Below the pieces are notes generated by a model. The model did not search any database, was not told the origin of the DNA, and saw only the letters and a list, made by a program, of their open reading frames with translations. 64,000 nt of DNA from the NCBI GenBank assembly GCA_028284285.1, contig JANQSA010000029.1, positions 1 to 64,000 on the forward strand. The letters are read 5' to 3'. This document shows positions 1-64,000 of the stretch, piece after piece; the first letter of the stretch is position 1; each line of letters starts with the position of its first letter. The translations under genes were made by a program, and so were the position numbers. This stretch comes from Croceivirga sp. (GTDB lineage: Bacteria; Bacteroidota; Bacteroidia; Flavobacteriales; Flavobacteriaceae).

Positions 1-4
1 CTTT

Positions 5-112
5 TCACCTTTTTCTCTTTACATAACTTGGGCTATGTAACTCGAAAGAGCTTTCAATTGGGCAAAAAATCCAAGATTTTCGCTTCAATCCAAAAAGTCT
101 AAATGAGTTCAC
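5..112 (-). CDS. Possible 35-residue microprotein ORF
   Basis: A short open frame starts with GTG at 112 and stops with TGA at 5-7. It is Arg/Lys-rich and has no recognisable domain or signal peptide. The only support is that a consensus Bacteroidota -7 element (127-134, read leftward) lies 14 bases upstream of the start codon. It may be no more than the 5' leader of a gene beyond the left edge of the window. Confidence 0.2.
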   Translation of the reverse strand: MNSFRLFGLKRKSWIFCPIESSFELHSPSYVKRKR

Positions 113-126
113 GCCGAATTTTGCTG

Positions 127-134
127 CAAATATA
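127..134 (-). promoter_or_regulatory. Bacteroidota -7 element TATATTTG, reading leftward
   Basis: The reverse complement of 127-134 is TATATTTG, an exact match to TAnnTTTG. It lies between the stop of rnhA and the left edge and points out of the window. It therefore probably serves a gene to the left or the small ORF at 5-112. No convincing -33 TTG was found. Confidence 0.4.
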
Positions 135-139
135 CCGTA

Positions 140-775
140 TTATTTTCTACCGAAATCTGCCGGGATTTCTCCCCAGGCTTTAGTTTCCCATTTCACAATA
201 GGGGTACGGTAGGAATTCTTTTTTAGCCATAATTCCGCTCGCTCTATCAGTGCAAACAAAGTCTGGTTGGCCGCTGTTTTTTTAAGCTTTGTATTACACT
301 TTTCTTTACGAACCCAGCTTATTGCTGTTCTTGAATCAGAATAGATGATTCGGTCGCTTTTTTTCTGTTTCAAAAAAGCTAATCCGTGAACTATTGCCAA
401 AAACTCTCCAATGTTATTCGTGCCTTCCGGAAATGGGCCTTGTTTAAAAAGAGTCTTTTTTGTTTTGGTATCTACGCCCTGATACTCCATTACGCCGGGA
501 TTACCGCTGGAAGCAGCATCAACAGCAATGGAATGATAGTTGGGTTCTCCATATTTTAAGCGCTCCTGCGGAGTTAATCCTTCCTGGCCCTTCTTTTTTC
601 CCTTATAATCTTGGTAATTACCGTTGTATGCTTTTTTTGCTTCTTGGAAATTGGAAAACGCTTTGTACTGCGCACCTTTACTTCCTTTGATTTGGGCCAG
701 GCAATCTTCCCAGTTGTCATAAATACCAGGCCGCTTGCCTTTCCAAACAACATAGAACTTTTGTTTTTTAGCCAT
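140..775 (-). CDS. rnhA: Ribonuclease H1 family protein with N-terminal viroplasmin domain
   Basis: Likely cleaves the RNA strand of RNA:DNA hybrids in the cytoplasm. Residues 1-50 from the chosen start (MAKKQKFYVVWKGK) match the viroplasmin/RNase H1 N-terminal fold that binds hybrids. The C-terminal half is an RNase H fold, with the first catalytic Asp in IAVDAASSGNPG, Glu in NNIGEFLAI and Asp in IYSDSRTA. The ATG at 775 is preferred over an upstream one at 796 because the protein family starts at the KxxFYVVWKGK stretch. The start overlaps the end of purN (stop 768-770), so the two are probably co-transcribed. The family is well known; the exact substrate preference is inferred. Confidence 0.9.
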   Translation of the reverse strand: MAKKQKFYVVWKGKRPGIYDNWEDCLAQIKGSKGAQYKAFSNFQEAKKAYNGNYQDYKGKKKGQEGLTPQERLKYGEPNYHSIAVDAASSGNPGVMEYQGVDTKTKKTLFKQGPFPEGTNNIGEFLAIVHGLAFLKQKKSDRIIYSDSRTAISWVRKEKCNTKLKKTAANQTLFALIERAELWLKKNSYRTPIVKWETKAWGEIPADFGRK

Positions 776-1340
776 GATCCTGGAGTAGTTGTTCAATTAC
801 TTTGGGATAATGATCATATTCCAGTTGATGCACTTTGCGGGCAATAGTTTCCACAGTATCCGCTTCTTCCAACGGGATTTTGGCCTGAAAAAGAATGGCG
901 CCTTCATCATAATGTTGGTTTACATAGTGAATGGTAATTCCGGTTTCCTTTTCCTTACTTGCTTTAACGGCACTATGTACATAGCTACCATACATGCCTT
1001 TGCCTCCATATTTGGGCAATAAGGCGGGATGTATATTGATAATTTTACTATCAAAAGCCACCACCCATTCTTCCGGGATTTTCCATAAAAAGCCGGCTAA
1101 AATGATTAGTTCCGGATTAAGGGATTGCAGCAATTTAAGAACGATATCCGATTGGGAGAAGGCCGTTTTATTAAAACACAACAGGGGAACCCGCAGGCGC
1201 TCACATCGCTCTATCACCTTAGCTTTGGCATTATTGGTGAGTACACAGGCAACTCTGACTTTTTGATGTCCTTGGAAGTGATGTATGATGTTTTCTACAT
1301 TGGATCCGGAACCCGAAGCCAACAAAACAATGTCCTTCAT
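768..1340 (-). CDS. purN: Phosphoribosylglycinamide formyltransferase
   Basis: Transfers the formyl group of 10-formyltetrahydrofolate to GAR in de novo purine synthesis. The start MKDIVLLASGSGSNVENI carries the N-terminal phosphate-binding loop. The catalytic part is seen in IINIHPALLPKYGGKGMYG (His of the HPxLLP motif) and in GITIHYVNQHYDEGAILFQ. The length of about 190 residues is normal. The ATG at 1340 was chosen because the family begins at the beta strand before SGSGSN. A TACTTTTG -7 element lies about 20 bases upstream. It is divergent from acpP, as in many Flavobacteriaceae. Confidence 0.96.
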   Translation of the reverse strand: MKDIVLLASGSGSNVENIIHHFQGHQKVRVACVLTNNAKAKVIERCERLRVPLLCFNKTAFSQSDIVLKLLQSLNPELIILAGFLWKIPEEWVVAFDSKIINIHPALLPKYGGKGMYGSYVHSAVKASKEKETGITIHYVNQHYDEGAILFQAKIPLEEADTVETIARKVHQLEYDHYPKVIEQLLQDHG

Positions 1341-1361
1341 ATGAGGATATTTAACTTGGGG

Positions 1362-1369
1362 CAAAAGTA
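1362..1369 (-). promoter_or_regulatory. -7 element TACTTTTG for purN-rnhA
   Basis: The reverse complement of 1362-1369 is TACTTTTG, matching TAnnTTTG. It ends 21 bases before the purN ATG and points toward it. The -33 element is weak. Confidence 0.5.
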
Positions 1370-1441
1370 AGTCTATGATGGTTAAAGCAGTAATTTACAG
1401 CACATTTTATCGACAAATGGTGTATTTAATCCAAAGTTTTT

Positions 1442-1449
1442 TATTTTTG
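1442..1449 (+). promoter_or_regulatory. -7 element TATTTTTG for acpP
   Basis: TATTTTTG at 1442-1449 matches TAnnTTTG and lies 30 bases before the acpP ATG, in the divergent purN/acpP intergenic region. It is the likely start of the acpP-fabF-rnc-pyk transcript. Confidence 0.55.
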
Positions 1450-1479
1450 CCCACGTTTAAATTTAAAAACTAATACACT

Positions 1480-1713
1480 ATGTCAGACATTGCATCAAGA
1501 GTTAAGGCTATTATCGTTGATAAATTGGGTGTTGATGAGAATGAGGTAGTACCTGAAGCAAGCTTTACCAACGATTTAGGTGCCGATTCTTTGGATACTG
1601 TTGAGTTGATCATGGAGTTTGAAAAAGAATTTGACATTCAAATCCCTGATGACCAAGCTGAAAATATTGCCACAGTAGGTCAGGCTATAAGCTATATAGA
1701 AGAAGCAAAGTAA
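1480..1713 (+). CDS. acpP: Acyl carrier protein
   Basis: Carries growing acyl chains in fatty acid synthesis. The product is 77 residues, acidic and helical, with the phosphopantetheine site [14 protein letters not shown] (Ser37). Length and sequence are canonical. It lies directly before fabF, the classic ACP-KAS II pair. A strong intrinsic terminator (1740-1779) stands between the two, which would let ACP be made in excess over FabF. Confidence 0.98.
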
Positions 1714-1739
1714 TAAATGATATTTTATTGACGGTTTAG

Positions 1740-1779
1740 AATTATCCATGTGGTACAGTACCACATGGATAATTTTTTT
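1740..1779 (+). terminator. Rho-independent terminator or attenuator between acpP and fabF
   Basis: A perfect hairpin has arms 1740-1755 and 1759-1774, a 3-base loop and is followed by T residues to 1779. The arms read AATTATCCATGTGGTA and its complement. The U-tract follows on the plus strand, so it would end most acpP transcripts. It also contains an in-frame ATG at 1750 that could be mistaken for the fabF start. Confidence 0.8.
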
Positions 1780-1809
1780 AATTTCAGGCTAAATAGAAAT
1801 CGCAGTTCT

Positions 1810-3060
1810 ATGCAATTAAATCGAGTTGTAGTTACCGGCTTGGGTGCATTGACCCCAATTGGCAATACTTTAAATGCCTATTGGGACGGCCTTAAGAACG
1901 GTAAAAGTGGTGCCGCTCCCATTACTTATTTTGACACAGAGAAGTTTAAAACAAAATTTGCTTGCGAGTTGAAAGGGTATAATGCGCAGGACTACTTTGA
2001 TAGGAAAGAAGCCAGAAAGTTAGATCGTTTTACTCAATATGCACTGATTTCTTCGGATGAAGCAATTGCTGATGCCGGATTGGATTTGGAAAAGATCGAC
2101 AAATTTAGGGTCGGTGTGGTTTGGGGAGCAGGAATCGGAGGTTTGGAGACTTTTCAGGACGAAGTGATAGGTTTTGCCAAAGGAGATGGCACACCCCGCT
2201 TCAATCCTTTTTTTATCCCAAAAATGATTGCAGATATCGCTCCGGGAAACATCTCCATTAAGCATGGTTTTATGGGCCCCAATTATACTACGGTATCTGC
2301 TTGTGCCTCTTCTGCGAATGCATTGATAGATGCGTTAAATTATATTAGGCTGGGACATTGCGATGTTGTGGTTACCGGCGGTAGCGAGGCGGCTGTTACC
2401 ATTGCAGGAATGGGAGGTTTTAATGCTATGCACGCACTGTCAACAAGAAATGATAGTCCGGAAACTGCTTCCAGGCCATTTGATGCAACCCGCGATGGTT
2501 TTGTCTTAGGTGAAGGCGCCGGGGCATTGATTCTCGAAGAATATGAACATGCCAGGCAAAGGGGTGCAAAAATATACGCCGAAGTTATAGGGGGAGGCTT
2601 ATCCAGCGATGCTTACCATATGACCGCTCCACACCCTGAAGGGATTGGGGTAATACGGGTTATGGAAAATTGTTTAAGAAATGCAGGATTGCAACCTCAG
2701 GATGTAGACGCTATTAACACTCACGGTACTTCTACCCCATTGGGAGATGTGGCAGAACTAAAAGCCATTTCCATGGTTTTTGGTGACCACGCCCCTAAAA
2801 TGAATATCAATTCTACCAAATCTATGACAGGACACCTCCTGGGGGCTGCCGGTGCTATAGAAGCTATTGCCTCTATTCTGGCTATGGAACATAATACAGT
2901 GCCACCAACCATTAATCATAGCGTAGTGGACGAAGAAATAGACCCAACCCTTAATTTGACTCTTAACCAAGCTCAGGAAAGAGAGGTTAACGTAGCCATG
3001 AGCAATACGTTTGGTTTTGGAGGACATAACGCATGCCTCCTTTTTAAAAAAATAAGCTAG
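1810..3060 (+). CDS. fabF: Beta-ketoacyl-ACP synthase II
   Basis: Condenses malonyl-ACP with acyl-ACP in fatty acid elongation. The thiolase-fold Cys-His-His triad is visible: Cys in VSACASSANA, His in NTHGTSTPLGD and His in GHLLGAAGAIEA, with Lys in NSTKSMTG. The C-terminal GFGG loop is present (NTFGFGGHNA). The ATG at 1810 (MQLNRVVVTGLG) is preferred, giving 416 residues, the normal length. The longer frame from 1750 starts inside the terminator hairpin. It follows acpP and precedes rnc by 12 bases. Confidence 0.97.
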   Translation: MQLNRVVVTGLGALTPIGNTLNAYWDGLKNGKSGAAPITYFDTEKFKTKFACELKGYNAQDYFDRKEARKLDRFTQYALISSDEAIADAGLDLEKIDKFRVGVVWGAGIGGLETFQDEVIGFAKGDGTPRFNPFFIPKMIADIAPGNISIKHGFMGPNYTTVSACASSANALIDALNYIRLGHCDVVVTGGSEAAVTIAGMGGFNAMHALSTRNDSPETASRPFDATRDGFVLGEGAGALILEEYEHARQRGAKIYAEVIGGGLSSDAYHMTAPHPEGIGVIRVMENCLRNAGLQPQDVDAINTHGTSTPLGDVAELKAISMVFGDHAPKMNINSTKSMTGHLLGAAGAIEAIASILAMEHNTVPPTINHSVVDEEIDPTLNLTLNQAQEREVNVAMSNTFGFGGHNACLLFKKIS

Positions 3061-3072
3061 TACAAAATACGA

Positions 3073-3810
3073 ATGAAATTTACCCCCAAAATATTCAATT
3101 CCCATCCCAAAACGGATGGGGTTTTTTTTGGTGGGATTAAAAGAATACTTGGTTTTAAGCCTAAAGACCTCAGCATATATAAGAAAGCCTTTTTGCACCG
3201 CTCTTTGAATAAAAGAGATGGATTGGGAAACCCAATGAACTATGAACGACTGGAGTTCTTGGGGGATGCCTTGCTGGGGACAGTGATCTCCAAACACCTG
3301 TATCAAGAGGTTCCTGGGGGTGATGAGGGGTATTTAACAAAAATGCGCTCTAAAATAGTGAGCAGAAAGCATTTGAATGAACTGGGAAAGGATTTGAATT
3401 TGCTAAAATTAGTGGAGAGCCGTATCCCGAAATCACATTTTGGGGAAAATATATATGGCAACGTATTCGAAGCTTTGATTGGAGCTATTTATCTCGATAA
3501 AGGATATGATCAGTGCGAGCGGTTTATCTACGAAAGGGTTATTGACCCTTATGTAGATATTGAACAATTGGAAGGCAAGGTCATTAGCTATAAAAGCCTG
3601 GTTATTGAGTGGTGTCAAAAACAAAAAAAAGAGTTCCATTACGAGGTTTACGAAGACACCGGTAATGATGAGCTCAAACATTTTGCAGTAAAGTTGACTA
3701 TAGACAACCGGATAATGGCAAAAGCGAGAGCTACTTCTAAAAAGAAAGCGGAGGAGAAAGCTTCCAAAAGGGCCTATTATGCACTTCAAGATAAAATTGA
3801 GTCCAACTAG
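3073..3810 (+). CDS. rnc: Ribonuclease III
   Basis: Cleaves double-stranded RNA in rRNA maturation and mRNA decay. The signature ERLEFLGDALLGTVIS is complete, and the second acidic site is in FEALIGAIYLDKGYD. Residues from about 170 to 240 form the double-stranded RNA-binding domain, ending in KKKAEEKASKRAYYAL. Its length of 245 residues is usual for Flavobacteriaceae. It lies 12 bases after fabF in the same operon. Confidence 0.97.
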   Translation: MKFTPKIFNSHPKTDGVFFGGIKRILGFKPKDLSIYKKAFLHRSLNKRDGLGNPMNYERLEFLGDALLGTVISKHLYQEVPGGDEGYLTKMRSKIVSRKHLNELGKDLNLLKLVESRIPKSHFGENIYGNVFEALIGAIYLDKGYDQCERFIYERVIDPYVDIEQLEGKVISYKSLVIEWCQKQKKEFHYEVYEDTGNDELKHFAVKLTIDNRIMAKARATSKKKAEEKASKRAYYALQDKIESN

Positions 3811-3878
3811 CTTTAAGAAAAAGTAAACTCAAACGTTTTCGTAGATCGTTTTTAAAGTAAAGAAATAAGGTGACTAGG

Positions 3879-3905
3879 TTGGTTTAGGGATTAATTTTAT
3901 CTTTA
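3879..3905 (+). promoter_or_regulatory. Possible promoter before the IPExxxVDY gene
   Basis: TTG at 3879-3881 is followed after 16 bases by TATCTTTA at 3898-3905, a one-mismatch -7 element. It lies in a 112-base gap after rnc and about 18 bases before the ATG at 3923. It would give the downstream pair, including pyk, its own promoter. Confidence 0.4.
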
Positions 3906-3922
3906 GCATTCGCAAAGTTTTA

Positions 3923-4387
3923 ATGGCTATAAAATATAAGATAATCGAAGAATCTTTAATAGATTCTTTTGAACTGGTTGCCATTCATACTGATTTGGAA
4001 AGTTATGCTTTGGCATATCAGCTGAACAAAACCGCTAATCTTAAGTTGGCCAGGACTTCTAAGGACTTAGAACTGGAAAAAGGATCTTTTCCCATTTTTG
4101 AATGGGAAGATGAAACTGCAGAACAACAATGGCAATTATTAAGCAATAGTGCTCAATACGAGGATTCCGAGCGATCTATGGGATTGTTCCCGCATACTAC
4201 AGCATTGCGGAACTGCTATTTAGTTGACGAAAGAAAAGAGGTCGACTATTTTTTAAAGGTAAGCCCGGGGAATGCCAGGCTGACCAAAAACGTGGTAAAA
4301 GCTGTAAAGCTTATTCCTCAATTAACAATGGTGTACACAGTAGATCCGGAGACCATAAAATCAACGCAAAACCTAATTTTTTATTGA
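3923..4387 (+). CDS. IPExxxVDY family protein
   Basis: A short cytoplasmic protein of 154 residues, of a family named for a motif and found almost only in Bacteroidota, where it regularly precedes pyk. Its biochemical role is not known. Here the region around residue 100 reads LVDERKEVDYFLKVSPGN, fitting the family's VDYFL element. There is no signal peptide or membrane segment. Its stop TGA (4385-4387) overlaps the ATG of pyk by one base, so the two are translationally coupled. Confidence 0.85.
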   Translation: MAIKYKIIEESLIDSFELVAIHTDLESYALAYQLNKTANLKLARTSKDLELEKGSFPIFEWEDETAEQQWQLLSNSAQYEDSERSMGLFPHTTALRNCYLVDERKEVDYFLKVSPGNARLTKNVVKAVKLIPQLTMVYTVDPETIKSTQNLIFY

Positions 4388-5829
4388 TGCCCAGAAAGAA
4401 AAAAACCAAAATAGTGGCTACTCTTGGTCCCGCAACCAGCAGGAAAGAAGTGTTGCGTGATATGATTTTAGCAGGAGTGGATGTATTCCGAATAAACTTT
4501 TCCCATGCAAATTATGATGATGTAGTGGAGCGAATTAAGATCATTCGTGAGCTTAATGAAGAATTGGAAGGGAATACCGCAATTTTAGCGGATCTACAGG
4601 GGCCAAAATTGAGAGTAGGTGTAATGGGGGGTGAAGTGGTAGTTGCACCAGGTGATGAAATAATGTTTGTGACCGGAGAACCTTTTGAGGGGAACTCTGA
4701 AAAGGTGTACATGAACTATACAAATTTTCCTAAAGATGTAAAGCCCGGGGAAAAAATATTACTGGATGATGGAAAACTCATTTTTGAAGTGGTACACACC
4801 AACGGGGAAAATGAGGTCAAAGCGAAAGTCATTCAAGGGGGCCCGCTAAAGTCAAAAAAAGGGGTCAACCTACCTAACACCAATATTTCGCTTCCGGCAC
4901 TTACCGAAAAGGATATAAAAGACGCCATTTTTGCAATTAAACAACAAGTAGATTGGATTGCTCTCTCTTTTGTGCGTTTTAGCGAAGATCTGATTGATTT
5001 ACAGAATTTGATAAAGGAACATTCGAATTACAAAATTCCTATTGTCGCTAAAATAGAAAAACCGGAGGCGGTTGATAACATTGATAAAATTGTGGCCTAT
5101 TCCGACGGCTTAATGGTGGCCCGGGGTGATCTGGGTGTGGAGGTTCCTGCCCATGAGGTCCCGCTTATTCAAAAACGCCTGGTGTTAAGAGCAAAAAAAG
5201 CCAGGATCCCGGTCATTATTGCTACACAAATGATGGAAAGCATGATTACCAGTCTTACTCCCACCCGCGCTGAAGTAAATGATGTAGCCAATTCCGTAAT
5301 GGATGGTGCAGATGCGGTTATGTTGTCCGGTGAAACCTCCGTAGGAAATTACCCTGTGCAGGTAATAGAGAAAATGACAAGTATCCTAAAAAGTGTGGAA
5401 GGTTCAAACTTAATACGTGTCCCCCAGAATCCTCCGCACATTAGAACAAAACGGTATATCACCAAATCCGTGTGTTACCACGCTGCTCTTATGGCCAATG
5501 AAATACAGGCTAAGGCTATTTCTACTTTAACCAACAGTGGGTATACGGCCTTTCAGATCTCGGCATGGCGTCCAAGTGCCCATATTCTGGTTTTTACATC
5601 CAACAGAAGGATCTTGAACCAATTGAGTTTGCTTTGGGGAGTTAAAGCATTTTATTATGACCGATATGTATCAACAGATGAAACCATTGAAGATGTAAAC
5701 CAGATAGCATGTAAAAAAGGGTTCCTGGATGTGGGAGATATGCTCATCAGCCTGGCCGCAATGCCTATCAAAGACAAAGGCATGGTGAATACTCTTAGAG
5801 TAACGGAAATAGAGACCTGTAGCTTTTAA
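4387..5829 (+). CDS. pyk: Pyruvate kinase
   Basis: Makes pyruvate and ATP from phosphoenolpyruvate and ADP, the last step of glycolysis. Visible motifs are KTKIVATLGPAT at the start, the active-site Lys in IVAKIEKPEAVDNI, the metal-binding region GLMVARGDLGVEVP and the signature around MDGADAVMLSGET. The barrel and B domain (about residues 70-165) and a C-terminal domain are present in 480 residues. The ATG at 4387 gives MPRKKKTK. A TTG one codon earlier is less likely because the ATG forms a TGATG coupling with the preceding gene. Confidence 0.97.
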   Translation: MPRKKKTKIVATLGPATSRKEVLRDMILAGVDVFRINFSHANYDDVVERIKIIRELNEELEGNTAILADLQGPKLRVGVMGGEVVVAPGDEIMFVTGEPFEGNSEKVYMNYTNFPKDVKPGEKILLDDGKLIFEVVHTNGENEVKAKVIQGGPLKSKKGVNLPNTNISLPALTEKDIKDAIFAIKQQVDWIALSFVRFSEDLIDLQNLIKEHSNYKIPIVAKIEKPEAVDNIDKIVAYSDGLMVARGDLGVEVPAHEVPLIQKRLVLRAKKARIPVIIATQMMESMITSLTPTRAEVNDVANSVMDGADAVMLSGETSVGNYPVQVIEKMTSILKSVEGSNLIRVPQNPPHIRTKRYITKSVCYHAALMANEIQAKAISTLTNSGYTAFQISAWRPSAHILVFTSNRRILNQLSLLWGVKAFYYDRYVSTDETIEDVNQIACKKGFLDVGDMLISLAAMPIKDKGMVNTLRVTEIETCSF

Positions 5830-5834
5830 GCTAC
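5819..5834. repeat. Small palindrome at convergent stop codons
   Basis: GTAGCTT, two T residues, then AAGCTAC form a hairpin spanning the overlapping stop codons of pyk (plus) and the PAS gene (minus). It has no long U-tract. It may weakly end transcription from either side. Confidence 0.35.
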
Positions 5835-6347
5835 CTCTCTTTCAAAAGCTACAAAATTAACTACCTTACCATTACGGTCTTTAACAGGTCCTCCCTTTAT
5901 CCAACATTTGTAAGGGGTGCCATCCTTCCTGTAGTTTACTACTATTGCTTCAAACGGTAGATTTGATCGGACAGCTCGCCCTATCTTGGAGACCTCATTT
6001 CTATCTGTTCCCTTACCTTGAAATATTTTAGGATTTTTTCCAACAATCTCTTCAGGGTGGTAACCATTCATCTGGAAGATGTTTTTTGTAGCATGCACAA
6101 TGTTTAATCTTGCATCTGTTACCACTACAATGTGATCGTTCTGCAGAATTTCTTTCTCAAAAAAAACAGTGTCTTGCCAACCTTGGTTTTTGGCCAAAAT
6201 CTTTAGGTGCTTAATTTCTTCAAGGCCTTTACAAAATCTCCCAAACTGTTCTGCAAACAAATCCCAGGCCTCTAAGGGAAGACTTTTAAAGGTCTGCTTG
6301 GAGAGAAATTTTTGGGCAGCTAAATCGTAATGTTTTATTTCTTCCAC
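5826..6347 (-). CDS. Solo PAS-domain protein, LOV-like but without the photoactive cysteine
   Basis: The product has 173 residues. Residues 1-65 are helical and of unknown type; residues 70-172 form a PAS/PAC domain with no output domain. The core closely follows the LOV pattern: HIVVVTDARLNIVHATKN, then MNGYHPEEIVGKNPKIFQGK, VNYRKDGTPYKCW and a final NFVAFERE. In photoactive LOV proteins the corresponding motif is NCRFLQ with an adduct-forming Cys; here residues 105-110 read NPKIFQ. It may bind a flavin or another ligand and act through protein contacts. It converges on pyk with overlapping stop codons. Confidence 0.8.
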   Translation of the reverse strand: MEEIKHYDLAAQKFLSKQTFKSLPLEAWDLFAEQFGRFCKGLEEIKHLKILAKNQGWQDTVFFEKEILQNDHIVVVTDARLNIVHATKNIFQMNGYHPEEIVGKNPKIFQGKGTDRNEVSKIGRAVRSNLPFEAIVVNYRKDGTPYKCWIKGGPVKDRNGKVVNFVAFEREVA

Positions 6348-6511
6348 AGTTCAATACTAGAAAAAGAACTAAACTCATTAAAATTTATAACAACAATTAA
6401 CATTTCTGTCCAAAAATAGATAAGAAAACCAAGTAGATTGTTTTGTAAGACTAAACAAAAAAATCGGACTAATCCGGTTAAAACACACGGTATATCTTCT
6501 AATACGCTGCA

Positions 6512-7360
6512 ATGAAACTGGAATTCTATGACAAAAAATGGGGAGCACTACTGGGACTTTCCACCGACATTAAAAGCGATACCAATCGCTTCCCAGTTGT
6601 TTCCAATACCATACAGTTTTTGTGGAATAGAAATGAAGAACCCGTACATTTTGAGACAGATGGATTGGACATCAGGCTACTTCCTAATCAATTAGTAACA
6701 GTAACCTATCTTCAAAAGATTTCTTTTACTTCTTCCAAACTTCCTATTACAGCTTTGGTTTTTAACCGGGAGTTTTACTGTATTGCAGATCATGACAGTG
6801 AGGTTTCCTGTAACGGGATATTGTTTTTTGGTACACAGGACCTGCCTATAATATCTATTCCCGAAGACCAAAAAAAGCGGTTTGATCTGTTATACGACGT
6901 CTTTGTGGAAGAGTTTTCTACTCCGGATAAAATACAGGGAGATATGTTACAGATGTTGCTCAAGCGATTAATTATAATGAGTACCCGTCTGGCTAAAGAA
7001 CAATTGATTGTTAAAACACTGAACAATGAACAAATTGAAGTGATACGAAAGTTCAATTTTTTGGTCGATATTCATTACAAGAGCAAACGCAAAGTGAGTG
7101 ATTATGCAGAAATGCTTTACAAATCACCCAAAACACTTTCCAACTTGTTTTCCACCTACAATCAAAAATCCCCTCAGCAAATCATCCTGGAACGGTTAGC
7201 GTTAGAGGCCAAAAGGCTTATTCATTTCACGGACAAGCAGAACCAGGAGATTTCGTACGAACTGGGGTTCAATGACCCTGCTCATTTTAGTCGTTTCTTC
7301 AAGAAAATGACCCAAATGACCCCTTCGGAATACCGGGAGATCCCTCCTTTGAGTACTTAA
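6512..7360 (+). CDS. AraC family transcriptional regulator
   Basis: DNA-binding regulator of 282 residues. Residues 1-170 resemble a cupin-like sensing domain. The C-terminal 100 residues carry the two helix-turn-helix units of the AraC/XylS family, with the second seen in QEISYELGFNDPAHFSRFFKKMTQMTPSEYR. It is followed on the same strand by a possible microprotein, an AhpD-like protein and a cupredoxin. These are likely, but unproven, targets or operon partners. The inducer is unknown. Confidence 0.9.
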   Translation: MKLEFYDKKWGALLGLSTDIKSDTNRFPVVSNTIQFLWNRNEEPVHFETDGLDIRLLPNQLVTVTYLQKISFTSSKLPITALVFNREFYCIADHDSEVSCNGILFFGTQDLPIISIPEDQKKRFDLLYDVFVEEFSTPDKIQGDMLQMLLKRLIIMSTRLAKEQLIVKTLNNEQIEVIRKFNFLVDIHYKSKRKVSDYAEMLYKSPKTLSNLFSTYNQKSPQQIILERLALEAKRLIHFTDKQNQEISYELGFNDPAHFSRFFKKMTQMTPSEYREIPPLST

Positions 7361-7450
7361 GGGAAATTATGGTAAGTAGTCGGGAAATCCCTCCTAACAC
7401 CTCCCCCTTTTCTCGCCACATATTTGCACTGTATTTAGAAGTCAAGCGAA

Positions 7451-7609
7451 ATGAATGCAGTACAGAGATCCTTCCTATATCTAACTACCCTCTTTGAAAG
7501 TTACGGAAGGCGGGTGATGGAAACCGCTACAGTCAAAGCACCTTGCGATAAAGAAAACCATCATGAGCTCTATTGTAATGCGGAAAAACCTTTTGTAACA
7601 AATTTTTAA
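7451..7609 (+). CDS. Possible 52-residue microprotein
   Basis: An ATG-started ORF encodes MNAVQRSFLYLTTLFES and continues with two Cys residues and a HH pair in the C-terminal half. It ends 29 bases before the AhpD-like start, so it could be the first gene of that operon or a leader ORF. It has no signal peptide and no recognised domain. A start-to-stop frame this short can arise by chance, so confidence is low. Confidence 0.33.
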   Translation: MNAVQRSFLYLTTLFESYGRRVMETATVKAPCDKENHHELYCNAEKPFVTNF

Positions 7610-7638
7610 TCAAAACAATACTATTGAAATTTAAAATC

Positions 7639-8190
7639 ATGAGCACATTTAACGTACCCAAAAGAGAAGAAGTAAGTCCAAAAAATCAAGGCATTTTTGA
7701 CAATTTGGAGAAAGCTGTAGGCTTTGTTCCCAATCTTTACGCCACCTATGCATACTCGGAAAACGCATTGGAAAACTACTTGACCTTTGCCAATGCCAAA
7801 ACCTCCTTGACTGCCAAACAAAAGGAAGTAGTAAACCTCGCGGTGAGTCAGGTAAACAATTGTCTGTATTGTTTGTCCGCTCATACTGCCATCGGAAAAA
7901 TGAATGGTTTTACGGACGCACAAATTCTTGAATTACGTGCGGGGAAAGCATCTTTTGATAACAAATTGGACGCATTGGCTGGACTGGCCCGAAATATAAC
8001 CGAAAATCGAGGTGCCACTGATGCTGTTGTATTAGACAACTTCTTTGCTGCTGGTTGGACCAAAGAAAACCTCATTGACACCATTGTGTTGGTTGGGGAT
8101 AAAACAATTTCCAATTACATCCACAGTACTACTCAAATACCGGTAGATTTTCCCGTGGCACATCCTTTGGAAGTTGCGACTGAAGCATAA
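7639..8190 (+). CDS. AhpD-like carboxymuconolactone decarboxylase-family protein
   Basis: Probable peroxidase-related redox protein of 183 residues. The AhpD active-site pattern E-x11-C-x2-C-x3-H is complete: Glu of KEVVNLAV, then NCLYCLSAH. The start MSTFNVPKREEV at 7639 is preferred over an ATT-adjacent TTG-type start at 7624. The family reduces or senses peroxides using the CxxC pair. The preceding AraC regulator and the following cupredoxin suggest a redox or stress unit. The physiological substrate is not known. Confidence 0.88.
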   Translation: MSTFNVPKREEVSPKNQGIFDNLEKAVGFVPNLYATYAYSENALENYLTFANAKTSLTAKQKEVVNLAVSQVNNCLYCLSAHTAIGKMNGFTDAQILELRAGKASFDNKLDALAGLARNITENRGATDAVVLDNFFAAGWTKENLIDTIVLVGDKTISNYIHSTTQIPVDFPVAHPLEVATEA

Positions 8191-8225
8191 AATAGAAAGC
8201 AATAACAACAAATAAATATCTTAAA

Positions 8226-8615
8226 ATGAAAAAAGTAATTTTAACTCTGGTTTTCGCTATTGGCGCTGTTATCACAAGCAGCGCACAGGACAAAATGACC
8301 GACGCTTCGGTAAAAACCATTAGGTTGGAGCAAACACCTGGCGAGTTTACGCAAAAGACCCTCACCCTTCCCGAAGGGACGTATATTTTTGAAATTGCCA
8401 ATAACAACATAGACCACAATGTGGGGTTTGTTTTGGTAAAAAAGGGGAAAGATATCAGTAAGCCCGAGAATCATATTCAAACGGCCTATGTTACGGCTCC
8501 GGTAGGGACTAATGAAACCCAGACTTCAAAACCAACAGTGCTTACTAAAGGAGAGTATGTTTATTTCTGTCCTTTAAATCCTACCAGTACGGATAATACA
8601 CTAGTTGTCCAATAG
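8226..8615 (+). CDS. Secreted small cupredoxin-like protein
   Basis: The first 20 residues (ending in ITSSAQ) are a signal peptide, so the 110-residue mature protein acts in the periplasm or outside. The beta-sandwich pattern of a plastocyanin fold is clear, with His in NNIDHNVGF and Cys in YFCPLNPT. After the Cys, the His and Met that normally complete a type I copper site are absent (CPLNPTSTDN). It may therefore bind copper differently or not at all. It ends before a strong terminator (8642-8680) and is likely co-transcribed with the AhpD-like gene 35 bases upstream. Confidence 0.82.
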   Translation: MKKVILTLVFAIGAVITSSAQDKMTDASVKTIRLEQTPGEFTQKTLTLPEGTYIFEIANNNIDHNVGFVLVKKGKDISKPENHIQTAYVTAPVGTNETQTSKPTVLTKGEYVYFCPLNPTSTDNTLVVQ

Positions 8616-8641
8616 TGGTAGTAAACAAAACAGTACTTAGT

Positions 8642-8680
8642 AGTCCCGTCTTCCAAACCAAGACGGGACTTATTGTTTTA
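8642..8680. terminator. Terminator between the cupredoxin and TetR genes
   Basis: Arms AGTCCCGTCTT (8642-8652) and AAGACGGGACT (8660-8670) enclose a 7-base loop, followed by TATTGTTTTA on the plus strand. It ends the cupredoxin operon. It also touches the stop codon of the convergent TetR gene, so it may work for both. Confidence 0.8.
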
Positions 8681-9248
8681 ATTTGACATTTAGAAATAAG
8701 TTGGACGCTACTTGCTTCCCCAAATGAATAGGCCAATCATTTTTATGTAAATGACTTTCGGTAATAGCGCTTTCATATAACAAATACAACCCTCCTGCTA
8801 TTTTTTCCGTCTCAGCTTTTGAGATAAATGCAAAAGAATCCTTTACCAAGTTACTTAATACCGATAACAGCTCTTTTTTTTGATGCTGTATTACTGCAAA
8901 AACTTTCCTGTGGTCAGGCGAAAGTTCAGCCAGTATTCTTTGGGCCCAACAGCCGTAAAAATCGCCTTTTCTATAGAGGTCCCGAAGTACGTCAAAAATA
9001 CCGAGTAACTTTTGTGTTGAGCTGCTGCTTTTATTAAGGAAGGTCTGTAATTCTTCCATAAAAGCTTCATGCCTAAACTTCAAATGGGCAATACAAATGT
9101 CTTCTTTAGATTTGAAGTGGTGATACAATGTGGCTTTGGCAATACCGGCCTTTTCAATAATTGCGTTAACACCTGTGGCATGGTAGCCATTTACGTAGAA
9201 CAAGTCGCTTGCGGTGGTAACAATATGTTGATGAATATTATCCTTCAC
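8670..9248 (-). CDS. TetR family transcriptional regulator
   Basis: 192 residues. The N-terminal helix-turn-helix is clear (YHATGVNAIIEKAGIAKATL, followed by the YHHFKSKED stretch) and the rest is an all-helical ligand domain. TetR proteins usually repress their own or neighbouring genes. The divergent membrane protein gene at 9386 is the nearest candidate target. It converges on the cupredoxin gene. Confidence 0.92.
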   Translation of the reverse strand: MKDNIHQHIVTTASDLFYVNGYHATGVNAIIEKAGIAKATLYHHFKSKEDICIAHLKFRHEAFMEELQTFLNKSSSSTQKLLGIFDVLRDLYRKGDFYGCWAQRILAELSPDHRKVFAVIQHQKKELLSVLSNLVKDSFAFISKAETEKIAGGLYLLYESAITESHLHKNDWPIHLGKQVASNLFLNVKLKQ

Positions 9249-9385
9249 TGTCTAAAATTAGGAATAACAATGAAGAACTCGTATTTCCGGGCGAAGATTA
9301 TGTGGTAAAAGTAACATTAACTTAAACTGTATTGCGGGCAACCCATACTACAAGCCATGACGTCTATGTATTAAATTGGAAACCG

Positions 9386-9781
9386 ATGATAGAAAAATCC
9401 ACCCCTCAAATGTTTAAAATAGTTTTATGGACAGGAACTTTGCTCTTGTTACTAATGGCAATTTTTCATGGAAGCGGATTTGCTTTTGTGATGGACAAAA
9501 TGAACCAATCCAATGCCTCCCCCTTTTTAAAAGAGATTATGCCTGTTCTGTTCTTATTGCCTTCTGTTCATTTGGTTTGCCTTGCATCTCTTGGCGGGAT
9601 TTCCATTTTTTTAGGTGATAGGTCCCGTCCCGTTTTGGTATTGGTCATTATTTTTTCGGGGATAAATATGGTTTTTGCGCTATATCTTGGTGCTTACATC
9701 CCCTCAATACTACTACTACTCGCAATAGGGTGTTTTCTGCTGGCAATACGATATGTCAAATCCAGGCGAGAAGAAAAATGA
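9386..9781 (+). CDS. Small integral membrane protein of unknown function
   Basis: 131 residues from the ATG at 9386. Four hydrophobic stretches are seen, starting at VLWTGTLLLLLMAIF, VLFLLPSVHLVCLA, PVLVLVIIFSGINMVF and PSILLLLAIGCFLL, with a basic C-terminus (KSRREEK). No known motif was recognised. It is divergent from the TetR gene and so possibly controlled by it. A TTG start at 9332 would add an N-terminal tail that does not look like a membrane or signal segment. Confidence 0.65.
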   Translation: MIEKSTPQMFKIVLWTGTLLLLLMAIFHGSGFAFVMDKMNQSNASPFLKEIMPVLFLLPSVHLVCLASLGGISIFLGDRSRPVLVLVIIFSGINMVFALYLGAYIPSILLLLAIGCFLLAIRYVKSRREEK

Positions 9782-9895
9782 AGTATTTTTCGGGATATGC
9801 GTTAGTGGAATAGCATATTTTAATCCTTTTTTATGATTTCGAAGCGATCACAAAACTATTTTGATCACTAGTTTAGCGGCTTCAATTTAGGTGTC

Positions 9896-10354
9896 GTGAT
9901 TATCGACTTCATTATTACTATACTTTGGAGTTTGTCTCCTTTTGGTGAAGCCAAGGTGGGTATTCCCTATGGAATGCTCAATGGATTGAATATATACCTG
10001 GTTTTTCTTGTTGGCTTTTCGGCCAATGCACTGGTTTTCCCTATGATGATGTTTTTTTTGGAGAATGTAAATCGGTATTTGATCAGATGGCGATTTTATA
10101 AAAAATCAGCGGTTTTCGTAGCCAGGCGTGCAAAATTGGGTACCGGGGATAAAATTCAAAAATTCGGGGTATTTGGCCTTATGTTCTTTGTAATGATTCC
10201 CTTGCCGGGTACTGGGGTCTATGCCGGGAGTATAGCGGCCTACTTGTTTAAAATGGATAAGCAAAAAGCCTTCCTTGCCAATACGATTGGGATCTTCCTT
10301 TCTTCTATATTCATTTGGACAATTACCCTTCTTTCGATCAATGATACCGTGTAA
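9896..10354 (+). CDS. COG2426 / small multidrug export family membrane protein
   Basis: 152 residues with four or more membrane segments. The family pattern is seen in SPFGEAKVGIPYGM near the N-terminus and MIPLPGTGVYAGS in the middle. The name 'small multi-drug export protein' is a family label and transport activity is not established. The start is GTG at 9896, since no ATG is available before the conserved first segment. It converges on dinB, whose stop lies 27 bases away. Confidence 0.82.
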   Translation: MIIDFIITILWSLSPFGEAKVGIPYGMLNGLNIYLVFLVGFSANALVFPMMMFFLENVNRYLIRWRFYKKSAVFVARRAKLGTGDKIQKFGVFGLMFFVMIPLPGTGVYAGSIAAYLFKMDKQKAFLANTIGIFLSSIFIWTITLLSINDTV

Positions 10355-10380
10355 GTAGATTATGAGGTAGTTTGAAGGTC

Positions 10381-11487
10381 TTAAAAATCAAATTTTAGCT
10401 GTACGTAGACGGTTTCCTTTTCTTTTTTGGAGGCTTCGGCCTTTTTTTCAGTATTCAAATTAGCCAAAGAAATCCCTAACAGACGAACGGAATTTTGTAG
10501 TTCAGCTTGAAACAGTAATTCCTTGGCCACTTCAAAAATCAGATCTTTGTTGGAAACAAAATAAGGTAGGGTTTTACTTCTGGTCTGTAATGTGAAATCA
10601 CTGTACTTTATTTTTAGCGTAAGTGTTTTCCCTGCAATTTTCCCTTTTACCAGTCGTCGTTCCAGTTCGGCCGCAATATTTTCCAATTTGCCCAGCATAA
10701 ATATCTCACTGCTTAGATTTTCGCTAAAGGTCCGTTCTGCCCCTACAGATTTTGGGATGCGGTGTGGCTTCACTTCGCTTAAATGAATGCCTCGTACTAC
10801 CTCGTAATAATACACTCCATTTTTGCCAAAATGCCTGTTGAGAAATTCCAAGGACTTTTCTTTTAAATCTTTTCCGGTGAAAATCCCCAGGGTATACATT
10901 TTTTCAGCAGTCACCTTCCCAACACCGTAAAACTTTCTAATTTCCAGATGCTCCAGGAAGGAAATGACCTCCTCCGGATTTATGGTTTTTTGCCCATTGG
11001 GCTTATTATAATCACTGGCCACTTTGGCCAAAAATTTGTTGATAGAAATCCCGGCAGATGCTGTCAATCCGGTTTGGGACACAATGTTTTTTCGAATTTC
11101 CCTGGCAATTAGTGTTGCGCTGGGATTGCCCTTTTTATTATGGGTAACGTCAAGGTAGGCTTCATCCAGGGACAACGGTTCCACCAGATCCGTATACTCG
11201 TAAAGAATATCCCTGATTTGAAGGGAAACTTCTTTGTATCGATCAAATCTTGGTTTTACAAAAATGAGATCAGGACACTTTTGTTTGGCTAAAAAACCGC
11301 TCATTGCACTATGCACCCCAAACGTCCGGGCTTCATAGCTTGCAGCCGAAACTACACCTCTTTTTGAACCGCCACCCACTGCCACAGGTTTTCCTTTTAG
11401 TTCCGGATGGTCATGTTGTTCCACTGAGGCATAAAAGGCATCCATATCTACATGGATTATCTTTCGTAAAGGGAAATCAAAGCCCAT
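10381..11487 (-). CDS. dinB: DNA polymerase IV (Y family)
   Basis: Error-prone translesion polymerase. The palm carries both catalytic sites: IIHVDMDAFYASVEQ and PLSLDEAYLDVT. The steric-gate region, finger domain (SAASYEARTFGVHSAMSG), HhH region and little-finger domain follow in 368 residues. It ends in VYVQLKFDF, a plausible beta-clamp binding tail. The ATG at 11487 is preferred over TTG at 11493. A TAAATTTG -7 element ends only 3 bases before this ATG, so the mRNA may be leaderless. Confidence 0.96.
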   Translation of the reverse strand: MGFDFPLRKIIHVDMDAFYASVEQHDHPELKGKPVAVGGGSKRGVVSAASYEARTFGVHSAMSGFLAKQKCPDLIFVKPRFDRYKEVSLQIRDILYEYTDLVEPLSLDEAYLDVTHNKKGNPSATLIAREIRKNIVSQTGLTASAGISINKFLAKVASDYNKPNGQKTINPEEVISFLEHLEIRKFYGVGKVTAEKMYTLGIFTGKDLKEKSLEFLNRHFGKNGVYYYEVVRGIHLSEVKPHRIPKSVGAERTFSENLSSEIFMLGKLENIAAELERRLVKGKIAGKTLTLKIKYSDFTLQTRSKTLPYFVSNKDLIFEVAKELLFQAELQNSVRLLGISLANLNTEKKAEASKKEKETVYVQLKFDF

Positions 11488-11490
11488 ACT

Positions 11491-11498
11491 CAAATTTA
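11491..11498 (-). promoter_or_regulatory. -7 element TAAATTTG for dinB
   Basis: The reverse complement of 11491-11498 is TAAATTTG, matching TAnnTTTG. It ends 3 bases before the dinB ATG, which predicts a leaderless or nearly leaderless transcript. Confidence 0.5.
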
Positions 11499-11501
11499 GG
11501 G

Positions 11502-11509
11502 TATATTTA
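11502..11509 (+). promoter_or_regulatory. -7 element TATATTTA for the HTATIP2-like gene
   Basis: TATATTTA at 11502-11509 has one mismatch to TAnnTTTG and lies 5 bases before the ATG at 11515. With the dinB element it makes a very compact divergent promoter region of under 30 bases. Confidence 0.4.
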
Positions 11510-11514
11510 GATGG

Positions 11515-12192
11515 ATGGATAAGAACCGGAAAAATGCCATTATCATAGGGGCAACTGGGCTTGTAGGCCGTAAGTTAATGCACCTCCTATTGGAAGACGA
11601 CCGCTATAAAAGCATTACGGTACTATCACGAAGGAAATTGGAGATAACACATCCAAAACTACACACGGCAATAGGAGACCTGCTTCAACTTAAGGATTTT
11701 ACCGGTGAATTCTATGGCGATGAGGTTTTTTGTTGTATTGGAACTACTGCCGCAAAGACCCCTGACAGGAACAGGTATCGGGAAATAGACCATGGGATTC
11801 CCCTAAAAGCCGCCAGACTTTGTAAGCAAAACGGTATAGGAACATTTATTGTAGTCTCTGCTATGGGGGCGGATGCTAGTAGTTCCATTTTCTACAATAG
11901 AACGAAAGGGGAAATGGAACAGGACGTGGTGGCAGTAGGCGTTCAAAAAACGCATATTGTGCAACCCGCCTTAATAGGGGGCAAAAGAAATGAGAAAAGG
12001 CCGGGAGAATACTTTTTTAAAAAGGTATTGAGCGTTTTGGACTTTTTAATGATCGGTCCTTTGGCACAGTATAAGATCATTCTGCCGGAGACCATTGCCA
12101 GGGCTATGGTTTGGTTGGCCAACCACTCCTATGAGGATATAAGGGTCTCCTCTGCCACTTTAAAAACTTTGGGAGAAAATGGAACATCTTGA
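11515..12192 (+). CDS. HTATIP2-like NAD(P)-binding oxidoreductase
   Basis: Extended short-chain dehydrogenase fold of 225 residues. The Rossmann loop is IIIGATGLVGRKLMHLLL. VVSAMGADASSSIFYNRTKGEME places the active-site Ser region and a YxxxK-like element (YNRTKGE) as in TIP30/HTATIP2 relatives. Substrate unknown. Its 3' end overlaps the following CYTH gene by 14 bases, so the trio 11515-13137 is one operon. An ATG at 11511 is not usable because a stop follows within four codons. Confidence 0.85.
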   Translation: MDKNRKNAIIIGATGLVGRKLMHLLLEDDRYKSITVLSRRKLEITHPKLHTAIGDLLQLKDFTGEFYGDEVFCCIGTTAAKTPDRNRYREIDHGIPLKAARLCKQNGIGTFIVVSAMGADASSSIFYNRTKGEMEQDVVAVGVQKTHIVQPALIGGKRNEKRPGEYFFKKVLSVLDFLMIGPLAQYKIILPETIARAMVWLANHSYEDIRVSSATLKTLGENGTS

Positions 12193-12664
12193 AATTGAAC
12201 GCAAGTTTTTGGTAAGGTCGGACGTATACAGGGACGCGGCTACGTCGCAAATACGAATAGTTCAAGGGTTTTTGAATACCCATCCTGAGCGTACAGTCCG
12301 GGTTAGAATTATGGGAGATACCGCTTTCCTAACCGTAAAAGGGATTGGAAATGATTCGGGGACAACCCGATTTGAATGGGAAACCGAAATTCCAATTTCA
12401 GAGGCCACCAATCTAATTGACTTATGCGAACCGGTAATCCTGGAAAAGTTGCGTTTTGTAGTTCCCGTGGGGAAGCATGTTTTTGAAGTAGATGAGTTTT
12501 TAGGGGAGAACAGGGGATTGGTAATTGCCGAAATTGAGCTACAACACGAAGATGAGCCATTTAAAAGGCCGCAATGGCTGGGGGAGGAAGTGACCGGAAA
12601 TAGTAGGTATTACAATTCACAATTAAGTTTAAAACCATACAACCAATGGAAAGACAAATGCTAG
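12179..12664 (+). CDS. CYTH domain protein (probable inorganic triphosphatase)
   Basis: 161 residues, starting MEHLEIERKFLV, which holds the diagnostic ExExK motif of the CYTH (CyaB/thiamine triphosphatase) tunnel fold. Further basic and acidic tunnel residues occur in ERTVRVRIMGDTAFLTVKG and in FEVDEFLGENRGLVIAEIEL. Family members hydrolyse tripolyphosphate or related compounds with a divalent metal. It overlaps both neighbours, which indicates translational coupling. Confidence 0.9.
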   Translation: MEHLEIERKFLVRSDVYRDAATSQIRIVQGFLNTHPERTVRVRIMGDTAFLTVKGIGNDSGTTRFEWETEIPISEATNLIDLCEPVILEKLRFVVPVGKHVFEVDEFLGENRGLVIAEIELQHEDEPFKRPQWLGEEVTGNSRYYNSQLSLKPYNQWKDKC

Positions 12665-13137
12665 TTGTATTCCTGGCAGGGGTGATGCTCATAGGATGTA
12701 AGCAAACTCAACAAAAGCAACCTGTTAAGGAAATAGAGGAACCAAAAATAAGTAAGGCGGAACTGAAGAGGGAGCTTACAGATAAGGGCTTTCAGATTTT
12801 TGATTATGTAGACGAAAAAACTCAGGATACCGTGCTTATGCAACAGTATTTTTTGGCTTTTCTTAAAAGCGGGCCCAATCGCTCACACTCCAAAGAGGAG
12901 GCGGATAGTTTACAACTTCTCCACCTGGCCCACCTTACTAAAATGTACGAGGCGGGCTATGCTGATATTTCCGGTCCGTTTGGGGATGATGGGGATATCC
13001 GGGGGATTACCATTTACAACGTGCCCACTCTTCAAATGGCAGACAGTTTGGCCAATATGGATCCTGCAGTCCAAGCGGGCCGATTGGTTATTGAAGTACA
13101 CCCCTGGTGGGCCGCGAAGGGATTTTCATTACGGTAG
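12646..13137 (+). CDS. Lipoprotein with YciI-like (YCII) domain
   Basis: 163 residues. The N-terminus MERQMLVVFLAGVMLIGC is a lipoprotein signal with Cys18 as the acylation site. Residues from about 55 resemble a YCII fold: QQYFLAFLKSGPNR, LQLLHLAHLTKMYEAGYADI, SGPFGDDGDIRGITIYN, DPAVQAGRLVIEVHPWW. YCII proteins are usually cytoplasmic, so a membrane-anchored form is unusual. It overlaps the CYTH gene by 19 bases. Activity unknown. Confidence 0.8.
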   Translation: MERQMLVVFLAGVMLIGCKQTQQKQPVKEIEEPKISKAELKRELTDKGFQIFDYVDEKTQDTVLMQQYFLAFLKSGPNRSHSKEEADSLQLLHLAHLTKMYEAGYADISGPFGDDGDIRGITIYNVPTLQMADSLANMDPAVQAGRLVIEVHPWWAAKGFSLR

Positions 13138-13266
13138 AATAGTTTTTACATTCACTAAGGCATAAGGGGAATGCAACTCCGGACATGAAGATCCGAATGA
13201 TCCTAAAATAGTAGCGGTCTATTAGAATTGCGATGGGATCCCCTTACCACCGGACGAAAGATGAGG

Positions 13267-14286
13267 TTAGAGCGAGGACTTAAATTGTTCCAGAAAACGG
13301 ACATCATTTTCGCTTAGCATGCGAATATCCGGTATCTGGTACAATAGCATGGCTATCCTGTCTATACCTACCCCAAAAGCAAAACCTGAATACTCTTCGG
13401 GATCAATTTTGCAATTCGCCAGGACATTAGGATCAACCATACCGCAACCGCCAATTTCAAGCCATCCGGTACCTTTGGTAATCCGGTAATCAATTTCATT
13501 GGTTAGTCCCCAATACACGTCTAACTCTGCACTGGGTTCTGTAAAAGGAAAATAAGAAGGACGTAGTCTGATCTTTGATTTCCCAAACATTTCGGTGGTG
13601 AAATACTGCAAGGTTTGTTTCAAATCGGCAAAAGAAACATCCCTGTCTACGTATAGGCCTTCCACCTGATGAAAAAAACAATGGGAACGTGCGGAAATTG
13701 CTTCGTTGCGATACACTTTTCCAGGAGATATGGTACGGATTGGAGGTTGATGCTTTTCCATATACCGCACCTGAACAGAAGAAGTATGTGTACGTAACAG
13801 TATGTCCGGATGGGTCTGTATAAAGAAGGTGTCTTGCATATCCCGTGCAGGATGATGTTCCGGTAGATTTAAGGCCGAGAAATTGTGCCAGTCGTCCTCA
13901 ATCTCCGGTCCTTCGGAGACATTGAACCCGATACGGGAAAAGATTTCAATTATTTGGTTTTTAACAATCGCTATCGGATGCCTTGCCCCTAAGGGTAGGG
14001 GTTCCCCGGGCCGGGTCAAATCTCCGTATTTTCCCGAGGGCAAAGAATTTGTTTCCAAAGAGTCCTTTAGGTGATTTACTTTTTCGGTAGCCCTGGTCTT
14101 CAATTGATTGATAACCTGTCCAAATTCCTTTTTTTGATCGGTAGGCACATTTTTGAACGCTGCAAAGAATTCACTAAGAACCCCCTTTTTACCTAAATAC
14201 TTTACCCGAAAGCGTTCAATTTCCTCTATTGAGGTCGCGGTGAACTTTTCTACCTCCTCTAAATATTCCTTTATCGTATCAATCAT
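13267..14286 (-). CDS. pheS: Phenylalanine--tRNA ligase alpha subunit
   Basis: Charges tRNA-Phe together with PheT, which is not in the window. 339 residues from the ATG at 14286 (MIDTIKEYLEEVEKF), the usual start of the N-terminal coiled coil. Class II motifs are seen: GSRHPIAIVKNQ-like LGARHPIAIVKNQI, motif 2 around FHQVEGLYVDRDVSFADLKQ and motif 3 GFAFGVGIDRIAML. The longer frame to 14343 has no similarity to the family and is not used. Confidence 0.97.
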   Translation of the reverse strand: MIDTIKEYLEEVEKFTATSIEEIERFRVKYLGKKGVLSEFFAAFKNVPTDQKKEFGQVINQLKTRATEKVNHLKDSLETNSLPSGKYGDLTRPGEPLPLGARHPIAIVKNQIIEIFSRIGFNVSEGPEIEDDWHNFSALNLPEHHPARDMQDTFFIQTHPDILLRTHTSSVQVRYMEKHQPPIRTISPGKVYRNEAISARSHCFFHQVEGLYVDRDVSFADLKQTLQYFTTEMFGKSKIRLRPSYFPFTEPSAELDVYWGLTNEIDYRITKGTGWLEIGGCGMVDPNVLANCKIDPEEYSGFAFGVGIDRIAMLLYQIPDIRMLSENDVRFLEQFKSSL

Positions 14287-14553
14287 GGTTTTTTGGCAAA
14301 TCGTAAAGCAAATGTAGCAAATTGTTGTGGCAGATATAGGCATTTACTACCTGTACCGCCACCTCTAAAAAAATGATATAACCAAAGGACCCCTCTTTAT
14401 AAGGAAATTCCTGTGGACAACCGATGCTTTATCAAAGAGACCTTTCCCCAGCGATATCAATTAAGTTATTCCTATCTGTATTTTTCAACTTGTGAATCCT
14501 TGGGTATTGTTTTCCCTGGAAATAAGCGTGATAACTTTGAAGTTGCTATGGGA

Positions 14554-16419
14554 TTAGTCAATGGGTTGATATTCATCTTCTACGTTGACCACCACCCAGT
14601 CTAGACAGGTATCGAAATCATCAAACACATGTTCTGTAGGGATCAACTCCGGAATAATATTAATACGCTCCATCATATAGCGGGGTTGGTCCAAAATGTT
14701 TACAAAAAGCACGGTTACCCTTTTTCTTTTTAAATCCTGCAATACATCTTCCATAGCATATAATCCGGATTGGTCCATATACTGCATAAGTTCCATACGA
14801 ATGATTACCGTGGAGGCGGTGTAGGGAATTTGTTCGGCCAACTGCTGAAATTCGCTGGTAGAACCAAAAAAGAGAGGGCCTTTTAAGTGTTTGATAAACA
14901 CTTCTTCCTTAAACTTTTTAGGAAAACCCTTTTCATCAGGCCAGGCTTTTTCATCCAGGCGTTTAACCTCGGAGCGCTTTGCCGTGAGATCCCCAATTTT
15001 TTTCATAAACATTAAAGAGGCAATTACAAGGCCAATGCCTACAGCATATACCAAATTCCAGATGGACGAAAGAACCAAAACGGTTAGCATGATGATTACC
15101 TCAGAACTCAGACGAATAGGTCCCAGGTGGATGTCTTTAGGCAGATAGGGTATGGCTCTTAGCCCTTTGTAATCCATAACGCCAATGCCCACTGTTACCA
15201 GAATGCCCGCCAATACCGCAGCGGGTATTTGCGAAGCTACTGGCCCTAGGACCAGCAAAATGATCAGTAAGAGTATACCGGAGATCATACCGGATAGTTT
15301 TGTCTTTCCTCCGGCATTTATGTTAACCACAGTTCGAATAGTGGCCCCTGCTCCGGGAATACCACCAAAGAAAGCCCCAACAGTGTTTCCGATGCCCTGG
15401 CCTACTAATTCTTTATTGGGTTTGTGTTTGGTATTGGTCATATTATCTGCCACTACGGAGGTTAGCAAAGAGTCAATGGCTCCCAAAAGAGCAAGCGTAA
15501 GTGATGTAAAGATGTAAGGTGAAATAGCACTGAACTTAAACTGGGTGAAAATCTCCAACTGGGGAATTGGAAGGCCTTCGGGAATCTTTTGGATGGGACG
15601 GTAATCCAAACCAAAACCATACGCCAATCCGGAAACTACAATTAACGCTACCAATGTACTGGGGATTGTTTTGGTGATTCTTTTAAAACCATAAATTATG
15701 CAAATGGTAATCAAGGTCAAGATGAGTTCGAGCCAATTGATTTGCGCTATTGCTCTTGGAAGAACCTTAAAGGTACCTAAAACGCCGGAAGCTTCTTTGC
15801 CAGCTAATGTCCGTGCTTCCTTGAGTTTATCTGCGGCGGTTATCTTGTTGGCGCGCTTTATGGTCTCTTCAAAATCTTCTAACACCAAGATTCCCTCCCC
15901 TGCTTCTTCTTCCAGAATGTTTTCCAGAATTTCTTCTTCCGCCAACGGCATGTATTCGTCCACAAAAGCCTCATCCTCTTTTGGGTAATACCCAAGGGCC
16001 GGTAAAATTTGAGTTACAAGAATAATTACCCCAATAGCAGTCATAAATCCCGAAACCACTGGATATGGAATATACTTTATATACATACCAAGTCCTAACA
16101 GGCCAAGTCCTATCTGCATTACACCTGCCAGAAGGAATACCGCCAGTATAATGGGAAGCGCTTTATTAACATCACCCTCATTAACGGCTAAAATACCCGC
16201 AATTATGACCATGCTCACTGCTGTCATGGGGGCCGTAGGTCCTGAGATCTGAGTATTGGTGCCACCAAACAGAGCTGCAAAAAAACTAATAAAAATTGCA
16301 CCATATAACCCTGCGCTGGGCCCTAGCCCGGAGCTAACACCAAAGGCAAGTGCTAAAGGCAACGCCACAATTCCTGCGGTTATGCCACCAAACAAATCTC
16401 CTTTTATATATTTAAACAT
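14554..16419 (-). CDS. SulP/SLC26 anion permease with STAS domain and acidic insertion
   Basis: 621 residues. The SulP membrane core starts at GDLFGGITAGIVALPLALAFG and contains the QISGPTAPMTA signature; the last 110 residues form a STAS domain (FFGSTSEFQQLAEQIPYTAS). Between membrane segments, residues 145-220 form a hydrophilic, strongly acidic insert (for example EEEILENILEEEAGEG) that is absent from the second SulP gene nearby. It lies downstream of a carbonic anhydrase gene in the same direction, which points to bicarbonate rather than sulfate. The gap to carbonic anhydrase is 92 bases. Confidence 0.9.
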   Translation of the reverse strand: MFKYIKGDLFGGITAGIVALPLALAFGVSSGLGPSAGLYGAIFISFFAALFGGTNTQISGPTAPMTAVSMVIIAGILAVNEGDVNKALPIILAVFLLAGVMQIGLGLLGLGMYIKYIPYPVVSGFMTAIGVIILVTQILPALGYYPKEDEAFVDEYMPLAEEEILENILEEEAGEGILVLEDFEETIKRANKITAADKLKEARTLAGKEASGVLGTFKVLPRAIAQINWLELILTLITICIIYGFKRITKTIPSTLVALIVVSGLAYGFGLDYRPIQKIPEGLPIPQLEIFTQFKFSAISPYIFTSLTLALLGAIDSLLTSVVADNMTNTKHKPNKELVGQGIGNTVGAFFGGIPGAGATIRTVVNINAGGKTKLSGMISGILLLIILLVLGPVASQIPAAVLAGILVTVGIGVMDYKGLRAIPYLPKDIHLGPIRLSSEVIIMLTVLVLSSIWNLVYAVGIGLVIASLMFMKKIGDLTAKRSEVKRLDEKAWPDEKGFPKKFKEEVFIKHLKGPLFFGSTSEFQQLAEQIPYTASTVIIRMELMQYMDQSGLYAMEDVLQDLKRKRVTVLFVNILDQPRYMMERINIIPELIPTEHVFDDFDTCLDWVVVNVEDEYQPID

Positions 16420-16511
16420 AAAACGTATTGTTGCCGGGAAGATAAAAAATTTGGGGTTATGGAAACGGCCAATACAAGTTTAACATTGGCTCTCCTTTTT
16501 GTGGATTCTGC

Positions 16512-17138
16512 TCACATCCAATGAATTTTACCGTCTGCAATGTTGTACATAGCACCTACTATTTTTATTTCTCCATACTCCTCCATATCGCGTAATACGG
16601 TGCTTCGTTGTTTTATGTTTTCAATAGTCAATGTTACATTTTTTTCAGCCACTGCGTCTACAAATTCAGAATTTTTAGAGGTTCTGGTAGCAGGATCAGA
16701 GGGTTCCGGAACGGCATCCACCGCAGCTCGTATTCTGCTTAACAACAGTGTTAGATTTCCCATTTTTGCATCATCGCAGGCACCCTTTACCGCTCCACAA
16801 CTGGTGTGACCTAAAACCACGATCAGTTTAGTGCCGGCAAGTTTACAAGCAAACTCCATGCTGCCCAAAAGGTCTTCGTTTACAATATTGCCCGCTACCC
16901 TAACGCTAAAGACGTCTCCAACTCCCTGGTCAAAGACCAATTCTGCCGATACCCTGGAATCAATACAGCTCAAAATCGTGGCAAAAGGGTATTGTCCGGT
17001 AGCCGTTTGCTCCACTTGTTTTATAAAATCCCGCTCGATCATCTTACTGGAAACAAAGCGGTCATTACCCTCTTTAAGTAAAGAAATTGCTGCATCCGGG
17101 GTTAAGGCAGCTTGGGTCTCCTTGGTCTGTGTTATCAT
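16512..17138 (-). CDS. Beta-class carbonic anhydrase
   Basis: Interconverts CO2 and bicarbonate. 208 residues. Zinc ligands and the catalytic dyad are visible: Cys58, Asp60 and Arg62 in SCIDSRVSAE, and His111 and Cys114 in LGHTSCGAVKGA. No signal peptide, so it is cytoplasmic. It starts one base after the stop of the SulP gene at 17140-18723 and precedes the other SulP gene, so it sits between two anion carriers in one transcription unit. Confidence 0.95.
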   Translation of the reverse strand: MITQTKETQAALTPDAAISLLKEGNDRFVSSKMIERDFIKQVEQTATGQYPFATILSCIDSRVSAELVFDQGVGDVFSVRVAGNIVNEDLLGSMEFACKLAGTKLIVVLGHTSCGAVKGACDDAKMGNLTLLLSRIRAAVDAVPEPSDPATRTSKNSEFVDAVAEKNVTLTIENIKQRSTVLRDMEEYGEIKIVGAMYNIADGKIHWM

Positions 17139-17139
17139 G

Positions 17140-18723
17140 TTATGCTGTTACTTTAGATCTCAAATTGAAAAATTCAATATAACTCTCGGGGTTTTCTACT
17201 TCCCCATGCCCTGAAATAAGTTTAATATCAATATTACGCTCCTTGGCTTTTCCGGAGAAGTCTTGAAGGATCTCTACAATATCGTTGTCTAAATAACGTG
17301 TTTTTCTTACATCTAGCTCCAGGTACGAGCTATTGGGAAGACTATCCAATTCTTTAAGAATGGCCCCTTTATTAAAGAAGGTTACTTCCTCGGCAAGTGT
17401 CATTTTAATCCTGTGCTTACCGTTACTTTTATCTTCAATGTGTAAAAAATGGGAGTTTTGATAGCTTTTTATCAGTATAACCACTATTCCTACACCTAGT
17501 CCCAGGCCAATGCCTACCAAAAGATCTGTAAACACAATACCTAATACGGTCACGATAAATGGAACAAATTGTTTCCAACCCAATTGATACATGGTTTTAA
17601 AAAGGGTTGGTTTGGCCAGTTTATATCCCACAAGAAACAAAATAGCCGCCAGGACAGAGAGGGGAATCATATTCAATAACCTTGGGATGAGGAGTATAGA
17701 AATTAATAAGAAAAACCCATGTACAATAGCAGATAGTTTGGTTTGACCTCCGGATTGTATGTTAGCTGAACTGCGTACAATCACCTGTGTAACAGGTAGC
17801 CCACCAATGCATCCTGAGATTATATTCCCAGCTCCCTGCGCCAGTAATTCCCTGTTCGTTGGGGTAACTCTTTTATGTGGATCCAGCTTGTCCGTGGCCT
17901 CTACACACAATAAGGTTTCCAAACTTGCCACTAAAGCTATGGTAAAAGCGGTGATCCAAATTTCGGGCATGGTTATGGCACCAAAATTTGGGAAGCTAAA
18001 TTGGTTAAAAAAAGAGGAAGCGTCTTCGGGAACGGGAACGCTTACAAGGTTCTCACCGGCAATAGCAATTGATGTATTGTCCTTTGTGAATACATAAAAT
18101 AGGATACCTACTACCACTGCTACCAAAGGCCCCTGTACTAATTCAAAAATTTTGGCTTTCTTTTTTAGAACCTTTTCCCATAGAATAAGGATACCCAAAC
18201 CAACCATCGCTATGATTGTTGATCCCGGGCTAATAAAATTAAATGTGTTGATGATTTCCGAAAAGGTGTTTTCACCGTCTACCTGAAAAAAGGAAAAATC
18301 TCCCTCAGGGTCCGCATCGTAACCAAAAAAATGAGGGATTTGTTTTAGGATAATAATAATCCCGATACCCGTAAGCATTCCTTTGATTACGGAAGACGGG
18401 AAATAATACCCTATAATACCGGCTTTAAGTATCCCAAAAAGCAACTGGATAATCCCTCCGATGACTACCGCCAGCAAAAAGTTTTGGTAACCTCCAAGCG
18501 TTCCAATAGCAGTAAGAACAATAGCAGCGAGTCCGGCGGCTGGCCCGCTAACCCCAATCTGTGAGCCGCTCAATGAACCCACTATGATCCCCCCGACTAT
18601 GCCTGCTATTAAACCGGAGAAAAGAGGGGCGCCACTGGCCAGGGCAATTCCCAAACATAGGGGTAGCGCCACAAAGAAAACTACAATGCTTGCTGGCAAA
18701 TCACTCTTTACATGTCTAAACAT
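17140..18723 (-). CDS. SulP family anion transporter, probable bicarbonate carrier (BicA-like)
   Basis: 527 residues: a membrane core beginning SDLPASIVVFFVALPLCLGIALASG with the SQIGVSGPAAGL signature, and a C-terminal STAS domain (about residues 430-527, VTFFNKGAILKELDSLP). Direct coupling to carbonic anhydrase (one-base gap) favours bicarbonate as substrate, as in BicA; this is inference from context. It is the first gene of the three-gene unit. The weak -7 element TATCTTTA lies about 50 bases upstream. Confidence 0.9.
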   Translation of the reverse strand: MFRHVKSDLPASIVVFFVALPLCLGIALASGAPLFSGLIAGIVGGIIVGSLSGSQIGVSGPAAGLAAIVLTAIGTLGGYQNFLLAVVIGGIIQLLFGILKAGIIGYYFPSSVIKGMLTGIGIIIILKQIPHFFGYDADPEGDFSFFQVDGENTFSEIINTFNFISPGSTIIAMVGLGILILWEKVLKKKAKIFELVQGPLVAVVVGILFYVFTKDNTSIAIAGENLVSVPVPEDASSFFNQFSFPNFGAITMPEIWITAFTIALVASLETLLCVEATDKLDPHKRVTPTNRELLAQGAGNIISGCIGGLPVTQVIVRSSANIQSGGQTKLSAIVHGFFLLISILLIPRLLNMIPLSVLAAILFLVGYKLAKPTLFKTMYQLGWKQFVPFIVTVLGIVFTDLLVGIGLGLGVGIVVILIKSYQNSHFLHIEDKSNGKHRIKMTLAEEVTFFNKGAILKELDSLPNSSYLELDVRKTRYLDNDIVEILQDFSGKAKERNIDIKLISGHGEVENPESYIEFFNLRSKVTA

Positions 18724-18799
18724 AAAAACTAAATTTTGACTCCGGCTTTCTGGAGAGCCGATGATAAAATAATAAAGATATCTAATAGTGTAGCACTAT

Positions 18800-19093
18800 T
18801 TATCGGGGCGGGGGCAAAAGAATTTCCATATCGCAATCCTGATACAGGAACATGCTCAAATTCATTTCAAAATGGTGCACGGCTATGTTATACGGCTTAG
18901 TATCCCGGGAAGTTGGAGCTAACGGGCATTTTTCACCTATTTTTTTTTCTGCCCAACTATGGTGTTCCTCTTCGCACAGTTCAAAAACAACGGATTCTTC
19001 TTTTGATAGATCATCGATAATAGTCAAAGGAGCTAGCAAACAAAAAATAAAAAGACACCGTGAAGTGAGTATGAAGAGGTTGGTTGCATTCAC
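18800..19093 (-). CDS. Small secreted or membrane-anchored protein, unknown
   Basis: About 97 residues from the GTG at 19093. A hydrophobic stretch (NLFILTSRCLFIFCLLAPL) is followed by an acidic, Cys- and His-containing region and a proline-rich end (LLPPPR). A perfect TATATTTG -7 element (19108-19115) overlaps an upstream in-frame GTG at 19108, so translation more likely starts at 19093. No known domain. It stands alone between the SulP cluster and batE. Confidence 0.5.
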   Translation of the reverse strand: MNATNLFILTSRCLFIFCLLAPLTIIDDLSKEESVVFELCEEEHHSWAEKKIGEKCPLAPTSRDTKPYNIAVHHFEMNLSMFLYQDCDMEILLPPPR

Positions 19094-19107
19094 CGCGTTG
19101 ATTTTCA

Positions 19108-19115
19108 CAAATATA
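19108..19115 (-). promoter_or_regulatory. -7 element TATATTTG before the small secreted protein
   Basis: The reverse complement of 19108-19115 is TATATTTG, an exact consensus match directed at the small gene at 18800-19093. It implies a transcription start near 19102 and a leader shorter than 10 bases. Confidence 0.5.
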
Positions 19116-19148
19116 ACAGTAATACTATCATATTTTTGTTAAGGAATT

Positions 19149-19913
19149 TTAAAAATCCTTTAAGGGTTTAAGACTTTCCGAGGGAATCCATCCTGTTTGC
19201 CCATCCGCAATTTTTATCTTGATCCAGTTATCCAGGGAGTCCAGGATATTTACTTTGGTACCTTCGTGTAATACAAAGACCTTTTCACTTCTTTCATTGG
19301 GTTCGGAAGTCACGGCAACTTCCCGATCAAAAATAATGGCAGGCTCTTTCGATTTAAAGTCCTGAAATGCCATATACGCCATAGCAACAGAGAAAAATGA
19401 AATGAAGAGTGCCGTTGTACCGGTAATAAAGGCAATTCTTTTTTTGGTGGCAGAATGCAGCAGATAATATATGATGTAACCCAAAACAAAAATACTGATC
19501 ATTAGTATTGCCAGGACGGCCCATTGATCAAATGTCAAGGCAAGAACAACGGCATTATGCAGTTTTGCCATGGCTGTTTTGGGCATTTCTTCAATAGCAT
19601 CCAATCGCATATTCTGTGCAAACCTTAAATTATTCAGCGTTTCCTTATCATTGGGTTGCAGCAGTAAGGCTTTTTCATAATAATAAATGCTTGGCCCTAT
19701 CTCATCTAATTTGTAGTAACAATTCCCTAAATTGAAATAAAGCTCGGCAGAGTGTTTACCATTTTCCAGAATGTTTTCGTAAAAGCCGATAGCCGCTTGG
19801 TATTCACCTCGATTATAGGCCTCCGTAGCCTTTTGAAAAGAAAGATCTTCCTGGGCGTATGCTCCTAAGGAGTACAAAAAAACAACTAAGGCCCTCCAAA
19901 AAAATGTTCTCAT
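19149..19913 (-). CDS. batE: BatE-like protein: TPR plus SH3 domain
   Basis: 254 residues. A signal peptide (ends AYAQ) is followed by TPR repeats (AYNRGEYQAAIGFYENIL, YFNLGNCYYKLDEIGPSIYYYEKALL), two membrane segments in the middle (about 130-185) and a C-terminal bacterial SH3 domain (about 195-250, TKVNILDSLDNWIKIKIADGQTGWI). This is the last gene of the bat operon and its start overlaps the batD stop (ATGA). Bat proteins are linked to aerotolerance in Bacteroides; the molecular role is not settled. Confidence 0.9.
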   Translation of the reverse strand: MRTFFWRALVVFLYSLGAYAQEDLSFQKATEAYNRGEYQAAIGFYENILENGKHSAELYFNLGNCYYKLDEIGPSIYYYEKALLLQPNDKETLNNLRFAQNMRLDAIEEMPKTAMAKLHNAVVLALTFDQWAVLAILMISIFVLGYIIYYLLHSATKKRIAFITGTTALFISFFSVAMAYMAFQDFKSKEPAIIFDREVAVTSEPNERSEKVFVLHEGTKVNILDSLDNWIKIKIADGQTGWIPSESLKPLKDF

Positions 19914-21697
19914 AATTGTTTGTCCAGTTTAGAGATTACCGTACTTGCTTTTTTATAATCCTCTTTCATCTGAACATTTGTAATTGGGCTGTACCTGGCC
20001 ATCTCACAGCTGGTGAGGAGTTCTATAAATTGAGAAATGGTAGTTTCATCCACATTTTGGTCATTCAGTAACCCTACTATCCGCTCTTTACTAAATTCCG
20101 AAGTCTCTATTTTCAACTTTGCCTTCAGGTAATTGTGTAAGGCTTTCTCCAGGGCAACATAAAAACCTTCTTTATTGTTTAATTCTTTTTTTGCGGTGGA
20201 CAAATATTTTCTTGCCAAACGATTTGCGGTTTTTAATCTGTTGCCTTCAACATTCGCTGCATTTGCGGCTCTTTTTTTCCGATAAAACATTACGAGGGGA
20301 ATGAAAACAAGAGGTCCAAACAGCAACAAATAAAAAGTTTTTGAGCCGAAAAAATAGGAACTGCTAATGGTACTGAGATCAGATTGGGTTTTGATAAAAT
20401 GAAATTGATTGCCGGAGGTGATCGGTATTTTCTGTCTGCCCGTTATTCCCGGTGTTGTCTGAAGATTGTCGGCCGGCCCTTCCAATACATTCACGGTTAT
20501 TTCTTCTGAGCTTAAGGTCTTGTAGCTCGCTGTTTTGGGATTGAAGTAGCTGAAGGAGATACTGGGGATAGGATAGCGTCCCCTGAACGAGGGAACAATG
20601 GTATAGTTGTTTGAAATTTTACCCTGCATCCCTGAGGTGGTAGTACGTACATTTTCTTCAAATTCAGGTTCATATACTTCCAAAGCACTAGGCAATTCCG
20701 GTTCAGGCAACTGAAAAAGCTTTAGGTTGCCTTTTCCATTTACTTCTACCTTAGCTTGAAGGGATTCGGAGGCATTAAGACTGGTTTTACTAGTAGTAAC
20801 CGTAAAACTGAATTCTCCTACTGCACCACTAAAATTAGGGGGTTTGCCGGCCTCTGGCAATGGTTGTACATTCAATGAGCGCTTTCCTGCGGAGACGGTC
20901 TTGTTGGCTTGGGTATAGATCCGCCCACCAAAAAAGTCCCTTCTATTGGTGGGAACATCTACATAAATTTCCAATGAAAGTGGCTCAATATCCAGTCTCC
21001 CTGATTTTTGGGGGTATAGCACCATTCGTTTCAATATTACGCTCCGATACGGTTTCCCCTTAAAAGTGGTATTTTGGGTATTGTATTTGGTTACCGGTAT
21101 ATCCTGACTCCAGAAATTATTGTATTTAGGGCTATCCAAAGGTCTAAAATTGGTAACCGAAATATTGGGGCTAATATATAACTTGTAGACAACGGTTACT
21201 GCTTCATTTAAATAGGGGTTTGCTTTGGAAACTTCCGCTACCAAATGCAAACTCTCATCGGCCACATCGTCTGCTGTTTTAGGGGCATTGGGGTTATCTA
21301 CAGCTGGAGTGATGACTACTCTATTCGGGAGTGTTTTATAGGTTTTTCCTGCTATCTCAATGGTTGCCTGACCTATGGTAAATGTCCCTTGTTGGGTAGG
21401 TTTAAGAATGTAGGAATACGACTTTGAAAAAGTGCGTTTTCCGTTGACCCAGGAAGACGAGATAGATTGTGAAGGCCCCATTACCACACGGAAACCATCA
21501 AAACTGGGGGGGTTAAAATTGTCGCCATCCTTGTTCATGGCAAACTCAACCCTTAACCGCTCGTTAATTCCCAATTTTTCCTTGCTCAATTTCATTTCAA
21601 AGGTCACCTCATCCCCCGTTTGTGAAAAGAGGAGTCCCACTGTTAACAATAGCAGGCCACATATCTTTTTACCATATGGAAAATGGGAAAAAATCAC
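19910..21697 (-). CDS. batD: BatD family protein
   Basis: 595 residues. A signal peptide (ends LLFSQ) is followed by several beta-sandwich repeats (EVTFEMKLSKEKLGINERLRVEFAM; GEFSFTVTTSKTSLNASESL), a membrane segment near residue 465 (FYLLLFGPLVFIPLVMFY) and a helical cytoplasmic tail. This is the usual BatD layout, likely an exported scaffold that works with BatA/BatB. Start and stop codons overlap or abut those of its neighbours batC and batE. Confidence 0.93.
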   Translation of the reverse strand: MIFSHFPYGKKICGLLLLTVGLLFSQTGDEVTFEMKLSKEKLGINERLRVEFAMNKDGDNFNPPSFDGFRVVMGPSQSISSSWVNGKRTFSKSYSYILKPTQQGTFTIGQATIEIAGKTYKTLPNRVVITPAVDNPNAPKTADDVADESLHLVAEVSKANPYLNEAVTVVYKLYISPNISVTNFRPLDSPKYNNFWSQDIPVTKYNTQNTTFKGKPYRSVILKRMVLYPQKSGRLDIEPLSLEIYVDVPTNRRDFFGGRIYTQANKTVSAGKRSLNVQPLPEAGKPPNFSGAVGEFSFTVTTSKTSLNASESLQAKVEVNGKGNLKLFQLPEPELPSALEVYEPEFEENVRTTTSGMQGKISNNYTIVPSFRGRYPIPSISFSYFNPKTASYKTLSSEEITVNVLEGPADNLQTTPGITGRQKIPITSGNQFHFIKTQSDLSTISSSYFFGSKTFYLLLFGPLVFIPLVMFYRKKRAANAANVEGNRLKTANRLARKYLSTAKKELNNKEGFYVALEKALHNYLKAKLKIETSEFSKERIVGLLNDQNVDETTISQFIELLTSCEMARYSPITNVQMKEDYKKASTVISKLDKQL

Positions 21698-22587
21698 TAC
21701 CAGTCCTTTTCGTTTTTGATTTTCTTGCCTTTCACCTTCTGGGCATCAATTTTCTCTTGCACTTTTTTCTCCTCGTTTTGCATAGCCTCTAGAAGGTTCT
21801 GTATTTGCTGCTTGGACAATTGGTTGGGCCTGGGGCGTTGTTGTTTTTCCGGCTCTTCTCCCTGATTGGGTTGCTTTTTCTGTTCCTGTTTTTCTTCCCC
21901 TTCTCCTTTTTTGTTTTCCTCGGGTTTTTCCTGACCTTTATCGCCTTCATCTCCTTTATCCTGGTTCTGATCATCTTTCTGATCCCCCTCTTGGTCTTTA
22001 TTCTGATCGCCTTCTTTGTTTTGATCCTGGTTTTTCTCTTTATTATCCTTATCCTGATCGTTCTTTTTGTCGTCCTGGTTCTGGTCGTTTTTCTGATCGT
22101 TTTGTTGCTTTTTTAACATCTCTTTCGCCAAAGCCAGATTATAACGGGTCTCTTCATCATTTGGGTTGTTTCTCAAGGCCTCTTTGTAGGCTTCAACAGC
22201 TTTTTGATATTCCTTATTGTTCATGAAAACATTGCCCATGTTATGATACGCCTTGTGTTTGGTAGGTTTTTCATCAGCCTGTTCTCCGGCTTCCTTAAAA
22301 CGGGAAAACGCCTCCGCATAGCTTTCCCGGTTGTAATACGCCCTTCCCAGGTTGTAGGGTGCCGTTACATTTTCATTGTTTTTTGCTATGGCCTTTCGGT
22401 AATTGCCTTCTGCCTGGATAAAATCGTTTTGGACTAAATCCTGGTTGGCCTCATAGGTCAAATTCCTGGATTGGCGCTCTTTACGTGGAGAGGTATCGGA
22501 AGCGTCTTCGCCACCTTGCTGAGCCAGGGAAAGGATCGAAAAAGAAAATAGAATGAGGGATAGCACTTTTTTATTACACATTGTCAT
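21697..22587 (-). CDS. batC: BatC family TPR protein with charged low-complexity tail
   Basis: 296 residues with a signal peptide (ends LSLAQ). Residues 45-170 contain TPR units (NYRKAIAKNNENVTAPYNLG, YQKAVEAYKEALRNNPNDEE). Residues 175-260 are a run of short Asp/Gln/Lys/Asn/Glu-rich blocks, probably unstructured and exported. Starts are possible at 22587 or 22581 (MCNKK). It overlaps the end of batB by 14 bases. Confidence 0.92.
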   Translation of the reverse strand: MTMCNKKVLSLILFSFSILSLAQQGGEDASDTSPRKERQSRNLTYEANQDLVQNDFIQAEGNYRKAIAKNNENVTAPYNLGRAYYNRESYAEAFSRFKEAGEQADEKPTKHKAYHNMGNVFMNNKEYQKAVEAYKEALRNNPNDEETRYNLALAKEMLKKQQNDQKNDQNQDDKKNDQDKDNKEKNQDQNKEGDQNKDQEGDQKDDQNQDKGDEGDKGQEKPEENKKGEGEEKQEQKKQPNQGEEPEKQQRPRPNQLSKQQIQNLLEAMQNEEKKVQEKIDAQKVKGKKIKNEKDW

Positions 22588-23620
22588 GTTCGTTAAAAAG
22601 GTTTAACTTCTTTAACCATTTTGTTTTTCTGTCCAAAATGAAAATGTCTAAAAATAGGAAGAAGGCCGCAATTCCCAGAAACCATTGAAATTGATCTTTA
22701 TACTCTGCAAATTGTTTGGCCTCAAATTCCTTTTTATCCATTTTTGCCAATTCTTCTTTGATGAAATTTACCGCATCTTCGGTATAGGAACCATTGATAT
22801 ATTGTCCATTTCCCATGTTGGCAATCTGCGTGAGTACAGGTTCGTTTAACCTGCTGATGACTACTTCTCCTTCCGAGTTTTTCTTTAAGCTTTCTACTAC
22901 GCCGTTCCGTTTTATAGGGATAGGCGCTCCTTTTGCCTTACCTACGCCAATAGTATAGATGCTAATGCCATTTTGAATGGCACGTTCTACCGCTTCCGTA
23001 GTAGAGCCCTCTGAATGGTCTTCTCCATCGGAAACTATGAACAATACCCTGTTGGTTTGTTCAGCATCATTAAAATAGGTAGCCGCCAGGTCTATTGCAG
23101 AATTTATAGCAGTTCCCTGAGAGGACAACATATCTGTATTCATGCTCTGCAAAAACATTTTGGCAGCTCCGTAATCCGTGGTTATTGGTAACTGGGGAAA
23201 GGCTTGCCCCGCATACGCTATGATCCCTATTCTGTCGCTTCCAAGCTGATTGATTATTTCGGAGACCAGACGTTTTGCCTTTTCAAGACGGTTTGGTGCA
23301 ATGTCTTCGGCCAACATGCTTTTTGAAACGTCCACAGCAAAAACGATGTCTACCCCTTCACGCTTCACGGTTTCCAATTTGGTTCCAATTTTTGGGTTTA
23401 CCAATGCCAAAACAAGAAATGCAATGCCAGTAAGCAGTGTAATCAGTTTTATGGTGGATTTGAAACTGGACCGTTCCGGCGCCAATTTTTTAAGAAGTCG
23501 GGTATTGGCAAACTCACGTTGCTTACTTCTTTTCCAAACCTGTAGCATTAAGAACAGCAAGACCATTACCGGGATAATCCCGAGTAAATAGAAATATAAT
23601 TTTTCATCAAACTGCACCAT
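22574..23620 (-). CDS. batB: BatB: VWA domain membrane protein
   Basis: 348 residues. Two N-terminal membrane segments, a von Willebrand A domain (about 90-285) and one C-terminal membrane segment (FLGIAAFFLFLDIFIL). The metal-ion adhesion site is intact: DVSKSM, with the Thr/Asp positions in SSQGTAINSAID and VSDGEDHSEG. It sits 4 bases after batA. VWA domains bind protein partners, probably the other Bat proteins. Confidence 0.94.
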   Translation of the reverse strand: MVQFDEKLYFYLLGIIPVMVLLFLMLQVWKRSKQREFANTRLLKKLAPERSSFKSTIKLITLLTGIAFLVLALVNPKIGTKLETVKREGVDIVFAVDVSKSMLAEDIAPNRLEKAKRLVSEIINQLGSDRIGIIAYAGQAFPQLPITTDYGAAKMFLQSMNTDMLSSQGTAINSAIDLAATYFNDAEQTNRVLFIVSDGEDHSEGSTTEAVERAIQNGISIYTIGVGKAKGAPIPIKRNGVVESLKKNSEGEVVISRLNEPVLTQIANMGNGQYINGSYTEDAVNFIKEELAKMDKKEFEAKQFAEYKDQFQWFLGIAAFFLFLDIFILDRKTKWLKKLNLFNEHDNV

Positions 23621-23624
23621 TGCT

Positions 23625-24623
23625 TTATATAAAACTTTTAAATAAGGTACTGCGTAGCACCCATTCTAACAATAAAAATATTCCTGCCAAAAACACCAAA
23701 GGGCGAAATTTTTCCTCGTATCGGTAATATTTAAACTCCTCTATTTCGGTTTTCTCCAACTTGTTGATCTCGTTGTAGATTTCCTCCAGTTTTTCGTTAT
23801 CGGTAGCCCTAAAGTATTTTCCACCCGTGACGTCGGCGATATCCTGTAAAAGTTTTTCGTCAATTTCCACCTGGCGCATTCCGTATTGAAAAGAACCATC
23901 TGGCTTGTAGCGGACTGGGGTAAGGGCGTTTCCGTTGGTCCCCAGACCAATGGTGTAGGTCTTGATATCGTATTCCACGGCAAGATCCGCTGCTGTCTGT
24001 GGTTCGATAAAACCGGAATTGTTTACGCCATCCGTTAAAAGAATAATGACCTTGCTTATAGCTTTACTTTCTTTTAACCGATTCACCGAAGTAGCCAAAC
24101 CCATGCCTATCGCAGTACCGTCTTCCAATTGACCGTAAATAATATCTTTTAAAGCGCGAAGCACAATAGTTTTATCACTGGTGATAGGTGTTTTGGTATA
24201 GCTTTCCCCGGCATAAGCTACCAGTCCTATTCTGTCATTAGGGCGCTTTTTAACAAATTCTGCGGCCACTTCCTTCAAGGCAGCAAGTCGATTTGGCTTC
24301 AGGTCCCGGGCCAGCATACTGGAAGACACATCAATGGCCATAACAATATCTATCCCTTTGGTAGTTTTTGTTCGGGTAGAAATATCCTCTGTTTGCGGGC
24401 GGGCTAAAGCCGTAATAACCGCAGAAAGGGCTAATAGGCGCAAACCCATAAGAAATGGTTTTAATTTTACTAACCAACCGGATGAAATAAAAGCCCTGGA
24501 AGACGAAAGTTTAAGAGAGGCCATTTGCTCCCTTCGGGTAAGGACATACCACAGTATGGCTAGAGGCAACAATAGCAATAGCCAAAAAAATTCCGGATTT
24601 GCAAATTCTACATTTTCAAACAT
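23625..24623 (-). CDS. batA: BatA: VWA domain membrane protein
   Basis: 332 residues, same layout as BatB: membrane segments near 10-30 and 60-75, VWA domain with MIDAS motif DVSSSM, DGTAIGMG and LLTDGVNNSG, and a C-terminal membrane segment (LVFLAGIFLLLEWVL). Its ATG overlaps the stop of the gene before it (ATGA at 24623). It and BatB are paralogues. Confidence 0.94.
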   Translation of the reverse strand: MFENVEFANPEFFWLLLLLPLAILWYVLTRREQMASLKLSSSRAFISSGWLVKLKPFLMGLRLLALSAVITALARPQTEDISTRTKTTKGIDIVMAIDVSSSMLARDLKPNRLAALKEVAAEFVKKRPNDRIGLVAYAGESYTKTPITSDKTIVLRALKDIIYGQLEDGTAIGMGLATSVNRLKESKAISKVIILLTDGVNNSGFIEPQTAADLAVEYDIKTYTIGLGTNGNALTPVRYKPDGSFQYGMRQVEIDEKLLQDIADVTGGKYFRATDNEKLEEIYNEINKLEKTEIEEFKYYRYEEKFRPLVFLAGIFLLLEWVLRSTLFKSFI

Positions 24624-26284
24624 CAGACTTGTGTTTTTACATCTACCGAAGCTAAAATGCGCTGCACTATTTGTTCTGCGTAGTTATCCCCGTCGGCCCA
24701 TGAGATGGTGAGTTTTTGCTTGAATCCATTGCCGCCAAATAGCAATGAGGTATATTTTGTTCGTACGATCTTATCAGAATCGGGAAGCTTCGTCTGATAA
24801 GAACCAAACGTTTTTAATCCCTGTATTCCGCTTTTGGTATACGCTTCTTCATTTTTGGCGATAAGGTTTTTAGCGCCGTTGTCTTCAAGCTTGACCAGAA
24901 ACTGTTCTACGGCTTTTTCGAAATCCAGAGGCTTCCCGTTTTGATAGGTGACCACTGAAACAGAAATGGAGAATACATCCACTTCACTTGTAAAATTAAA
25001 AAACTGTGCCGTTTGTATACTATCTGCCGGACTGGGTTGCGGAAGTTCTTTGCGTAAAAGAACCCTTGGAGTTTCCACATCAATTGGCGGGTAGCCATAC
25101 GAGCTGCCAATCCATTCACTTTCTAATAATCTTTTGGTGGGATGCCGAAGTAAGGTGTCCTTCACATCATCAAATCCGTAATACGCTATAGCCCCACTCA
25201 TACTTAAAACAATTAAGCCGGCAAGTACTGCTGCAGCGGTCCAGATGCGCTTCCTCCTTTGCTTCTTTTCTAATGTTTTTATATGTTCTTCATCCAATGG
25301 CAGGTTGGATTCTTCTGGTTCCGGAAGAGCTTCTTTTGTTTTTATGACCACCAACTCCAGGGATTTTCTATCCGCTTCGGCTACAGCGATAGGAGGTTTG
25401 GACTTGGCAAATTTGACCAGATCGGCGGTTTTAAGTACTTTTTTAAACTGTAATAAGGTATCTTCTTCCAGGTTTAACGCTTTGGCATCTTTTAATAGCT
25501 CAAGGCGTTGAATAAGCTGATCTGTGGTACTTTCCAAAGCAGATACCTGAACTTCTTCTTCCAGATAGGATCTAACTATACCTGTTAGCTCAGAATAATA
25601 CTTTTTAAACTCATCCTGGATAAGGTATCGGGAATTTTCCAGTTCTTTTAATTGCAATATGGCCCTGTCATAGGGAGGGAGTAACGCTACTTTTTCCTCT
25701 TCGGTCAACGGTTTTTTTCTGAAGAAAAACCAGTAGACCAAACCACCAATTATTGCTAATCCCAGCAGTATCCATAGTAACCATTTCCATACACTGGCAA
25801 AGCTGCGATCCACTTTTATAAGGGGTTTTATATCATAAAGCTTTTGCTTTGTAGTATCCACTGCAACGTTAGCCACTTTGATATGAAAAGAATCGGTAAA
25901 GAAAGGTTGTTCATTGATAGCGATGCGTTGGGGAGGGATGGTGTAAGCACCGCTGTCAAATTGGGTAAGCGCATAAATACGTTGTAGCGTTATCCGGTCT
26001 TTACTTTTGGTCGTATCGGTTTTTAAAACCTCCACCATTTCCAATGGGGAAAAGGTTTGATCTTCCGGAAAATATACCAGGTTGGTGGAATCTGTTTCTA
26101 CCGTAATCTCGTAGTTAATTTGTTCTCCAATCTTAATACTGGCCGTATCGATGCTCGCTTTTACATGACTGGGAGATTGGGAAAATAAAGCAAATGGCCC
26201 CATACAGAACAACAAAGCCGGCAATACGGCATTCCATAACTTGCCTGGCCCGAAACTCCAAAAAACCGAGCGTAGCGCTGTCAC
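24623..26284 (-). CDS. Large Bat-operon membrane protein with exported N-terminal domain
   Basis: About 553 residues from the GTG at 26284, which follows the DUF58 stop by one base; ATG starts at 26335 or 26326 would overlap that gene by some 40-50 bases. A signal peptide ends at FALFSQ. An exported beta domain follows (about 40-165), similar in style to BatD. Then come a membrane segment (WLLWILLGLAIIGGLVYWFFF), a helical cytoplasmic region, a second membrane segment (AAAVLAGLIVLSMSGAIAYYG) and a further domain of unknown type. It is standard in flavobacterial bat operons but unnamed. Confidence 0.85.
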   Translation of the reverse strand: MTALRSVFWSFGPGKLWNAVLPALLFCMGPFALFSQSPSHVKASIDTASIKIGEQINYEITVETDSTNLVYFPEDQTFSPLEMVEVLKTDTTKSKDRITLQRIYALTQFDSGAYTIPPQRIAINEQPFFTDSFHIKVANVAVDTTKQKLYDIKPLIKVDRSFASVWKWLLWILLGLAIIGGLVYWFFFRKKPLTEEEKVALLPPYDRAILQLKELENSRYLIQDEFKKYYSELTGIVRSYLEEEVQVSALESTTDQLIQRLELLKDAKALNLEEDTLLQFKKVLKTADLVKFAKSKPPIAVAEADRKSLELVVIKTKEALPEPEESNLPLDEEHIKTLEKKQRRKRIWTAAAVLAGLIVLSMSGAIAYYGFDDVKDTLLRHPTKRLLESEWIGSSYGYPPIDVETPRVLLRKELPQPSPADSIQTAQFFNFTSEVDVFSISVSVVTYQNGKPLDFEKAVEQFLVKLEDNGAKNLIAKNEEAYTKSGIQGLKTFGSYQTKLPDSDKIVRTKYTSLLFGGNGFKQKLTISWADGDNYAEQIVQRILASVDVKTQV

Positions 26285-26285
26285 G

Positions 26286-27152
26286 CTATCCTCTTCGTTT
26301 AAAATATCCCAACAACTTTTTAACATAACTTTCATCTACCCTGCAACTAATAATGCCATTACCGGATTTAGTAAAAGCTTCATTAAAGTAATCCACGCGT
26401 TCCGAATGATACCTCCAATAGTTGTGTCGGACTTCTTTGGAACTGGTATTGACCAACTGCAGTTTACCGGTCTCCGCATCCTGGACCTGAATTAATCCCA
26501 GATTGGGAATGTATTCTTCTTTTTCGTCGTATACCCTAATTCCGGTAGCGTCGTGTTTATTGCCAACAATTCGCAGGGTGTCCGCATAATTTTCTGCAAT
26601 AAAATCCGACAGTACAAAAACAATTGCCCTTTTCTTCATCACATTCATGAGAAATTTTAGGGCTTCCGCAATGTCGGTTTTCAGACTCTTCGGTTCAAAT
26701 TCCAGGAGCTCACGAATAATCCGTAGCACATGGCTTTTTCCTTTTTTGGGAGGGATAAACAGCTCCACTTCATCTGAAAACAAAATTAAGCCCACCTTAT
26801 CGTTATTCTGCATGGCAGAGAACGCCAAAGTGGCCGAAATTTCTGTAACCACCTCTTTTTTGAACTGGTTAGCCGTGCCGAAGAGTTCCGATCCGCTAAC
26901 ATCCACCAATAACATCATGGTCAGTTCGCGTTCCTCTTCAAAAACCTTTACAAAAGGCTCGTTGTACCTGGCAGTTACATTCCAGTCTATAGCCCTTACA
27001 TCATCTCCAAATTGGTACTGTCTTACTTCGCTGAAAGTCATCCCCCTTCCTTTAAAAGTGGAATGGTACTCGCCGCCAAAAAGATGATCAGACAGCCGTC
27101 GCGTTTTTATTTCAATCTTTCGTACCTTTTTTAAAAGCTCCTTTGTATCCAT
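26286..27152 (-). CDS. DUF58 domain protein (VWA-like)
   Basis: About 288 residues. The DUF58 hallmark GRGMTFSEVRQYQFGDDVRAIDWNVTARYNEPFVK region is split here as GRGMTFSEVRQYQFGDD then DVRAIDWNVTARYNEPFVK. A VWA-like fold follows with MIDAS-type LLVDVSGSELFG. No signal peptide, so cytoplasmic. ATG at 27152 chosen over TTG at 27161. DUF58 proteins occur with MoxR ATPases and are thought to be their partners. Confidence 0.92.
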   Translation of the reverse strand: MDTKELLKKVRKIEIKTRRLSDHLFGGEYHSTFKGRGMTFSEVRQYQFGDDVRAIDWNVTARYNEPFVKVFEEERELTMMLLVDVSGSELFGTANQFKKEVVTEISATLAFSAMQNNDKVGLILFSDEVELFIPPKKGKSHVLRIIRELLEFEPKSLKTDIAEALKFLMNVMKKRAIVFVLSDFIAENYADTLRIVGNKHDATGIRVYDEKEEYIPNLGLIQVQDAETGKLQLVNTSSKEVRHNYWRYHSERVDYFNEAFTKSGNGIISCRVDESYVKKLLGYFKRRG

Positions 27153-27218
27153 GGGGTTCAAAGTTTAAAGTTTCAGGTTCAAAACCAATTTGAACATTGA
27201 ACAAGAAACATTGAACGG

Positions 27219-28220
27219 TTAAGGTACTTCTACCTGGTTGACTATTTTGTTAATGATTTCCTCCGAAGTAATGTTTTCCGCTTCTGCCTCGTAGGTAATG
27301 CCTATCCTATGCCTTAACACATCGTGTACCACAGCACGCACATCTTCCGGAATTACATATCCCCTTTGTTGGATAAAGGCGTAACACTTGGAAGCAATGG
27401 CAAGATTGATACTGCCCCTGGGTGAGGCACCAAAATTGATCAAAGGCTTTAAGTTTTCCAGGTCATATTTTTCCGGATAACGGGTAGCAAAAATAAGATC
27501 AAGGATGTATTTCTCAATTTTTTCATCCATGTACACCTCTCTGACCGCTTGTTGAGCGGAGAGAATTTGCTTTAAGGAAACCACAGGTTTTATGGGTTCG
27601 GTAGTTCCGTTCAAATTTTGGCGGATGATCAACTGTTCCTCTGTTAACTTGGGGTAGTCAATCACGGTCTTCAGCATAAACCGATCCACCTGGGCTTCCG
27701 GAAGGGGGTAAGTACCCTCTTGTTCTACCGGGTTTTGGGTAGCCATTACCAGGAAAGGTTTATCCAGAATAAAAGTTTCGTCCCCAATAGTTACTTGTTT
27801 TTCCTGCATAGCCTCCAACAAGGCAGACTGTACTTTTGCAGGAGCTCTGTTAATCTCATCTGCCAGCACAAAATTGGCGAAAATGGGACCCTTCTTTATA
27901 GAAAAGTCGTTCTCCTTTATATTGTAAATAAGTGTTCCTATGACATCAGCCGGCAGCAGGTCCGGGGTAAACTGTATACGGCTAAAATTTCCTTTTACCG
28001 CTTTGGCTAAAGTATTAATAGCCAGTGTCTTGGCGAGTCCCGGAACACCTTCCAGCAAAATATGCCCCTGCCCCAAGAGACCAATCAACAGGCGATCCAC
28101 CATCTGTTTTTGACCAACAATGGCTTTGTTCATCTCCTGCTTCAATAAACGAATAAATGTGCTTTCCTGGGCAATTTTTTCATTCACGGCAGCAATGTCA
28201 ATCGTAGTATTTTCCTCCAT
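27219..28220 (-). CDS. MoxR family AAA+ ATPase
   Basis: 333 residues from the ATG at 28220. Walker A is LLEGVPGLAKTLAINTLA (GxxxxxKT form) and Walker B is FVLADEINRAPAKVQSALLEAM. Sensor 1 is VMATQNPVEQEGTYPLPEAQ, with the VDRF arginine region after it. MoxR ATPases act as chaperones for VWA-domain partners, here probably DUF58, BatA and BatB encoded downstream. It is the first gene of the eight-gene operon. Confidence 0.95.
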   Translation of the reverse strand: MEENTTIDIAAVNEKIAQESTFIRLLKQEMNKAIVGQKQMVDRLLIGLLGQGHILLEGVPGLAKTLAINTLAKAVKGNFSRIQFTPDLLPADVIGTLIYNIKENDFSIKKGPIFANFVLADEINRAPAKVQSALLEAMQEKQVTIGDETFILDKPFLVMATQNPVEQEGTYPLPEAQVDRFMLKTVIDYPKLTEEQLIIRQNLNGTTEPIKPVVSLKQILSAQQAVREVYMDEKIEKYILDLIFATRYPEKYDLENLKPLINFGASPRGSINLAIASKCYAFIQQRGYVIPEDVRAVVHDVLRHRIGITYEAEAENITSEEIINKIVNQVEVP

Positions 28221-28364
28221 AAAAACGTGATTGTCAGGTCTGGTTTGTATCAAGCTGCAAAATGAAAATTTATTTAAAATCGACCTGTTAATTATTGGTT
28301 AAAAAAAGCTGCGAACCCCAAGTTTTATGACCCCTTTAAGGGATTTATAGTTATTTTCACATTC

Positions 28365-29237
28365 ATGAGTTTAACTACTTTTTCGTCCAGAATTATTGCG
28401 GGAACAATGACCTGGGGAAACTGGGGAAAGGAACTTTCCCGGAATGAATTTACTGATTTGCTGATCCATTGCATGGATAATGGTATAACCGTTTTTGATC
28501 ACGCAGATATTTACGGCGATTATGGAAATGAAACTGCATTTGGCACTGCTTTTTCAGAGAGTGGGATTCCCAGGGAAGACCTTCAGCTAATTTCAAAATG
28601 CGGAATTCAGATGACAAGGGGTAGAGATAATCGCGTAAAGCATTATCAATACGATTCGGAATACATTATTTGGTCTGCGGAGCAATCGCTAAAAAAATTG
28701 CAAACGGAATACTTGGATTTTTTTCTGTTGCACAGGCCCAGTCCCTTAATGATTCCTGATGAAGTAGCGCAAGCGGTAGAAACCTTGAAGTCACAGGGCA
28801 AAATAAAGCGGTTTGGGGTGTCCAATTTTTCTCCATCGCAAATACGTTTGCTGGAAACCGCTATTCCTGTTGAAGCCAATCAGGTAGCGTTTTCCTTAAC
28901 ACAGACTGAAGCCATGGAGAATGGGGTTTTTGATGATTGTATGGTCCACAATCGTATGGCCATGGCGTGGAGTCCTTTGGGACACTATTTCAAAGAAGAG
29001 AGTGCACAAACTGTACGTATAAAGGCGGTAATGGAGGATTTAACGGAAAAGTACAAAGCGGATGAGAGTCAACTTTTACTGGCTTTTATTTTAAAACATC
29101 CTGCTTTGGTCTATCCCGTTGTCGGGACAACTAATAAAGAGCGTTTAAACGCGGCTATTGCTGCTACCGAAATTACCTTGGAATTACAGGATTGGTTTAT
29201 CCTTTTGGAAGCCGCAAAAGGAACCAGAGTACCCTAA
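28365..29237 (+). CDS. Aldo/keto reductase
   Basis: NAD(P)H-dependent carbonyl reductase of 290 residues, similar to YdhF-type enzymes. The active-site set is visible: Asp and Tyr in FDHADIYGDYGNE, Lys in LQLISKCGI and His in DFFLLHRPSPLM. The C-terminal cofactor segment is VYPVVGTTNKERLNAAI. It is divergent from moxR and followed by a 196-base gap with GC-rich palindromes. Confidence 0.92.
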   Translation: MSLTTFSSRIIAGTMTWGNWGKELSRNEFTDLLIHCMDNGITVFDHADIYGDYGNETAFGTAFSESGIPREDLQLISKCGIQMTRGRDNRVKHYQYDSEYIIWSAEQSLKKLQTEYLDFFLLHRPSPLMIPDEVAQAVETLKSQGKIKRFGVSNFSPSQIRLLETAIPVEANQVAFSLTQTEAMENGVFDDCMVHNRMAMAWSPLGHYFKEESAQTVRIKAVMEDLTEKYKADESQLLLAFILKHPALVYPVVGTTNKERLNAAIAATEITLELQDWFILLEAAKGTRVP

Positions 29238-29342
29238 AAAAAGATTTGTGAAACGAGCATGAATTTTTTTAATCAAAAACTTCACACGAAACAATGATTA
29301 AAACAAATTCATGAGAGAACGAGAGCAACGAGTGCCTGCCTG

Positions 29343-29397
29343 CCGCTGGCAGTATCGCATCAGTTCTTAAACCTGCCCGATGCAGGCGGGTTTTTAA
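29343..29397. repeat. GC-rich palindromic intergenic repeat
   Basis: Contains CTGCC-GCT-GGCAG and then CCTGC-CCGAT-GCAGG followed by CGGGTTTTT, in an otherwise AT-rich gap. Related CCTGCC/GGCAGG palindromes occur inside the MITE-like element and at 49189-49210. The second hairpin may act as a terminator for the upstream aldo/keto reductase. Confidence 0.5.
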
Positions 29398-29433
29398 GTA
29401 TGTTATTTTCAAATAGTTAAAAATTTTAAACAG

Positions 29434-30189
29434 ATGAAAAAAACAATTCTCATTACTGGAGCTACAAGTGGTATTGGGAAAGCCACTGCAAAATCCTTTG
29501 CGGAAGATAGATTTCGACTGGTACTGTGCGGGCGTAGAGAGGCGCTTTTGGAAGCGTTAAAGCAGGAACTTTCCGCAAAAACCGAAATAGCTACTTTGAA
29601 TTTTGATGTCAGGGATCGGGATGAGGTGTTTCGGGCAATAGCTTCTTTGGAGCCTGAATTTTCAAAGATCGATGTGTTGGTGAACAATGCGGGAAACGCA
29701 CATGGTTTAGATCCTATACAAAACGGTAGTTTGGAAGATTGGGATGCCATGCTGGATATAAACGTTAAAGGGCTCCTTTACGTATCAAAAGCAGTCCTTC
29801 CGGGTATGGTAGAACGTAGATCAGGTCATATCATAAATATTGGTTCGCTGGCAGGAAAAGAGGTGTATCCCAGGGGCAATGTATATTGCGCCAGCAAACA
29901 TGCCGTAGATGCCATTACCCAGGGAATGCGAATAGATTTAAATGAGTTAGGCATCCGGGTTGGAGCGGTTAACCCGGGTTTAGTGGAAACCGAGTTCAGC
30001 AATGTACGGTTCAAAGGAGATGACCAACGTGCCAAAGCGGTATACCAGGGATATGCCCCTCTAAAAGCGGAGGATATTGCAGACATCATCTATTTTGTGG
30101 TAACCCGTCCTTATCATGTGAATATTGCGGACCTCTTAGTGCTACCTACGGCTCAAGCTAGTTCCTCAATAGTCAAGAAGGAATCATGA
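29434..30189 (+). CDS. Short-chain dehydrogenase/reductase (YdfG-like)
   Basis: 251 residues, classical SDR. The cofactor loop is TGATSGIGKATAKSF, the NNAG motif is VLVNNAGNAHG, and the catalytic Ser, Tyr and Lys lie in NIGSLAGKEVYPRGNVYCASKHA. The pattern fits serine or 3-hydroxy acid dehydrogenases of the YdfG group. Its stop overlaps the ATG of the AlbA-type gene (ATGA), so the two are coupled. Confidence 0.93.
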   Translation: MKKTILITGATSGIGKATAKSFAEDRFRLVLCGRREALLEALKQELSAKTEIATLNFDVRDRDEVFRAIASLEPEFSKIDVLVNNAGNAHGLDPIQNGSLEDWDAMLDINVKGLLYVSKAVLPGMVERRSGHIINIGSLAGKEVYPRGNVYCASKHAVDAITQGMRIDLNELGIRVGAVNPGLVETEFSNVRFKGDDQRAKAVYQGYAPLKAEDIADIIYFVVTRPYHVNIADLLVLPTAQASSSIVKKES

Positions 30190-31322
30190 TTAACAAACGT
30201 CTACTTGTCAAAAACCTTTTGGCCCACAACGATGAGAACAGTTTTTACGATAAGAAAAGGTTTATTTCCATTGGAGAGAAAGAAGGGAAGGCCAAGTTCT
30301 TAAAACATGTCTGTGCTCTGGCGAACAGCAACCCTAAAAATAACTCCTTCATTGTCGTAGGGGTAGAAGATGAGGATAACAAGATAGTTGGGGTAGATTT
30401 TTTTGACGATAGTAAGATTCAAAATCTGGTCAATGCGTATTTGGACAATCCTCCTTTAATTTCCTATGAAAACATTCCTTTCCCCCATCTTTCTGAAGGA
30501 AAAGTGGTTGGTTTGGTTACCATCAAGTCTAATGGCAAAGTCTGTGCATTGCGAAAAAATATCTGGAAGTATTATGGGGGTGCCGTCTTTTTTAGGGAAG
30601 GTAGTATAAGCCTTCCTAAAGCTTTTGATATTGAATTGAAAGACATCAATTCGGAAAAAGTAACTACTATTGAACATCATGCGCGAAACAATATTGAGCT
30701 AACGCTCGATGGGGTTATAGATTTTATTAACAACAGACATGCCGATTTGACCAGTAACTACAAGGTATTTAAAGAGCAGTTTGTAGTTTGCTGGGCGGGC
30801 AACACCAAAAAAGTTGGACAAAAAACCTATTATTCCAGAGTTGATATTGAACTTATAAACGAACAGGTTAAACTGTTTTATTCGACCTTGGATGAAGTCT
30901 CCATCCATCATGATGATGACACCTTCTCCACCCTGGAGTACGTACAATTAGGATTGGGAAAAGAGCAGAAGTATTTTCCGCTTGAAGAGGTGACGATAAC
31001 TTTCCTGGAGAACGGAAACTACCTTATAAACAGCGAATTGGTTTTTGAGCCACCGCAATATGATAGAAAGACCTTGCACCATATTCTTAACGTAAACAAC
31101 ACACTTTTAAATAAGTTGGAGAAGAAGATCACTTTAAAACCTGCTGAAAAAGCTGATCTGAAACACCTGCCGGATACCTACCTCATTTGTTATCTCAATG
31201 GGTTTGAGGAGGCCAAGGAGCAAATGGAACGCGCCCGGCCCATATTAAAACAAACGGATAGAAACATCTACCAGTCGTTAAAGCTGTCTCAAAGAATTCT
31301 TAGGAAGGTGCGCTACAATTAG
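30186..31322 (+). CDS. AlbA_2 / Schlafen-type putative DNA-binding protein
   Basis: 378 residues. The N-terminal domain (about 12-145) matches the AlbA_2 pattern: ENSFYDKKRFISI, KAKFLKHVCALANSNPKNNSFIVVGVEDEDNKIVGVD, LVNAYLDNPP and VVGLVTIKSNGKVCALRKN. The rest is an uncharacterised domain shared by flavobacterial relatives. AlbA_2 domains are called ATP- or nucleic-acid-binding, but function here is unknown. The gene ends RKVRYN, and its TAG stop is formed at the left edge of the MITE-like element. Confidence 0.85.
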   Translation: MINKRLLVKNLLAHNDENSFYDKKRFISIGEKEGKAKFLKHVCALANSNPKNNSFIVVGVEDEDNKIVGVDFFDDSKIQNLVNAYLDNPPLISYENIPFPHLSEGKVVGLVTIKSNGKVCALRKNIWKYYGGAVFFREGSISLPKAFDIELKDINSEKVTTIEHHARNNIELTLDGVIDFINNRHADLTSNYKVFKEQFVVCWAGNTKKVGQKTYYSRVDIELINEQVKLFYSTLDEVSIHHDDDTFSTLEYVQLGLGKEQKYFPLEEVTITFLENGNYLINSELVFEPPQYDRKTLHHILNVNNTLLNKLEKKITLKPAEKADLKHLPDTYLICYLNGFEEAKEQMERARPILKQTDRNIYQSLKLSQRILRKVRYN

Positions 31323-31594
31323 GGCCTGTTAACACTACCCCTAAAAGTGGCTTTCCTGCCTGCTCACCAGTGGCGGGTAAACCGGCAGGCAGGTTGACCC
31401 TTTTTCCGCATTTCTTCGTTCTTTTTTGGATACGTAGCCCGCTATGTTTACCAAAAAAACGCCTCGAAATCCGAAAAACCCGCCTGCCATACGGGCAGGA
31501 ATCATCAAAACCCGTCCGAACGGCAAGCCAGCCCGACAAGCGCTTCTGGCGGGGGTGGAAATCCATGATTTCCGTTTAATGTTAACAGGCCCTA
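31320..31594. mobile_element. MITE-like element with TA duplication
   Basis: Terminal inverted repeats GGGCCTGTTAACA (31322-31334) and TGTTAACAGGCCC (31580-31592) enclose 271 bases, flanked on both sides by TA (31320-31321 and 31593-31594). TA duplication is typical of IS630/Tc1-mariner-type insertion. The interior has GC-rich CCTGCC palindromes and no ORF that looks like a transposase. It provides the G of the TAG stops of both convergent flanking genes. Confidence 0.75.
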
Positions 31595-33517
31595 ATGCCA
31601 TTTTTTTAACCACAGAAACTGGTAGGGGGACAATTCCAAAAAGCCACTTCTTAATTCACTAACGGTATCTTCGATAAGATCGTGGAATTTTTGATCCCTT
31701 AGATAATCGAGTTTTGCCATCCAACTACTGTCTACTACCTGAGGATGTTCATCAAAATTACAGAGGACCAGGATACCAGTACCGGACTCAGCAGTTCTTT
31801 CATAAATTAGAATGTGCTCGTTTCCGGTTTGGTGAAGCCTGGTGTTTTCGTTATCCGCAAATACGGGGTTGGCTTTTCTGAGTGTAATCAAACGTTTTAT
31901 TCGGTTAAAGATTCGGGAATGAACCGAATCCTTTTCACCTAATGTCTTGATTAATTTCCAATCCTGTTGAGGCCGGTTCACCCATCGGTTGTCCGTTTTT
32001 TTTACTTCATCTTCCAAAAAGGTATAGTCATTTAATGTCCCTATTTCATCTCCTGCATAGATCAAAGGAATACCTCCAAATGAGAGTACAATGCTGTGTA
32101 GCATTAGTATTTTATTCTGGGATTGTTCCAACAATTCCTGGTCGTTGGTTTCCAGCGCTTTTTCCAACCCCAGCAGTGAAGCCGCACTTCCGGTAATGCG
32201 GCCATCTCCCGTTTTGGGGTTATACATAAAAAGGAGTCCTTTCGCCGGAGACCACCCTATACGTTGACAGTAATAGTCCAGCAGGAACTTCCTGTGGCCC
32301 TGTGGGTTCCAGCCCAACTCTTGTATGTGTTGGTCATCCAGGCCCAGTCCAATATCGTCATGGCATCGGATATAATTGATCCAGGTACATTCCCTGGGTT
32401 TTTTGGATTCATTGATCAAACTTTTGTACAGCAAAGCCGTTTTTTTGGTGGCAATGGAATTCCAAAGCAGGGCCATCAGAGAGGCATTGTACGCTATTTC
32501 ACATTCGTTCCCGGTTCGGATATCTTCACCAAAATATTTTACGATATCCCGGGGGGCCACAATAGCCTCAGCGAGTAAGATAGTGCTCGGCGCTACCACC
32601 TGCAAGCACATGCGGTATAGGAAAACGATGATGTGTGCCTCCTCCAGGTTTTGTGAGATCGTACCCATTTTTTTCCATAGGAAAGCCAGCGCATCAAAAC
32701 GCACCACATCCACTCCGAGATTGGACAGTTCTACCAGGTTGGTCAACATTTCCAAAAAGACCTCCGGGTTCGTATAGTTCAAATCCCATTGGTAATTATT
32801 GAAAGCGGTCATTACCCATTTATTCATTTCCGGCACATAGGTATAGTTCCCGGGGGCGGTTTTTGGGAAGACCTCCGGCAGGGTTTTTTCAAATTCCTCC
32901 GGGATGGTTCGGTCCGCGTAAGTATAATAGTAATTTTGGTATTTCTTTTCGCCCGCTTTTGCCTTCAGTGCCCATTTATGCTCATCAGAGGTGTGATTCA
33001 CCACAAAATCCAACATTAGATACATGTTTTTGCTGCGCATTAAAGCAGTAAGGGCATCCAAATCTTTTCGGGTTCCATATTTAGGGTCTATTTCCGTATG
33101 GCTGTTTACGGCATACCCTCCGTCGTTTTCGCCCTTTGGCCGTGTGGTAATAGGCATTAAATGCAGAAAATTAATACCTAACTGTTCCAGGTAGGAAATC
33201 TTGTTCCGGAGCCCTTTTAGATCTTTACTAAAGTGATCCACATATAATTGCATGCCAACCAATTGTTCCGAACGGTACCAGGCTTCAGTGTTAATTCTTT
33301 CGATATCCTGGGTTTTTAAATACCCAGGACGTTTTGAAAACAGCGCTTCAAGAAGCTGTAATAGATCCCGGAAAGCAGTATGGGCATCGGGATAGATCTT
33401 AAAAAAGGCCTCCTTGATAAGCGTTAGATTGGTAGCTAAACGCAGTTCAAAAAATGATTTTACGTCTTTATCTCCCTGCTTTGAGGCAAGTAATTTGTGC
33501 AAAACTGCCTGATTCAT
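31592..33517 (-). CDS. Amylosucrase (GH13)
   Basis: 641 residues, the length of Neisseria amylosucrase, including its helical N-terminal domain. It makes alpha-glucan from sucrose and releases fructose. The GH13 sites are visible: DFVVNHTSDEH, nucleophile Asp275 in VDVVRFDALAFLWKKMG, acid/base Glu317 in LLAEAIVAP and Asp387 in NYIRCHDDIG. The amylosucrase-type stretches LHLMPITTRPKGENDGGYAV and GRITGSAASL also match. No signal peptide, so sucrose must enter the cell. It lies 1 base after the fructokinase gene. Confidence 0.9.
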   Translation of the reverse strand: MNQAVLHKLLASKQGDKDVKSFFELRLATNLTLIKEAFFKIYPDAHTAFRDLLQLLEALFSKRPGYLKTQDIERINTEAWYRSEQLVGMQLYVDHFSKDLKGLRNKISYLEQLGINFLHLMPITTRPKGENDGGYAVNSHTEIDPKYGTRKDLDALTALMRSKNMYLMLDFVVNHTSDEHKWALKAKAGEKKYQNYYYTYADRTIPEEFEKTLPEVFPKTAPGNYTYVPEMNKWVMTAFNNYQWDLNYTNPEVFLEMLTNLVELSNLGVDVVRFDALAFLWKKMGTISQNLEEAHIIVFLYRMCLQVVAPSTILLAEAIVAPRDIVKYFGEDIRTGNECEIAYNASLMALLWNSIATKKTALLYKSLINESKKPRECTWINYIRCHDDIGLGLDDQHIQELGWNPQGHRKFLLDYYCQRIGWSPAKGLLFMYNPKTGDGRITGSAASLLGLEKALETNDQELLEQSQNKILMLHSIVLSFGGIPLIYAGDEIGTLNDYTFLEDEVKKTDNRWVNRPQQDWKLIKTLGEKDSVHSRIFNRIKRLITLRKANPVFADNENTRLHQTGNEHILIYERTAESGTGILVLCNFDEHPQVVDSSWMAKLDYLRDQKFHDLIEDTVSELRSGFLELSPYQFLWLKKWH

Positions 33518-33518
33518 G

Positions 33519-34463
33519 CTATGATTCTAATTGATTTAGACTGGGAAGTGCATTGATGGCACCGTATTTTGTGGTGGTCCATGCTCCGGCTTTATTCGCC
33601 TTCTCCACCATTTTCACCAAGAGGTCCCATTGCGAAAAAACAGTCTTGAAATCATCAAGAAGGGCTATCTGGTATAAAAGACAACCAATAAAGGCATCTC
33701 CGGCACCTGTGGTATCAACAGCATGTACTTTAATGCTAGGCACAATTTTAGAGTGCTGGCCATTGCTCACCAAAGTGCCCTCTTTGCCAAGCGTAATTGC
33801 GATAATTTTAGCCCCAATGGTATGCAAAGAGCCGCAAGATTCTTCAGGAGTCTCCTTTCCGGTTAAGAGTTGGGCCTCTTCCAGGCTGAACTTGCACAAA
33901 TGGGATTTTTCAACGAAGGGAAGACATTTTTTTATAAAAGTTGTTTCATCTTCTTTCCACAAGTCTGCTCTGTAATTGGGATCAAAACTAATAAAAGAGT
34001 CCTGTGTTAGCGCATCAAAAAGATAATGGCTGTACGCCTCTTCCAAAGGCCCTCCCAATAAAGCAGTAGCAGCGCCAAAGTGCACCAAATTCCGGTTAAA
34101 ATTCTTTTTTATGGTAGAGTCATATTTGAGCTCTTTGTCTGCCCCCCGACTAAAAACAAAGTCCCGTTCCCCATCCTCTGCCAGAGAAACAAAGGCCAAA
34201 GTGGTAAATGTTTTAGAACGCTGGGCGAAGGAGATATCCACATTTTCACGACCAAGTACGTTCAACAGAAAGGTGCCAAAAGGATCCTTACCTACACAAC
34301 CGATAAATGTACTTTTGCCCCCTAACCTCGAGATGGCCGCAGCAACGTTAGCCGGAGCACCTCCCGCTTTTTTTTTGAATTCTACTGCTTTGGATAAATC
34401 ATTGCCTTGGTTTTCCGCAACAAAATCAATTAACAACTCGCCAATACAGTATACCTTGTTCAT
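33519..34463 (-). CDS. PfkB family carbohydrate kinase, probable fructokinase
   Basis: 314 residues. The PfkB signatures are GGAPANVAAAISRLGGKSTFIG and DTTGAGDAFIGCLL (catalytic Asp). Because it precedes amylosucrase by one base, fructose is the likely substrate: amylosucrase releases fructose and this kinase would trap it as fructose 6-phosphate. No sugar transporter or regulator gene is adjacent. Confidence 0.9.
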   Translation of the reverse strand: MNKVYCIGELLIDFVAENQGNDLSKAVEFKKKAGGAPANVAAAISRLGGKSTFIGCVGKDPFGTFLLNVLGRENVDISFAQRSKTFTTLAFVSLAEDGERDFVFSRGADKELKYDSTIKKNFNRNLVHFGAATALLGGPLEEAYSHYLFDALTQDSFISFDPNYRADLWKEDETTFIKKCLPFVEKSHLCKFSLEEAQLLTGKETPEESCGSLHTIGAKIIAITLGKEGTLVSNGQHSKIVPSIKVHAVDTTGAGDAFIGCLLYQIALLDDFKTVFSQWDLLVKMVEKANKAGAWTTTKYGAINALPSLNQLES

Positions 34464-34583
34464 TTTGAATTCTAAATGTTAAGGACAAGGTACACAGAAA
34501 TTATGTATTGCAGAAGCCCACAAAACTTTACGTTAAATTGCCGTGAGTGCCAGCAATAGTTTCTAATATTGCCAAAAATTTTT

Positions 34584-35309
34584 ATGGGAAAATTTGTAAT
34601 CGGGGATATTCATTCAAGTTTAAAAGCCTTGGAGCAAGTTTTGGAACGTGCCGCTATTGGAATGGAGGATCACCTTATTTTTTTGGGAGATTATGTAGAT
34701 GGTTGGAGTCATGCTTTTGAAACAGTGGAATTTCTCATTGCGTTGGGTGAAAGTCATAACTGCACATTTTTGCGTGGAAATCATGACGAACTTTGCCGGG
34801 AATGGATGTTGACCGGAGAGGAGAATCCCCAATGGTTGGCCCATGGGGGAGAGGCCACCAAAATATCGTACCTCACTGTGGAGAAGGGGAAGTGGGATCG
34901 TCATTTGGAATTTTATTCCTCATTGGAGAACACCTATTTGGATGACGACAAAAGACTGTATTTGCATGCCGGATATACCAATTTAAAGGGAATAGCATAT
35001 GAATACTTTGAACAACTTTTTTATTGGGACCGCACGCTTTGGGAATTGGCCAAAGCTATAGATCCCTCATTAAGCCCGGGCGATGATGCATTCCCAAAAC
35101 GCCTGACGCATTATCAGGAGATCTTTATAGGGCACACCCCCTTATCCAAAACAGGGCATGCTGTACCTCAAAAAAAAGCAAACGTTTGGAACCTGGATAC
35201 CGGTGCCGCTTTTAAAGGAGCTTTGACCATTATGAATGTGGATACCAAAGAATTTTGGCAGAGCGATCCGGTATATACCTTATACCCGGGTGAGCGGGGC
35301 AGAAACTAA
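34584..35309 (+). CDS. PPP-type metallophosphoesterase
   Basis: 241 residues from the ATG at 34584 (MGKFVIGDIHSS). The dinuclear metal motifs GDIH, GDYVDG and GNHD are present (FLGDYVDGWSH, FLRGNHDEL), and the later His is in IGHTPLSKTG. It resembles bacterial serine/threonine protein phosphatases or Ap4A-type hydrolases; which one cannot be told. It is divergent from the fructokinase gene. Confidence 0.9.
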   Translation: MGKFVIGDIHSSLKALEQVLERAAIGMEDHLIFLGDYVDGWSHAFETVEFLIALGESHNCTFLRGNHDELCREWMLTGEENPQWLAHGGEATKISYLTVEKGKWDRHLEFYSSLENTYLDDDKRLYLHAGYTNLKGIAYEYFEQLFYWDRTLWELAKAIDPSLSPGDDAFPKRLTHYQEIFIGHTPLSKTGHAVPQKKANVWNLDTGAAFKGALTIMNVDTKEFWQSDPVYTLYPGERGRN

Positions 35310-35354
35310 AAGAGCTGATACATAAGCTGGTTTTTCTGGTGTGCTACCGCCAGG

Positions 35355-35921
35355 CTAAAATTTGCCAGCTTTATGTTCATCCTGCCATTTTATCAGTTCT
35401 TTCCATTTGCCTTCATACGCCATTTTAGCTTGCATGGGCCAGGAGGCAGGATCGTGAATGCGGTAACGATCCCCACCGGAATTCAGTACTTCCTGACACT
35501 TGGCAACGGAGACCTCAGATAGGGCTTTCCAGGTCTTGATCCCAAAGTTGTGAAACAGTCCTTCTATTTTGGGACCAATTCCTTCTACAATTTTTAGATC
35601 GTCTTGCTTTACACGTTTTCCGAAAGCCGCTTTAGCAGCATTGGCATCAAATGCTATCACGGGAGGTTCCTGGGCTATAGCGGAAACCATATTTTTTTCG
35701 GTTTCCGGGGTGCTGTCCAGGTCAGCGACTGCATCAGCGAGCTTTTTATGGCAGGCATCCAGGTCTTTTTGTAGTTGGGCATTGCTGTCCTGAAGTGATT
35801 TTACTTCTGCAGTGTTATCTGTTACCTCGTGTTTGCTTTTACCCCAATAGTACCCTATAATAGCACAGACAGCTCCTACTAATAAAGGGATTAACCAGCA
35901 CCAAATGTTATCAAAATCCAT
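35355..35921 (-). CDS. Membrane-anchored protein with C-terminal helix-hairpin-helix domain
   Basis: 188 residues: an N-terminal membrane anchor (CWLIPLLVGAVCAIIGYYWG), a coiled coil (about 38-70), a linker, and a helix-hairpin-helix-type domain (KIVEGIGPKIEGLFHNFGIKTWKALS) as in 'flap endonuclease-like' proteins of Bacteroidota. Nucleic-acid binding is suggested by the fold but no catalytic site is seen. It lies 26 bases after the OmpA-like gene, so the two may be one envelope unit. Confidence 0.8.
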   Translation of the reverse strand: MDFDNIWCWLIPLLVGAVCAIIGYYWGKSKHEVTDNTAEVKSLQDSNAQLQKDLDACHKKLADAVADLDSTPETEKNMVSAIAQEPPVIAFDANAAKAAFGKRVKQDDLKIVEGIGPKIEGLFHNFGIKTWKALSEVSVAKCQEVLNSGGDRYRIHDPASWPMQAKMAYEGKWKELIKWQDEHKAGKF

Positions 35922-35947
35922 TTTTACAAAGTTTATACGGTTAGCGA

Positions 35948-36856
35948 TTAATTTAAGGTAACTACGGTCCTCCTGTTCTTTGAGCGTCCTTCTTCCGTTT
36001 CATTGGAGGCCAAGGGAGCATCAGACCCTTTGGAGGAGCTGACCACCTTCGTTTCCGGGATTCCGTTTCTAATCAGAAAGGCTTTTACAAAATCTGCCCT
36101 GTTTTGGGCCAAAGCAATATTGCTGGCGCGTTGGCCTGTATTATCCGTATGGCCTACTACAGAGCAACCGGCACCTTCTACTTTATCCAGGTATCTGGCA
36201 ATATCCGCTACTTTTTTGCGCTGTTCGGGGCTAAGGATTAACGTAGCCTCTCCGGTTTCAAAATAGAGTACCAAAGGATCTTTAGTGATCTTTTCATAAA
36301 GCGCTTTAAGCGATTCCTCGTTTTCAACCCTATCCACCAAAAGGTATTCTACAGGTCCCAGCAACGTATTGGCCCGGGGAACCAGTTCCTTATTGGATTT
36401 TCCCGTAGTGTTGGTTTGGACGGATGGGATCCCTGATCCAACAAGATAGTTCTTGACCGAATTAGCACGCGCAAGCCCTAAATTTGGCCAGGCGGTTGAA
36501 TTCTTTTCCGAGGGCAGGTAAAGCCCCGTAATGGTAACAGCCTTATCGGAATTTTCAAGCAAATAGGTTTTCAAACGTTCAATTCTCTTGTTTACCTCAA
36601 ATGAAACCGGAATTTTAAAAGCCCCGGAGGCGATATCAAAATTAAAATTATCCTCAGTCTTCAAGGTGAGATCGCTATGCTGAATAGCAAAGGGAAAAGA
36701 GGTCGGTTCCGGGGTTTCCCCGGGTTTAATTTCTTGGTCGGTGATCTCAGGCTGTACGGATGTCAAACGACAGTCGCTGCACAACGTAAAGTAAAGAAAA
36801 GTACCTATCACTATAGTCAGAATAATGCCTATAAGATAGGATAGGGAATTAGTCAT
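35948..36856 (-). CDS. OmpA family protein with membrane anchor
   Basis: 302 residues. An N-terminal membrane segment (YLIGIILTIVIGTFLYFTL) is followed by a BON/OmpA-like repeated region (about 70-165) and a C-terminal OmpA peptidoglycan-binding domain (about 190-300): VLYFETGEATL, CSVVGHTDNTGQRASNIALAQNRADFVK, RSKNRRTVV. The Asp and Arg that grip peptidoglycan are present. Probably links the envelope to the cell wall. It is upstream of the HHH protein. Confidence 0.88.
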   Translation of the reverse strand: MTNSLSYLIGIILTIVIGTFLYFTLCSDCRLTSVQPEITDQEIKPGETPEPTSFPFAIQHSDLTLKTEDNFNFDIASGAFKIPVSFEVNKRIERLKTYLLENSDKAVTITGLYLPSEKNSTAWPNLGLARANSVKNYLVGSGIPSVQTNTTGKSNKELVPRANTLLGPVEYLLVDRVENEESLKALYEKITKDPLVLYFETGEATLILSPEQRKKVADIARYLDKVEGAGCSVVGHTDNTGQRASNIALAQNRADFVKAFLIRNGIPETKVVSSSKGSDAPLASNETEEGRSKNRRTVVTLN

Positions 36857-37179
36857 GGCGCCAGGGTATAGTGTTTATAGCACCAAATTATTAAAAAACT
36901 ATTGGAAAAAGTTAAAATTTTCTAATGAAATTCTTAAAAAAAGGGAAAATCAAAAACCGGACAAAGCGTGGATTTCGTATATCCAATATCTGGTTAAAAG
37001 CTATTTCTTACCATTCATACAATTTTCTTTACCGATGGTAAGATACCCGTGAAGATCCAGATAAAAATTCTGGAAATTTGTATGTAGTTATTTAACAGAA
37101 TGCCCTATTTCTCCCGACAAAGTTCCGGCATTGAAGTAGGGTACACAATATTTAAGTTTGAGTTAGTTAAGTTGGTTTT
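36857..37179. other. Intergenic stretch before the ALDH terminator
   Basis: No ORF with protein-like character was seen in this roughly 320-base AT-rich gap. It holds the upstream region of the OmpA-like gene (minus strand) and ends in the terminator at 37180-37214. No clear promoter was identified. Confidence 0.4.
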
Positions 37180-37214
37180 AAAACCGCTGACCTGCTAGGG
37201 TTGGCGGTTTTTTT
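37180..37214 (-). terminator. Terminator of the HAAO-DUF1304-ALDH operon
   Basis: Arms AAAACCGC (37180-37187) and GCGGTTTT (37204-37211) enclose a 16-base loop that can pair partly. It stands immediately after the ALDH stop. T-runs occur on both sides, so it could act in both directions. Confidence 0.65.
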
Positions 37215-38766
37215 ATAAGTTGAATTGAATTCCCTGTGCTAGCGGAAGTTCTGTAGAGTAATTAATAGTATTGGTCTGTCTTCTCATATAAACCTTCCAA
37301 GCGTCGGATCCACTTTCCCGACCACCTCCGGTTTCTTTTTCACCTCCAAATGCGCCTCCTATTTCTGCGCCAGAGGTGCCTATGTTAACATTGGCAATAC
37401 CACAGTCGCTTCCTGAAGCTGAAAGAAATTTCTCGGCCTCACGTAAATTGTTGGTCATAATTGCGGAAGATAGTCCCTGGACTACACTGTTTTGCAATTC
37501 AATAGCATTTTCAACATCCCCGGAATACCGAAGTAAATACAAAATTGGTGCAAAGGTCTCGTCCTGGACAATTTGAAAGGAATTTTCGGCCTCAACTATC
37601 GCAGGTTTAACATAGCAGCCACTTTCATATCCTTCCCCCTGAAGTACCCCACCTTCAACCAGAATAGCACCCCCTTCCCGAGTTACTTTTTCAAGCGCTT
37701 GTTGATAGGCTTCCACGGCTCCCGTATCGATCAATGGCCCTACATGATTTTGTTCATCCAAAGGATTTCCAATACGCAACTGCTTGTAGGCTGCTATCAA
37801 AGCATTTTTTACCTGCTCATATACCGTTTCGTGAACAATTAACCGCCGTGTGGAGGTACAGCGTTGCCCTGCCGTGCCCACAGCGCCAAACACTGCTCCA
37901 ATAATGGTCATTTTAATATCGGCATCCGGGGTAACAATAATGGCATTATTACCGCCCAGTTCGAGTAAGGATCTTCCCAAACGCCCCGCAACAGCCTGTG
38001 CTACTATCTTCCCCATTCGAATAGAACCTGTGGCCGAAAGCAACGGAACGCGATTGTCAGCGGTCATGAACTCACCAACAGTATAGTCCCCATTGATGAG
38101 GCAGGAAATTCCCTCAGGGAGCGCATTTTCTTTTAATACCTGCGCTATAATGTTTTGGCAAGCTATACCACACAAGGGTGTTTTTTCAGAAGGTTTCCAA
38201 ACACAGACGTCACCGCATATCCACGCCAGGGCAGTGTTCCAGGCCCAAACGGCAACGGGGAAGTTAAAAGCCGAAATAATTCCAACGATACCCAAAGGAT
38301 GATATTGTTCGTACATTCTGTGCAAGGGACGTTCCGAGTGCATGGTAAATCCGTGCAATTGTCTTGAAAGACCCACGGCGAAATCACAGATGTCTATCAT
38401 TTCCTGAACCTCGCCCAGACCCTCCTGATATGATTTTCCCATTTCATAAGAGACCAGTTTTCCTAAAGGTTCTTTTAGAGTTCGAAGTTTGTCACCAAAC
38501 TGGCGAACAATCTCACCTCTTCTCGGAGCAGGGATCATCCGCCATTGGACAAAAGCTTTGGAAGCAGTATCTATCACCGCATCATACTCTTCCCGTGTAG
38601 TGCTTTTGACCTTTCCAATACTCCTGCCGTCAACAGGAGAATACGATACTATGGTTTCCCCGGAACCGAAGGTATTGGAACCGGTTGAGGTTCCTTCATT
38701 GATCGGTTTAACCCCCAGGGTTTTTAAGGCTTCATCAATCCCGAAGTCGTTGGCAGTTTCAATCAT
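37213..38766 (-). CDS. amaB: ALDH7-type aldehyde dehydrogenase (alpha-aminoadipic semialdehyde dehydrogenase)
   Basis: 517 residues. Follows ALDH7A1/antiquitin nearly throughout: APRRGEIVRQFGDKLR, EVQEMIDICDFAVGLSRQL, IISAFNFPVAVWAWN, GRSLLELGGNNAIIV and the catalytic Cys in GAVGTAGQRCTSTRR, ending INYSTELPLAQGIQF. ALDH7 oxidises alpha-aminoadipic semialdehyde in lysine breakdown, with broader aldehyde activity. Placement after 3-hydroxyanthranilate dioxygenase could suggest aminomuconate semialdehyde, but that enzyme is of another ALDH class, so the lysine role is favoured. Confidence 0.92.
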   Translation of the reverse strand: MIETANDFGIDEALKTLGVKPINEGTSTGSNTFGSGETIVSYSPVDGRSIGKVKSTTREEYDAVIDTASKAFVQWRMIPAPRRGEIVRQFGDKLRTLKEPLGKLVSYEMGKSYQEGLGEVQEMIDICDFAVGLSRQLHGFTMHSERPLHRMYEQYHPLGIVGIISAFNFPVAVWAWNTALAWICGDVCVWKPSEKTPLCGIACQNIIAQVLKENALPEGISCLINGDYTVGEFMTADNRVPLLSATGSIRMGKIVAQAVAGRLGRSLLELGGNNAIIVTPDADIKMTIIGAVFGAVGTAGQRCTSTRRLIVHETVYEQVKNALIAAYKQLRIGNPLDEQNHVGPLIDTGAVEAYQQALEKVTREGGAILVEGGVLQGEGYESGCYVKPAIVEAENSFQIVQDETFAPILYLLRYSGDVENAIELQNSVVQGLSSAIMTNNLREAEKFLSASGSDCGIANVNIGTSGAEIGGAFGGEKETGGGRESGSDAWKVYMRRQTNTINYSTELPLAQGIQFNL

Positions 38767-38837
38767 TTATAACGTTTTGATTCAATTCTGTTGTAACTCA
38801 AACAAAACTACAAAGAATAGGAATTTCCAGGGCAGCT

Positions 38838-39209
38838 TTAATCAAATATAACGAACAGATAAAAGGCTATACCTACCAGTGCGGGTAACCCCTGGATGTA
38901 GAATATTTTCTTGGATACGGTAAGGGCACCATAAATCCCTGCTACCGCCACACAACCTAAAAAGAACACGGCTACATAAACGGACCATAAGGCATCTGTT
39001 ATAAGCAAGGACCAGAGCAAACCTGCAGATAGAAATCCGTTATATAGACCCTGATTTGCTGCCATGGCCCTGGTAGGTTCGAAAAGGTGTTCCGGAAACT
39101 TTTTAAACACTTTTTTGGCCTTTGTGGTCCAGGCAAACATTTCCAACCACAAGAAATAAAGATGTAGCAGGGCCACAATTACGGTAATTATTTTAGCGGT
39201 TAGTTCCAT
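38838..39209 (-). CDS. DUF1304 family membrane protein
   Basis: 123 residues with four hydrophobic segments. The family features are an N-terminal segment with HLYFLWLEMFAWTT, then FLSAGLLWSLL and a final VGIAFYLFVIF. Function unknown. It lies 6 bases after the 3-hydroxyanthranilate dioxygenase gene and about 70 bases before ALDH, so it is in the same operon. Confidence 0.85.
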   Translation of the reverse strand: MELTAKIITVIVALLHLYFLWLEMFAWTTKAKKVFKKFPEHLFEPTRAMAANQGLYNGFLSAGLLWSLLITDALWSVYVAVFFLGCVAVAGIYGALTVSKKIFYIQGLPALVGIAFYLFVIFD

Positions 39210-39215
39210 TTGAAA

Positions 39216-39755
39216 CTATTCTTCGGCAACAAAACGCGGGTCGGTAGGCATAACAGTGCCGCAATTGTCACAGGTCCGGAGTTCTTTGGAACTATAAAAG
39301 TTCCTAAAGTGTTGCAAAAAATCCTTTTCTATATCATGAAGTGTGAAATAGACCTCATGCAAGCGATGGTTGCAATTGTCACAAAACCATAAAAGACCAT
39401 CTTTTACTGCTAGATCATCCCGTTTTCTTTCAATAACCAAACCAATAGAACCTTCTTTGCGTACGGGAGAGTGGGGAACCCTGGCGGGATGCAGGTACAT
39501 ATCCCCGGGCCCTAACTTCATGGTCTTCTTCTGCCCATCTTCCTGAATATGCACCTCTATATTTCCTTCTAATTGGTAAAAGAGCTCCTCGGTCTCATTG
39601 TAATGATAATCTTTACGCGCATTAGGTCCGGCAACGACCATTACAATGTAATCGCCGGCATCTTTGTATAAGTTTTTATTCCCTACAGGGGGTTTTAGGA
39701 TATCACGGTGTTCCGCTATCCATTGGTTCAGATTAAAAGGTGGAGCTACTGCCAT
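39216..39755 (-). CDS. nbaC: 3-hydroxyanthranilate 3,4-dioxygenase
   Basis: Opens the ring of 3-hydroxyanthranilate to aminocarboxymuconate semialdehyde, leading to quinolinate/NAD or to degradation. 179 residues, cupin fold. Fe(II) ligands are His and Glu in KDYHYNETEELFYQLEG and His in YLHPARVPHSPVR. A C-terminal rubredoxin-like site has two CxxC pairs (FCDNCNH and TCDNCGT), as in bacterial enzymes of this group. It starts a three-gene minus-strand operon. Confidence 0.95.
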   Translation of the reverse strand: MAVAPPFNLNQWIAEHRDILKPPVGNKNLYKDAGDYIVMVVAGPNARKDYHYNETEELFYQLEGNIEVHIQEDGQKKTMKLGPGDMYLHPARVPHSPVRKEGSIGLVIERKRDDLAVKDGLLWFCDNCNHRLHEVYFTLHDIEKDFLQHFRNFYSSKELRTCDNCGTVMPTDPRFVAEE

Positions 39756-39851
39756 GCTTTTCGTTTAAAGGTACAAAAGCTTTGCAATTTGGTAAAAGAA
39801 TGTCTTGCAATACCAATTCCGGATCGTAACAGGAAGTAGTTGAGTTTAGCG

Positions 39852-40361
39852 TTAATTCTGCAGCCGGAAGAAGATTTGAGTGTAGTACGGGTTATCTTCG
39901 GCATCATAGGCTATACTTAAAGTGGTGTGGGTAAAGTCGCCTTCAATAGTGCCTTTGTGCGAGGTGCTTTCCAACCATCCTTCCAGTGCAGTTTCCGGGC
40001 TGGCATAATCCTTTGCAACGTTTTCCCCTACAAAGTCCGCCCTAAAATCCCTGGAAATTCCGGAGGCTCTTTTGTTAAAACCATCATGACTAAGTATTCC
40101 CTGAGAAATCATATATGCGTTGTGATCAGCAGCATAATGATAGGCCTCCATGCTAAAGGTTAAGGCTGATAACCCAATGGACTGACGGTGGTTATTTATC
40201 AGATCGTGTAATGCTGTTTCCGCAGTGGAAAGCGTAAGTTCGGTTTTTGTTTTTTCAGCAAGCTCACTTTGTAATACAATTTCCTCTTCGTAAAGAGAAT
40301 TCGTGTCACATGAGATGCCCAGTGCCATAAAAAGCAGTATAAACGGGGGAATTGATTTCAT
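39852..40361 (-). CDS. CAP/SCP domain lipoprotein
   Basis: 169 residues. The signal ends in a lipobox-like LGISC (Cys19), so the protein is probably lipid-anchored. The CAP fold is clear: LHDLINNHRQSIGLSALTFS, HNAYMISQGILSHDGFNKRA, VGENVAKDYASPETALEGWLES. The two His of the CAP cavity are present. The role of bacterial CAP proteins is poorly known. It stands alone. Confidence 0.88.
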   Translation of the reverse strand: MKSIPPFILLFMALGISCDTNSLYEEEIVLQSELAEKTKTELTLSTAETALHDLINNHRQSIGLSALTFSMEAYHYAADHNAYMISQGILSHDGFNKRASGISRDFRADFVGENVAKDYASPETALEGWLESTSHKGTIEGDFTHTTLSIAYDAEDNPYYTQIFFRLQN

Positions 40362-40626
40362 TTTCTACCAAGTATTTTGGTATTAGTGTCTCATTTCATT
40401 TTCATTGCTAAAGCTAGAACCCGAAATGGCCCGTACCTGAGTTTTTCCGTAAGGGAACCTGTTTTTTCGATGAGGTGCAAAATTTGTAGAAATTGAGCGT
40501 TTACTTCAAGAAGCTAAATTTATTTCATCGAAAAAAAAGACACTTTATAGAACCTTTTTTGTCCTAAAAGGGGGCCACAAAGGGTATTTTAAGGCAGGAT
40601 GTTACGGATTTCAAGAAAAGCAAGTA

Positions 40627-41136
40627 TTAGATCCTGGAAGTTTCCCCCGGATCTTCGGTGGGCAACACCTTGCTAAAAACAAACAGTCCAACATCCCTTA
40701 CGGGCTGGTAAAAAATGGAGTTGGCCTTGGTTTTCGGATCTATAAGCTGGAAAGAAGCCGTCACTTTTTCAAAGAAAATCAGCAGCGCTCCGAGAATGAC
40801 GGCCACTTTTACCACTCCGAAGACTGCTCCGGCAATTTTGTTCAACCATCCCAGCATGACAAAATTAACGATCTTGGTAAGCAGTTTTCCTGAAAAATGA
40901 ACCAACAAGACTATGGCGATGAACGTAATAAGAAATGAAGCGATCTTAATATACCGCTCATCCCAATTCATACGTTCGTAAAGATAGTCTCCGGCGATAT
41001 ACGAAAAATGAATGGCCCCGTAAATCCCTGCGATTAAGGCCACCAGGGCCGCAAGTTCCATAAAAAGCCCGTTTTTCAGGCCTCTATACAAGCCCCATAC
41101 CAAAAGGATTCCAAAAATAACATCCAGGAAATTCAT
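40627..41136 (-). CDS. CvpA family membrane protein
   Basis: 169 residues from the ATG at 41136 (MNFLDVIFGILLVWGLYRGLKNG), the family's usual N-terminus. Four membrane segments, with the conserved GLYRGLKNGLFMELAALV loop. CvpA proteins are linked to colicin V production and envelope stress; the mechanism is unknown. A perfect TATATTTG -7 element lies 16 bases upstream. Confidence 0.9.
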   Translation of the reverse strand: MNFLDVIFGILLVWGLYRGLKNGLFMELAALVALIAGIYGAIHFSYIAGDYLYERMNWDERYIKIASFLITFIAIVLLVHFSGKLLTKIVNFVMLGWLNKIAGAVFGVVKVAVILGALLIFFEKVTASFQLIDPKTKANSIFYQPVRDVGLFVFSKVLPTEDPGETSRI

Positions 41137-41151
41137 GAATTGCAGTTTGCA

Positions 41152-41159
41152 CAAATATA
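41152..41159 (-). promoter_or_regulatory. -7 element TATATTTG for cvpA
   Basis: The reverse complement of 41152-41159 is TATATTTG, an exact match to TAnnTTTG, 16 bases before the cvpA ATG. It gives a leader of about 10 bases. Confidence 0.55.
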
Positions 41160-41296
41160 GAGTTTAGAACCAGGGGAAAGAATAATTTCCCCGGGAACCG
41201 TAAGTAAAACAACAAAAGAAAAGGTACCCCAAACGACGGGCAACCGGAAGGCCTGCTTTTTTGAAGTTTGTTTAGGGAAGTTTTTGCGAACAACAA

Positions 41297-41304
41297 TACC
41301 TTTG
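41297..41304 (+). promoter_or_regulatory. -7 element TACCTTTG for the 41310 gene
   Basis: TACCTTTG matches TAnnTTTG and ends 5 bases before the ATG at 41310. Transcription would start at or within a few bases of the start codon. Confidence 0.5.
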
Positions 41305-41309
41305 TGGTT

Positions 41310-41666
41310 ATGGCAAGGGATGCTCTTTTAAGGCAGCGATGGAAAGGTTTAGTAGAAAAACTATCTGCTCAGTTTTCGGATGGTGATCCCCTGGACGTTG
41401 AGGGAATAATTTATTTGGTTGGCGTACAGGAACTGGGACAGCTCCATCGAAAGTTCAAAAAAGATGAAAAAGTAAATCTGATGCATATTGCTATCTGCCG
41501 ACTTCTTGAACCCTATGGTTTTTACGAATTTGATTACTTTGACGAAGAAGGTTGGCCCCATTACCGTAGTAGCGAAAAACTACCTACCCTTAAACCGGGG
41601 GAACAAAGCGTGTTGATGAAAGAGGCCCTGGTGAGCTATTTTTTGGAAAAGGAATATATTCAATAA
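41310..41666 (+). CDS. Conserved hypothetical protein
   Basis: 118 residues starting MARDALLRQRWKGLVEKLSAQF. It is soluble, charged and lacks a signal peptide. GIIYLVGVQELGQLHRKFKKDEKVNLMHIAICRLLEPYGFYEF suggests a compact helical protein, but no named domain was recognised. The longer frame from 41268 is rejected because the -7 element lies inside it. Its stop overlaps the ATG of the next gene (TAATG). Confidence 0.75.
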   Translation: MARDALLRQRWKGLVEKLSAQFSDGDPLDVEGIIYLVGVQELGQLHRKFKKDEKVNLMHIAICRLLEPYGFYEFDYFDEEGWPHYRSSEKLPTLKPGEQSVLMKEALVSYFLEKEYIQ

Positions 41667-41977
41667 TGGAGCGGAAAAAACCGTACTACGCCGTTATTTT
41701 TACCAGCACGCGGACTTCGGAAGTAGAAGGATATGCGCAAATGGCGGACAAGATGGAAGCTTTAGCCAGAACACAACCTGGTTTTTTGGACTTTGAAAGT
41801 GCCCGGGAAGGATTAGGGATTTCCATAAGTTACTGGGATAGTCTGGAAGCTATTGCACAATGGAAAAACAATGCGGAACATCTTTTGGCACAGCACAATG
41901 GAAAGAAAATGTGGTATTCGTGGTATAAAATAAGGATATGCCGGGTAGAACGGGAATATGAATTTATAAAGCCCTGA
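41666..41977 (+). CDS. Antibiotic biosynthesis monooxygenase (ABM) family protein
   Basis: 103 residues, dimeric ferredoxin-like fold. The ABM pattern is YYAVIFTSTRT, MADKMEALARTQPGFLDFESARE, ISISYWDSLEAIAQWKNNAEHLLAQ. Such proteins often degrade or oxidise small molecules, including heme and quinones. The substrate here is unknown. It is coupled to the preceding gene by a one-base overlap. Confidence 0.9.
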   Translation: MERKKPYYAVIFTSTRTSEVEGYAQMADKMEALARTQPGFLDFESAREGLGISISYWDSLEAIAQWKNNAEHLLAQHNGKKMWYSWYKIRICRVEREYEFIKP

Positions 41978-41981
41978 TTTT

Positions 41982-42012
41982 TTTGGTTTGGTTGTGCAAT
42001 GCCGTAATTTTA
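41982..42012 (+). promoter_or_regulatory. Probable promoter of glpD
   Basis: TTTG at 41982-41985 and TAATTTTA at 42005-42012 are 19 bases apart, the normal Bacteroidota -33/-7 spacing. The -7 element has one mismatch (A for G). It ends 23 bases before the glpD ATG. Confidence 0.5.
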
Positions 42013-42035
42013 AAAGCAAAAAATTGCCTTAGCCC

Positions 42036-43709
42036 ATGAACGCTTCCGTATCCTTCTCTAATGTTGATCGTAAAACTCGCCTAAAAGAACTATCCCGGGA
42101 GAAGTTTGATCTAGTAATTATTGGTGGTGGCATTACCGGAGGGGGTATCGCCCTGGATGCCGCATCCCGGGGAATGAAAGTAGCGCTATTGGAAAAAGGG
42201 GATTTTGCCTCCGGGACCAGTAGTAAATCTACCAAACTCATTCACGGGGGGCTCCGTTATTTGAAGCAATTTGATTTTTGGTTGGTCAAGGAAGTGGGCT
42301 CGGAGCGTGCTATTGTGCATCAATTAGCGCCTCACCTGGTATTACCCGAAAAAATGTTACTTCCCCTTATCGAAGGTGGGTCGTACGGAAAATGGTTAAC
42401 CAGTATCGGATTAAAAGTATATGATATACTGGCACAGGTCACGGGAGATGACAAGCGAAAAATGTTGGACAAGAAAGAAGCCTTGAAACTGGAACCGCTT
42501 TTACCTAAAAAAATATTGAATGGCGCCGGTTATTATGCGGAATATCGTACCGATGATGCGCGCCTGACGATAGAAAATATTAAAAAGAGCCGGGAGTATG
42601 GCGCTATGGCTTTTAACTATGCTGAGGTGACGGATTTTCTATATGAGAAAGATCAGGTGGCCGGCGTAATTATGAAGGATGTCCCATCTGGGGATGAAAT
42701 TACGGTGAATGCAAAATATGTTATTAGTGCAGCAGGGCCATGGGTAGATGAATTGCGTTCGGTGAATAATTCCAAAAAAGGAAAGCGGCTGCATTTAACC
42801 AAGGGGGTGCATTTGGTCTTCCCATATGAAAAACTCCCGGTAAAACAGTCGGTCTATTTTGATATCCCGGATGGCCGTATGATGTTCGCCATTCCAAGGG
42901 GCAAGATCACCTACATTGGCACTACGGACACCAATTATAATTTGGACAAAGATGATGTTCGTACCGATCTGGCCGATGCCATCTACCTCATTTCAGCGGT
43001 AAACAATATGTTCCCTGAGATCAATTTGGAAATGAAGGATATTATTTCCTCTTGGGCCGGACTGCGTCCCTTGATCCACGAAGAGGGGAAATCTGCCTCA
43101 GAGCTGTCGCGGAAAGATGAGATTTTTACCTCGGATACGGGTTTGATCAGTATTGCCGGGGGAAAATTAACCGGCTATCGCAAAATGGCAGAGAGGGTGG
43201 TGGACCGGATCGCCAAAAAGCTGGAAGAGGACTACGATAAAAAAGTAGAAGGCTGTCATACCGACAAGATTCCACTCTGCGGTAACGATTTTAAAAAGTA
43301 CAAGCACGTTAAAAAGTACATTACCGAGGTATATGATCGTATACAAGAAGAGGGATTTTCCCAATACGATGCCTGGTACCTGGTTACCAATTATGGAAAG
43401 CAAACAGAACACATTCTGGAGGAGTATAAAGGGTTCAAAAACAAAGATGCCCGGCTTCGAATGATCCGCGCAGAATTACAATTTGGAATCGCCCATGAAA
43501 TGGTACTTAATCCCATGGACTTTTTTATCCGTCGCACCGGCCGATTGTATTTTGATATTGAAAGCATACGCAGCTACTTAAACCCTTTGCTGGAGGACTT
43601 TAAAAAAGCCTTTGGCTATGATGAGGCGGCGCTATTGGCCTTTACCGAAAAAATGGAAGAAGAATTGGAGGTGCATTCCAATTTTTCCCTGGAAAGGGAG
43701 CATGCATAG
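42036..43709 (+). CDS. glpD: Glycerol-3-phosphate dehydrogenase (FAD-dependent, aerobic)
   Basis: 557 residues. Oxidises glycerol 3-phosphate to dihydroxyacetone phosphate and passes electrons to the quinone pool. The FAD loop is VIIGGGITGGGIALDAASRG (residues 28-47), followed by STKLIHGGLRYLKQFDF and a second motif around TYIGTTDTNY. The C-terminal 130 residues form the helical cap domain. gpsA, which acts in the opposite sense, lies 1.3 kb downstream on the other strand. Confidence 0.96.
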   Translation: MNASVSFSNVDRKTRLKELSREKFDLVIIGGGITGGGIALDAASRGMKVALLEKGDFASGTSSKSTKLIHGGLRYLKQFDFWLVKEVGSERAIVHQLAPHLVLPEKMLLPLIEGGSYGKWLTSIGLKVYDILAQVTGDDKRKMLDKKEALKLEPLLPKKILNGAGYYAEYRTDDARLTIENIKKSREYGAMAFNYAEVTDFLYEKDQVAGVIMKDVPSGDEITVNAKYVISAAGPWVDELRSVNNSKKGKRLHLTKGVHLVFPYEKLPVKQSVYFDIPDGRMMFAIPRGKITYIGTTDTNYNLDKDDVRTDLADAIYLISAVNNMFPEINLEMKDIISSWAGLRPLIHEEGKSASELSRKDEIFTSDTGLISIAGGKLTGYRKMAERVVDRIAKKLEEDYDKKVEGCHTDKIPLCGNDFKKYKHVKKYITEVYDRIQEEGFSQYDAWYLVTNYGKQTEHILEEYKGFKNKDARLRMIRAELQFGIAHEMVLNPMDFFIRRTGRLYFDIESIRSYLNPLLEDFKKAFGYDEAALLAFTEKMEEELEVHSNFSLEREHA

Positions 43710-43953
43710 AAAATAATTCGTTTCTCTTCCCATAAAGAACGCCTACACTAATCCTATAATGGCTTTTCTCTTTTTTTGGATTAACTAGGGGTTATCCTAA
43801 CGTTAAGTTCTATTGATTAGAACTGATATTCCTGTTTTTAATAAAAAATATCGCATAATTTAGAATAAATTCTATATTAATAAATGATTTTTATTTTTTG
43901 CACAAAAAAACGGTAAAGGAAACACCGGGTGTTAACTTTAAAAAGAGGATATT
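43710..43953. other. Regulatory-looking gap before the lipopeptide/GLPGLI pair
   Basis: About 240 AT-rich bases between glpD and the 26-codon ORF. It holds two inverted repeats: AGTTCTA and TAGAACT separated by 5 bases (43806-43824), and TAGAAT-AA-ATTCTA (43861-43874). A near-consensus -7 (TATTTTTTG, 43892-43900) with one extra T follows. The repeats share TAGAAY/RTTCTA half-sites and may be operators. Confidence 0.4.
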
Positions 43954-44034
43954 ATGAAGAAAATTGTCGGAGCCATTTTAATTTGTTTAGCCTTTTCCGG
44001 TTGTATAAATGCAAAATTGAATTATGAAAACTAG
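43954..44034 (+). CDS. 26-residue lipoprotein precursor (candidate lipopeptide)
   Basis: A complete ORF with an AGAGGAT ribosome-binding-like site. The product begins MKKIVGAILICLAFSGC, a full lipoprotein signal with lipobox FSGC, and ends 9 residues after the acylated Cys, leaving a mature 10-residue lipopeptide CINAKLNYEN. Its stop (44032-44034) overlaps the ATG of the GLPGLI gene (44024) by 11 bases, suggesting coupling. It may be a small signal or lysis-type lipopeptide, or merely a leader; no homologue is asserted. Confidence 0.5.
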   Translation: MKKIVGAILICLAFSGCINAKLNYEN

Positions 44035-44752
44035 TTTGTTGAGAAAGTACTTTTGGTATACCGTTTTTTTTGTTTTTTCTGTCAATTTATTTGCACAGGA
44101 TCATTCAGGTTCTATACACTATTCAGTGGTGATTGACAATGACCTTATGGACACTGTTGATACAAAAGGGAAAGATTTGATGTCTGGTATTGTGAACTAT
44201 GCGAGTCAATTGGAATTTATACTGTATTTCAATAAAGATGAGTCCTCTTTCGGACTTGCAAATTGGATTCCTCTGGATGAAAGTGATATGAATGGGAAAA
44301 TGGCGGTCATGATTTACGGTGGAAAAAGTGAGTTTTACACCAATCTAAAGTCAAATTATCTAATTGAGCGAAAGGACTTTCTCAACAATTATTTTCTGGT
44401 GAAAAAATCGCTTTCAATTAAGTATTGGAAGCTTACTGCGGAGAACAAGAAGATTTCAGGATATACCTGTTTCAAGGCTGTAGGACAACGATATTCTACA
44501 GATAGATATTTTAATAGAACGTTGTACGAGGTGTCAGCCTGGTATTGTCCCGAGCTGTCTCTTGGGTTTGGACCATTTGAAGCAGTGGGTCTACCGGGGA
44601 TAGTTTTAGAGTTTAATTTAAAAGGCTATAGTGTCGTGGCTTCTAAACTGGATTTTACAGCTGATCCAAAGATCACTAAGCCAAACCAAGGAACCTCAGT
44701 TACGCAGGAGGAATTTGATACTATGATAGAGAGAATGGCAAAAAACTATTAA
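44024..44752 (+). CDS. GLPGLI family protein
   Basis: 242 residues. The signal peptide ends at NLFAQ. The family motif is present as FGPFEAVGLPGIVLEFNLKGYSVVASKL, with the upstream YWKLTAENKKISGYTCFKAVGQR pattern. GLPGLI proteins are exported beta-rich proteins found widely in Bacteroidota; their function is unknown. The gene overlaps the tiny lipopeptide ORF and is otherwise isolated. Confidence 0.88.
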   Translation: MKTSLLRKYFWYTVFFVFSVNLFAQDHSGSIHYSVVIDNDLMDTVDTKGKDLMSGIVNYASQLEFILYFNKDESSFGLANWIPLDESDMNGKMAVMIYGGKSEFYTNLKSNYLIERKDFLNNYFLVKKSLSIKYWKLTAENKKISGYTCFKAVGQRYSTDRYFNRTLYEVSAWYCPELSLGFGPFEAVGLPGIVLEFNLKGYSVVASKLDFTADPKITKPNQGTSVTQEEFDTMIERMAKNY

Positions 44753-44975
44753 TTGACATAGGCGCTGTTTGATCAAATTTGAATCGAAGAACCCGTCTTG
44801 AGTTCATAAAACTTGCAGCATAAATATGTTTTGGACCTAAATCCCGGTTTAAACGCTCCAATTCATTCTCCGATTTTTTGATCAGTGACCAAACCACTTT
44901 TATCATTTCAAGGATAGTCATGTTTAAAATCGCCTACAAGCTATAGTTCCGGGCAAACTTTTCTCCACTAGATAA

Positions 44976-45965
44976 TTAATCCAATTTCTCCGTCAACTTT
45001 TCAAAGGTTTTTTTGGGATCCTTGCCCTGGTATAGAATGCCATGTACTGCGGTGATAATAGGGATTTTGGTTTTTTTGTTCACTTTGTCCATTAACAAAT
45101 AGGCGCTTTTGGCGGCGTAATACCCTTCGGCTACCATGGTCATCTCCATCATGGCACTTTTCACCGTATAGCCCTTGCCTATCATGTTCCCAAACATACG
45201 GTTCCTGCTAAAGGTAGAGTAGCCCGTCACCAGCAGATCACCCAGGTAGGCGGAATTGTTTATGTTGCGTTTCATTTTATGGACTCGGTCTATAAATCGC
45301 TTCATTTCACGGATGGCATTGCTCATCAGTACACTTTGAAAATTGTCCCCATACCCCAGGCCATGGGCAATACCTGCGGCTATGGCATAAATGTTTTTGA
45401 GCATAGCGGCATATTCCGTTCCTATAATATCATCTGAGATTTTGACCTTTATAAAGGGGCTCTTTAAATGCTCCGCCAGTAAGGAAGCTTTGTTTTCATC
45501 AGAACAGGCCACGGTTAAATACGAAAGGCGTTCCATAGCCACTTCTTCGGCATGGCAAGGCCCTGTGATGACCCCGATGTTTTCATAGGGGATGTCGTAT
45601 TTATAATGGAAATGCTCCCCGACAATCAGGCCGGATTCCGGGACAATACCTTTAATGGCAGAGAATAGCAGTTTCCCGTTAAGGGAAACGGTTAGGTTTT
45701 CCAATTCCTTTTCCAGAAAGGCAGAAGGAATCACAAAAAGCAGCACATCCGCCTTGGCGACCGCCTCGTTGATGTCATTGGTGAGATGCAGAAGAGCTGT
45801 GTTAAGGGAAACAGAGCTTAAATAATTAGGGTTGTGTCCTTCTCTTTTAATGTGTTCAAGGGCATATACACTGCGCATATACCAGTGTACTTCATCAAGA
45901 TTCTCCGTCAAGAGCTTAACCAGGGCGGTAGCCCAGCTTCCGCCACCTAAAACTGCGATTTTCAA
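44976..45965 (-). CDS. gpsA: Glycerol-3-phosphate dehydrogenase (NAD(P)+)
   Basis: 329 residues. Makes sn-glycerol 3-phosphate for phospholipid synthesis. The Rossmann loop is IAVLGGGSWATALVKLL at the very start, the mid motif is GVITGPCHAEEVA, and the catalytic Lys is in EYAAMLKNIYAIAAGIAHGLGYGDN. The start ATG at 45965 fits the family N-terminus. About 440 bases without a gene follow upstream. Confidence 0.96.
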   Translation of the reverse strand: MKIAVLGGGSWATALVKLLTENLDEVHWYMRSVYALEHIKREGHNPNYLSSVSLNTALLHLTNDINEAVAKADVLLFVIPSAFLEKELENLTVSLNGKLLFSAIKGIVPESGLIVGEHFHYKYDIPYENIGVITGPCHAEEVAMERLSYLTVACSDENKASLLAEHLKSPFIKVKISDDIIGTEYAAMLKNIYAIAAGIAHGLGYGDNFQSVLMSNAIREMKRFIDRVHKMKRNINNSAYLGDLLVTGYSTFSRNRMFGNMIGKGYTVKSAMMEMTMVAEGYYAAKSAYLLMDKVNKKTKIPIITAVHGILYQGKDPKKTFEKLTEKLD

Positions 45966-46353
45966 AGTATGTTATTCCAATACGTTGCAAAGCCAAAGGT
46001 AGCTAAATTCAGGTTTTAGAAGTTAAGGATGGATTAGCAAACTATTATAAGGGTTAGATCCCCGGATGAAATACACAAAACTTTAACACCGGATTATGAC
46101 CTTTTGGGCAATGAATGCTTTAAGGGTTACGTTGTCAATGAAAGTACCGCGGAACCTTACTGTTGAATTGATGGTACTATTTGTGAAGTGATAGGCAGCG
46201 GAATGCTGTGGAGTTTAAATCGGACATGGCCTTGAATACAAAGTGGCTACCGAATAAAAACAAAATGATACCGGTTACCGGTAAATGAAAAAATGTAAGG
46301 AAAAACAGAGTTCATCGACAATATAAATGTTTTTTGGTTGGTTATTTAGTTAG
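45966..46353. other. Gene-free gap with possible relic ORFs
   Basis: About 390 bases upstream of gpsA and before the terminator at 46354. The longest frames are broken by stops; one reads KTLTPDYDLLGNECFKGYVV and, after an in-frame TGA, continues IDGTICEVIGSGMLWSLN, which looks like coding relics. The well-formed terminator at its right end has its best T-run on the plus strand, yet no intact plus-strand gene precedes it. It may be a pseudogene or a non-coding RNA. Confidence 0.35.
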
Positions 46354-46391
46354 AAATCGCCCTGTTGCATTAAGCGCAGGGCGATTTTTTT
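46354..46391 (+). terminator. Strong intrinsic terminator
   Basis: Arms AAATCGCCCTG (46354-46364) and CAGGGCGATTT (46377-46387) with a 12-base loop are followed by a T-run to 46391. It faces the 3' end of the AraC gene (46407), so it could serve that gene on the minus strand as well, though with a weaker T-run. Confidence 0.75.
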
Positions 46392-46406
46392 ATGGAAACA
46401 GTTAGC

Positions 46407-47291
46407 TCACCGCTGAACTTGCATACCTAATCCTTTTTCTTGATTCTTAGTTTTTCTAAGGTAGGCTGAAGGATTTTCTCCAGTTACTTTTTTAAAGACC
46501 CTGTTAAAATAGGAAAGGCTTTCAAAGCCGGATTCGTAGAAGGTTTCGTTGATATTTTTTCCTGAAAGCAATAACCGTTTGGCCTGCGTAATTCTGTATT
46601 GATTTAGAAAGGTAGTGAATGTGGTTCCGGTTACCTTTTTAAAATATCGGCAAAACGACTCGTTCCCTAAATTCAACAAACCGGCAGCTTCCGTAACACT
46701 GATTTTTCTGGTGTAGTTCTCGCTTACAAAAGCATACACAGTTTGCAATCGTAATTGACGGCTTTTAAGTTTATTACTCAAAATGGGGTAGTTGTGCAAG
46801 AGGTCGTAATGATCAGGATTTGTTTCCGATAATAGCTTCATAATACGAAGTACCTCCAAAAACCGATCAAAGCTATCCAGCGCATGTAACTGTTTCATTC
46901 GCTCACCGATCTTTTCCTTTGTCTCCCCCTTGAACGCAACGCCGTACTGTGATCTTTTTAAGAGTTCCGTTACTCCGGAGAGCTCACTGATATGATCCAA
47001 GACATGGGTATCAAAAGTGGGTGTAATATGCAATACTTCTTTGCGATAACTCCCTTTGATCCCATAATCAAAATTTAAATGCGGAATATAGCTGCCAATC
47101 AATACCAAATCACTCTGGTGAAAGGTTGAAATGTGTTCCCCAATATGTCGTGTCCCATCTGCACCTTCTATATATACCAATTCATATTCCGGATGAAAAT
47201 GCCAAAAGAAAAGATCATTCAATTTAGGGTTATGCAGCAATCGAAATGAGCTTTCCTGATCCGATCTGATATTCTCTAACTGAACCTTCAT
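46407..47291 (-). CDS. AraC family transcriptional regulator with cupin sensing domain
   Basis: 295 residues from the ATG at 47291 (MKVQLENIRSDQ). Residues 1-100 form a cupin (LNDLFFWHFHPEYELVYIEGADG, LVLIGSYIPHLNFDY). The C-terminus is a double helix-turn-helix (ISVTEAAGLLNLGNESFCRYFKK, then NINETFYESGFESLSYFNR, VTGENPSAYLRK). It is divergent from the PhyH gene 134 bases away and probably controls it, sensing a sugar or related metabolite. The upstream TTG-type extension to 47360 is not used. Confidence 0.92.
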   Translation of the reverse strand: MKVQLENIRSDQESSFRLLHNPKLNDLFFWHFHPEYELVYIEGADGTRHIGEHISTFHQSDLVLIGSYIPHLNFDYGIKGSYRKEVLHITPTFDTHVLDHISELSGVTELLKRSQYGVAFKGETKEKIGERMKQLHALDSFDRFLEVLRIMKLLSETNPDHYDLLHNYPILSNKLKSRQLRLQTVYAFVSENYTRKISVTEAAGLLNLGNESFCRYFKKVTGTTFTTFLNQYRITQAKRLLLSGKNINETFYESGFESLSYFNRVFKKVTGENPSAYLRKTKNQEKGLGMQVQR

Positions 47292-47424
47292 TTGAATAAA
47301 AATAGCTGTTACTGCTACTTTTAAAGTATAAAATGTCAATATAGTGAAAATTTTAATCAAAATACGCCTTGAAATCGAGCTGAGACACCAATAGTTTTGA
47401 GACGGTTAATTTAAAACTAGAGGT

Positions 47425-48396
47425 ATGAAGCAAGATGTAAACTTAGAGATGGCCAATATGGCTCATGAAGAGATTCCGGGGAATCCTTCAACGGCTACCA
47501 GCAGCCAACAAAAGTTGAATGACCGGTCTAATGGAAAACCCCTTCGGGTATTATCCGAAGAGGATTGGCAGTTTTGGATCACCAACGGGTATATTGTCGT
47601 AAAAAATGCAGTGCCTAAAGAACAAGCACAACGTACGGCTGATTTTTTATGGGAATTTGATGAAAAAGACCCTAACGATCCCGAGACCTGGTATGTTCCT
47701 CCAAGGGCAGTAATGAAAATGAAAGAGTTAACCGGAACCGGAATGGTTGAGGTCTACAATAATCAACATTTGTGGAACAACCGTCAGGCAAAGCGGGTTT
47801 ATGATGCATTTGTGGATATCTGGGGGACGGAAAAGCTTTGGGTGACCATTGATCGCGCCAATCTCAATTTTCCGAATAGGCCGGGTCATGAAAAAAAAGG
47901 ATTTATCCATTGGGATTACGATCCCGAAACACGACCGCAAAATGTGCAAGGCGTTCTTGCTCTGGCCGATCAGTTGGATGAAAACATGGGAGGATTTCAG
48001 TGTATTCCCTGGCTATATAGAAACTATGATACCTGGAAATTGACCCAACCTGAAGACAGGGACCGTTTTCAACCGGATATTACTGGCTTGGAAGATAAAA
48101 TCGTAAAGGTACCCCTTGCTGCCGGGGACCTGTTGATCTTTAATAGTACCCAGCCTCATGGCATACGGCCGAACCGATCCAGGAACAAAGTTCGAATGGC
48201 TCAGTATATTTCCATGATGCCGGCTGAGGAGAACAATGAAGCATTGCGGAAATGGCGCATTCACTCCTGGAAAAATCGGGTTGCCCCTGAAGGCTATGCC
48301 TTTCCCGGAGATCCCCGCAACTGGGAGCGGGACAACTACCCAACAGCTGCACTTACCCCACTGGGAGAAAAGTTGTTGGGGCTGAAGAAATGGTAA
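47425..48396 (+). CDS. Phytanoyl-CoA dioxygenase (PhyH) family protein
   Basis: 323 residues, Fe(II)/2-oxoglutarate oxygenase fold. The facial triad is visible: His and Asp in KKGFIHWDYDPETR, and His in FNSTQPHGIRPNRSRNKVR, where the Arg would bind 2-oxoglutarate. The N-terminus (about 1-40) is polar and unlike an export signal. Substrate unknown. The divergent AraC gene suggests induction by a specific compound. Confidence 0.9.
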   Translation: MKQDVNLEMANMAHEEIPGNPSTATSSQQKLNDRSNGKPLRVLSEEDWQFWITNGYIVVKNAVPKEQAQRTADFLWEFDEKDPNDPETWYVPPRAVMKMKELTGTGMVEVYNNQHLWNNRQAKRVYDAFVDIWGTEKLWVTIDRANLNFPNRPGHEKKGFIHWDYDPETRPQNVQGVLALADQLDENMGGFQCIPWLYRNYDTWKLTQPEDRDRFQPDITGLEDKIVKVPLAAGDLLIFNSTQPHGIRPNRSRNKVRMAQYISMMPAEENNEALRKWRIHSWKNRVAPEGYAFPGDPRNWERDNYPTAALTPLGEKLLGLKKW

Positions 48397-48397
48397 G

Positions 48398-49114
48398 CTA
48401 TTCCCGTAGGCTCCACACTTCGTAAATGGGTTGCCCTTTACTGCTTAGCCCGGAATGGTGCCAATCGCCATCCTTCAATGCAAAGTCAAACTGAAGACTG
48501 GCGCCCACACGCGAATCGTCTCTGGAAAAGAATTCAATGTTTTCGGTGTATTTCCCATTTTTGGCGGTATACGATCCTCCTCCGGTTCCCATAAATTCCT
48601 TGGTTTCGGTATTATAGGCAATCCATTGAAAACGGGTTCCGGAAAGTATTTTCATGGTTTTTCGGGGCCCGGAAGTATCCCGTTTGCGCAGTTCCCCATT
48701 TCGTTTTCTTCCTGAGATTAGCCAGGCTCCTGATAAGGACCCTGTACCGTCATCAATGCGTTTCCACAAGGTGTTTTCTCCTCGTATACGCAGTTCATTT
48801 GCGGTTAATTCGATCTCGAAACTTGTACTGGTGCCCACCCGGTCCGGGTTTTGGGTATCAAATTCAACGGTTTCTGTCAGCTGATTCCCTTGTAAACGCC
48901 AACTGCCACCATTGGTGCTTACAAAAGCGCCGGTTTCCGCATCATAAAACGTGGCCGACTGGTGGGTTTCCGAAAAGATGAGCACATTCCTGAGCTCGGT
49001 CTTTATTTTTTCATTTTTAACCGTTACTCGCGCCTCCCAGGCCCCTATCAACGATTGGGAATACCCGGTATACAGGGCGGTAAGAAGTAGAACAGTAGTC
49101 GCTATAGTTTTCAT
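48398..49114 (-). CDS. Secreted two-repeat beta protein, lipocalin-like
   Basis: About 238 residues from the ATG at 49114. The signal peptide ends at TGYSQ. Two similar halves follow: SLIGAWEARVTV...GGSWRLQGNQLTETVEFDTQNPDRVGTS and SLSGAWLISGRK...GGGSYTAKNGKYTENIEFFSRDDSRVGAS, shown here in part. Each looks like a beta-barrel of the lipocalin-like membrane-associated type. Function unknown. Confidence 0.78.
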   Translation of the reverse strand: MKTIATTVLLLTALYTGYSQSLIGAWEARVTVKNEKIKTELRNVLIFSETHQSATFYDAETGAFVSTNGGSWRLQGNQLTETVEFDTQNPDRVGTSTSFEIELTANELRIRGENTLWKRIDDGTGSLSGAWLISGRKRNGELRKRDTSGPRKTMKILSGTRFQWIAYNTETKEFMGTGGGSYTAKNGKYTENIEFFSRDDSRVGASLQFDFALKDGDWHHSGLSSKGQPIYEVWSLRE

Positions 49115-49188
49115 CTGTCTAAAAATTTTGTAATACACTGAAATTAAAGCTATTCCAAAATTTATTGCAGATGGAACCGCTTCGCTCC

Positions 49189-49210
49189 TGCCTGTCCGGC
49201 AAGGCAGGTT
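49189..49210. repeat. GC-rich palindrome CCTGCC...GGCAGG
   Basis: CCTGCCTG-T-CCGGCAAGGCAGG-type dyad in an AT-rich gap between the secreted beta protein and the DUF1059 gene. It is a relative of the palindromes at 29343-29397 and inside the element at 31320-31594. Confidence 0.5.
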
Positions 49211-49284
49211 TGCATAAACTTGTTTTAATCATGTTCGGTAGGGTATGCTTAAAAAAGTTTATGCTCATTTTATAGGGATACAAT

Positions 49285-49524
49285 TTATGGATTATGGGGT
49301 AAAGCCTCAAAGGCTTTACGCTTTTCTTCAAACCATGCCTGCATTTCAGTAGGATTTTGTAGTAGCACCTGCATCTTTTTCATGGCTTTTAAATGCGCCG
49401 GATCTTGTTGTTGGAACATGGCCATACCATGTTTTTTGCTCATTTCTGCAATTTCCTCAAAAGTATTCGCAGTGAATGTCATTTCACAGGCGCCTCCCAA
49501 TTGTTTGCAGGTCATGGTTTTCAT
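49285..49524 (-). CDS. DUF1059 family small protein
   Basis: 79 residues starting MKTMTCKQLGGACEMTF. The Cys pair and the pattern FTANTFEEIAEMSKKHGMAMF match DUF1059. Function unknown. Its ATG (49522-49524) overlaps the stop of the SnoaL-like gene (ATGA), so the two are coupled. An apparent longer frame to 49581 lies inside that gene and is rejected. Confidence 0.85.
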   Translation of the reverse strand: MKTMTCKQLGGACEMTFTANTFEEIAEMSKKHGMAMFQQQDPAHLKAMKKMQVLLQNPTEMQAWFEEKRKAFEALPHNP

Positions 49525-49901
49525 CAGTACATCGTGTTTGGATTCGCAGACTGTTTTGGTATTTGTTGAATGGCATCCCAATGTTCACAGATCTTTCCGT
49601 TTTCATCAAAACGAAAAAAATCCATGGTTACATACTCGTCATTTCCCGGCCAGGTCTGGTGGGTATGAAGGGCAACTAAATTACCCTCGGCGATACAGCG
49701 CACAAATGCAATGGACTTTTCAGGATATTCCTGTTGCATGCGCTCAAAATAGGCAATACATCCTTCCGGGCCATCCGCTACATCCGGGTTGTGCTGTATG
49801 TATTCCTTACCAACGTACTTTTTAACCGCCTCTGAAGGGTTGCCTTCATAGGCCATTTCATAAAAGGCGATCGCGTTTTTCTTGTTGGTTTCCAGATCCA
49901 T
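49524..49901 (-). CDS. SnoaL-like / NTF2-fold protein
   Basis: 125 residues from the ATG at 49901 (MDLETNKKNAIAFYEMAYEG). The fold pattern is KKNAIAFYEMAYEGNPSEA, YVGKEYIQHNPDVADGPEG, VHTHQTWPGNDE-like LVALHTHQTWPGNDE and FFRFDENGKICEHWD, as in polyketide-cyclase-like proteins. It may act on a small organic molecule. It precedes and overlaps the DUF1059 gene. Confidence 0.9.
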   Translation of the reverse strand: MDLETNKKNAIAFYEMAYEGNPSEAVKKYVGKEYIQHNPDVADGPEGCIAYFERMQQEYPEKSIAFVRCIAEGNLVALHTHQTWPGNDEYVTMDFFRFDENGKICEHWDAIQQIPKQSANPNTMY

Positions 49902-49964
49902 ATCAAACAAAAAATGCCATTACTACTTTCATAGATAACAGCATTTCAAAGAATTGTATATATG

Positions 49965-50444
49965 TTATAAGGTTCTAAGGTACTCCGCCAGTTCCCTTGC
50001 CTGTTCCTCCGTCAGATTTTGATTCAGCATTACGGCGTTGTTATATTCTTTAAGCAATGCTTTGGCAATAGGGTCTTCTTTCAACATCCCATCCGGATTT
50101 AGAATCATGTTCATAACCCATTCCGGGCTTCGGCGTTCGTATACCCCCTTCATTGCAGGCCCTATCATTCGTTGGTCCACCATGTGGCAGGCCACACAGA
50201 TGGCATTGAATTGTGCCTCACCCCGGGCCGCCATTTCTTTATCGATCTCCTCCGGGAAAGTCATCTCGGTGATGGGGCCAATCCCTTTGTTATCCAGATC
50301 TATGGGAACGCCTTCACTGGCCACTTCCTTTTTTTCTTCTTTCTTTGTGCGGCTTACTTCAAAGCCGTCTTTCTTTTCTTCTTTTTTCCCGCCACAGCTA
50401 GCAATAAATGCTCCCAGGGCAACCAGCAGGAGTAGTTTTTTCAT
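49965..50444 (-). CDS. Cytochrome c lipoprotein
   Basis: 159 residues. The lipoprotein signal ends FIASC (Cys17). After a Lys/Glu-rich linker, one c-type heme site is present (CVACHMVD) and an axial Met is likely in MIGPAMKGVY. The domain resembles cytochrome c551-type electron carriers on the periplasmic face. It stands alone. The last residues (ELAEYLRTL) are typical of the C-terminal helix. Confidence 0.92.
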   Translation of the reverse strand: MKKLLLLVALGAFIASCGGKKEEKKDGFEVSRTKKEEKKEVASEGVPIDLDNKGIGPITEMTFPEEIDKEMAARGEAQFNAICVACHMVDQRMIGPAMKGVYERRSPEWVMNMILNPDGMLKEDPIAKALLKEYNNAVMLNQNLTEEQARELAEYLRTL

Positions 50445-50671
50445 CTGTTAGAAATTGATTCTATTTGTTAGTACCACTAATATAGGCAATTCTTGATAGG
50501 GAAAGTGAATTAGAAGCTTATCGCCAGATTTAGAAAATTGGTGCGCCAAATCCGCACCAATTAGTTATAACTTTAATGATACCTTTCTGTAATCAAATAC
50601 CCTCAAATAGGGATTGGATGCTAATCAAAAGAGGCTTACATTTCCACTATTAACTAATCTAGTAATCTATC

Positions 50672-52252
50672 ATGCATAAAATATCTCTTGGTCGTTGGTT
50701 GGTTCTGCTATTATTGCTCAGTGGCTGTTCTGTTGTTCAACTGTTTGAATCGTCAAAAATTAAACGTTATAAGAACGTGAAGTATGAAAAACTTAAGCTA
50801 AATGAAAGAGATCTAGTGGATATTGAATTGTTTAGTTCAAAAATATCTAAGAAACCGACCATAAAAAGGACGAAGTCGCTTTGGGATCTTAAAGGAGAGG
50901 GTCAAGCAGAACTTGTCAAAACCCTAGATAAGAGAAATGGAAAGGAGAAGGAATTTTTAAACGCTTTAAACAATTCCTATATGAAGGCCAACAGCTTAAT
51001 ACGAGATTATACCAATCTAAACCTGAAAATGATATTCTCAATATCTAAACTTAGAAACTATGCGAAACTGGCGGAGGAAAATAAGAAAGATTCAACAAAA
51101 CCTGTTTTTTCAGATGCCGATAGAATCGCCTATTTGAAATTCGTGGTGAAAAGATTAGAAAGTACACCTTTTAAATTTGTTAGTTGGAATAAGTTCGAAA
51201 CGGAGTACAAAACCATTAATATAGGTGATGTAACATTTGATCAGAATTTTTCCTTCACTGGAGGAATAAATGCTACAACAACTGATAGTAGTTCTAATAC
51301 AAGAGTAACTGGGGATGACACAGTTCTTAGTAGCGGAGCGAATGTTTTGAACCCAACTTTATCAGGGACTGCTTCAACGAATACTAAAGAGTTTCAAAAG
51401 ATAAGTTATCGTTATTTAGCCCTAAATGGAAGCTTGACAGAAGATTCTATTGTTATTGAACAAGAAGGGGTCCGTGAAATTGACCTTGCTGGTAATGTAG
51501 TTGTTGATGTTACATTAAAATTTGACGGATATTCTACCGACATAGCTGATTTTAGTTATACAAAAGTCAAGAATGAGATGGGAAAGGTGCCGGCAAAAGT
51601 CTCTTTAAAACTTAACACGGTAAAGCTACCATATTATGATAGATTGCAAGATTTATATCTTCTACTGGATTATGAATATGTATATCGCCATGTGACTAAT
51701 AGAAAAGGACAGAAGACATTTTATGAATGGGATGATAGAATTAAGTATTACGAGGGGAGTAAATCCAATTCTACATTCAAAGTTTTATCGGTAAATGATT
51801 ATTTACCTGAATTTTATGAATTAGGCGGATATTGGTATGAGCTTTCCGAAAAGTCCGATAAGGAAGAGTATTATCATTTAAAGCTTTATGATGAAGGACG
51901 GGAAACGGCTAAGGAGTTGAATACATCTAACTATGTGGAGATGGTCCAATTTCTGGATTGGCTCGCCGAGAGAACTTTGTGGTTAAGAAATCAAATTGAT
52001 GAAACCAAAGCTGAATTAAGCCGTTCAATAGTTGGGTCTAAAGAAAAAGAATTGCTAGCAAAACTTAAGGAATTGAAGAATACCTACAACAATAGTATAC
52101 AAATAGACAAATATAAGTTGGTTGTTTACAGGAATACCAAAGACGGAGACGCTAAAAAGATTGATGGCTTTTCCTATGACGATTTTGACAATGTAAGAAG
52201 TATTATCAGTCCTTATCCTGTTTTTTATAATAGAACTGAGATTTTGGACTAG
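50672..52252 (+). CDS. Large lipoprotein of unknown function
   Basis: 526 residues. The signal ends in LLLLLSGC (Cys20). The mature part has no domain I recognise. It contains a short Ser/Thr/Asn/Gly-rich block (around 180-215, FTGGINATTTDSSSNTR) between helical and beta regions. The gene is more AT-rich than its neighbours, with frequent Lys, Asn and Ile codons, and is isolated between the cytochrome c gene and a decayed region. This suggests recent gain or fast evolution. Confidence 0.7.
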   Translation: MHKISLGRWLVLLLLLSGCSVVQLFESSKIKRYKNVKYEKLKLNERDLVDIELFSSKISKKPTIKRTKSLWDLKGEGQAELVKTLDKRNGKEKEFLNALNNSYMKANSLIRDYTNLNLKMIFSISKLRNYAKLAEENKKDSTKPVFSDADRIAYLKFVVKRLESTPFKFVSWNKFETEYKTINIGDVTFDQNFSFTGGINATTTDSSSNTRVTGDDTVLSSGANVLNPTLSGTASTNTKEFQKISYRYLALNGSLTEDSIVIEQEGVREIDLAGNVVVDVTLKFDGYSTDIADFSYTKVKNEMGKVPAKVSLKLNTVKLPYYDRLQDLYLLLDYEYVYRHVTNRKGQKTFYEWDDRIKYYEGSKSNSTFKVLSVNDYLPEFYELGGYWYELSEKSDKEEYYHLKLYDEGRETAKELNTSNYVEMVQFLDWLAERTLWLRNQIDETKAELSRSIVGSKEKELLAKLKELKNTYNNSIQIDKYKLVVYRNTKDGDAKKIDGFSYDDFDNVRSIISPYPVFYNRTEILD

Positions 52253-52519
52253 GATGCCTTTCTAAACCTTTTCAATAACTTATTACCGAGCTTAAAAAAG
52301 TACGAGCAAAGTCATATTGATGCTTAGATCCAAATTAGGGATAATTTAGATTAATTCATAAATAAGTTCATTCCTACATTTAAGAGATGCCTATCAAGAA
52401 ATACTTCTTTTTGATTTGACAGCTGTTGGGCAAGGCATAGGCTTAGTTCAACTCTTTATTTATAGCAATTCTATTTGAAATACCTTAATCAGATCGCATA
52501 AAAACAAAGCTCAAGAAGG
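52253..52519. other. AT-rich gap with no recognisable gene
   Basis: No protein-like frame or clear regulatory signal was seen. It leads into the decayed duplicate at 52520-52950, and may contain further relics too diverged to recognise. Confidence 0.35.
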
Positions 52520-52783
52520 CCGGCTAATTTTGGAGAATTGTACCAAATGGCCCCTGTATGAGCTGTCCATTGTATTCTCTTTCCTTTTATTTGAGACTCG
52601 ACGAGTTATTTTTCTTGAAAGGAGGGGATCTATCCTTCTGAATACTTTAAAACTCCTATTCAGAATCTATGTAGGAACTATCTATCAGATGGTTACGCAG
52701 ATCATTTTCCGGTGTATTCATATTTGATAAGGCAAACAAAGTAAAGGGATTCCTACTAAAGCGGGAATGCTAACTAGCACTAA
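52520..52783 (+). pseudogene. Decayed 3' fragment of the endonuclease/exonuclease/phosphatase-family gene
   Basis: This segment aligns with the 3' end of the intact gene at 55790-56896. IYVGTIYQ, then GYADHFPVYSYLIRQTK after a small frameshift, corresponds to TYVGTTYQGGYADHFPVYFYFIRQMK. Stops (TAA after RQTK, and further on) and an indel break the frame. The left edge is uncertain by some tens of bases. Confidence 0.7.
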
Positions 52784-52950
52784 TTGAACCACTGCTTCTA
52801 AGGAATTCTACTTAAAATAAGAAGCAATCCTTAACCGTAGAAAACAGTTATGTTTTTGAATTTCGCTAAGTCTTCTTCTCACCTTTAATGTCGGGATCAT
52901 CCAATTGTTATTAAGGCAATGGTAATGATATTGGTAAGAATACTTTCTTT
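52780..52950 (-). pseudogene. Decayed 3' fragment of the membrane protein gene at 56893
   Basis: By eye, about three quarters of the bases match 56893-57055. On the minus strand the intact gene ends SRIPWGQWLN, whereas here it reads SRIP, a stop, then KQWFN. It lies directly beside the endonuclease fragment in the same arrangement as the intact pair, so both were copied together. Confidence 0.7.
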
Positions 52951-52989
52951 CAACAATGGTATTATTTGGGGATTTGTTTAAAACGATGT

Positions 52990-55647
52990 TTAAAAACTAA
53001 TGGCCAGATTAATAAAAAAAGTTCGTCCAAAACCATACCAATATTTAGGGGCAAAGGAAGGATCGTTTCGCAGATTGTCCTGCCGGAGTTGTCCAAAATT
53101 TCCATTCCTGCTTTGTTCGTAACCTCCAGTTCTGAAGACCTGGTCAAAGGCATTGTTTACACTGGCAAAAAGGCTGATGTATTTTCCGTTTATCAACCAG
53201 GATTTTCCCCCGACCAGATTAAGAAGGTAAATATTTTCCAAGGGCTGCTGCCGCAAGACCTGGGATATATTTTCCGGAGTAGCTTCCAGAAAGGGTTGTC
53301 CTGTATCCGGGTTAAGAGCAAAGCTGGAGGTCCGGGTAATGGTGGAAATGTTTGCGTAGTTGTGCGCCAAATAATTTGCAGTAACTCCTGTCCACCAGTA
53401 TTTGGGATCCCTGTATTCAACTCCAAAAGCGAAGGCTGTTTGTGGACCCCGGGCCAGTTTCAGATCTTTAATGGCCGCCCGCCCCAGATCAACATTTCCC
53501 TCGGGATTGATCAGGTCTTCCTCAGGGCCGGCGGTATCAAAATTGATGCTAACATTGGGGTTACTGGCGTACTCGTATTGTCCGAGGTTGGCGGCTACAG
53601 ATAGTGTAACACTGGGAGAGGCCTGGTACTCCAACCCCAATTCAAGGCCTTTGTGTAGAGTGTCCAGGTGAGTAATGACCTCTTGCACAAAATCTGATCC
53701 CACTCCTGCATCCACAAAAAAGAAATTGACATCCGTAGTATTTTGGAATCTAGTATAAAGACCGGTCAGTCTACCTGTTATTTTGGACCACCGTATGAAG
53801 TAGTTCACATCAATAGTGGACAGCTGTTCCGATTGCAGATCGGGTACCAGTTGATTGTTTTCCCTGGGATTGATAAATACATTCTGCAGCATTGGAGGCC
53901 TGTTCAGATACCCGGAATTTATGCTTATCCAGTGCCTTGCTGTTAATTGGTACAACAGTCCCCCTTTAAGGCCATAGTTAAAGAAAGCTACCGCTTCACT
54001 ACCACCTCGGGAAGTTTCAGGGAAGCGCTCATTTTGGAAAATACCCTGCCGTTGATATTGTATACCCAAAAGCGTCCCTGAAAAGAAACCACTCCATTGC
54101 CGATGCTGCCATTGCAATTGTGAAAAAGCGCTCCATTCGGAGGCATCGATAGTATAATGGTAATTGAAAATATCTTCTTCTACTTTATTCAATTCCCCTT
54201 CCACATCGTTTTGGGTTGCGGAAAAGGGATCCATATCCTGATGGAATTCGGCGCCTAAAAGGTCTAGGATTTTAGCGTAATTCTGAGATTTTAAGGATCT
54301 GTAGTACCCTCCAAATTGTAAACGAAAAACGGTATTCAGTTTTAGGTTAGCTGCCGTTGAGAAGGTCCATTGTGTATCTGAGGCCATATCATCAAACAGC
54401 ACATATGCGGCTTTGCCTGAATTCTCCGGATTGGAATTGCTGGTATATAGTTGCTCCCAGTTGATCTGTTTGTTTTCCAGAAACCCCTCACGGGCAAGTG
54501 CAGCATTGGTAAAATCAGCACCAACGGGATTGTTTATATAAAAGCTTGGTAAATAGCGAAAGTAAGTAGGATCCGGATTAGGAGCATCAAAATAGCCCAG
54601 TCTGCTTCGGGCATTTGTGCCCAATTGGTAGGCTAACCCGGTGGTTACTTTAAGGTTGGGGGTGTTATAAAAATGATTGAGCATAAGGATAGGTTCAAAC
54701 ACCCTGCGTTCCCGGGAATTTCGGATTTTACCATTTTGAAGACCCCAATACGGATTATAATGGTTGCCGGCAAGGGTAGACACTTCTTCTGTAATTGCAC
54801 TGGACCGTCCACGTCTGTTCTTTGCCAATATACTCGTAAAGGCCCAGTTACTTTTTGGGTTTTTTTGATACTCCAGGGCTACAAAAAAGGAATAGGCATC
54901 ATAAAGGGTACCATCCATATACCCTTCTTTGGCCCATCTCCTCGAGGCAGATAAGGTATAGGTGAATCCACCTGGAGTATCCCCTGAATTGTAGGTGGCC
55001 ATCACCCTGCCCGTGTAACTTCTGTTGGATAAAGAAGAAGATATTCGTAGGCCGGGACGCATACCTGAAGGCCGCAGGTCTATGTTGGTATTTCCGAGAA
55101 TCCCCCCGAAACCGTATTCCTGAGCCTCCAGGCCGTTGGTAAATTCCTGGTTCCGGATCACATCGTTTAAACCACCCCAATTGTTCCATTGTGGCCGGCC
55201 GTCAAAGAATTTATTCATAAGAATACCATTAAGATATACCTGTCCTTCACGTGAATCGTATCCCCTCACTCTAAAGAAGGCCTGTCCGAAATCGAAGGCA
55301 GCCCTGGAAAGAAATAGGTCTTTGGTAGCCTGGAGTAGACCTGTAGCCGTAGAAAGTGTCTCCGTATCATCGGACAAATCTGCCTCTGTAAGTGAAATAA
55401 GATTGTCTGTCTTTTCAAGGGTGACATCTCTTTCCAAATAAATGTTTCCCAAGGTAATGTTGTGCCCTTCCAAAAGCAGTTCAAACTTTTGAAATTGATA
55501 ATCACTGGTTTGTATATTCAACACTTTTGGTCCTTTCATTGTGGTAGTTAAGAGAAAATATCCATTGGCATCCGTTGTGTAAGATTCTTTCACCCCCTGT
55601 AAAATAAGAGTTGCATTGGGGATCGGTTTTTTGGTCAATTGGTCCAA
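52990..55647 (-). CDS. TonB-dependent receptor with carboxypeptidase-regulatory-like domain
   Basis: At least 885 residues; outer-membrane uptake barrel. The N-terminal beta domain (about 5-70: KPIPNATLILQG, YTTDANGYFLL), the plug (FRVRGYDSREGQVYLNGILMNKF) and the barrel to the C-terminal FFINLAISF are present. The coordinates use the TTG at 55647, but the true N-terminus must lie upstream: the same frame, open to 55767, encodes RHSLFPILLFFSAIAVKCQ, a signal peptide, then STRVSGTILDQ. No ATG, GTG or TTG exists in that stretch. It is divergent from the secreted endonuclease gene. Confidence 0.85.
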   Translation of the reverse strand: MDQLTKKPIPNATLILQGVKESYTTDANGYFLLTTTMKGPKVLNIQTSDYQFQKFELLLEGHNITLGNIYLERDVTLEKTDNLISLTEADLSDDTETLSTATGLLQATKDLFLSRAAFDFGQAFFRVRGYDSREGQVYLNGILMNKFFDGRPQWNNWGGLNDVIRNQEFTNGLEAQEYGFGGILGNTNIDLRPSGMRPGLRISSSLSNRSYTGRVMATYNSGDTPGGFTYTLSASRRWAKEGYMDGTLYDAYSFFVALEYQKNPKSNWAFTSILAKNRRGRSSAITEEVSTLAGNHYNPYWGLQNGKIRNSRERRVFEPILMLNHFYNTPNLKVTTGLAYQLGTNARSRLGYFDAPNPDPTYFRYLPSFYINNPVGADFTNAALAREGFLENKQINWEQLYTSNSNPENSGKAAYVLFDDMASDTQWTFSTAANLKLNTVFRLQFGGYYRSLKSQNYAKILDLLGAEFHQDMDPFSATQNDVEGELNKVEEDIFNYHYTIDASEWSAFSQLQWQHRQWSGFFSGTLLGIQYQRQGIFQNERFPETSRGGSEAVAFFNYGLKGGLLYQLTARHWISINSGYLNRPPMLQNVFINPRENNQLVPDLQSEQLSTIDVNYFIRWSKITGRLTGLYTRFQNTTDVNFFFVDAGVGSDFVQEVITHLDTLHKGLELGLEYQASPSVTLSVAANLGQYEYASNPNVSINFDTAGPEEDLINPEGNVDLGRAAIKDLKLARGPQTAFAFGVEYRDPKYWWTGVTANYLAHNYANISTITRTSSFALNPDTGQPFLEATPENISQVLRQQPLENIYLLNLVGGKSWLINGKYISLFASVNNAFDQVFRTGGYEQSRNGNFGQLRQDNLRNDPSFAPKYWYGFGRTFFINLAISF

Positions 55648-55784
55648 AATGGTTCCCGAAACACGGGTAGATTGACACTTGACAGCTATCGCTGAAAAGA
55701 AGAGCAGGATGGGAAATAATGAATGACGTATAATGGTTGCTACTATTTTGACAGTACAAAATAAGAATTAAATAGAAAATATTC

Positions 55785-55792
55785 TATATTTG
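55785..55792 (+). promoter_or_regulatory. -7 element TATATTTG before the endonuclease gene
   Basis: TATATTTG at 55785-55792 matches TAnnTTTG exactly. It overlaps the TTG start codon at 55790-55792, so if it is active, translation must begin downstream, for example at the TTG at 55811. Confidence 0.5.
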
Positions 55793-56896
55793 ATTAAAAT
55801 ATTATATTCCTTGGTTAGGTTGAAGTGTTTTTTACTGGCACTATTTCTGTTGCAGCAGCTTGTATGGGCTCAACGTAAAGGGACTTACCATATCCGTACA
55901 ATTGCTTTTTACAATGTTGAGAATTTGTTCGACACTACAAATGATTCGCTAATTTTTGATGATGAAAGGACACCAAAAGGCAGCTACCGGTGGACAGAAA
56001 AGCGATACCGAAAAAAGATCACCCATATTTCAAAAGTGCTTTCCGAGATTGGCTTTCAAATGACAAAGACTTCTCCTGATGTTATTGGATTATGTGAGGT
56101 GGAGAACCGCAAAGTGGTGGAAGATCTGATAAACCATGCTTATCTAAAGGAGAGTAAGTATGGGATTCTACATGAAGATTCTCCGGATGAACGGGGAATA
56201 GATGTAGCGTTGTTGTATAAAGAAGCCGCATTTTTACCCATTTCGTTTCAAAGTAGACGGTTGGTACTCATTGACGAAGCCGGCTACCGGGATTATACCC
56301 GGGATCAATTGGTAGTTGAGGGTTTGTTGGATGAAGAAAAATTGTATTTCATAGTGAATCACTGGCCTTCGCGAAGCGGAGGAGAACTTCGTAGCAGGCC
56401 CAATCGTATCGCTGCAGCCCGGCTCAACAAACGTATCATGGATTCTATCCGGCGATTGGATGCAAACGCAAAAATTATTTGTATGGGCGATTTGAACGAT
56501 GATCCCGAGAGTGCAAGCGTAAAGAAAGTCTTAAAGACCAGGGAAAACCTAAATTATGGGGACAGTTTAAGTCTATTCAATCCCATGGAAAAGCTGTATA
56601 GAAAAGGCCTGGGTACTCTGGCCTACAGGGACAAATGGAATTTATTTGACCAGTTTGTCCTGACCCCGAATTTGCTTTCCGGGGAACGCAATCAATTTGT
56701 TTTTTGGAAAGCCGCCATTTTTGCCCCGGCTTACTTGATACGTAGGGAAGGGCGATACAAAGGATACCCTTTCAGGACCTATGTAGGCACGACCTATCAG
56801 GGAGGGTATGCCGACCATTTTCCGGTGTATTTCTATTTTATCAGGCAGATGAAGTATAACGATTCCCTCGAAAGTGGGAATACCAACTCGCCTTAG
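55790..56896 (+). CDS. Secreted endonuclease/exonuclease/phosphatase family protein
   Basis: 368 residues from TTG 55790; TTG at 55811 is also possible. The signal peptide ends LVWAQ. The EEP fold is clear: FYNVENLFDT, DVIGLCEVENRKVVEDLI, YFIVNHWPSRSGGELRSRPNR, IICMGDLNDDPES and GYADHFPVYF, covering Asn, Glu, His, Asp/Asn and the terminal Asp-His. It may cut nucleic acid or phosphoesters outside the cell. The divergent TonB receptor is a likely partner for uptake. Confidence 0.9.
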   Translation: MIKILYSLVRLKCFLLALFLLQQLVWAQRKGTYHIRTIAFYNVENLFDTTNDSLIFDDERTPKGSYRWTEKRYRKKITHISKVLSEIGFQMTKTSPDVIGLCEVENRKVVEDLINHAYLKESKYGILHEDSPDERGIDVALLYKEAAFLPISFQSRRLVLIDEAGYRDYTRDQLVVEGLLDEEKLYFIVNHWPSRSGGELRSRPNRIAAARLNKRIMDSIRRLDANAKIICMGDLNDDPESASVKKVLKTRENLNYGDSLSLFNPMEKLYRKGLGTLAYRDKWNLFDQFVLTPNLLSGERNQFVFWKAAIFAPAYLIRREGRYKGYPFRTYVGTTYQGGYADHFPVYFYFIRQMKYNDSLESGNTNSP

Positions 56897-57330
56897 TTGA
56901 GCCACTGCCCCCAGGGAATTCTACTTAAAATCAGAAGCAATCCTAATCCGTAGAAAATAGCAATGCTTTTAAATTTGGCAGTATCCCCTTCTTTTCGCTT
57001 ATGCCGGGACCAACCGATGGTAATCAGGGCAATAGCGATGATATTGGTAAACGGATGCTCAACCGCTAACAAGCGGGCTGGGGCATTAAGCCCACCCATC
57101 CCAAGGATTTGGATCGCTTTCAGGCCACTGGTAGAAACAAAGAACACGATCAATCCCACTATTAATTGAATATGGCTTAGAATTAATGCGAACAAACTTA
57201 TTCTCAAGTCCTTTTCAAAACGGAATTCTTTTTTGGAGAGCCACCCTATAAGGGCATTGGCCACCGCTACGAGCAGCACCAATAAAACAATATAGGCTAA
57301 GTAGGAGTGAAGGTTTTTCAGGATTTCCAT
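56893..57330 (-). CDS. Conserved membrane protein, four segments
   Basis: 145 residues from the ATG at 57330 (MEILKNLHSYLAYIVLLVLLV). Four hydrophobic segments: 8-30, 44-66, 92-105 and 124-137. A His in the first segment (LHSYLAY) and another in VEHPFTNIIAIALITIGWSRHKRK recall cytochrome b-like proteins, but this is only resemblance. It overlaps the 3' end of the endonuclease gene by 4 bases on the opposite strand. A decayed second copy of its 3' end lies at 52780-52950. Confidence 0.8.
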   Translation of the reverse strand: MEILKNLHSYLAYIVLLVLLVAVANALIGWLSKKEFRFEKDLRISLFALILSHIQLIVGLIVFFVSTSGLKAIQILGMGGLNAPARLLAVEHPFTNIIAIALITIGWSRHKRKEGDTAKFKSIAIFYGLGLLLILSRIPWGQWLN

Positions 57331-57348
57331 GGTGATTGATTTGCACCC

Positions 57349-57356
57349 TAAAAGTA
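57349..57356 (-). promoter_or_regulatory. -7 element TACTTTTA for the membrane protein
   Basis: The reverse complement of 57349-57356 is TACTTTTA, one mismatch to TAnnTTTG. It ends 18 bases before the ATG at 57330. Confidence 0.4.
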
Positions 57357-57369
57357 GTGATTTTTGAAA

Positions 57370-57417
57370 ATAAAAAACCCTGCCCGCTTTGTCCTTTAAA
57401 AGCCCGGGCAGGGTTTT
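57370..57417 (-). terminator. Terminator of the Oar-like TonB receptor gene
   Basis: Arms AAAACCCTGCCCG (57374-57386) and CGGGCAGGGTTTT (57405-57417) form a perfect 13-bp stem. On the minus strand it is followed by a T-rich run. It lies 30 bases after the stop of the receptor gene at 57447. Confidence 0.85.
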
Positions 57418-57446
57418 CGAAACCCTATGAGGGTTGTTACTCCCTT

Positions 57447-60400
57447 TTAATTGAAAATATATCGCAATCCTAATTGCATTTGCCATCTGGAGGATTGCAG
57501 GCCATCATCTTCAATCTCCTCAATTCTATCCAATATTTCAGGATCAAAATTGAAAGAAGGATTTGAGTTTGCACCGTCAACAACATTTATAAGACTAACC
57601 TCGTTAAAGTTTCCGACAGTTCTTCTTTCCCCCCAATCACTATTTAACAAATTGGTAAAGTTAAAAATGTCAACACTGAATTGTAAGGTATGTTTGGTAT
57701 TCCCGGTGGTTAAGGAAAAATCTTGCAGAAATCGCAGATCCAAGATATGGCTCCATGGCCCTTGCTCCCCATTTCTTTCAACATACTGCCCTCTTCTACT
57801 ACTTAAATAATCATCGGATTCAATAAAGCTGTTTAAGGCGGTCCATTGCTGATCGGCTGTTAAATCATCCGAATCTACCAGGTTGATCTCATCCCTGCTG
57901 GAAGGAACATAGATCAAGGCGTTGTCCCTGGAATCATCGTTTAAAATAAAATCTCCAAAGGAAGGCGTACCATAGACATAGGTGAACGGTGGCGCTTGTT
58001 CACCTGTATAGAACAGGCTTAAGGTTGATTTAATATTATCATTCCATCTCAGTTCATAGGAAACATTAGCAATGATTCGATGTCCTTGATTAAAGTCCGA
58101 CCTCGTAACGGGGGGATTGGCATTTTTACCATTTACGGTTTGTAAATTTCGCCATTGCGAGCTGTTCTGAGAAGACGTTCCTTCAAAGATGGCATTTGCC
58201 TCGCCATAGGAATAGGAGACCTGCCCCGCAAATCCATTTTCAAACGGTTTTCTCAGGGTAAACGAGAAATTGTAAGAGTCGCCTCCTCCGGTATTGGAAG
58301 CCAGATACACACCTCCATAAGTTGGGTCTATCCTATCAAAAAAGTTATAGAAGGGTCGGTTATCAGCACCATCCAGGACACCTACAGGGCCTCCTATATT
58401 TAGGTTTTCATAAAAAACTTCGGTGATGTTGTCGGTCCAGATGAAATCTGCACTTGCGATAAGTCCCCAAAAAGGAAGCTTTTGATCTATAGCAATGTTA
58501 GTTCTAAAACGTTGTGGTAACTTAAACCCGGGAGCAAACAAATCAATATTACCACCAACTTCTCCTGAGCCAGGTGTAATATGGCTGGGTTGGCTATTAA
58601 CATCAGGATTAAAGACAAGCGCATTAGGATCGGTAAAATCCCTTTCATCACTTGAACCTCCTGTGATACCGTTGTTATTGTACGTTCCACCGGGCCATAC
58701 TAAAGGCAGGCGTGAGGTGAAAATTCCGAAACCACCTCTGATTTGTGTAGTTCTGTTTCCATTGACGTCCCAGTTAAAACCTACTCTGGGCGAAAACATT
58801 ACTTTGGTGTCAACTCCCCGGCCTACACGGGCATCTTGAAGGTCTTTGCCAGCAGCTTCCAACAACCCCACTGTCCTTGTGTTGAAATCTTCGTTTTCTG
58901 CTCCATCTTCCCATATCGGAATATCAAATCGGGCACCAATAGTGGCCTTAAAATTATCCGTTAGTTGTATTTCATCCTGAACATAAAAGCCCAATTGGAG
59001 TAATTCAAATTCTGAAGCTCCAGTTGATTCATCTCCTACATTTGGACCAGCCAAAAGCGAATAGCCTCTATCATAATTGTCTGCAGGTTCTTCATTAAGG
59101 AAATTTTCCAGAGCTGTAGCAACCAACGTATCGTTTTCGCCATCCCCATTCGTATCCTCGAAGGTATCAAAATACTGATAGCGTCCAAAATTGTTCGCAA
59201 AAAAGAGATTCTTCATCCGACTATATTCGTTGTGAGTACCAATCGTAATGGTATGCGCTCCTTGATATATCTCGAAATTGTTGGTCAATGTAAAGATGTC
59301 CTGGTTTAAAAGGTTGGCAGTAGAGAAGCGTTCCGCTCCAAAGTTTATTTCGGAATCTCCACTACCGTCTCTTATAGTTACAGTTGGAAAAGGGTTGCCA
59401 AAGGGATCTCTATCATCTCTAACTCTTGTATATCCGAAAACGAAACTATTGGCAAATTTGTTTCCAATTTGGGAGTTTAACTCGATAGAAGTTGAATTGG
59501 TGGTAGAAGTAAACAGTTCTGAACCGTTTATAAATGAAATGGAAGTATTGTCAGATTCCCTGGCCTCCAGATTTTCTGCTTTAACGTAATTGTGCCTTAC
59601 ACTGAGTTTGTTCGCCTGGTTAATGTTCCAGTCCACTTTGAGTGTGAGTTTATCACTATCTAATGTTCTGGTGTTGTTGTCAAATCCTCCAATGTCATAA
59701 TTGTATCTGTCGGAAACAAATTGTCTTAGATTATCCAGGTCTTGTCGGCTTGATCTACCCACGTAGTTACTGAAAAGAAAAGGTTGAGGGGTTTCATCCT
59801 CCTGCCGCTCATAGTTAACAAAATAAAAGAGTTTGTCCTCAATTATGGGACCACCTACTCTAATGCCGTACGTCAACGCAGAAAAATCAGCGAGCTTTTG
59901 TCTTTCTTCACCATCTCCAACCAATCCGGGAGGTGTTTCACCGGCCAAATCCTGATTTCTCAAAAAACCATATACCGAACCCTGAACTTTGTTGGTACCG
60001 GAACGGGTAATGGCACTTATAGCACCACCGGCAAAACCACCGATTCTTACATCAAAAGGAGCCAGTGCCACCTGAAAAGATTCTATGGCATCTACTGAAA
60101 ATGGATTTACTCCTGTTTGCCCTCCGTTAGTGCCTGATCCTGCCAAACCAAAAACATCGTTATTGATAGCTCCGTCAATATAAATTGCGTTAAGCCTATT
60201 GTTTTGTCCTGCCAACGAGATGGAGAATCCATCGTCTCCTTCTCGTATTTGCGCTTGAGGCGTAATTCGGGCAAAATCCGCAATGGATCGGGAAACGGTA
60301 GGTAGCGTGTTGATTTCTCGAAGGGTAATATTGGTTTGTGCCCCGGTTTTATCAGAGTCAAAAACTCCACTGTTATCACCTACTAACACCACTTCATCAA

Positions 60401-60740
60401 GAGCAGTAGCGGACTCTGAAAGATTCGTACTAATCCTGAATGATTGGCCGAGATTTAGGAAAACATCCTGTTTAACAAAATCGTTAAAACCAACGTAAGA
60501 GATCTTTACTTCATAGGGACCTCCGGGACGCATCCCGGAAATACGATAAAACCCATCGAAGTCTGTGGCAGCACCGTAGGTAGTTCCGGAGGGAACGTGA
60601 ATGGCCACAACACTGGCTCCCGGGAGGGGTTCTCCGGAAGCATCGGTTATTTTTCCACCCATTGAGGAGGTGGTAACCCCTTGTGAAAATACAAATGCAG
60701 TCACAAATAGGGCTGCAAAAGCCAAGCAGATTTTTTTCAT
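57447..60740 (-). CDS. Oar-like TonB-dependent receptor
   Basis: 1097 residues. A signal peptide ends AFVFSQ. The N-terminal carboxypeptidase-regulatory-like domain (about 27-110: GKITDASGEPLPGASVVAIH, YGAATDFDGFYRISGMRPG) is followed by a plug (NTLPTVSRSIADFARITPQ, GGAISAITRSGTNKVQGSVYG) and a large barrel ending LGLRYIFN. This fits Oar-type receptors for large exported or imported substrates, sometimes linked to adhesion or protease export. The substrate is unknown. A strong terminator follows. Confidence 0.95.
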   Translation of the reverse strand: MKKICLAFAALFVTAFVFSQGVTTSSMGGKITDASGEPLPGASVVAIHVPSGTTYGAATDFDGFYRISGMRPGGPYEVKISYVGFNDFVKQDVFLNLGQSFRISTNLSESATALDEVVLVGDNSGVFDSDKTGAQTNITLREINTLPTVSRSIADFARITPQAQIREGDDGFSISLAGQNNRLNAIYIDGAINNDVFGLAGSGTNGGQTGVNPFSVDAIESFQVALAPFDVRIGGFAGGAISAITRSGTNKVQGSVYGFLRNQDLAGETPPGLVGDGEERQKLADFSALTYGIRVGGPIIEDKLFYFVNYERQEDETPQPFLFSNYVGRSSRQDLDNLRQFVSDRYNYDIGGFDNNTRTLDSDKLTLKVDWNINQANKLSVRHNYVKAENLEARESDNTSISFINGSELFTSTTNSTSIELNSQIGNKFANSFVFGYTRVRDDRDPFGNPFPTVTIRDGSGDSEINFGAERFSTANLLNQDIFTLTNNFEIYQGAHTITIGTHNEYSRMKNLFFANNFGRYQYFDTFEDTNGDGENDTLVATALENFLNEEPADNYDRGYSLLAGPNVGDESTGASEFELLQLGFYVQDEIQLTDNFKATIGARFDIPIWEDGAENEDFNTRTVGLLEAAGKDLQDARVGRGVDTKVMFSPRVGFNWDVNGNRTTQIRGGFGIFTSRLPLVWPGGTYNNNGITGGSSDERDFTDPNALVFNPDVNSQPSHITPGSGEVGGNIDLFAPGFKLPQRFRTNIAIDQKLPFWGLIASADFIWTDNITEVFYENLNIGGPVGVLDGADNRPFYNFFDRIDPTYGGVYLASNTGGGDSYNFSFTLRKPFENGFAGQVSYSYGEANAIFEGTSSQNSSQWRNLQTVNGKNANPPVTRSDFNQGHRIIANVSYELRWNDNIKSTLSLFYTGEQAPPFTYVYGTPSFGDFILNDDSRDNALIYVPSSRDEINLVDSDDLTADQQWTALNSFIESDDYLSSRRGQYVERNGEQGPWSHILDLRFLQDFSLTTGNTKHTLQFSVDIFNFTNLLNSDWGERRTVGNFNEVSLINVVDGANSNPSFNFDPEILDRIEEIEDDGLQSSRWQMQLGLRYIFN

Positions 60741-60905
60741 TTTACAGTTTTTAATTGTTCAATTAGCACTGCAAACTTCACGTATATGTATGGGAAACCG
60801 ATTAAGGTAAGGTTAAATTGAAAAGGTAGGTTTAACAATTATTTAACACTCATAAATAACTGTTTATCAGTTACTTACAATGTATTTTGTGATTGATAAA
60901 TTGTA

Positions 60906-62546
60906 CTATTTTTGGCTGAATTTTTGTAAAAGTCGTAATGTAGAGGCGTCATGATTGCCAAATTCAGAATTTTCAATTTCCTTCAATATCGTTTTGGCCA
61001 ATTGTTTCCCCAGTTCTACACCCCATTGATCGTAACTAAAGATATTCCACACTACACCTTGAACAAATATTTTATGTTCGTACAAGGCGATCAGCGCGCC
61101 TAAGTTTTTAGGGGACAATCTATCGATAAGAAGGGTAGTAGTGGGTTTGTTCCCCTCGAACAACTTAAAAGGTAGTAGTTGTTGTATGTCCTCTTCAGAT
61201 AGCCCTGAACCTTGTAGCTCTTGCTGTACTTCTTCTTCCGTTTTACCATTCATAAGGGCTTCCGTCTGGGCAAAAAAATTGGCCATAAGTTTGTTATGGT
61301 GGTCCTGGTTGCCGTGTAACGGTTTTTTAAAGCCAATAAAATCGGTTGGGATCAGTTTTGTACCCTGATGGATCAATTGAAAAAAAGCGTGCTGTGAATT
61401 GGTGCCGGGTTCCCCCCAAATGATCGTTCCTGTTTCATAACCCACCCTTTCTCCATTTCTGGCCCTGCTTTTACCATTACTCTCCATGATCCCTTGCTGC
61501 AGATAGGCGGATAATCGATGAAGATATTGGGTATATGGAATTATAGCTTCCGTCTCCGCTCCAAAGAAATTATTGTACCAAACACTTATCAGGGCAAGTA
61601 TCACAGGAATATTTACGGACAATTCTGATGTTCTGAAATGGGTATCCATGCTATTCGCCCCTTCCAGAAGTTGTTCATAGTTTTTATATCCAACGGATAG
61701 TGCAATGGAAAGCCCAACGGCGCTCCAAAGAGAAAATCGCCCTCCTACCCAGTCCCACATCGGAAAGACGTTGTCTTCGGTAATCCCGAATTCCCTTATC
61801 TTTTCCGCGTTTGTGGAAACGGCTATGAAATGCTCTGCAATAGCCGTTTCCGGGGCATGTTGTAAAAACCATTCTTTTATGGTTTGGGCGTTACTTTGTG
61901 TCTCCTGGGTAGTAAAGGATTTTGAGACCACAATAAACAAGGTAGTTTCAGGATCTAGTTTTTTTATGATTTCCTGGACATGATCCCCATCCACGTTGCT
62001 TACAAAGTGGATATTTAGATGATTCTTGTAGAAACCCAAAGCTTCGGTAGCCATAACCGGCCCCAGATCCGAGCCACCAATACCAATATTTACAATATCC
62101 GTAAACGGCTTATCTGAATAGCCTGTTTTCTCTCCGGAGATTACAGCATCGGAAAACCGTTTTATTTTTTCACGAATCTCATAAACCTCCGGAACAACAT
62201 TTTTACCGGCTACCAAAACAGTCTCTTCTTTCTTTGCCCGTAAGGCGGTATGTAAGACCGCTCTTCCCTCGGTTTCATTGATAAGGTCGCCGGAAAAGTA
62301 AGCTTCAATAGCGGCCCCCAGTTTCATTTCTTGAGCCAGTTGCAATAGCAGATCTACCGTTTCCTCAGTAATTCTGTGCTTGGAATAGTCTACTAAAAAA
62401 TCATCCCATTCAATGGAAAGGGTTTTAGCCCTTTTCGGATCGTTCTGAAAAAATGATTTTAAGTGAAGTTCTTTTATTGCGTTGTGATGTGCAGTTAGTT
62501 GCTGCCATGCTGGGGTAGTAGTCGGGTCAGTTTTGGGTAATGCCAT
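60906..62546 (-). CDS. pgi: Glucose-6-phosphate isomerase
   Basis: 546 residues. Interconverts glucose 6-phosphate and fructose 6-phosphate. Sugar-phosphate sites are visible in [28 protein letters not shown] and [15 protein letters not shown]. The C-terminal region [19 protein letters not shown] and [19 protein letters not shown] carry the catalytic Glu, His and Lys. The ATG at 62546 overlaps the end of the M23 peptidase gene by 20 bases, so they are one operon. Confidence 0.97.
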
Positions 62547-63822
62547 CTTCTTGGTTAAGGGTTATAAGATTGTCCTCCGGGGAATTCAGCGGTTCAAAAT
62601 TCAAACAGTCCAGTTGGAACTTTAAGGGTTCTATATACTCAAAATAAGCGGTTCGCAGTGTATCTGCGATAGGTTCTGCAGAAGGTAATTTTTCCTTAAG
62701 CGGATCTACCTGCACCCCGTTTTTCCAAAACCGATAGCAAACGTGAGGCCCTCCTGTATTTCCTGTCATTCCTACCCATCCAATTACATCACCCTGACGA
62801 ACAAACTCACCGGCTTTTACTTTTTGTGCTTTCATGTGCAAGTACTGCGTGCTATACATGCTATTGTGACGGATCTTAACATATTTTCCGTTCCCTCCCC
62901 TTCTTCGGGATTCTGTAACTATGCCATCGGCGGTGGCAATAATAGGAGTACCTATGGGAGCAGCGTAGTCCGTTCCCCGATGCGGGCGGACTTTGTATCC
63001 ATAATATGCAATACGGCGTTTCAGGTTATATCGGGAAGACAATCGATATCCAAACTTAATTGGGGCTCTTAAAAAGGTGCTTCTTAAATTGTTACCGTCC
63101 TGGTCAAAGAAGTCCAGTATGTTTTTTGTTGAATCTGCCACAAAAGGGAAGGCGTAGACCGGTTTCCCCTTGTGTTCAAAAAAGGCAGCTTTAATAGCGC
63201 TGCTTCCGGCATAAATAGTGTCGTTAATAAACTTTTCATCGTAGATAATCTTGAATTTATCACCAGCATCCAATTTGAAAAAGTCTATGGTCCATGCGTA
63301 GATCTCCGAAAGATTGATGGTAACGCTATAATCCACACCCAGACTATCTAAGGTCATGGAAAGACTATTTTTGATAACTCCGGCAACTTCTCTTTCCAGA
63401 AACTTCACATTTTTCTTCCCTTTATAAGCAAGTACGGAATCCCTGAGGTCCACCACAGTGTAATTGATCTTATCATTTTGATAAATAAATACCTGTGCTT
63501 TTTGTAAGCTATCTTTGGATTTCAGGATAAGATAGGGTTTGCCTACTTTTATTTTTCTTACGTCAAAAGTATCCCTAAAGTTTTCAGATATCGTTACGAT
63601 CTTAGGATAGTCCACGTGGTTTTTAAGCATAAGTTCCCCGAAACTATCCCCCCACCTGATGGTATCTTTGACCACATCGTAATTCTCCAAATTAAAGCCA
63701 TAGTGTGTTACAACGGGCTTTTCTACAGGCGCCGGAATGGATATACTATCGACAACTTTTTTATCCGGTTCGCAAGCCAGAGTTAGCAGTGCTGCCAAAA
63801 TACTACCCCAATATTTTCGCAT
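62527..63822 (-). CDS. M23 family peptidoglycan DD-metallopeptidase (lipoprotein)
   Basis: 431 residues. The N-terminus ([13 protein letters not shown], Cys17) is a lipoprotein signal. An all-beta domain lies at about 70-250 and the LytM peptidase at about 275-390. Zinc ligand motifs are HRGTD and GPHVC: the latter replaces the usual HxH, so Cys stands where the second His is expected. It probably cuts peptidoglycan cross-links. It starts one base after the stop of the probable tryptophan dioxygenase gene and overlaps pgi. Confidence 0.92.
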
Positions 63823-63823
63823 G

Positions 63824-64000
63824 TTATTTTTGATTGTGAAGCGGACTAAATGTATGTTCTACCCAATGTTTACCCCAATTGTCCAACTCCTCTTTGGTAT
63901 GCAAAGTTGGGAAAAATATTATTTTTTGAAAACTTGGAGGCAAAAAGTCTTTCCAGTTGGTGCCTCCAGTTGCATTAACTGCACCATTTTCCCTGTCCAA
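63824..64000 (-). CDS. Probable tryptophan 2,3-dioxygenase, C-terminal part (cut by the window edge)
   Basis: Only the last 58 codons are inside the window; the frame is open to the right edge. The sequence reads ATGGTNWKDFLPPSFQKIIF and then FFPTLHTKEELDNWG, which fits the C-terminal end of bacteroidotal tryptophan 2,3-dioxygenases (the TGGTNW stretch). This enzyme opens the indole ring of tryptophan in the kynurenine pathway. The stop (63824-63826) is one base before the M23 ATG, so the three genes form one operon. Confidence 0.65.
   Translation of the reverse strand: MDRENGAVNATGGTNWKDFLPPSFQKIIFFPTLHTKEELDNWGKHWVEHTFSPLHNQK

What the first reader, a model, noticed from the sequence alone, without database searches (positions are those of the whole stretch)
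31320..31594. MITE-like element inserted exactly at the shared stop site of two convergent genes
Thirteen-base inverted repeats GGGCCTGTTAACA are flanked by TA on both sides. If one TA plus the element is removed, the join reads AATTAATG. The plus-strand gene would then stop at TAA right after AAT, and the minus-strand gene at TAA right after CAT. With the element in place, both genes still stop at once, now with TAG made of the TA plus the element's terminal G/C. The insertion is therefore neutral for both proteins and gives each a built-in TAG. An element whose ends begin TA-GGG carries its own stop codons in one frame on both edges.
Basis: partly seen in the sequence, partly recalled or inferred. 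Interest (0 to 1): 0.7.

Follow-up and report, generated by a model that had tools for sequence, protein, structure and literature searches.

The report
IS5-type mini-transposon in shared stop codons
A short non-coding jumping DNA has landed in the two letters shared by the stop codons of two facing genes, and because its ends rebuild a stop codon on each side neither protein changed; such landings are commoner than chance among its relatives.

Summary
A 271-bp element (31322-31592) with 13-bp perfect inverted repeats sits between two TA copies. A same-genus genome, G008, has the exact empty site AATTAATGCC, and both proteins end at the same place there. TTAA in the empty site holds both convergent stops; the element splits it and supplies TAG to each gene. 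The family guess (IS630/Tc1) is wrong: the same ends bound six complete 819-836-bp elements in other phyla, all with an IS5-family transposase. The target is YTAR in 47 of 49 pairs, exactly the form a 4-bp convergent overlap must have. Of seven independent hairpin insertions in the genus, three sit on such a double stop, against 4 of 1046 tolerated YTAR sites (P about 2e-6). In other phyla 14 of 41 insertions end one neighbouring gene, against 3-5 expected, but none ends two. Collapsed relics of about 18-34 bp persist at some junctions and still carry stops. Element-borne stops (pneumococcal BOX) and target-supplied stops (ISPsp10) are in print, so this is a new member of a known kind with an unusually clean seat. 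Why double stops are enriched is open.

The parts
31320..31321 (.). left copy of the duplicated target TA; with G31322 it is the TAG stop of the left gene
   Evidence: empty site in L085
31322..31592 (.). 271-bp MITE, GGGCC...GGCCC, no gene assigned
31322..31334 (+). left terminal inverted repeat GGGCCTGTTAACA
31580..31592 (-). right terminal inverted repeat GGGCCTGTTAACA
31593..31594 (.). right copy of the target TA; with C31592 it is the TAG stop (minus strand) of the right gene
31355..31397 (.). approximately: nested 43-bp palindromic repeat absent from the C52 and G006/G008 copies
   Evidence: similar repeats at C82:253481, C19, C13, C37
31398..31478 (.). conserved hairpin core (98% identical to the G006 copy)
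   Evidence: alignment of 12 other copies
31479..31499 (.). nested 21-22-bp palindrome, at the same place in the C52 copy, absent from the G006/G008 copies
31511..31558 (.). approximately: nested 48-bp GC-rich repeat absent from the C52 copy
30186..31322 (+). left gene, SLFN_AlbA_2 + DUF5929 protein, 378 aa, stop supplied by the element edge
31592..33517 (-). right gene, alpha-amylase family protein, 641 aa, stop supplied by the element edge

Best explanation
The insert is a MITE: a non-autonomous element moved in the past by an IS5-family transposase (IS427-group type) that cuts YTAR targets and duplicates the central TA. When two convergent genes overlap by four bases, their stop codons are by necessity YTAR: TAR on one strand, TAR on the other, sharing TA. 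Insertion there turns Y-TA-R into Y-TAG...CTA-R, so both genes regain a stop at once and no residue changes (shown at the window site). Such landings survive because they cost nothing. Once in place the element supplies both stops, so later deletions tend to keep its edges, leaving TAG...CTA relics of about 18-34 bp (inferred). The excess at double stops over other tolerated YTAR sites is shown. I infer that it reflects survival (no promoter or spacer lost, edges locked in), not aiming by the transposase.
For: Empty site and unchanged C-termini at the window site. A second genus insertion with the same seat: filled in G006/G008, while five of seven other genomes with that gene show an unfilled shared stop there (G000 TTAA; G004, G005, G007 TTAG; G009 CTAG) and two (G001, G010) differ. 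A third at C52:34449. Same ends on six complete elements of 819-836 bp; NF033580 (IS5 family) is the best profile in all six, over its cut-off in five. YTAR in 47 of 49 pairs with at most 1 end mismatch, with no further target preference. Double-stop seats in 3 of 7 genus insertions and 3 of 12 judged insertions of the wider group, against 4 of 1046 tolerated YTAR sites (binomial P 1.9e-6 and 1.2e-5; Fisher 6.2e-6 and 3.8e-5). In convergent gaps alone, 3 of 6 against 4 of 217 (P 1.2e-4; Fisher 3.7e-4). Other phyla: 14 of 41 pairs end one neighbouring gene. Pooled rate 6.9% gives P 3.5e-7; per-locus rates (5.3 expected) give simulated P 2e-5, and their mean as one binomial rate P 4.2e-4. No two of the 41 share flanks.
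Against: No transposase with these ends was found in the own genome or genus: 2 of 11 genomes match NF033580, neither is G000, G005 alone is over the cut-off, and no end within 6 mismatches lies in either fetched locus. A transposase from a complete element found only distant matches (26-28% identity) in 2 of 395 relatives. In other phyla 0 of 41 pairs sit on a double stop, so that excess is seen only in the window's own group and rests on three events. For the C52 event no empty site could be seen: its left gene has no full orthologue in the other ten genomes. The survival argument is not tested directly. Genes were called by a simple ORF rule.
Confidence: 0.8

Rival explanations
1. Aimed insertion: the transposase, or a local state at convergent gene ends (supercoiling from facing polymerases, terminating ribosomes), directs insertion to the shared stop.
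For: The excess persists when only convergent gaps are compared (3 of 6 against 4 of 217). Single-stop seats are in excess in other phyla (14 of 41). At the nitroreductase junction an 18-bp relic is present in G000, G004, G005 and G007 but absent in G006/G008, which are closer to G000 in that protein (84-85% against 71-72%), and in G001 and G010; this allows two separate hits on one site.
Against: The target logo shows nothing beyond YTAR. 4 of 7 genus insertions are not on a stop. 0 of 41 double seats in other phyla. One gain plus one loss also explains the nitroreductase site.
Confidence: 0.15
2. Kept because useful: the long hairpin works as a two-way terminator or insulator between genes that overlap and so have no room for one.
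For: Hairpin conserved in 12 aligned copies (88% mean column identity), 54 consensus pairs, 10 with at least one two-sided change. One relic is itself a palindrome (28 bp in G004). The nitroreductase relic keeps 16-17 of 18 bases between clades whose third codon positions are about 48% identical.
Against: The scan found one terminator-like site on one strand, 0.8 expected by chance, and it lies in a nested repeat. The covariation term is not favourable (0.5). A hairpin is what any MITE with long arms has. The 18-bp relics have lost it.
Confidence: 0.2
3. Chance: an ordinary intergenic MITE that happened to hit a stop, with no real excess.
For: Only three independent double-stop events; simple gene caller; no double-stop seat among 41 pairs of other phyla.
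Against: P 1.9e-6 to 3.7e-4 depending on the null and test, and a separate excess of single-stop seats in other phyla.
Confidence: 0.07

Closest known systems
IS5 family, IS427 group, ISPsp10 (PMC4133298; passages seen)
   Same: IS5-family transposase in two frames, TA duplicated at insertion, stop codon of the transposase supplied by the target TA+A. The authors suggest such targets may be preferred.
   Different: ISPsp10 is a complete IS. There the target's stop serves the transposase; here the element's edges serve two host genes and the element has no transposase.
Pneumococcal BOX, RUP and SPRITE repeats (PMC3049150; passages seen)
   Same: Small non-autonomous repeats, over-represented between convergent genes. 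BOX repeats encode the stop codon at the extreme 3' end of 36 genes without strong evidence of truncation.
   Different: Other repeats; the passages liken RUP ends to IS630 and BOX ends to another IS. They do not describe insertion exactly in a YTAR stop shared by two genes.
IS5 of Escherichia coli (PMC10359306; passages seen)
   Same: Target motif YTAR.
   Different: An autonomous IS trapped inside cas genes, no link to stop codons stated in the passages. There YTAR is called the duplicated motif; here the duplication is written as TA.
MITEPsy1 of Pseudomonas syringae (PMC3189936; passages seen)
   Same: Short MITE listed as possibly IS5-derived.
   Different: Reported with a 4-nt duplication and 18-nt repeats; no stop-codon seat in the passages shown.
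IS630/Tc1-mariner MITEs (recalled)
   Same: TA target duplication.
   Different: The six complete elements found with these ends carry IS5-family transposases.

Membership tests
MITE | short non-coding element with terminal inverted repeats and target duplication | tested here: met
   empty site. ORFs of up to 90 aa across it are listed; they were not tested further
MITE | several copies at unrelated places | tested here: met
   7 independent hairpin insertions in 11 genus genomes; 13 with the wider group
IS5 family (IS427 group) | ends shared with a complete IS5-family element | tested here: met
   6 pairs of 819-836 bp with these ends, up to 3 end mismatches; NF033580 is the best match in both frames of all six, over its cut-off in L117, L119, L148, L150, L208 and below it in L195
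IS5 family (IS427 group) | transposase in two overlapping frames | tested here: met
   two frames in L117, L119, L148, L150 and L208; L195 is more broken. That this is common in the IS427 group is from PMC4133298; no model specific to the group was run
IS5 family (IS427 group) | TA duplication in a YTAR target | tested here: met
   47 of 49 pairs; empty sites
IS5 family (IS427 group) | mobilising transposase present in the same genome | tested here: not met
   no NF033580 match in G000, a draft of 82 contigs. Not required of a MITE, so it does not decide membership
IS5 family (IS427 group) | demonstrated mobilisation by that transposase | not testable with these tools
   needs a transposition assay
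IS630/Tc1 | TA target duplication | tested here: met
IS630/Tc1 | IS630-type transposase bounded by the same ends | tested here: not met
   no IS630 model among the NCBIfam hits of six complete elements; no separate IS630 search of genomes was made

The most novel reading that the evidence does not exclude
A transposon lineage that seeks the shared stop codons of convergent genes: insertion is directed to the TA where two genes end, either through a host state peculiar to facing transcription units or because the YTAR specificity of IS5-type transposases evolved to use stop codons as safe harbours, with the ends tuned (TA+G outward, TAG inward) so that genes meeting them in the right frame are closed properly.
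Probability: 0.15. Interest if true: 0.75.

Novelty: new member of a known kind. Interest (0 to 1): 0.42.

Why it matters
It shows in sequence how a mobile element can be exactly neutral in a genome that is about 91% coding by ORF calls: its target motif coincides with the only form a 4-bp convergent overlap can take, and its first base rebuilds the stop. It gives a testable case of a safe harbour defined by the genetic code, and would explain odd 18-bp stop-to-stop linkers as collapsed transposons. The same end sequence occurs in several phyla, so a large natural census is possible.

Tried and rejected
IS630/Tc1 parent: dropped after IS5-family transposases were found between the same ends. 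Extended target consensus as cause of the stop seats: none beyond YTAR. Ordinary two-way terminator: only a chance-level terminator match. RNA structure under selection: 10 of 54 pairs with two-sided changes but no favourable covariation term; left open. Autonomous partner in the genus: not found. An exact paired pattern over 397 family genomes gave one genome, G298; only three genus genomes were in that draw and the window copy is too long for its gap. Published sequence of these ends: 13 papers hold one of four 11-base strings; by the listing they concern other subjects and were not opened. Paper searches on IS or MITE with stop codons and convergent genes; nothing seen in listings or opened passages on insertion in a YTAR stop shared by two genes. 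I opened five papers, for passages only.

Rows dropped: my notes first counted eight genus insertions; a recount gives seven (G006 and G008 share one) and the statistics were rerun. Of 13 insertions in the wider group, L118 has only 91 bp of left flank and was not judged (12 judged: 3 double, 1 single, 8 none). Five further loci (L266, L267, L268, L285, L286) gave no pair or a doubtful one and were left out. In some searches some relatives were first printed at the wrong gene end; one search reprinted all in the right orientation.

Full report
What is there. Between two convergent genes, an SLFN_AlbA_2/DUF5929 protein (30186-31322, +) and an alpha-amylase family protein (31592-33517, -), lies a 271-bp insert with exact 13-bp inverted ends GGGCCTGTTAACA, flanked by TA on both sides. 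Each gene stops at TAG made of TA plus the first base of the element.

Empty site. The left gene has orthologues in all 11 genus genomes. Window and G008 proteins end at the same place. TTAA there is the 4-bp overlap of the two genes, holding both stops. No tool names the organism. Flavobacteriaceae is my inference from related copies in records titled Maribacter (L118, L149).

Copies. The own genome has a 186-bp copy at C52:34449-34634. G006 and G008 share a 164-bp copy at one orthologous place. G005 has two copies, G007 one, and G008 a further one. With the window this makes 7 independent insertions in 11 genomes. Six more come from G298, G210, G172 (two) and two Maribacter contigs. An alignment of 12 copies (11 insertions), without the window and C52 copies, shows a conserved hairpin of about 164 bp. 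The window copy is longer because small GC-rich palindromes are nested in it. One of these, of 21-22 bp, is at the same place in the C52 copy, so one of the two was probably derived from the other, or both from a copy that already held it.

Parent. They hold 56 paired ends: 46 are 48-323 bp long (19 of them 269 or 270), six are 819-836 bp, and four (329, 508, 792, 1384 bp) are odd, three of these with 3-4 end mismatches. In all six of 819-836 bp both reading frames match the IS5-family model NF033580 best; five reach its cut-off in one frame or both, L195 does not. L150 also matches Pfam DUF4096 and DDE_Tnp_1. In L119, L148, L150 and L208 the transposase frame stops at the inner TAG of the end. 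In L115, at a contig edge, 24 codons of a transposase-like frame run through the end, so the stop would be TA plus the target's next base. PMC4133298 reports the same for ISPsp10 of the IS427 group (passage).

Target. Of 49 pairs with at most one end mismatch, 47 read YTAR across the joined flanks (CTAG 20, CTAA 11, TTAG 10, TTAA 6); two do not. No position further out carries much information in 48 pairs. YTAR is the published IS5 motif (PMC10359306, passage). By the genetic code a 4-bp convergent overlap must be YTAR, so this target covers every such overlap.

Are stop seats in excess? In 400 kb of the own genome plus the window (element masked), 1046 YTAR sites can be hit without breaking a called gene; 122 are one gene's stop and 4 are two genes' stop. 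Of the 7 genus insertions, 3 sit on double stops (window, C52, G006/G008), none on a single stop and 4 elsewhere. P is 1.9e-6, or 6.2e-6 by Fisher. With the wider group it is 3 double and 1 single of 12 judged, P for the doubles 1.2e-5. Restricting to convergent gaps, which favour any insert, leaves 3 of 6 against 4 of 217, P 1.2e-4. In other phyla, 41 of 49 pairs had at least 600 bp of flank on both sides: 14 end one gene at the element's TAG, none ends two, and 27 end none. Expected are 2.8 from the pooled site rate or 5.3 from per-locus rates; P lies between 3.5e-7 and 4.2e-4 by method. No two of the 41 share flanks. The 41 include three complete elements (L117, L150, L208).

The seat in relatives. 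At the G006/G008 site, seven other genus genomes have the left gene; five show an unfilled shared stop (TTAA, TTAG or CTAG) and two differ. For C52 no full orthologue of the left gene was found in the other ten genomes, so its empty site is unseen.

Relics. A 19-base search with up to 3 mismatches gave 35 sites in 11 genomes against 18 for the reversed control, so weak hits may be chance. I looked at 12 single-end rows at six loci. At the nitroreductase junction (G000, G004, G005, G007) and the L080/L066 junction (G005, G007) both genes stop inside 18 bp, TAG...CTA. At a third (G007 L059, G004 L056) one gene stops at the relic and the other just beyond. One locus has one stop, two have none. 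G010 and G001 show the nitroreductase site empty, CCTAGTCC and CCTAATC; G006 and G008 also lack the relic. Of 67 single ends in the broad scan, 39 lie near an edge and were set aside; in 12 of the other 28 a called gene ends at a YTA within 60 bp inside the end, four at 18 bp and three at 33 bp. I have no null for that count, and some of the 28 are plainly ends of complete elements whose other end was not recognised. Collapse between short repeats such as CTA or GGCCCT would give these forms; this is inference.

Reading. The identity, target and neutrality are well supported. The excess at stops is real by these tests but rests on three double-stop events in one group and on ORF-based gene calls. 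Survival without cost is the simplest cause; aimed insertion and use as a terminator are not excluded.

Noticed in passing
31355-31397, 31479-31499, about 31511-31558: Three small GC-rich palindromic repeats are nested in the MITE; similar ones stand alone at G000 C82:253481, C19:43035, C13:128078 and C37:53902 and in G006 and G008. A strict pattern found only 3 in 464 kb, one of them the nested one.
   Followed up: partly
L060, L077, L075, L063 (nitroreductase junction): An 18-bp TAG...CTA linker is all that separates two convergent genes in four species and keeps 16-17 of 18 bases between clades whose third codon positions are about 48% identical: conserved, or gained twice.
   Followed up: partly
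L056:1501-1528: A 28-bp palindrome, perfect but for its outermost base pair, stands at a convergent junction in G004, apparently a MITE reduced to two abutting ends.
   Followed up: partly
L115:1-75: At the edge of a Flavobacteriaceae contig an IS5-like transposase frame runs through the end without a stop, so the target's TAR would close it, as reported for ISPsp10.
   Followed up: partly
L120, L158, L207: Elements of only 48-63 bp keep both full ends and little else; whether these are mobile or collapsed in place is unknown.
   Followed up: no
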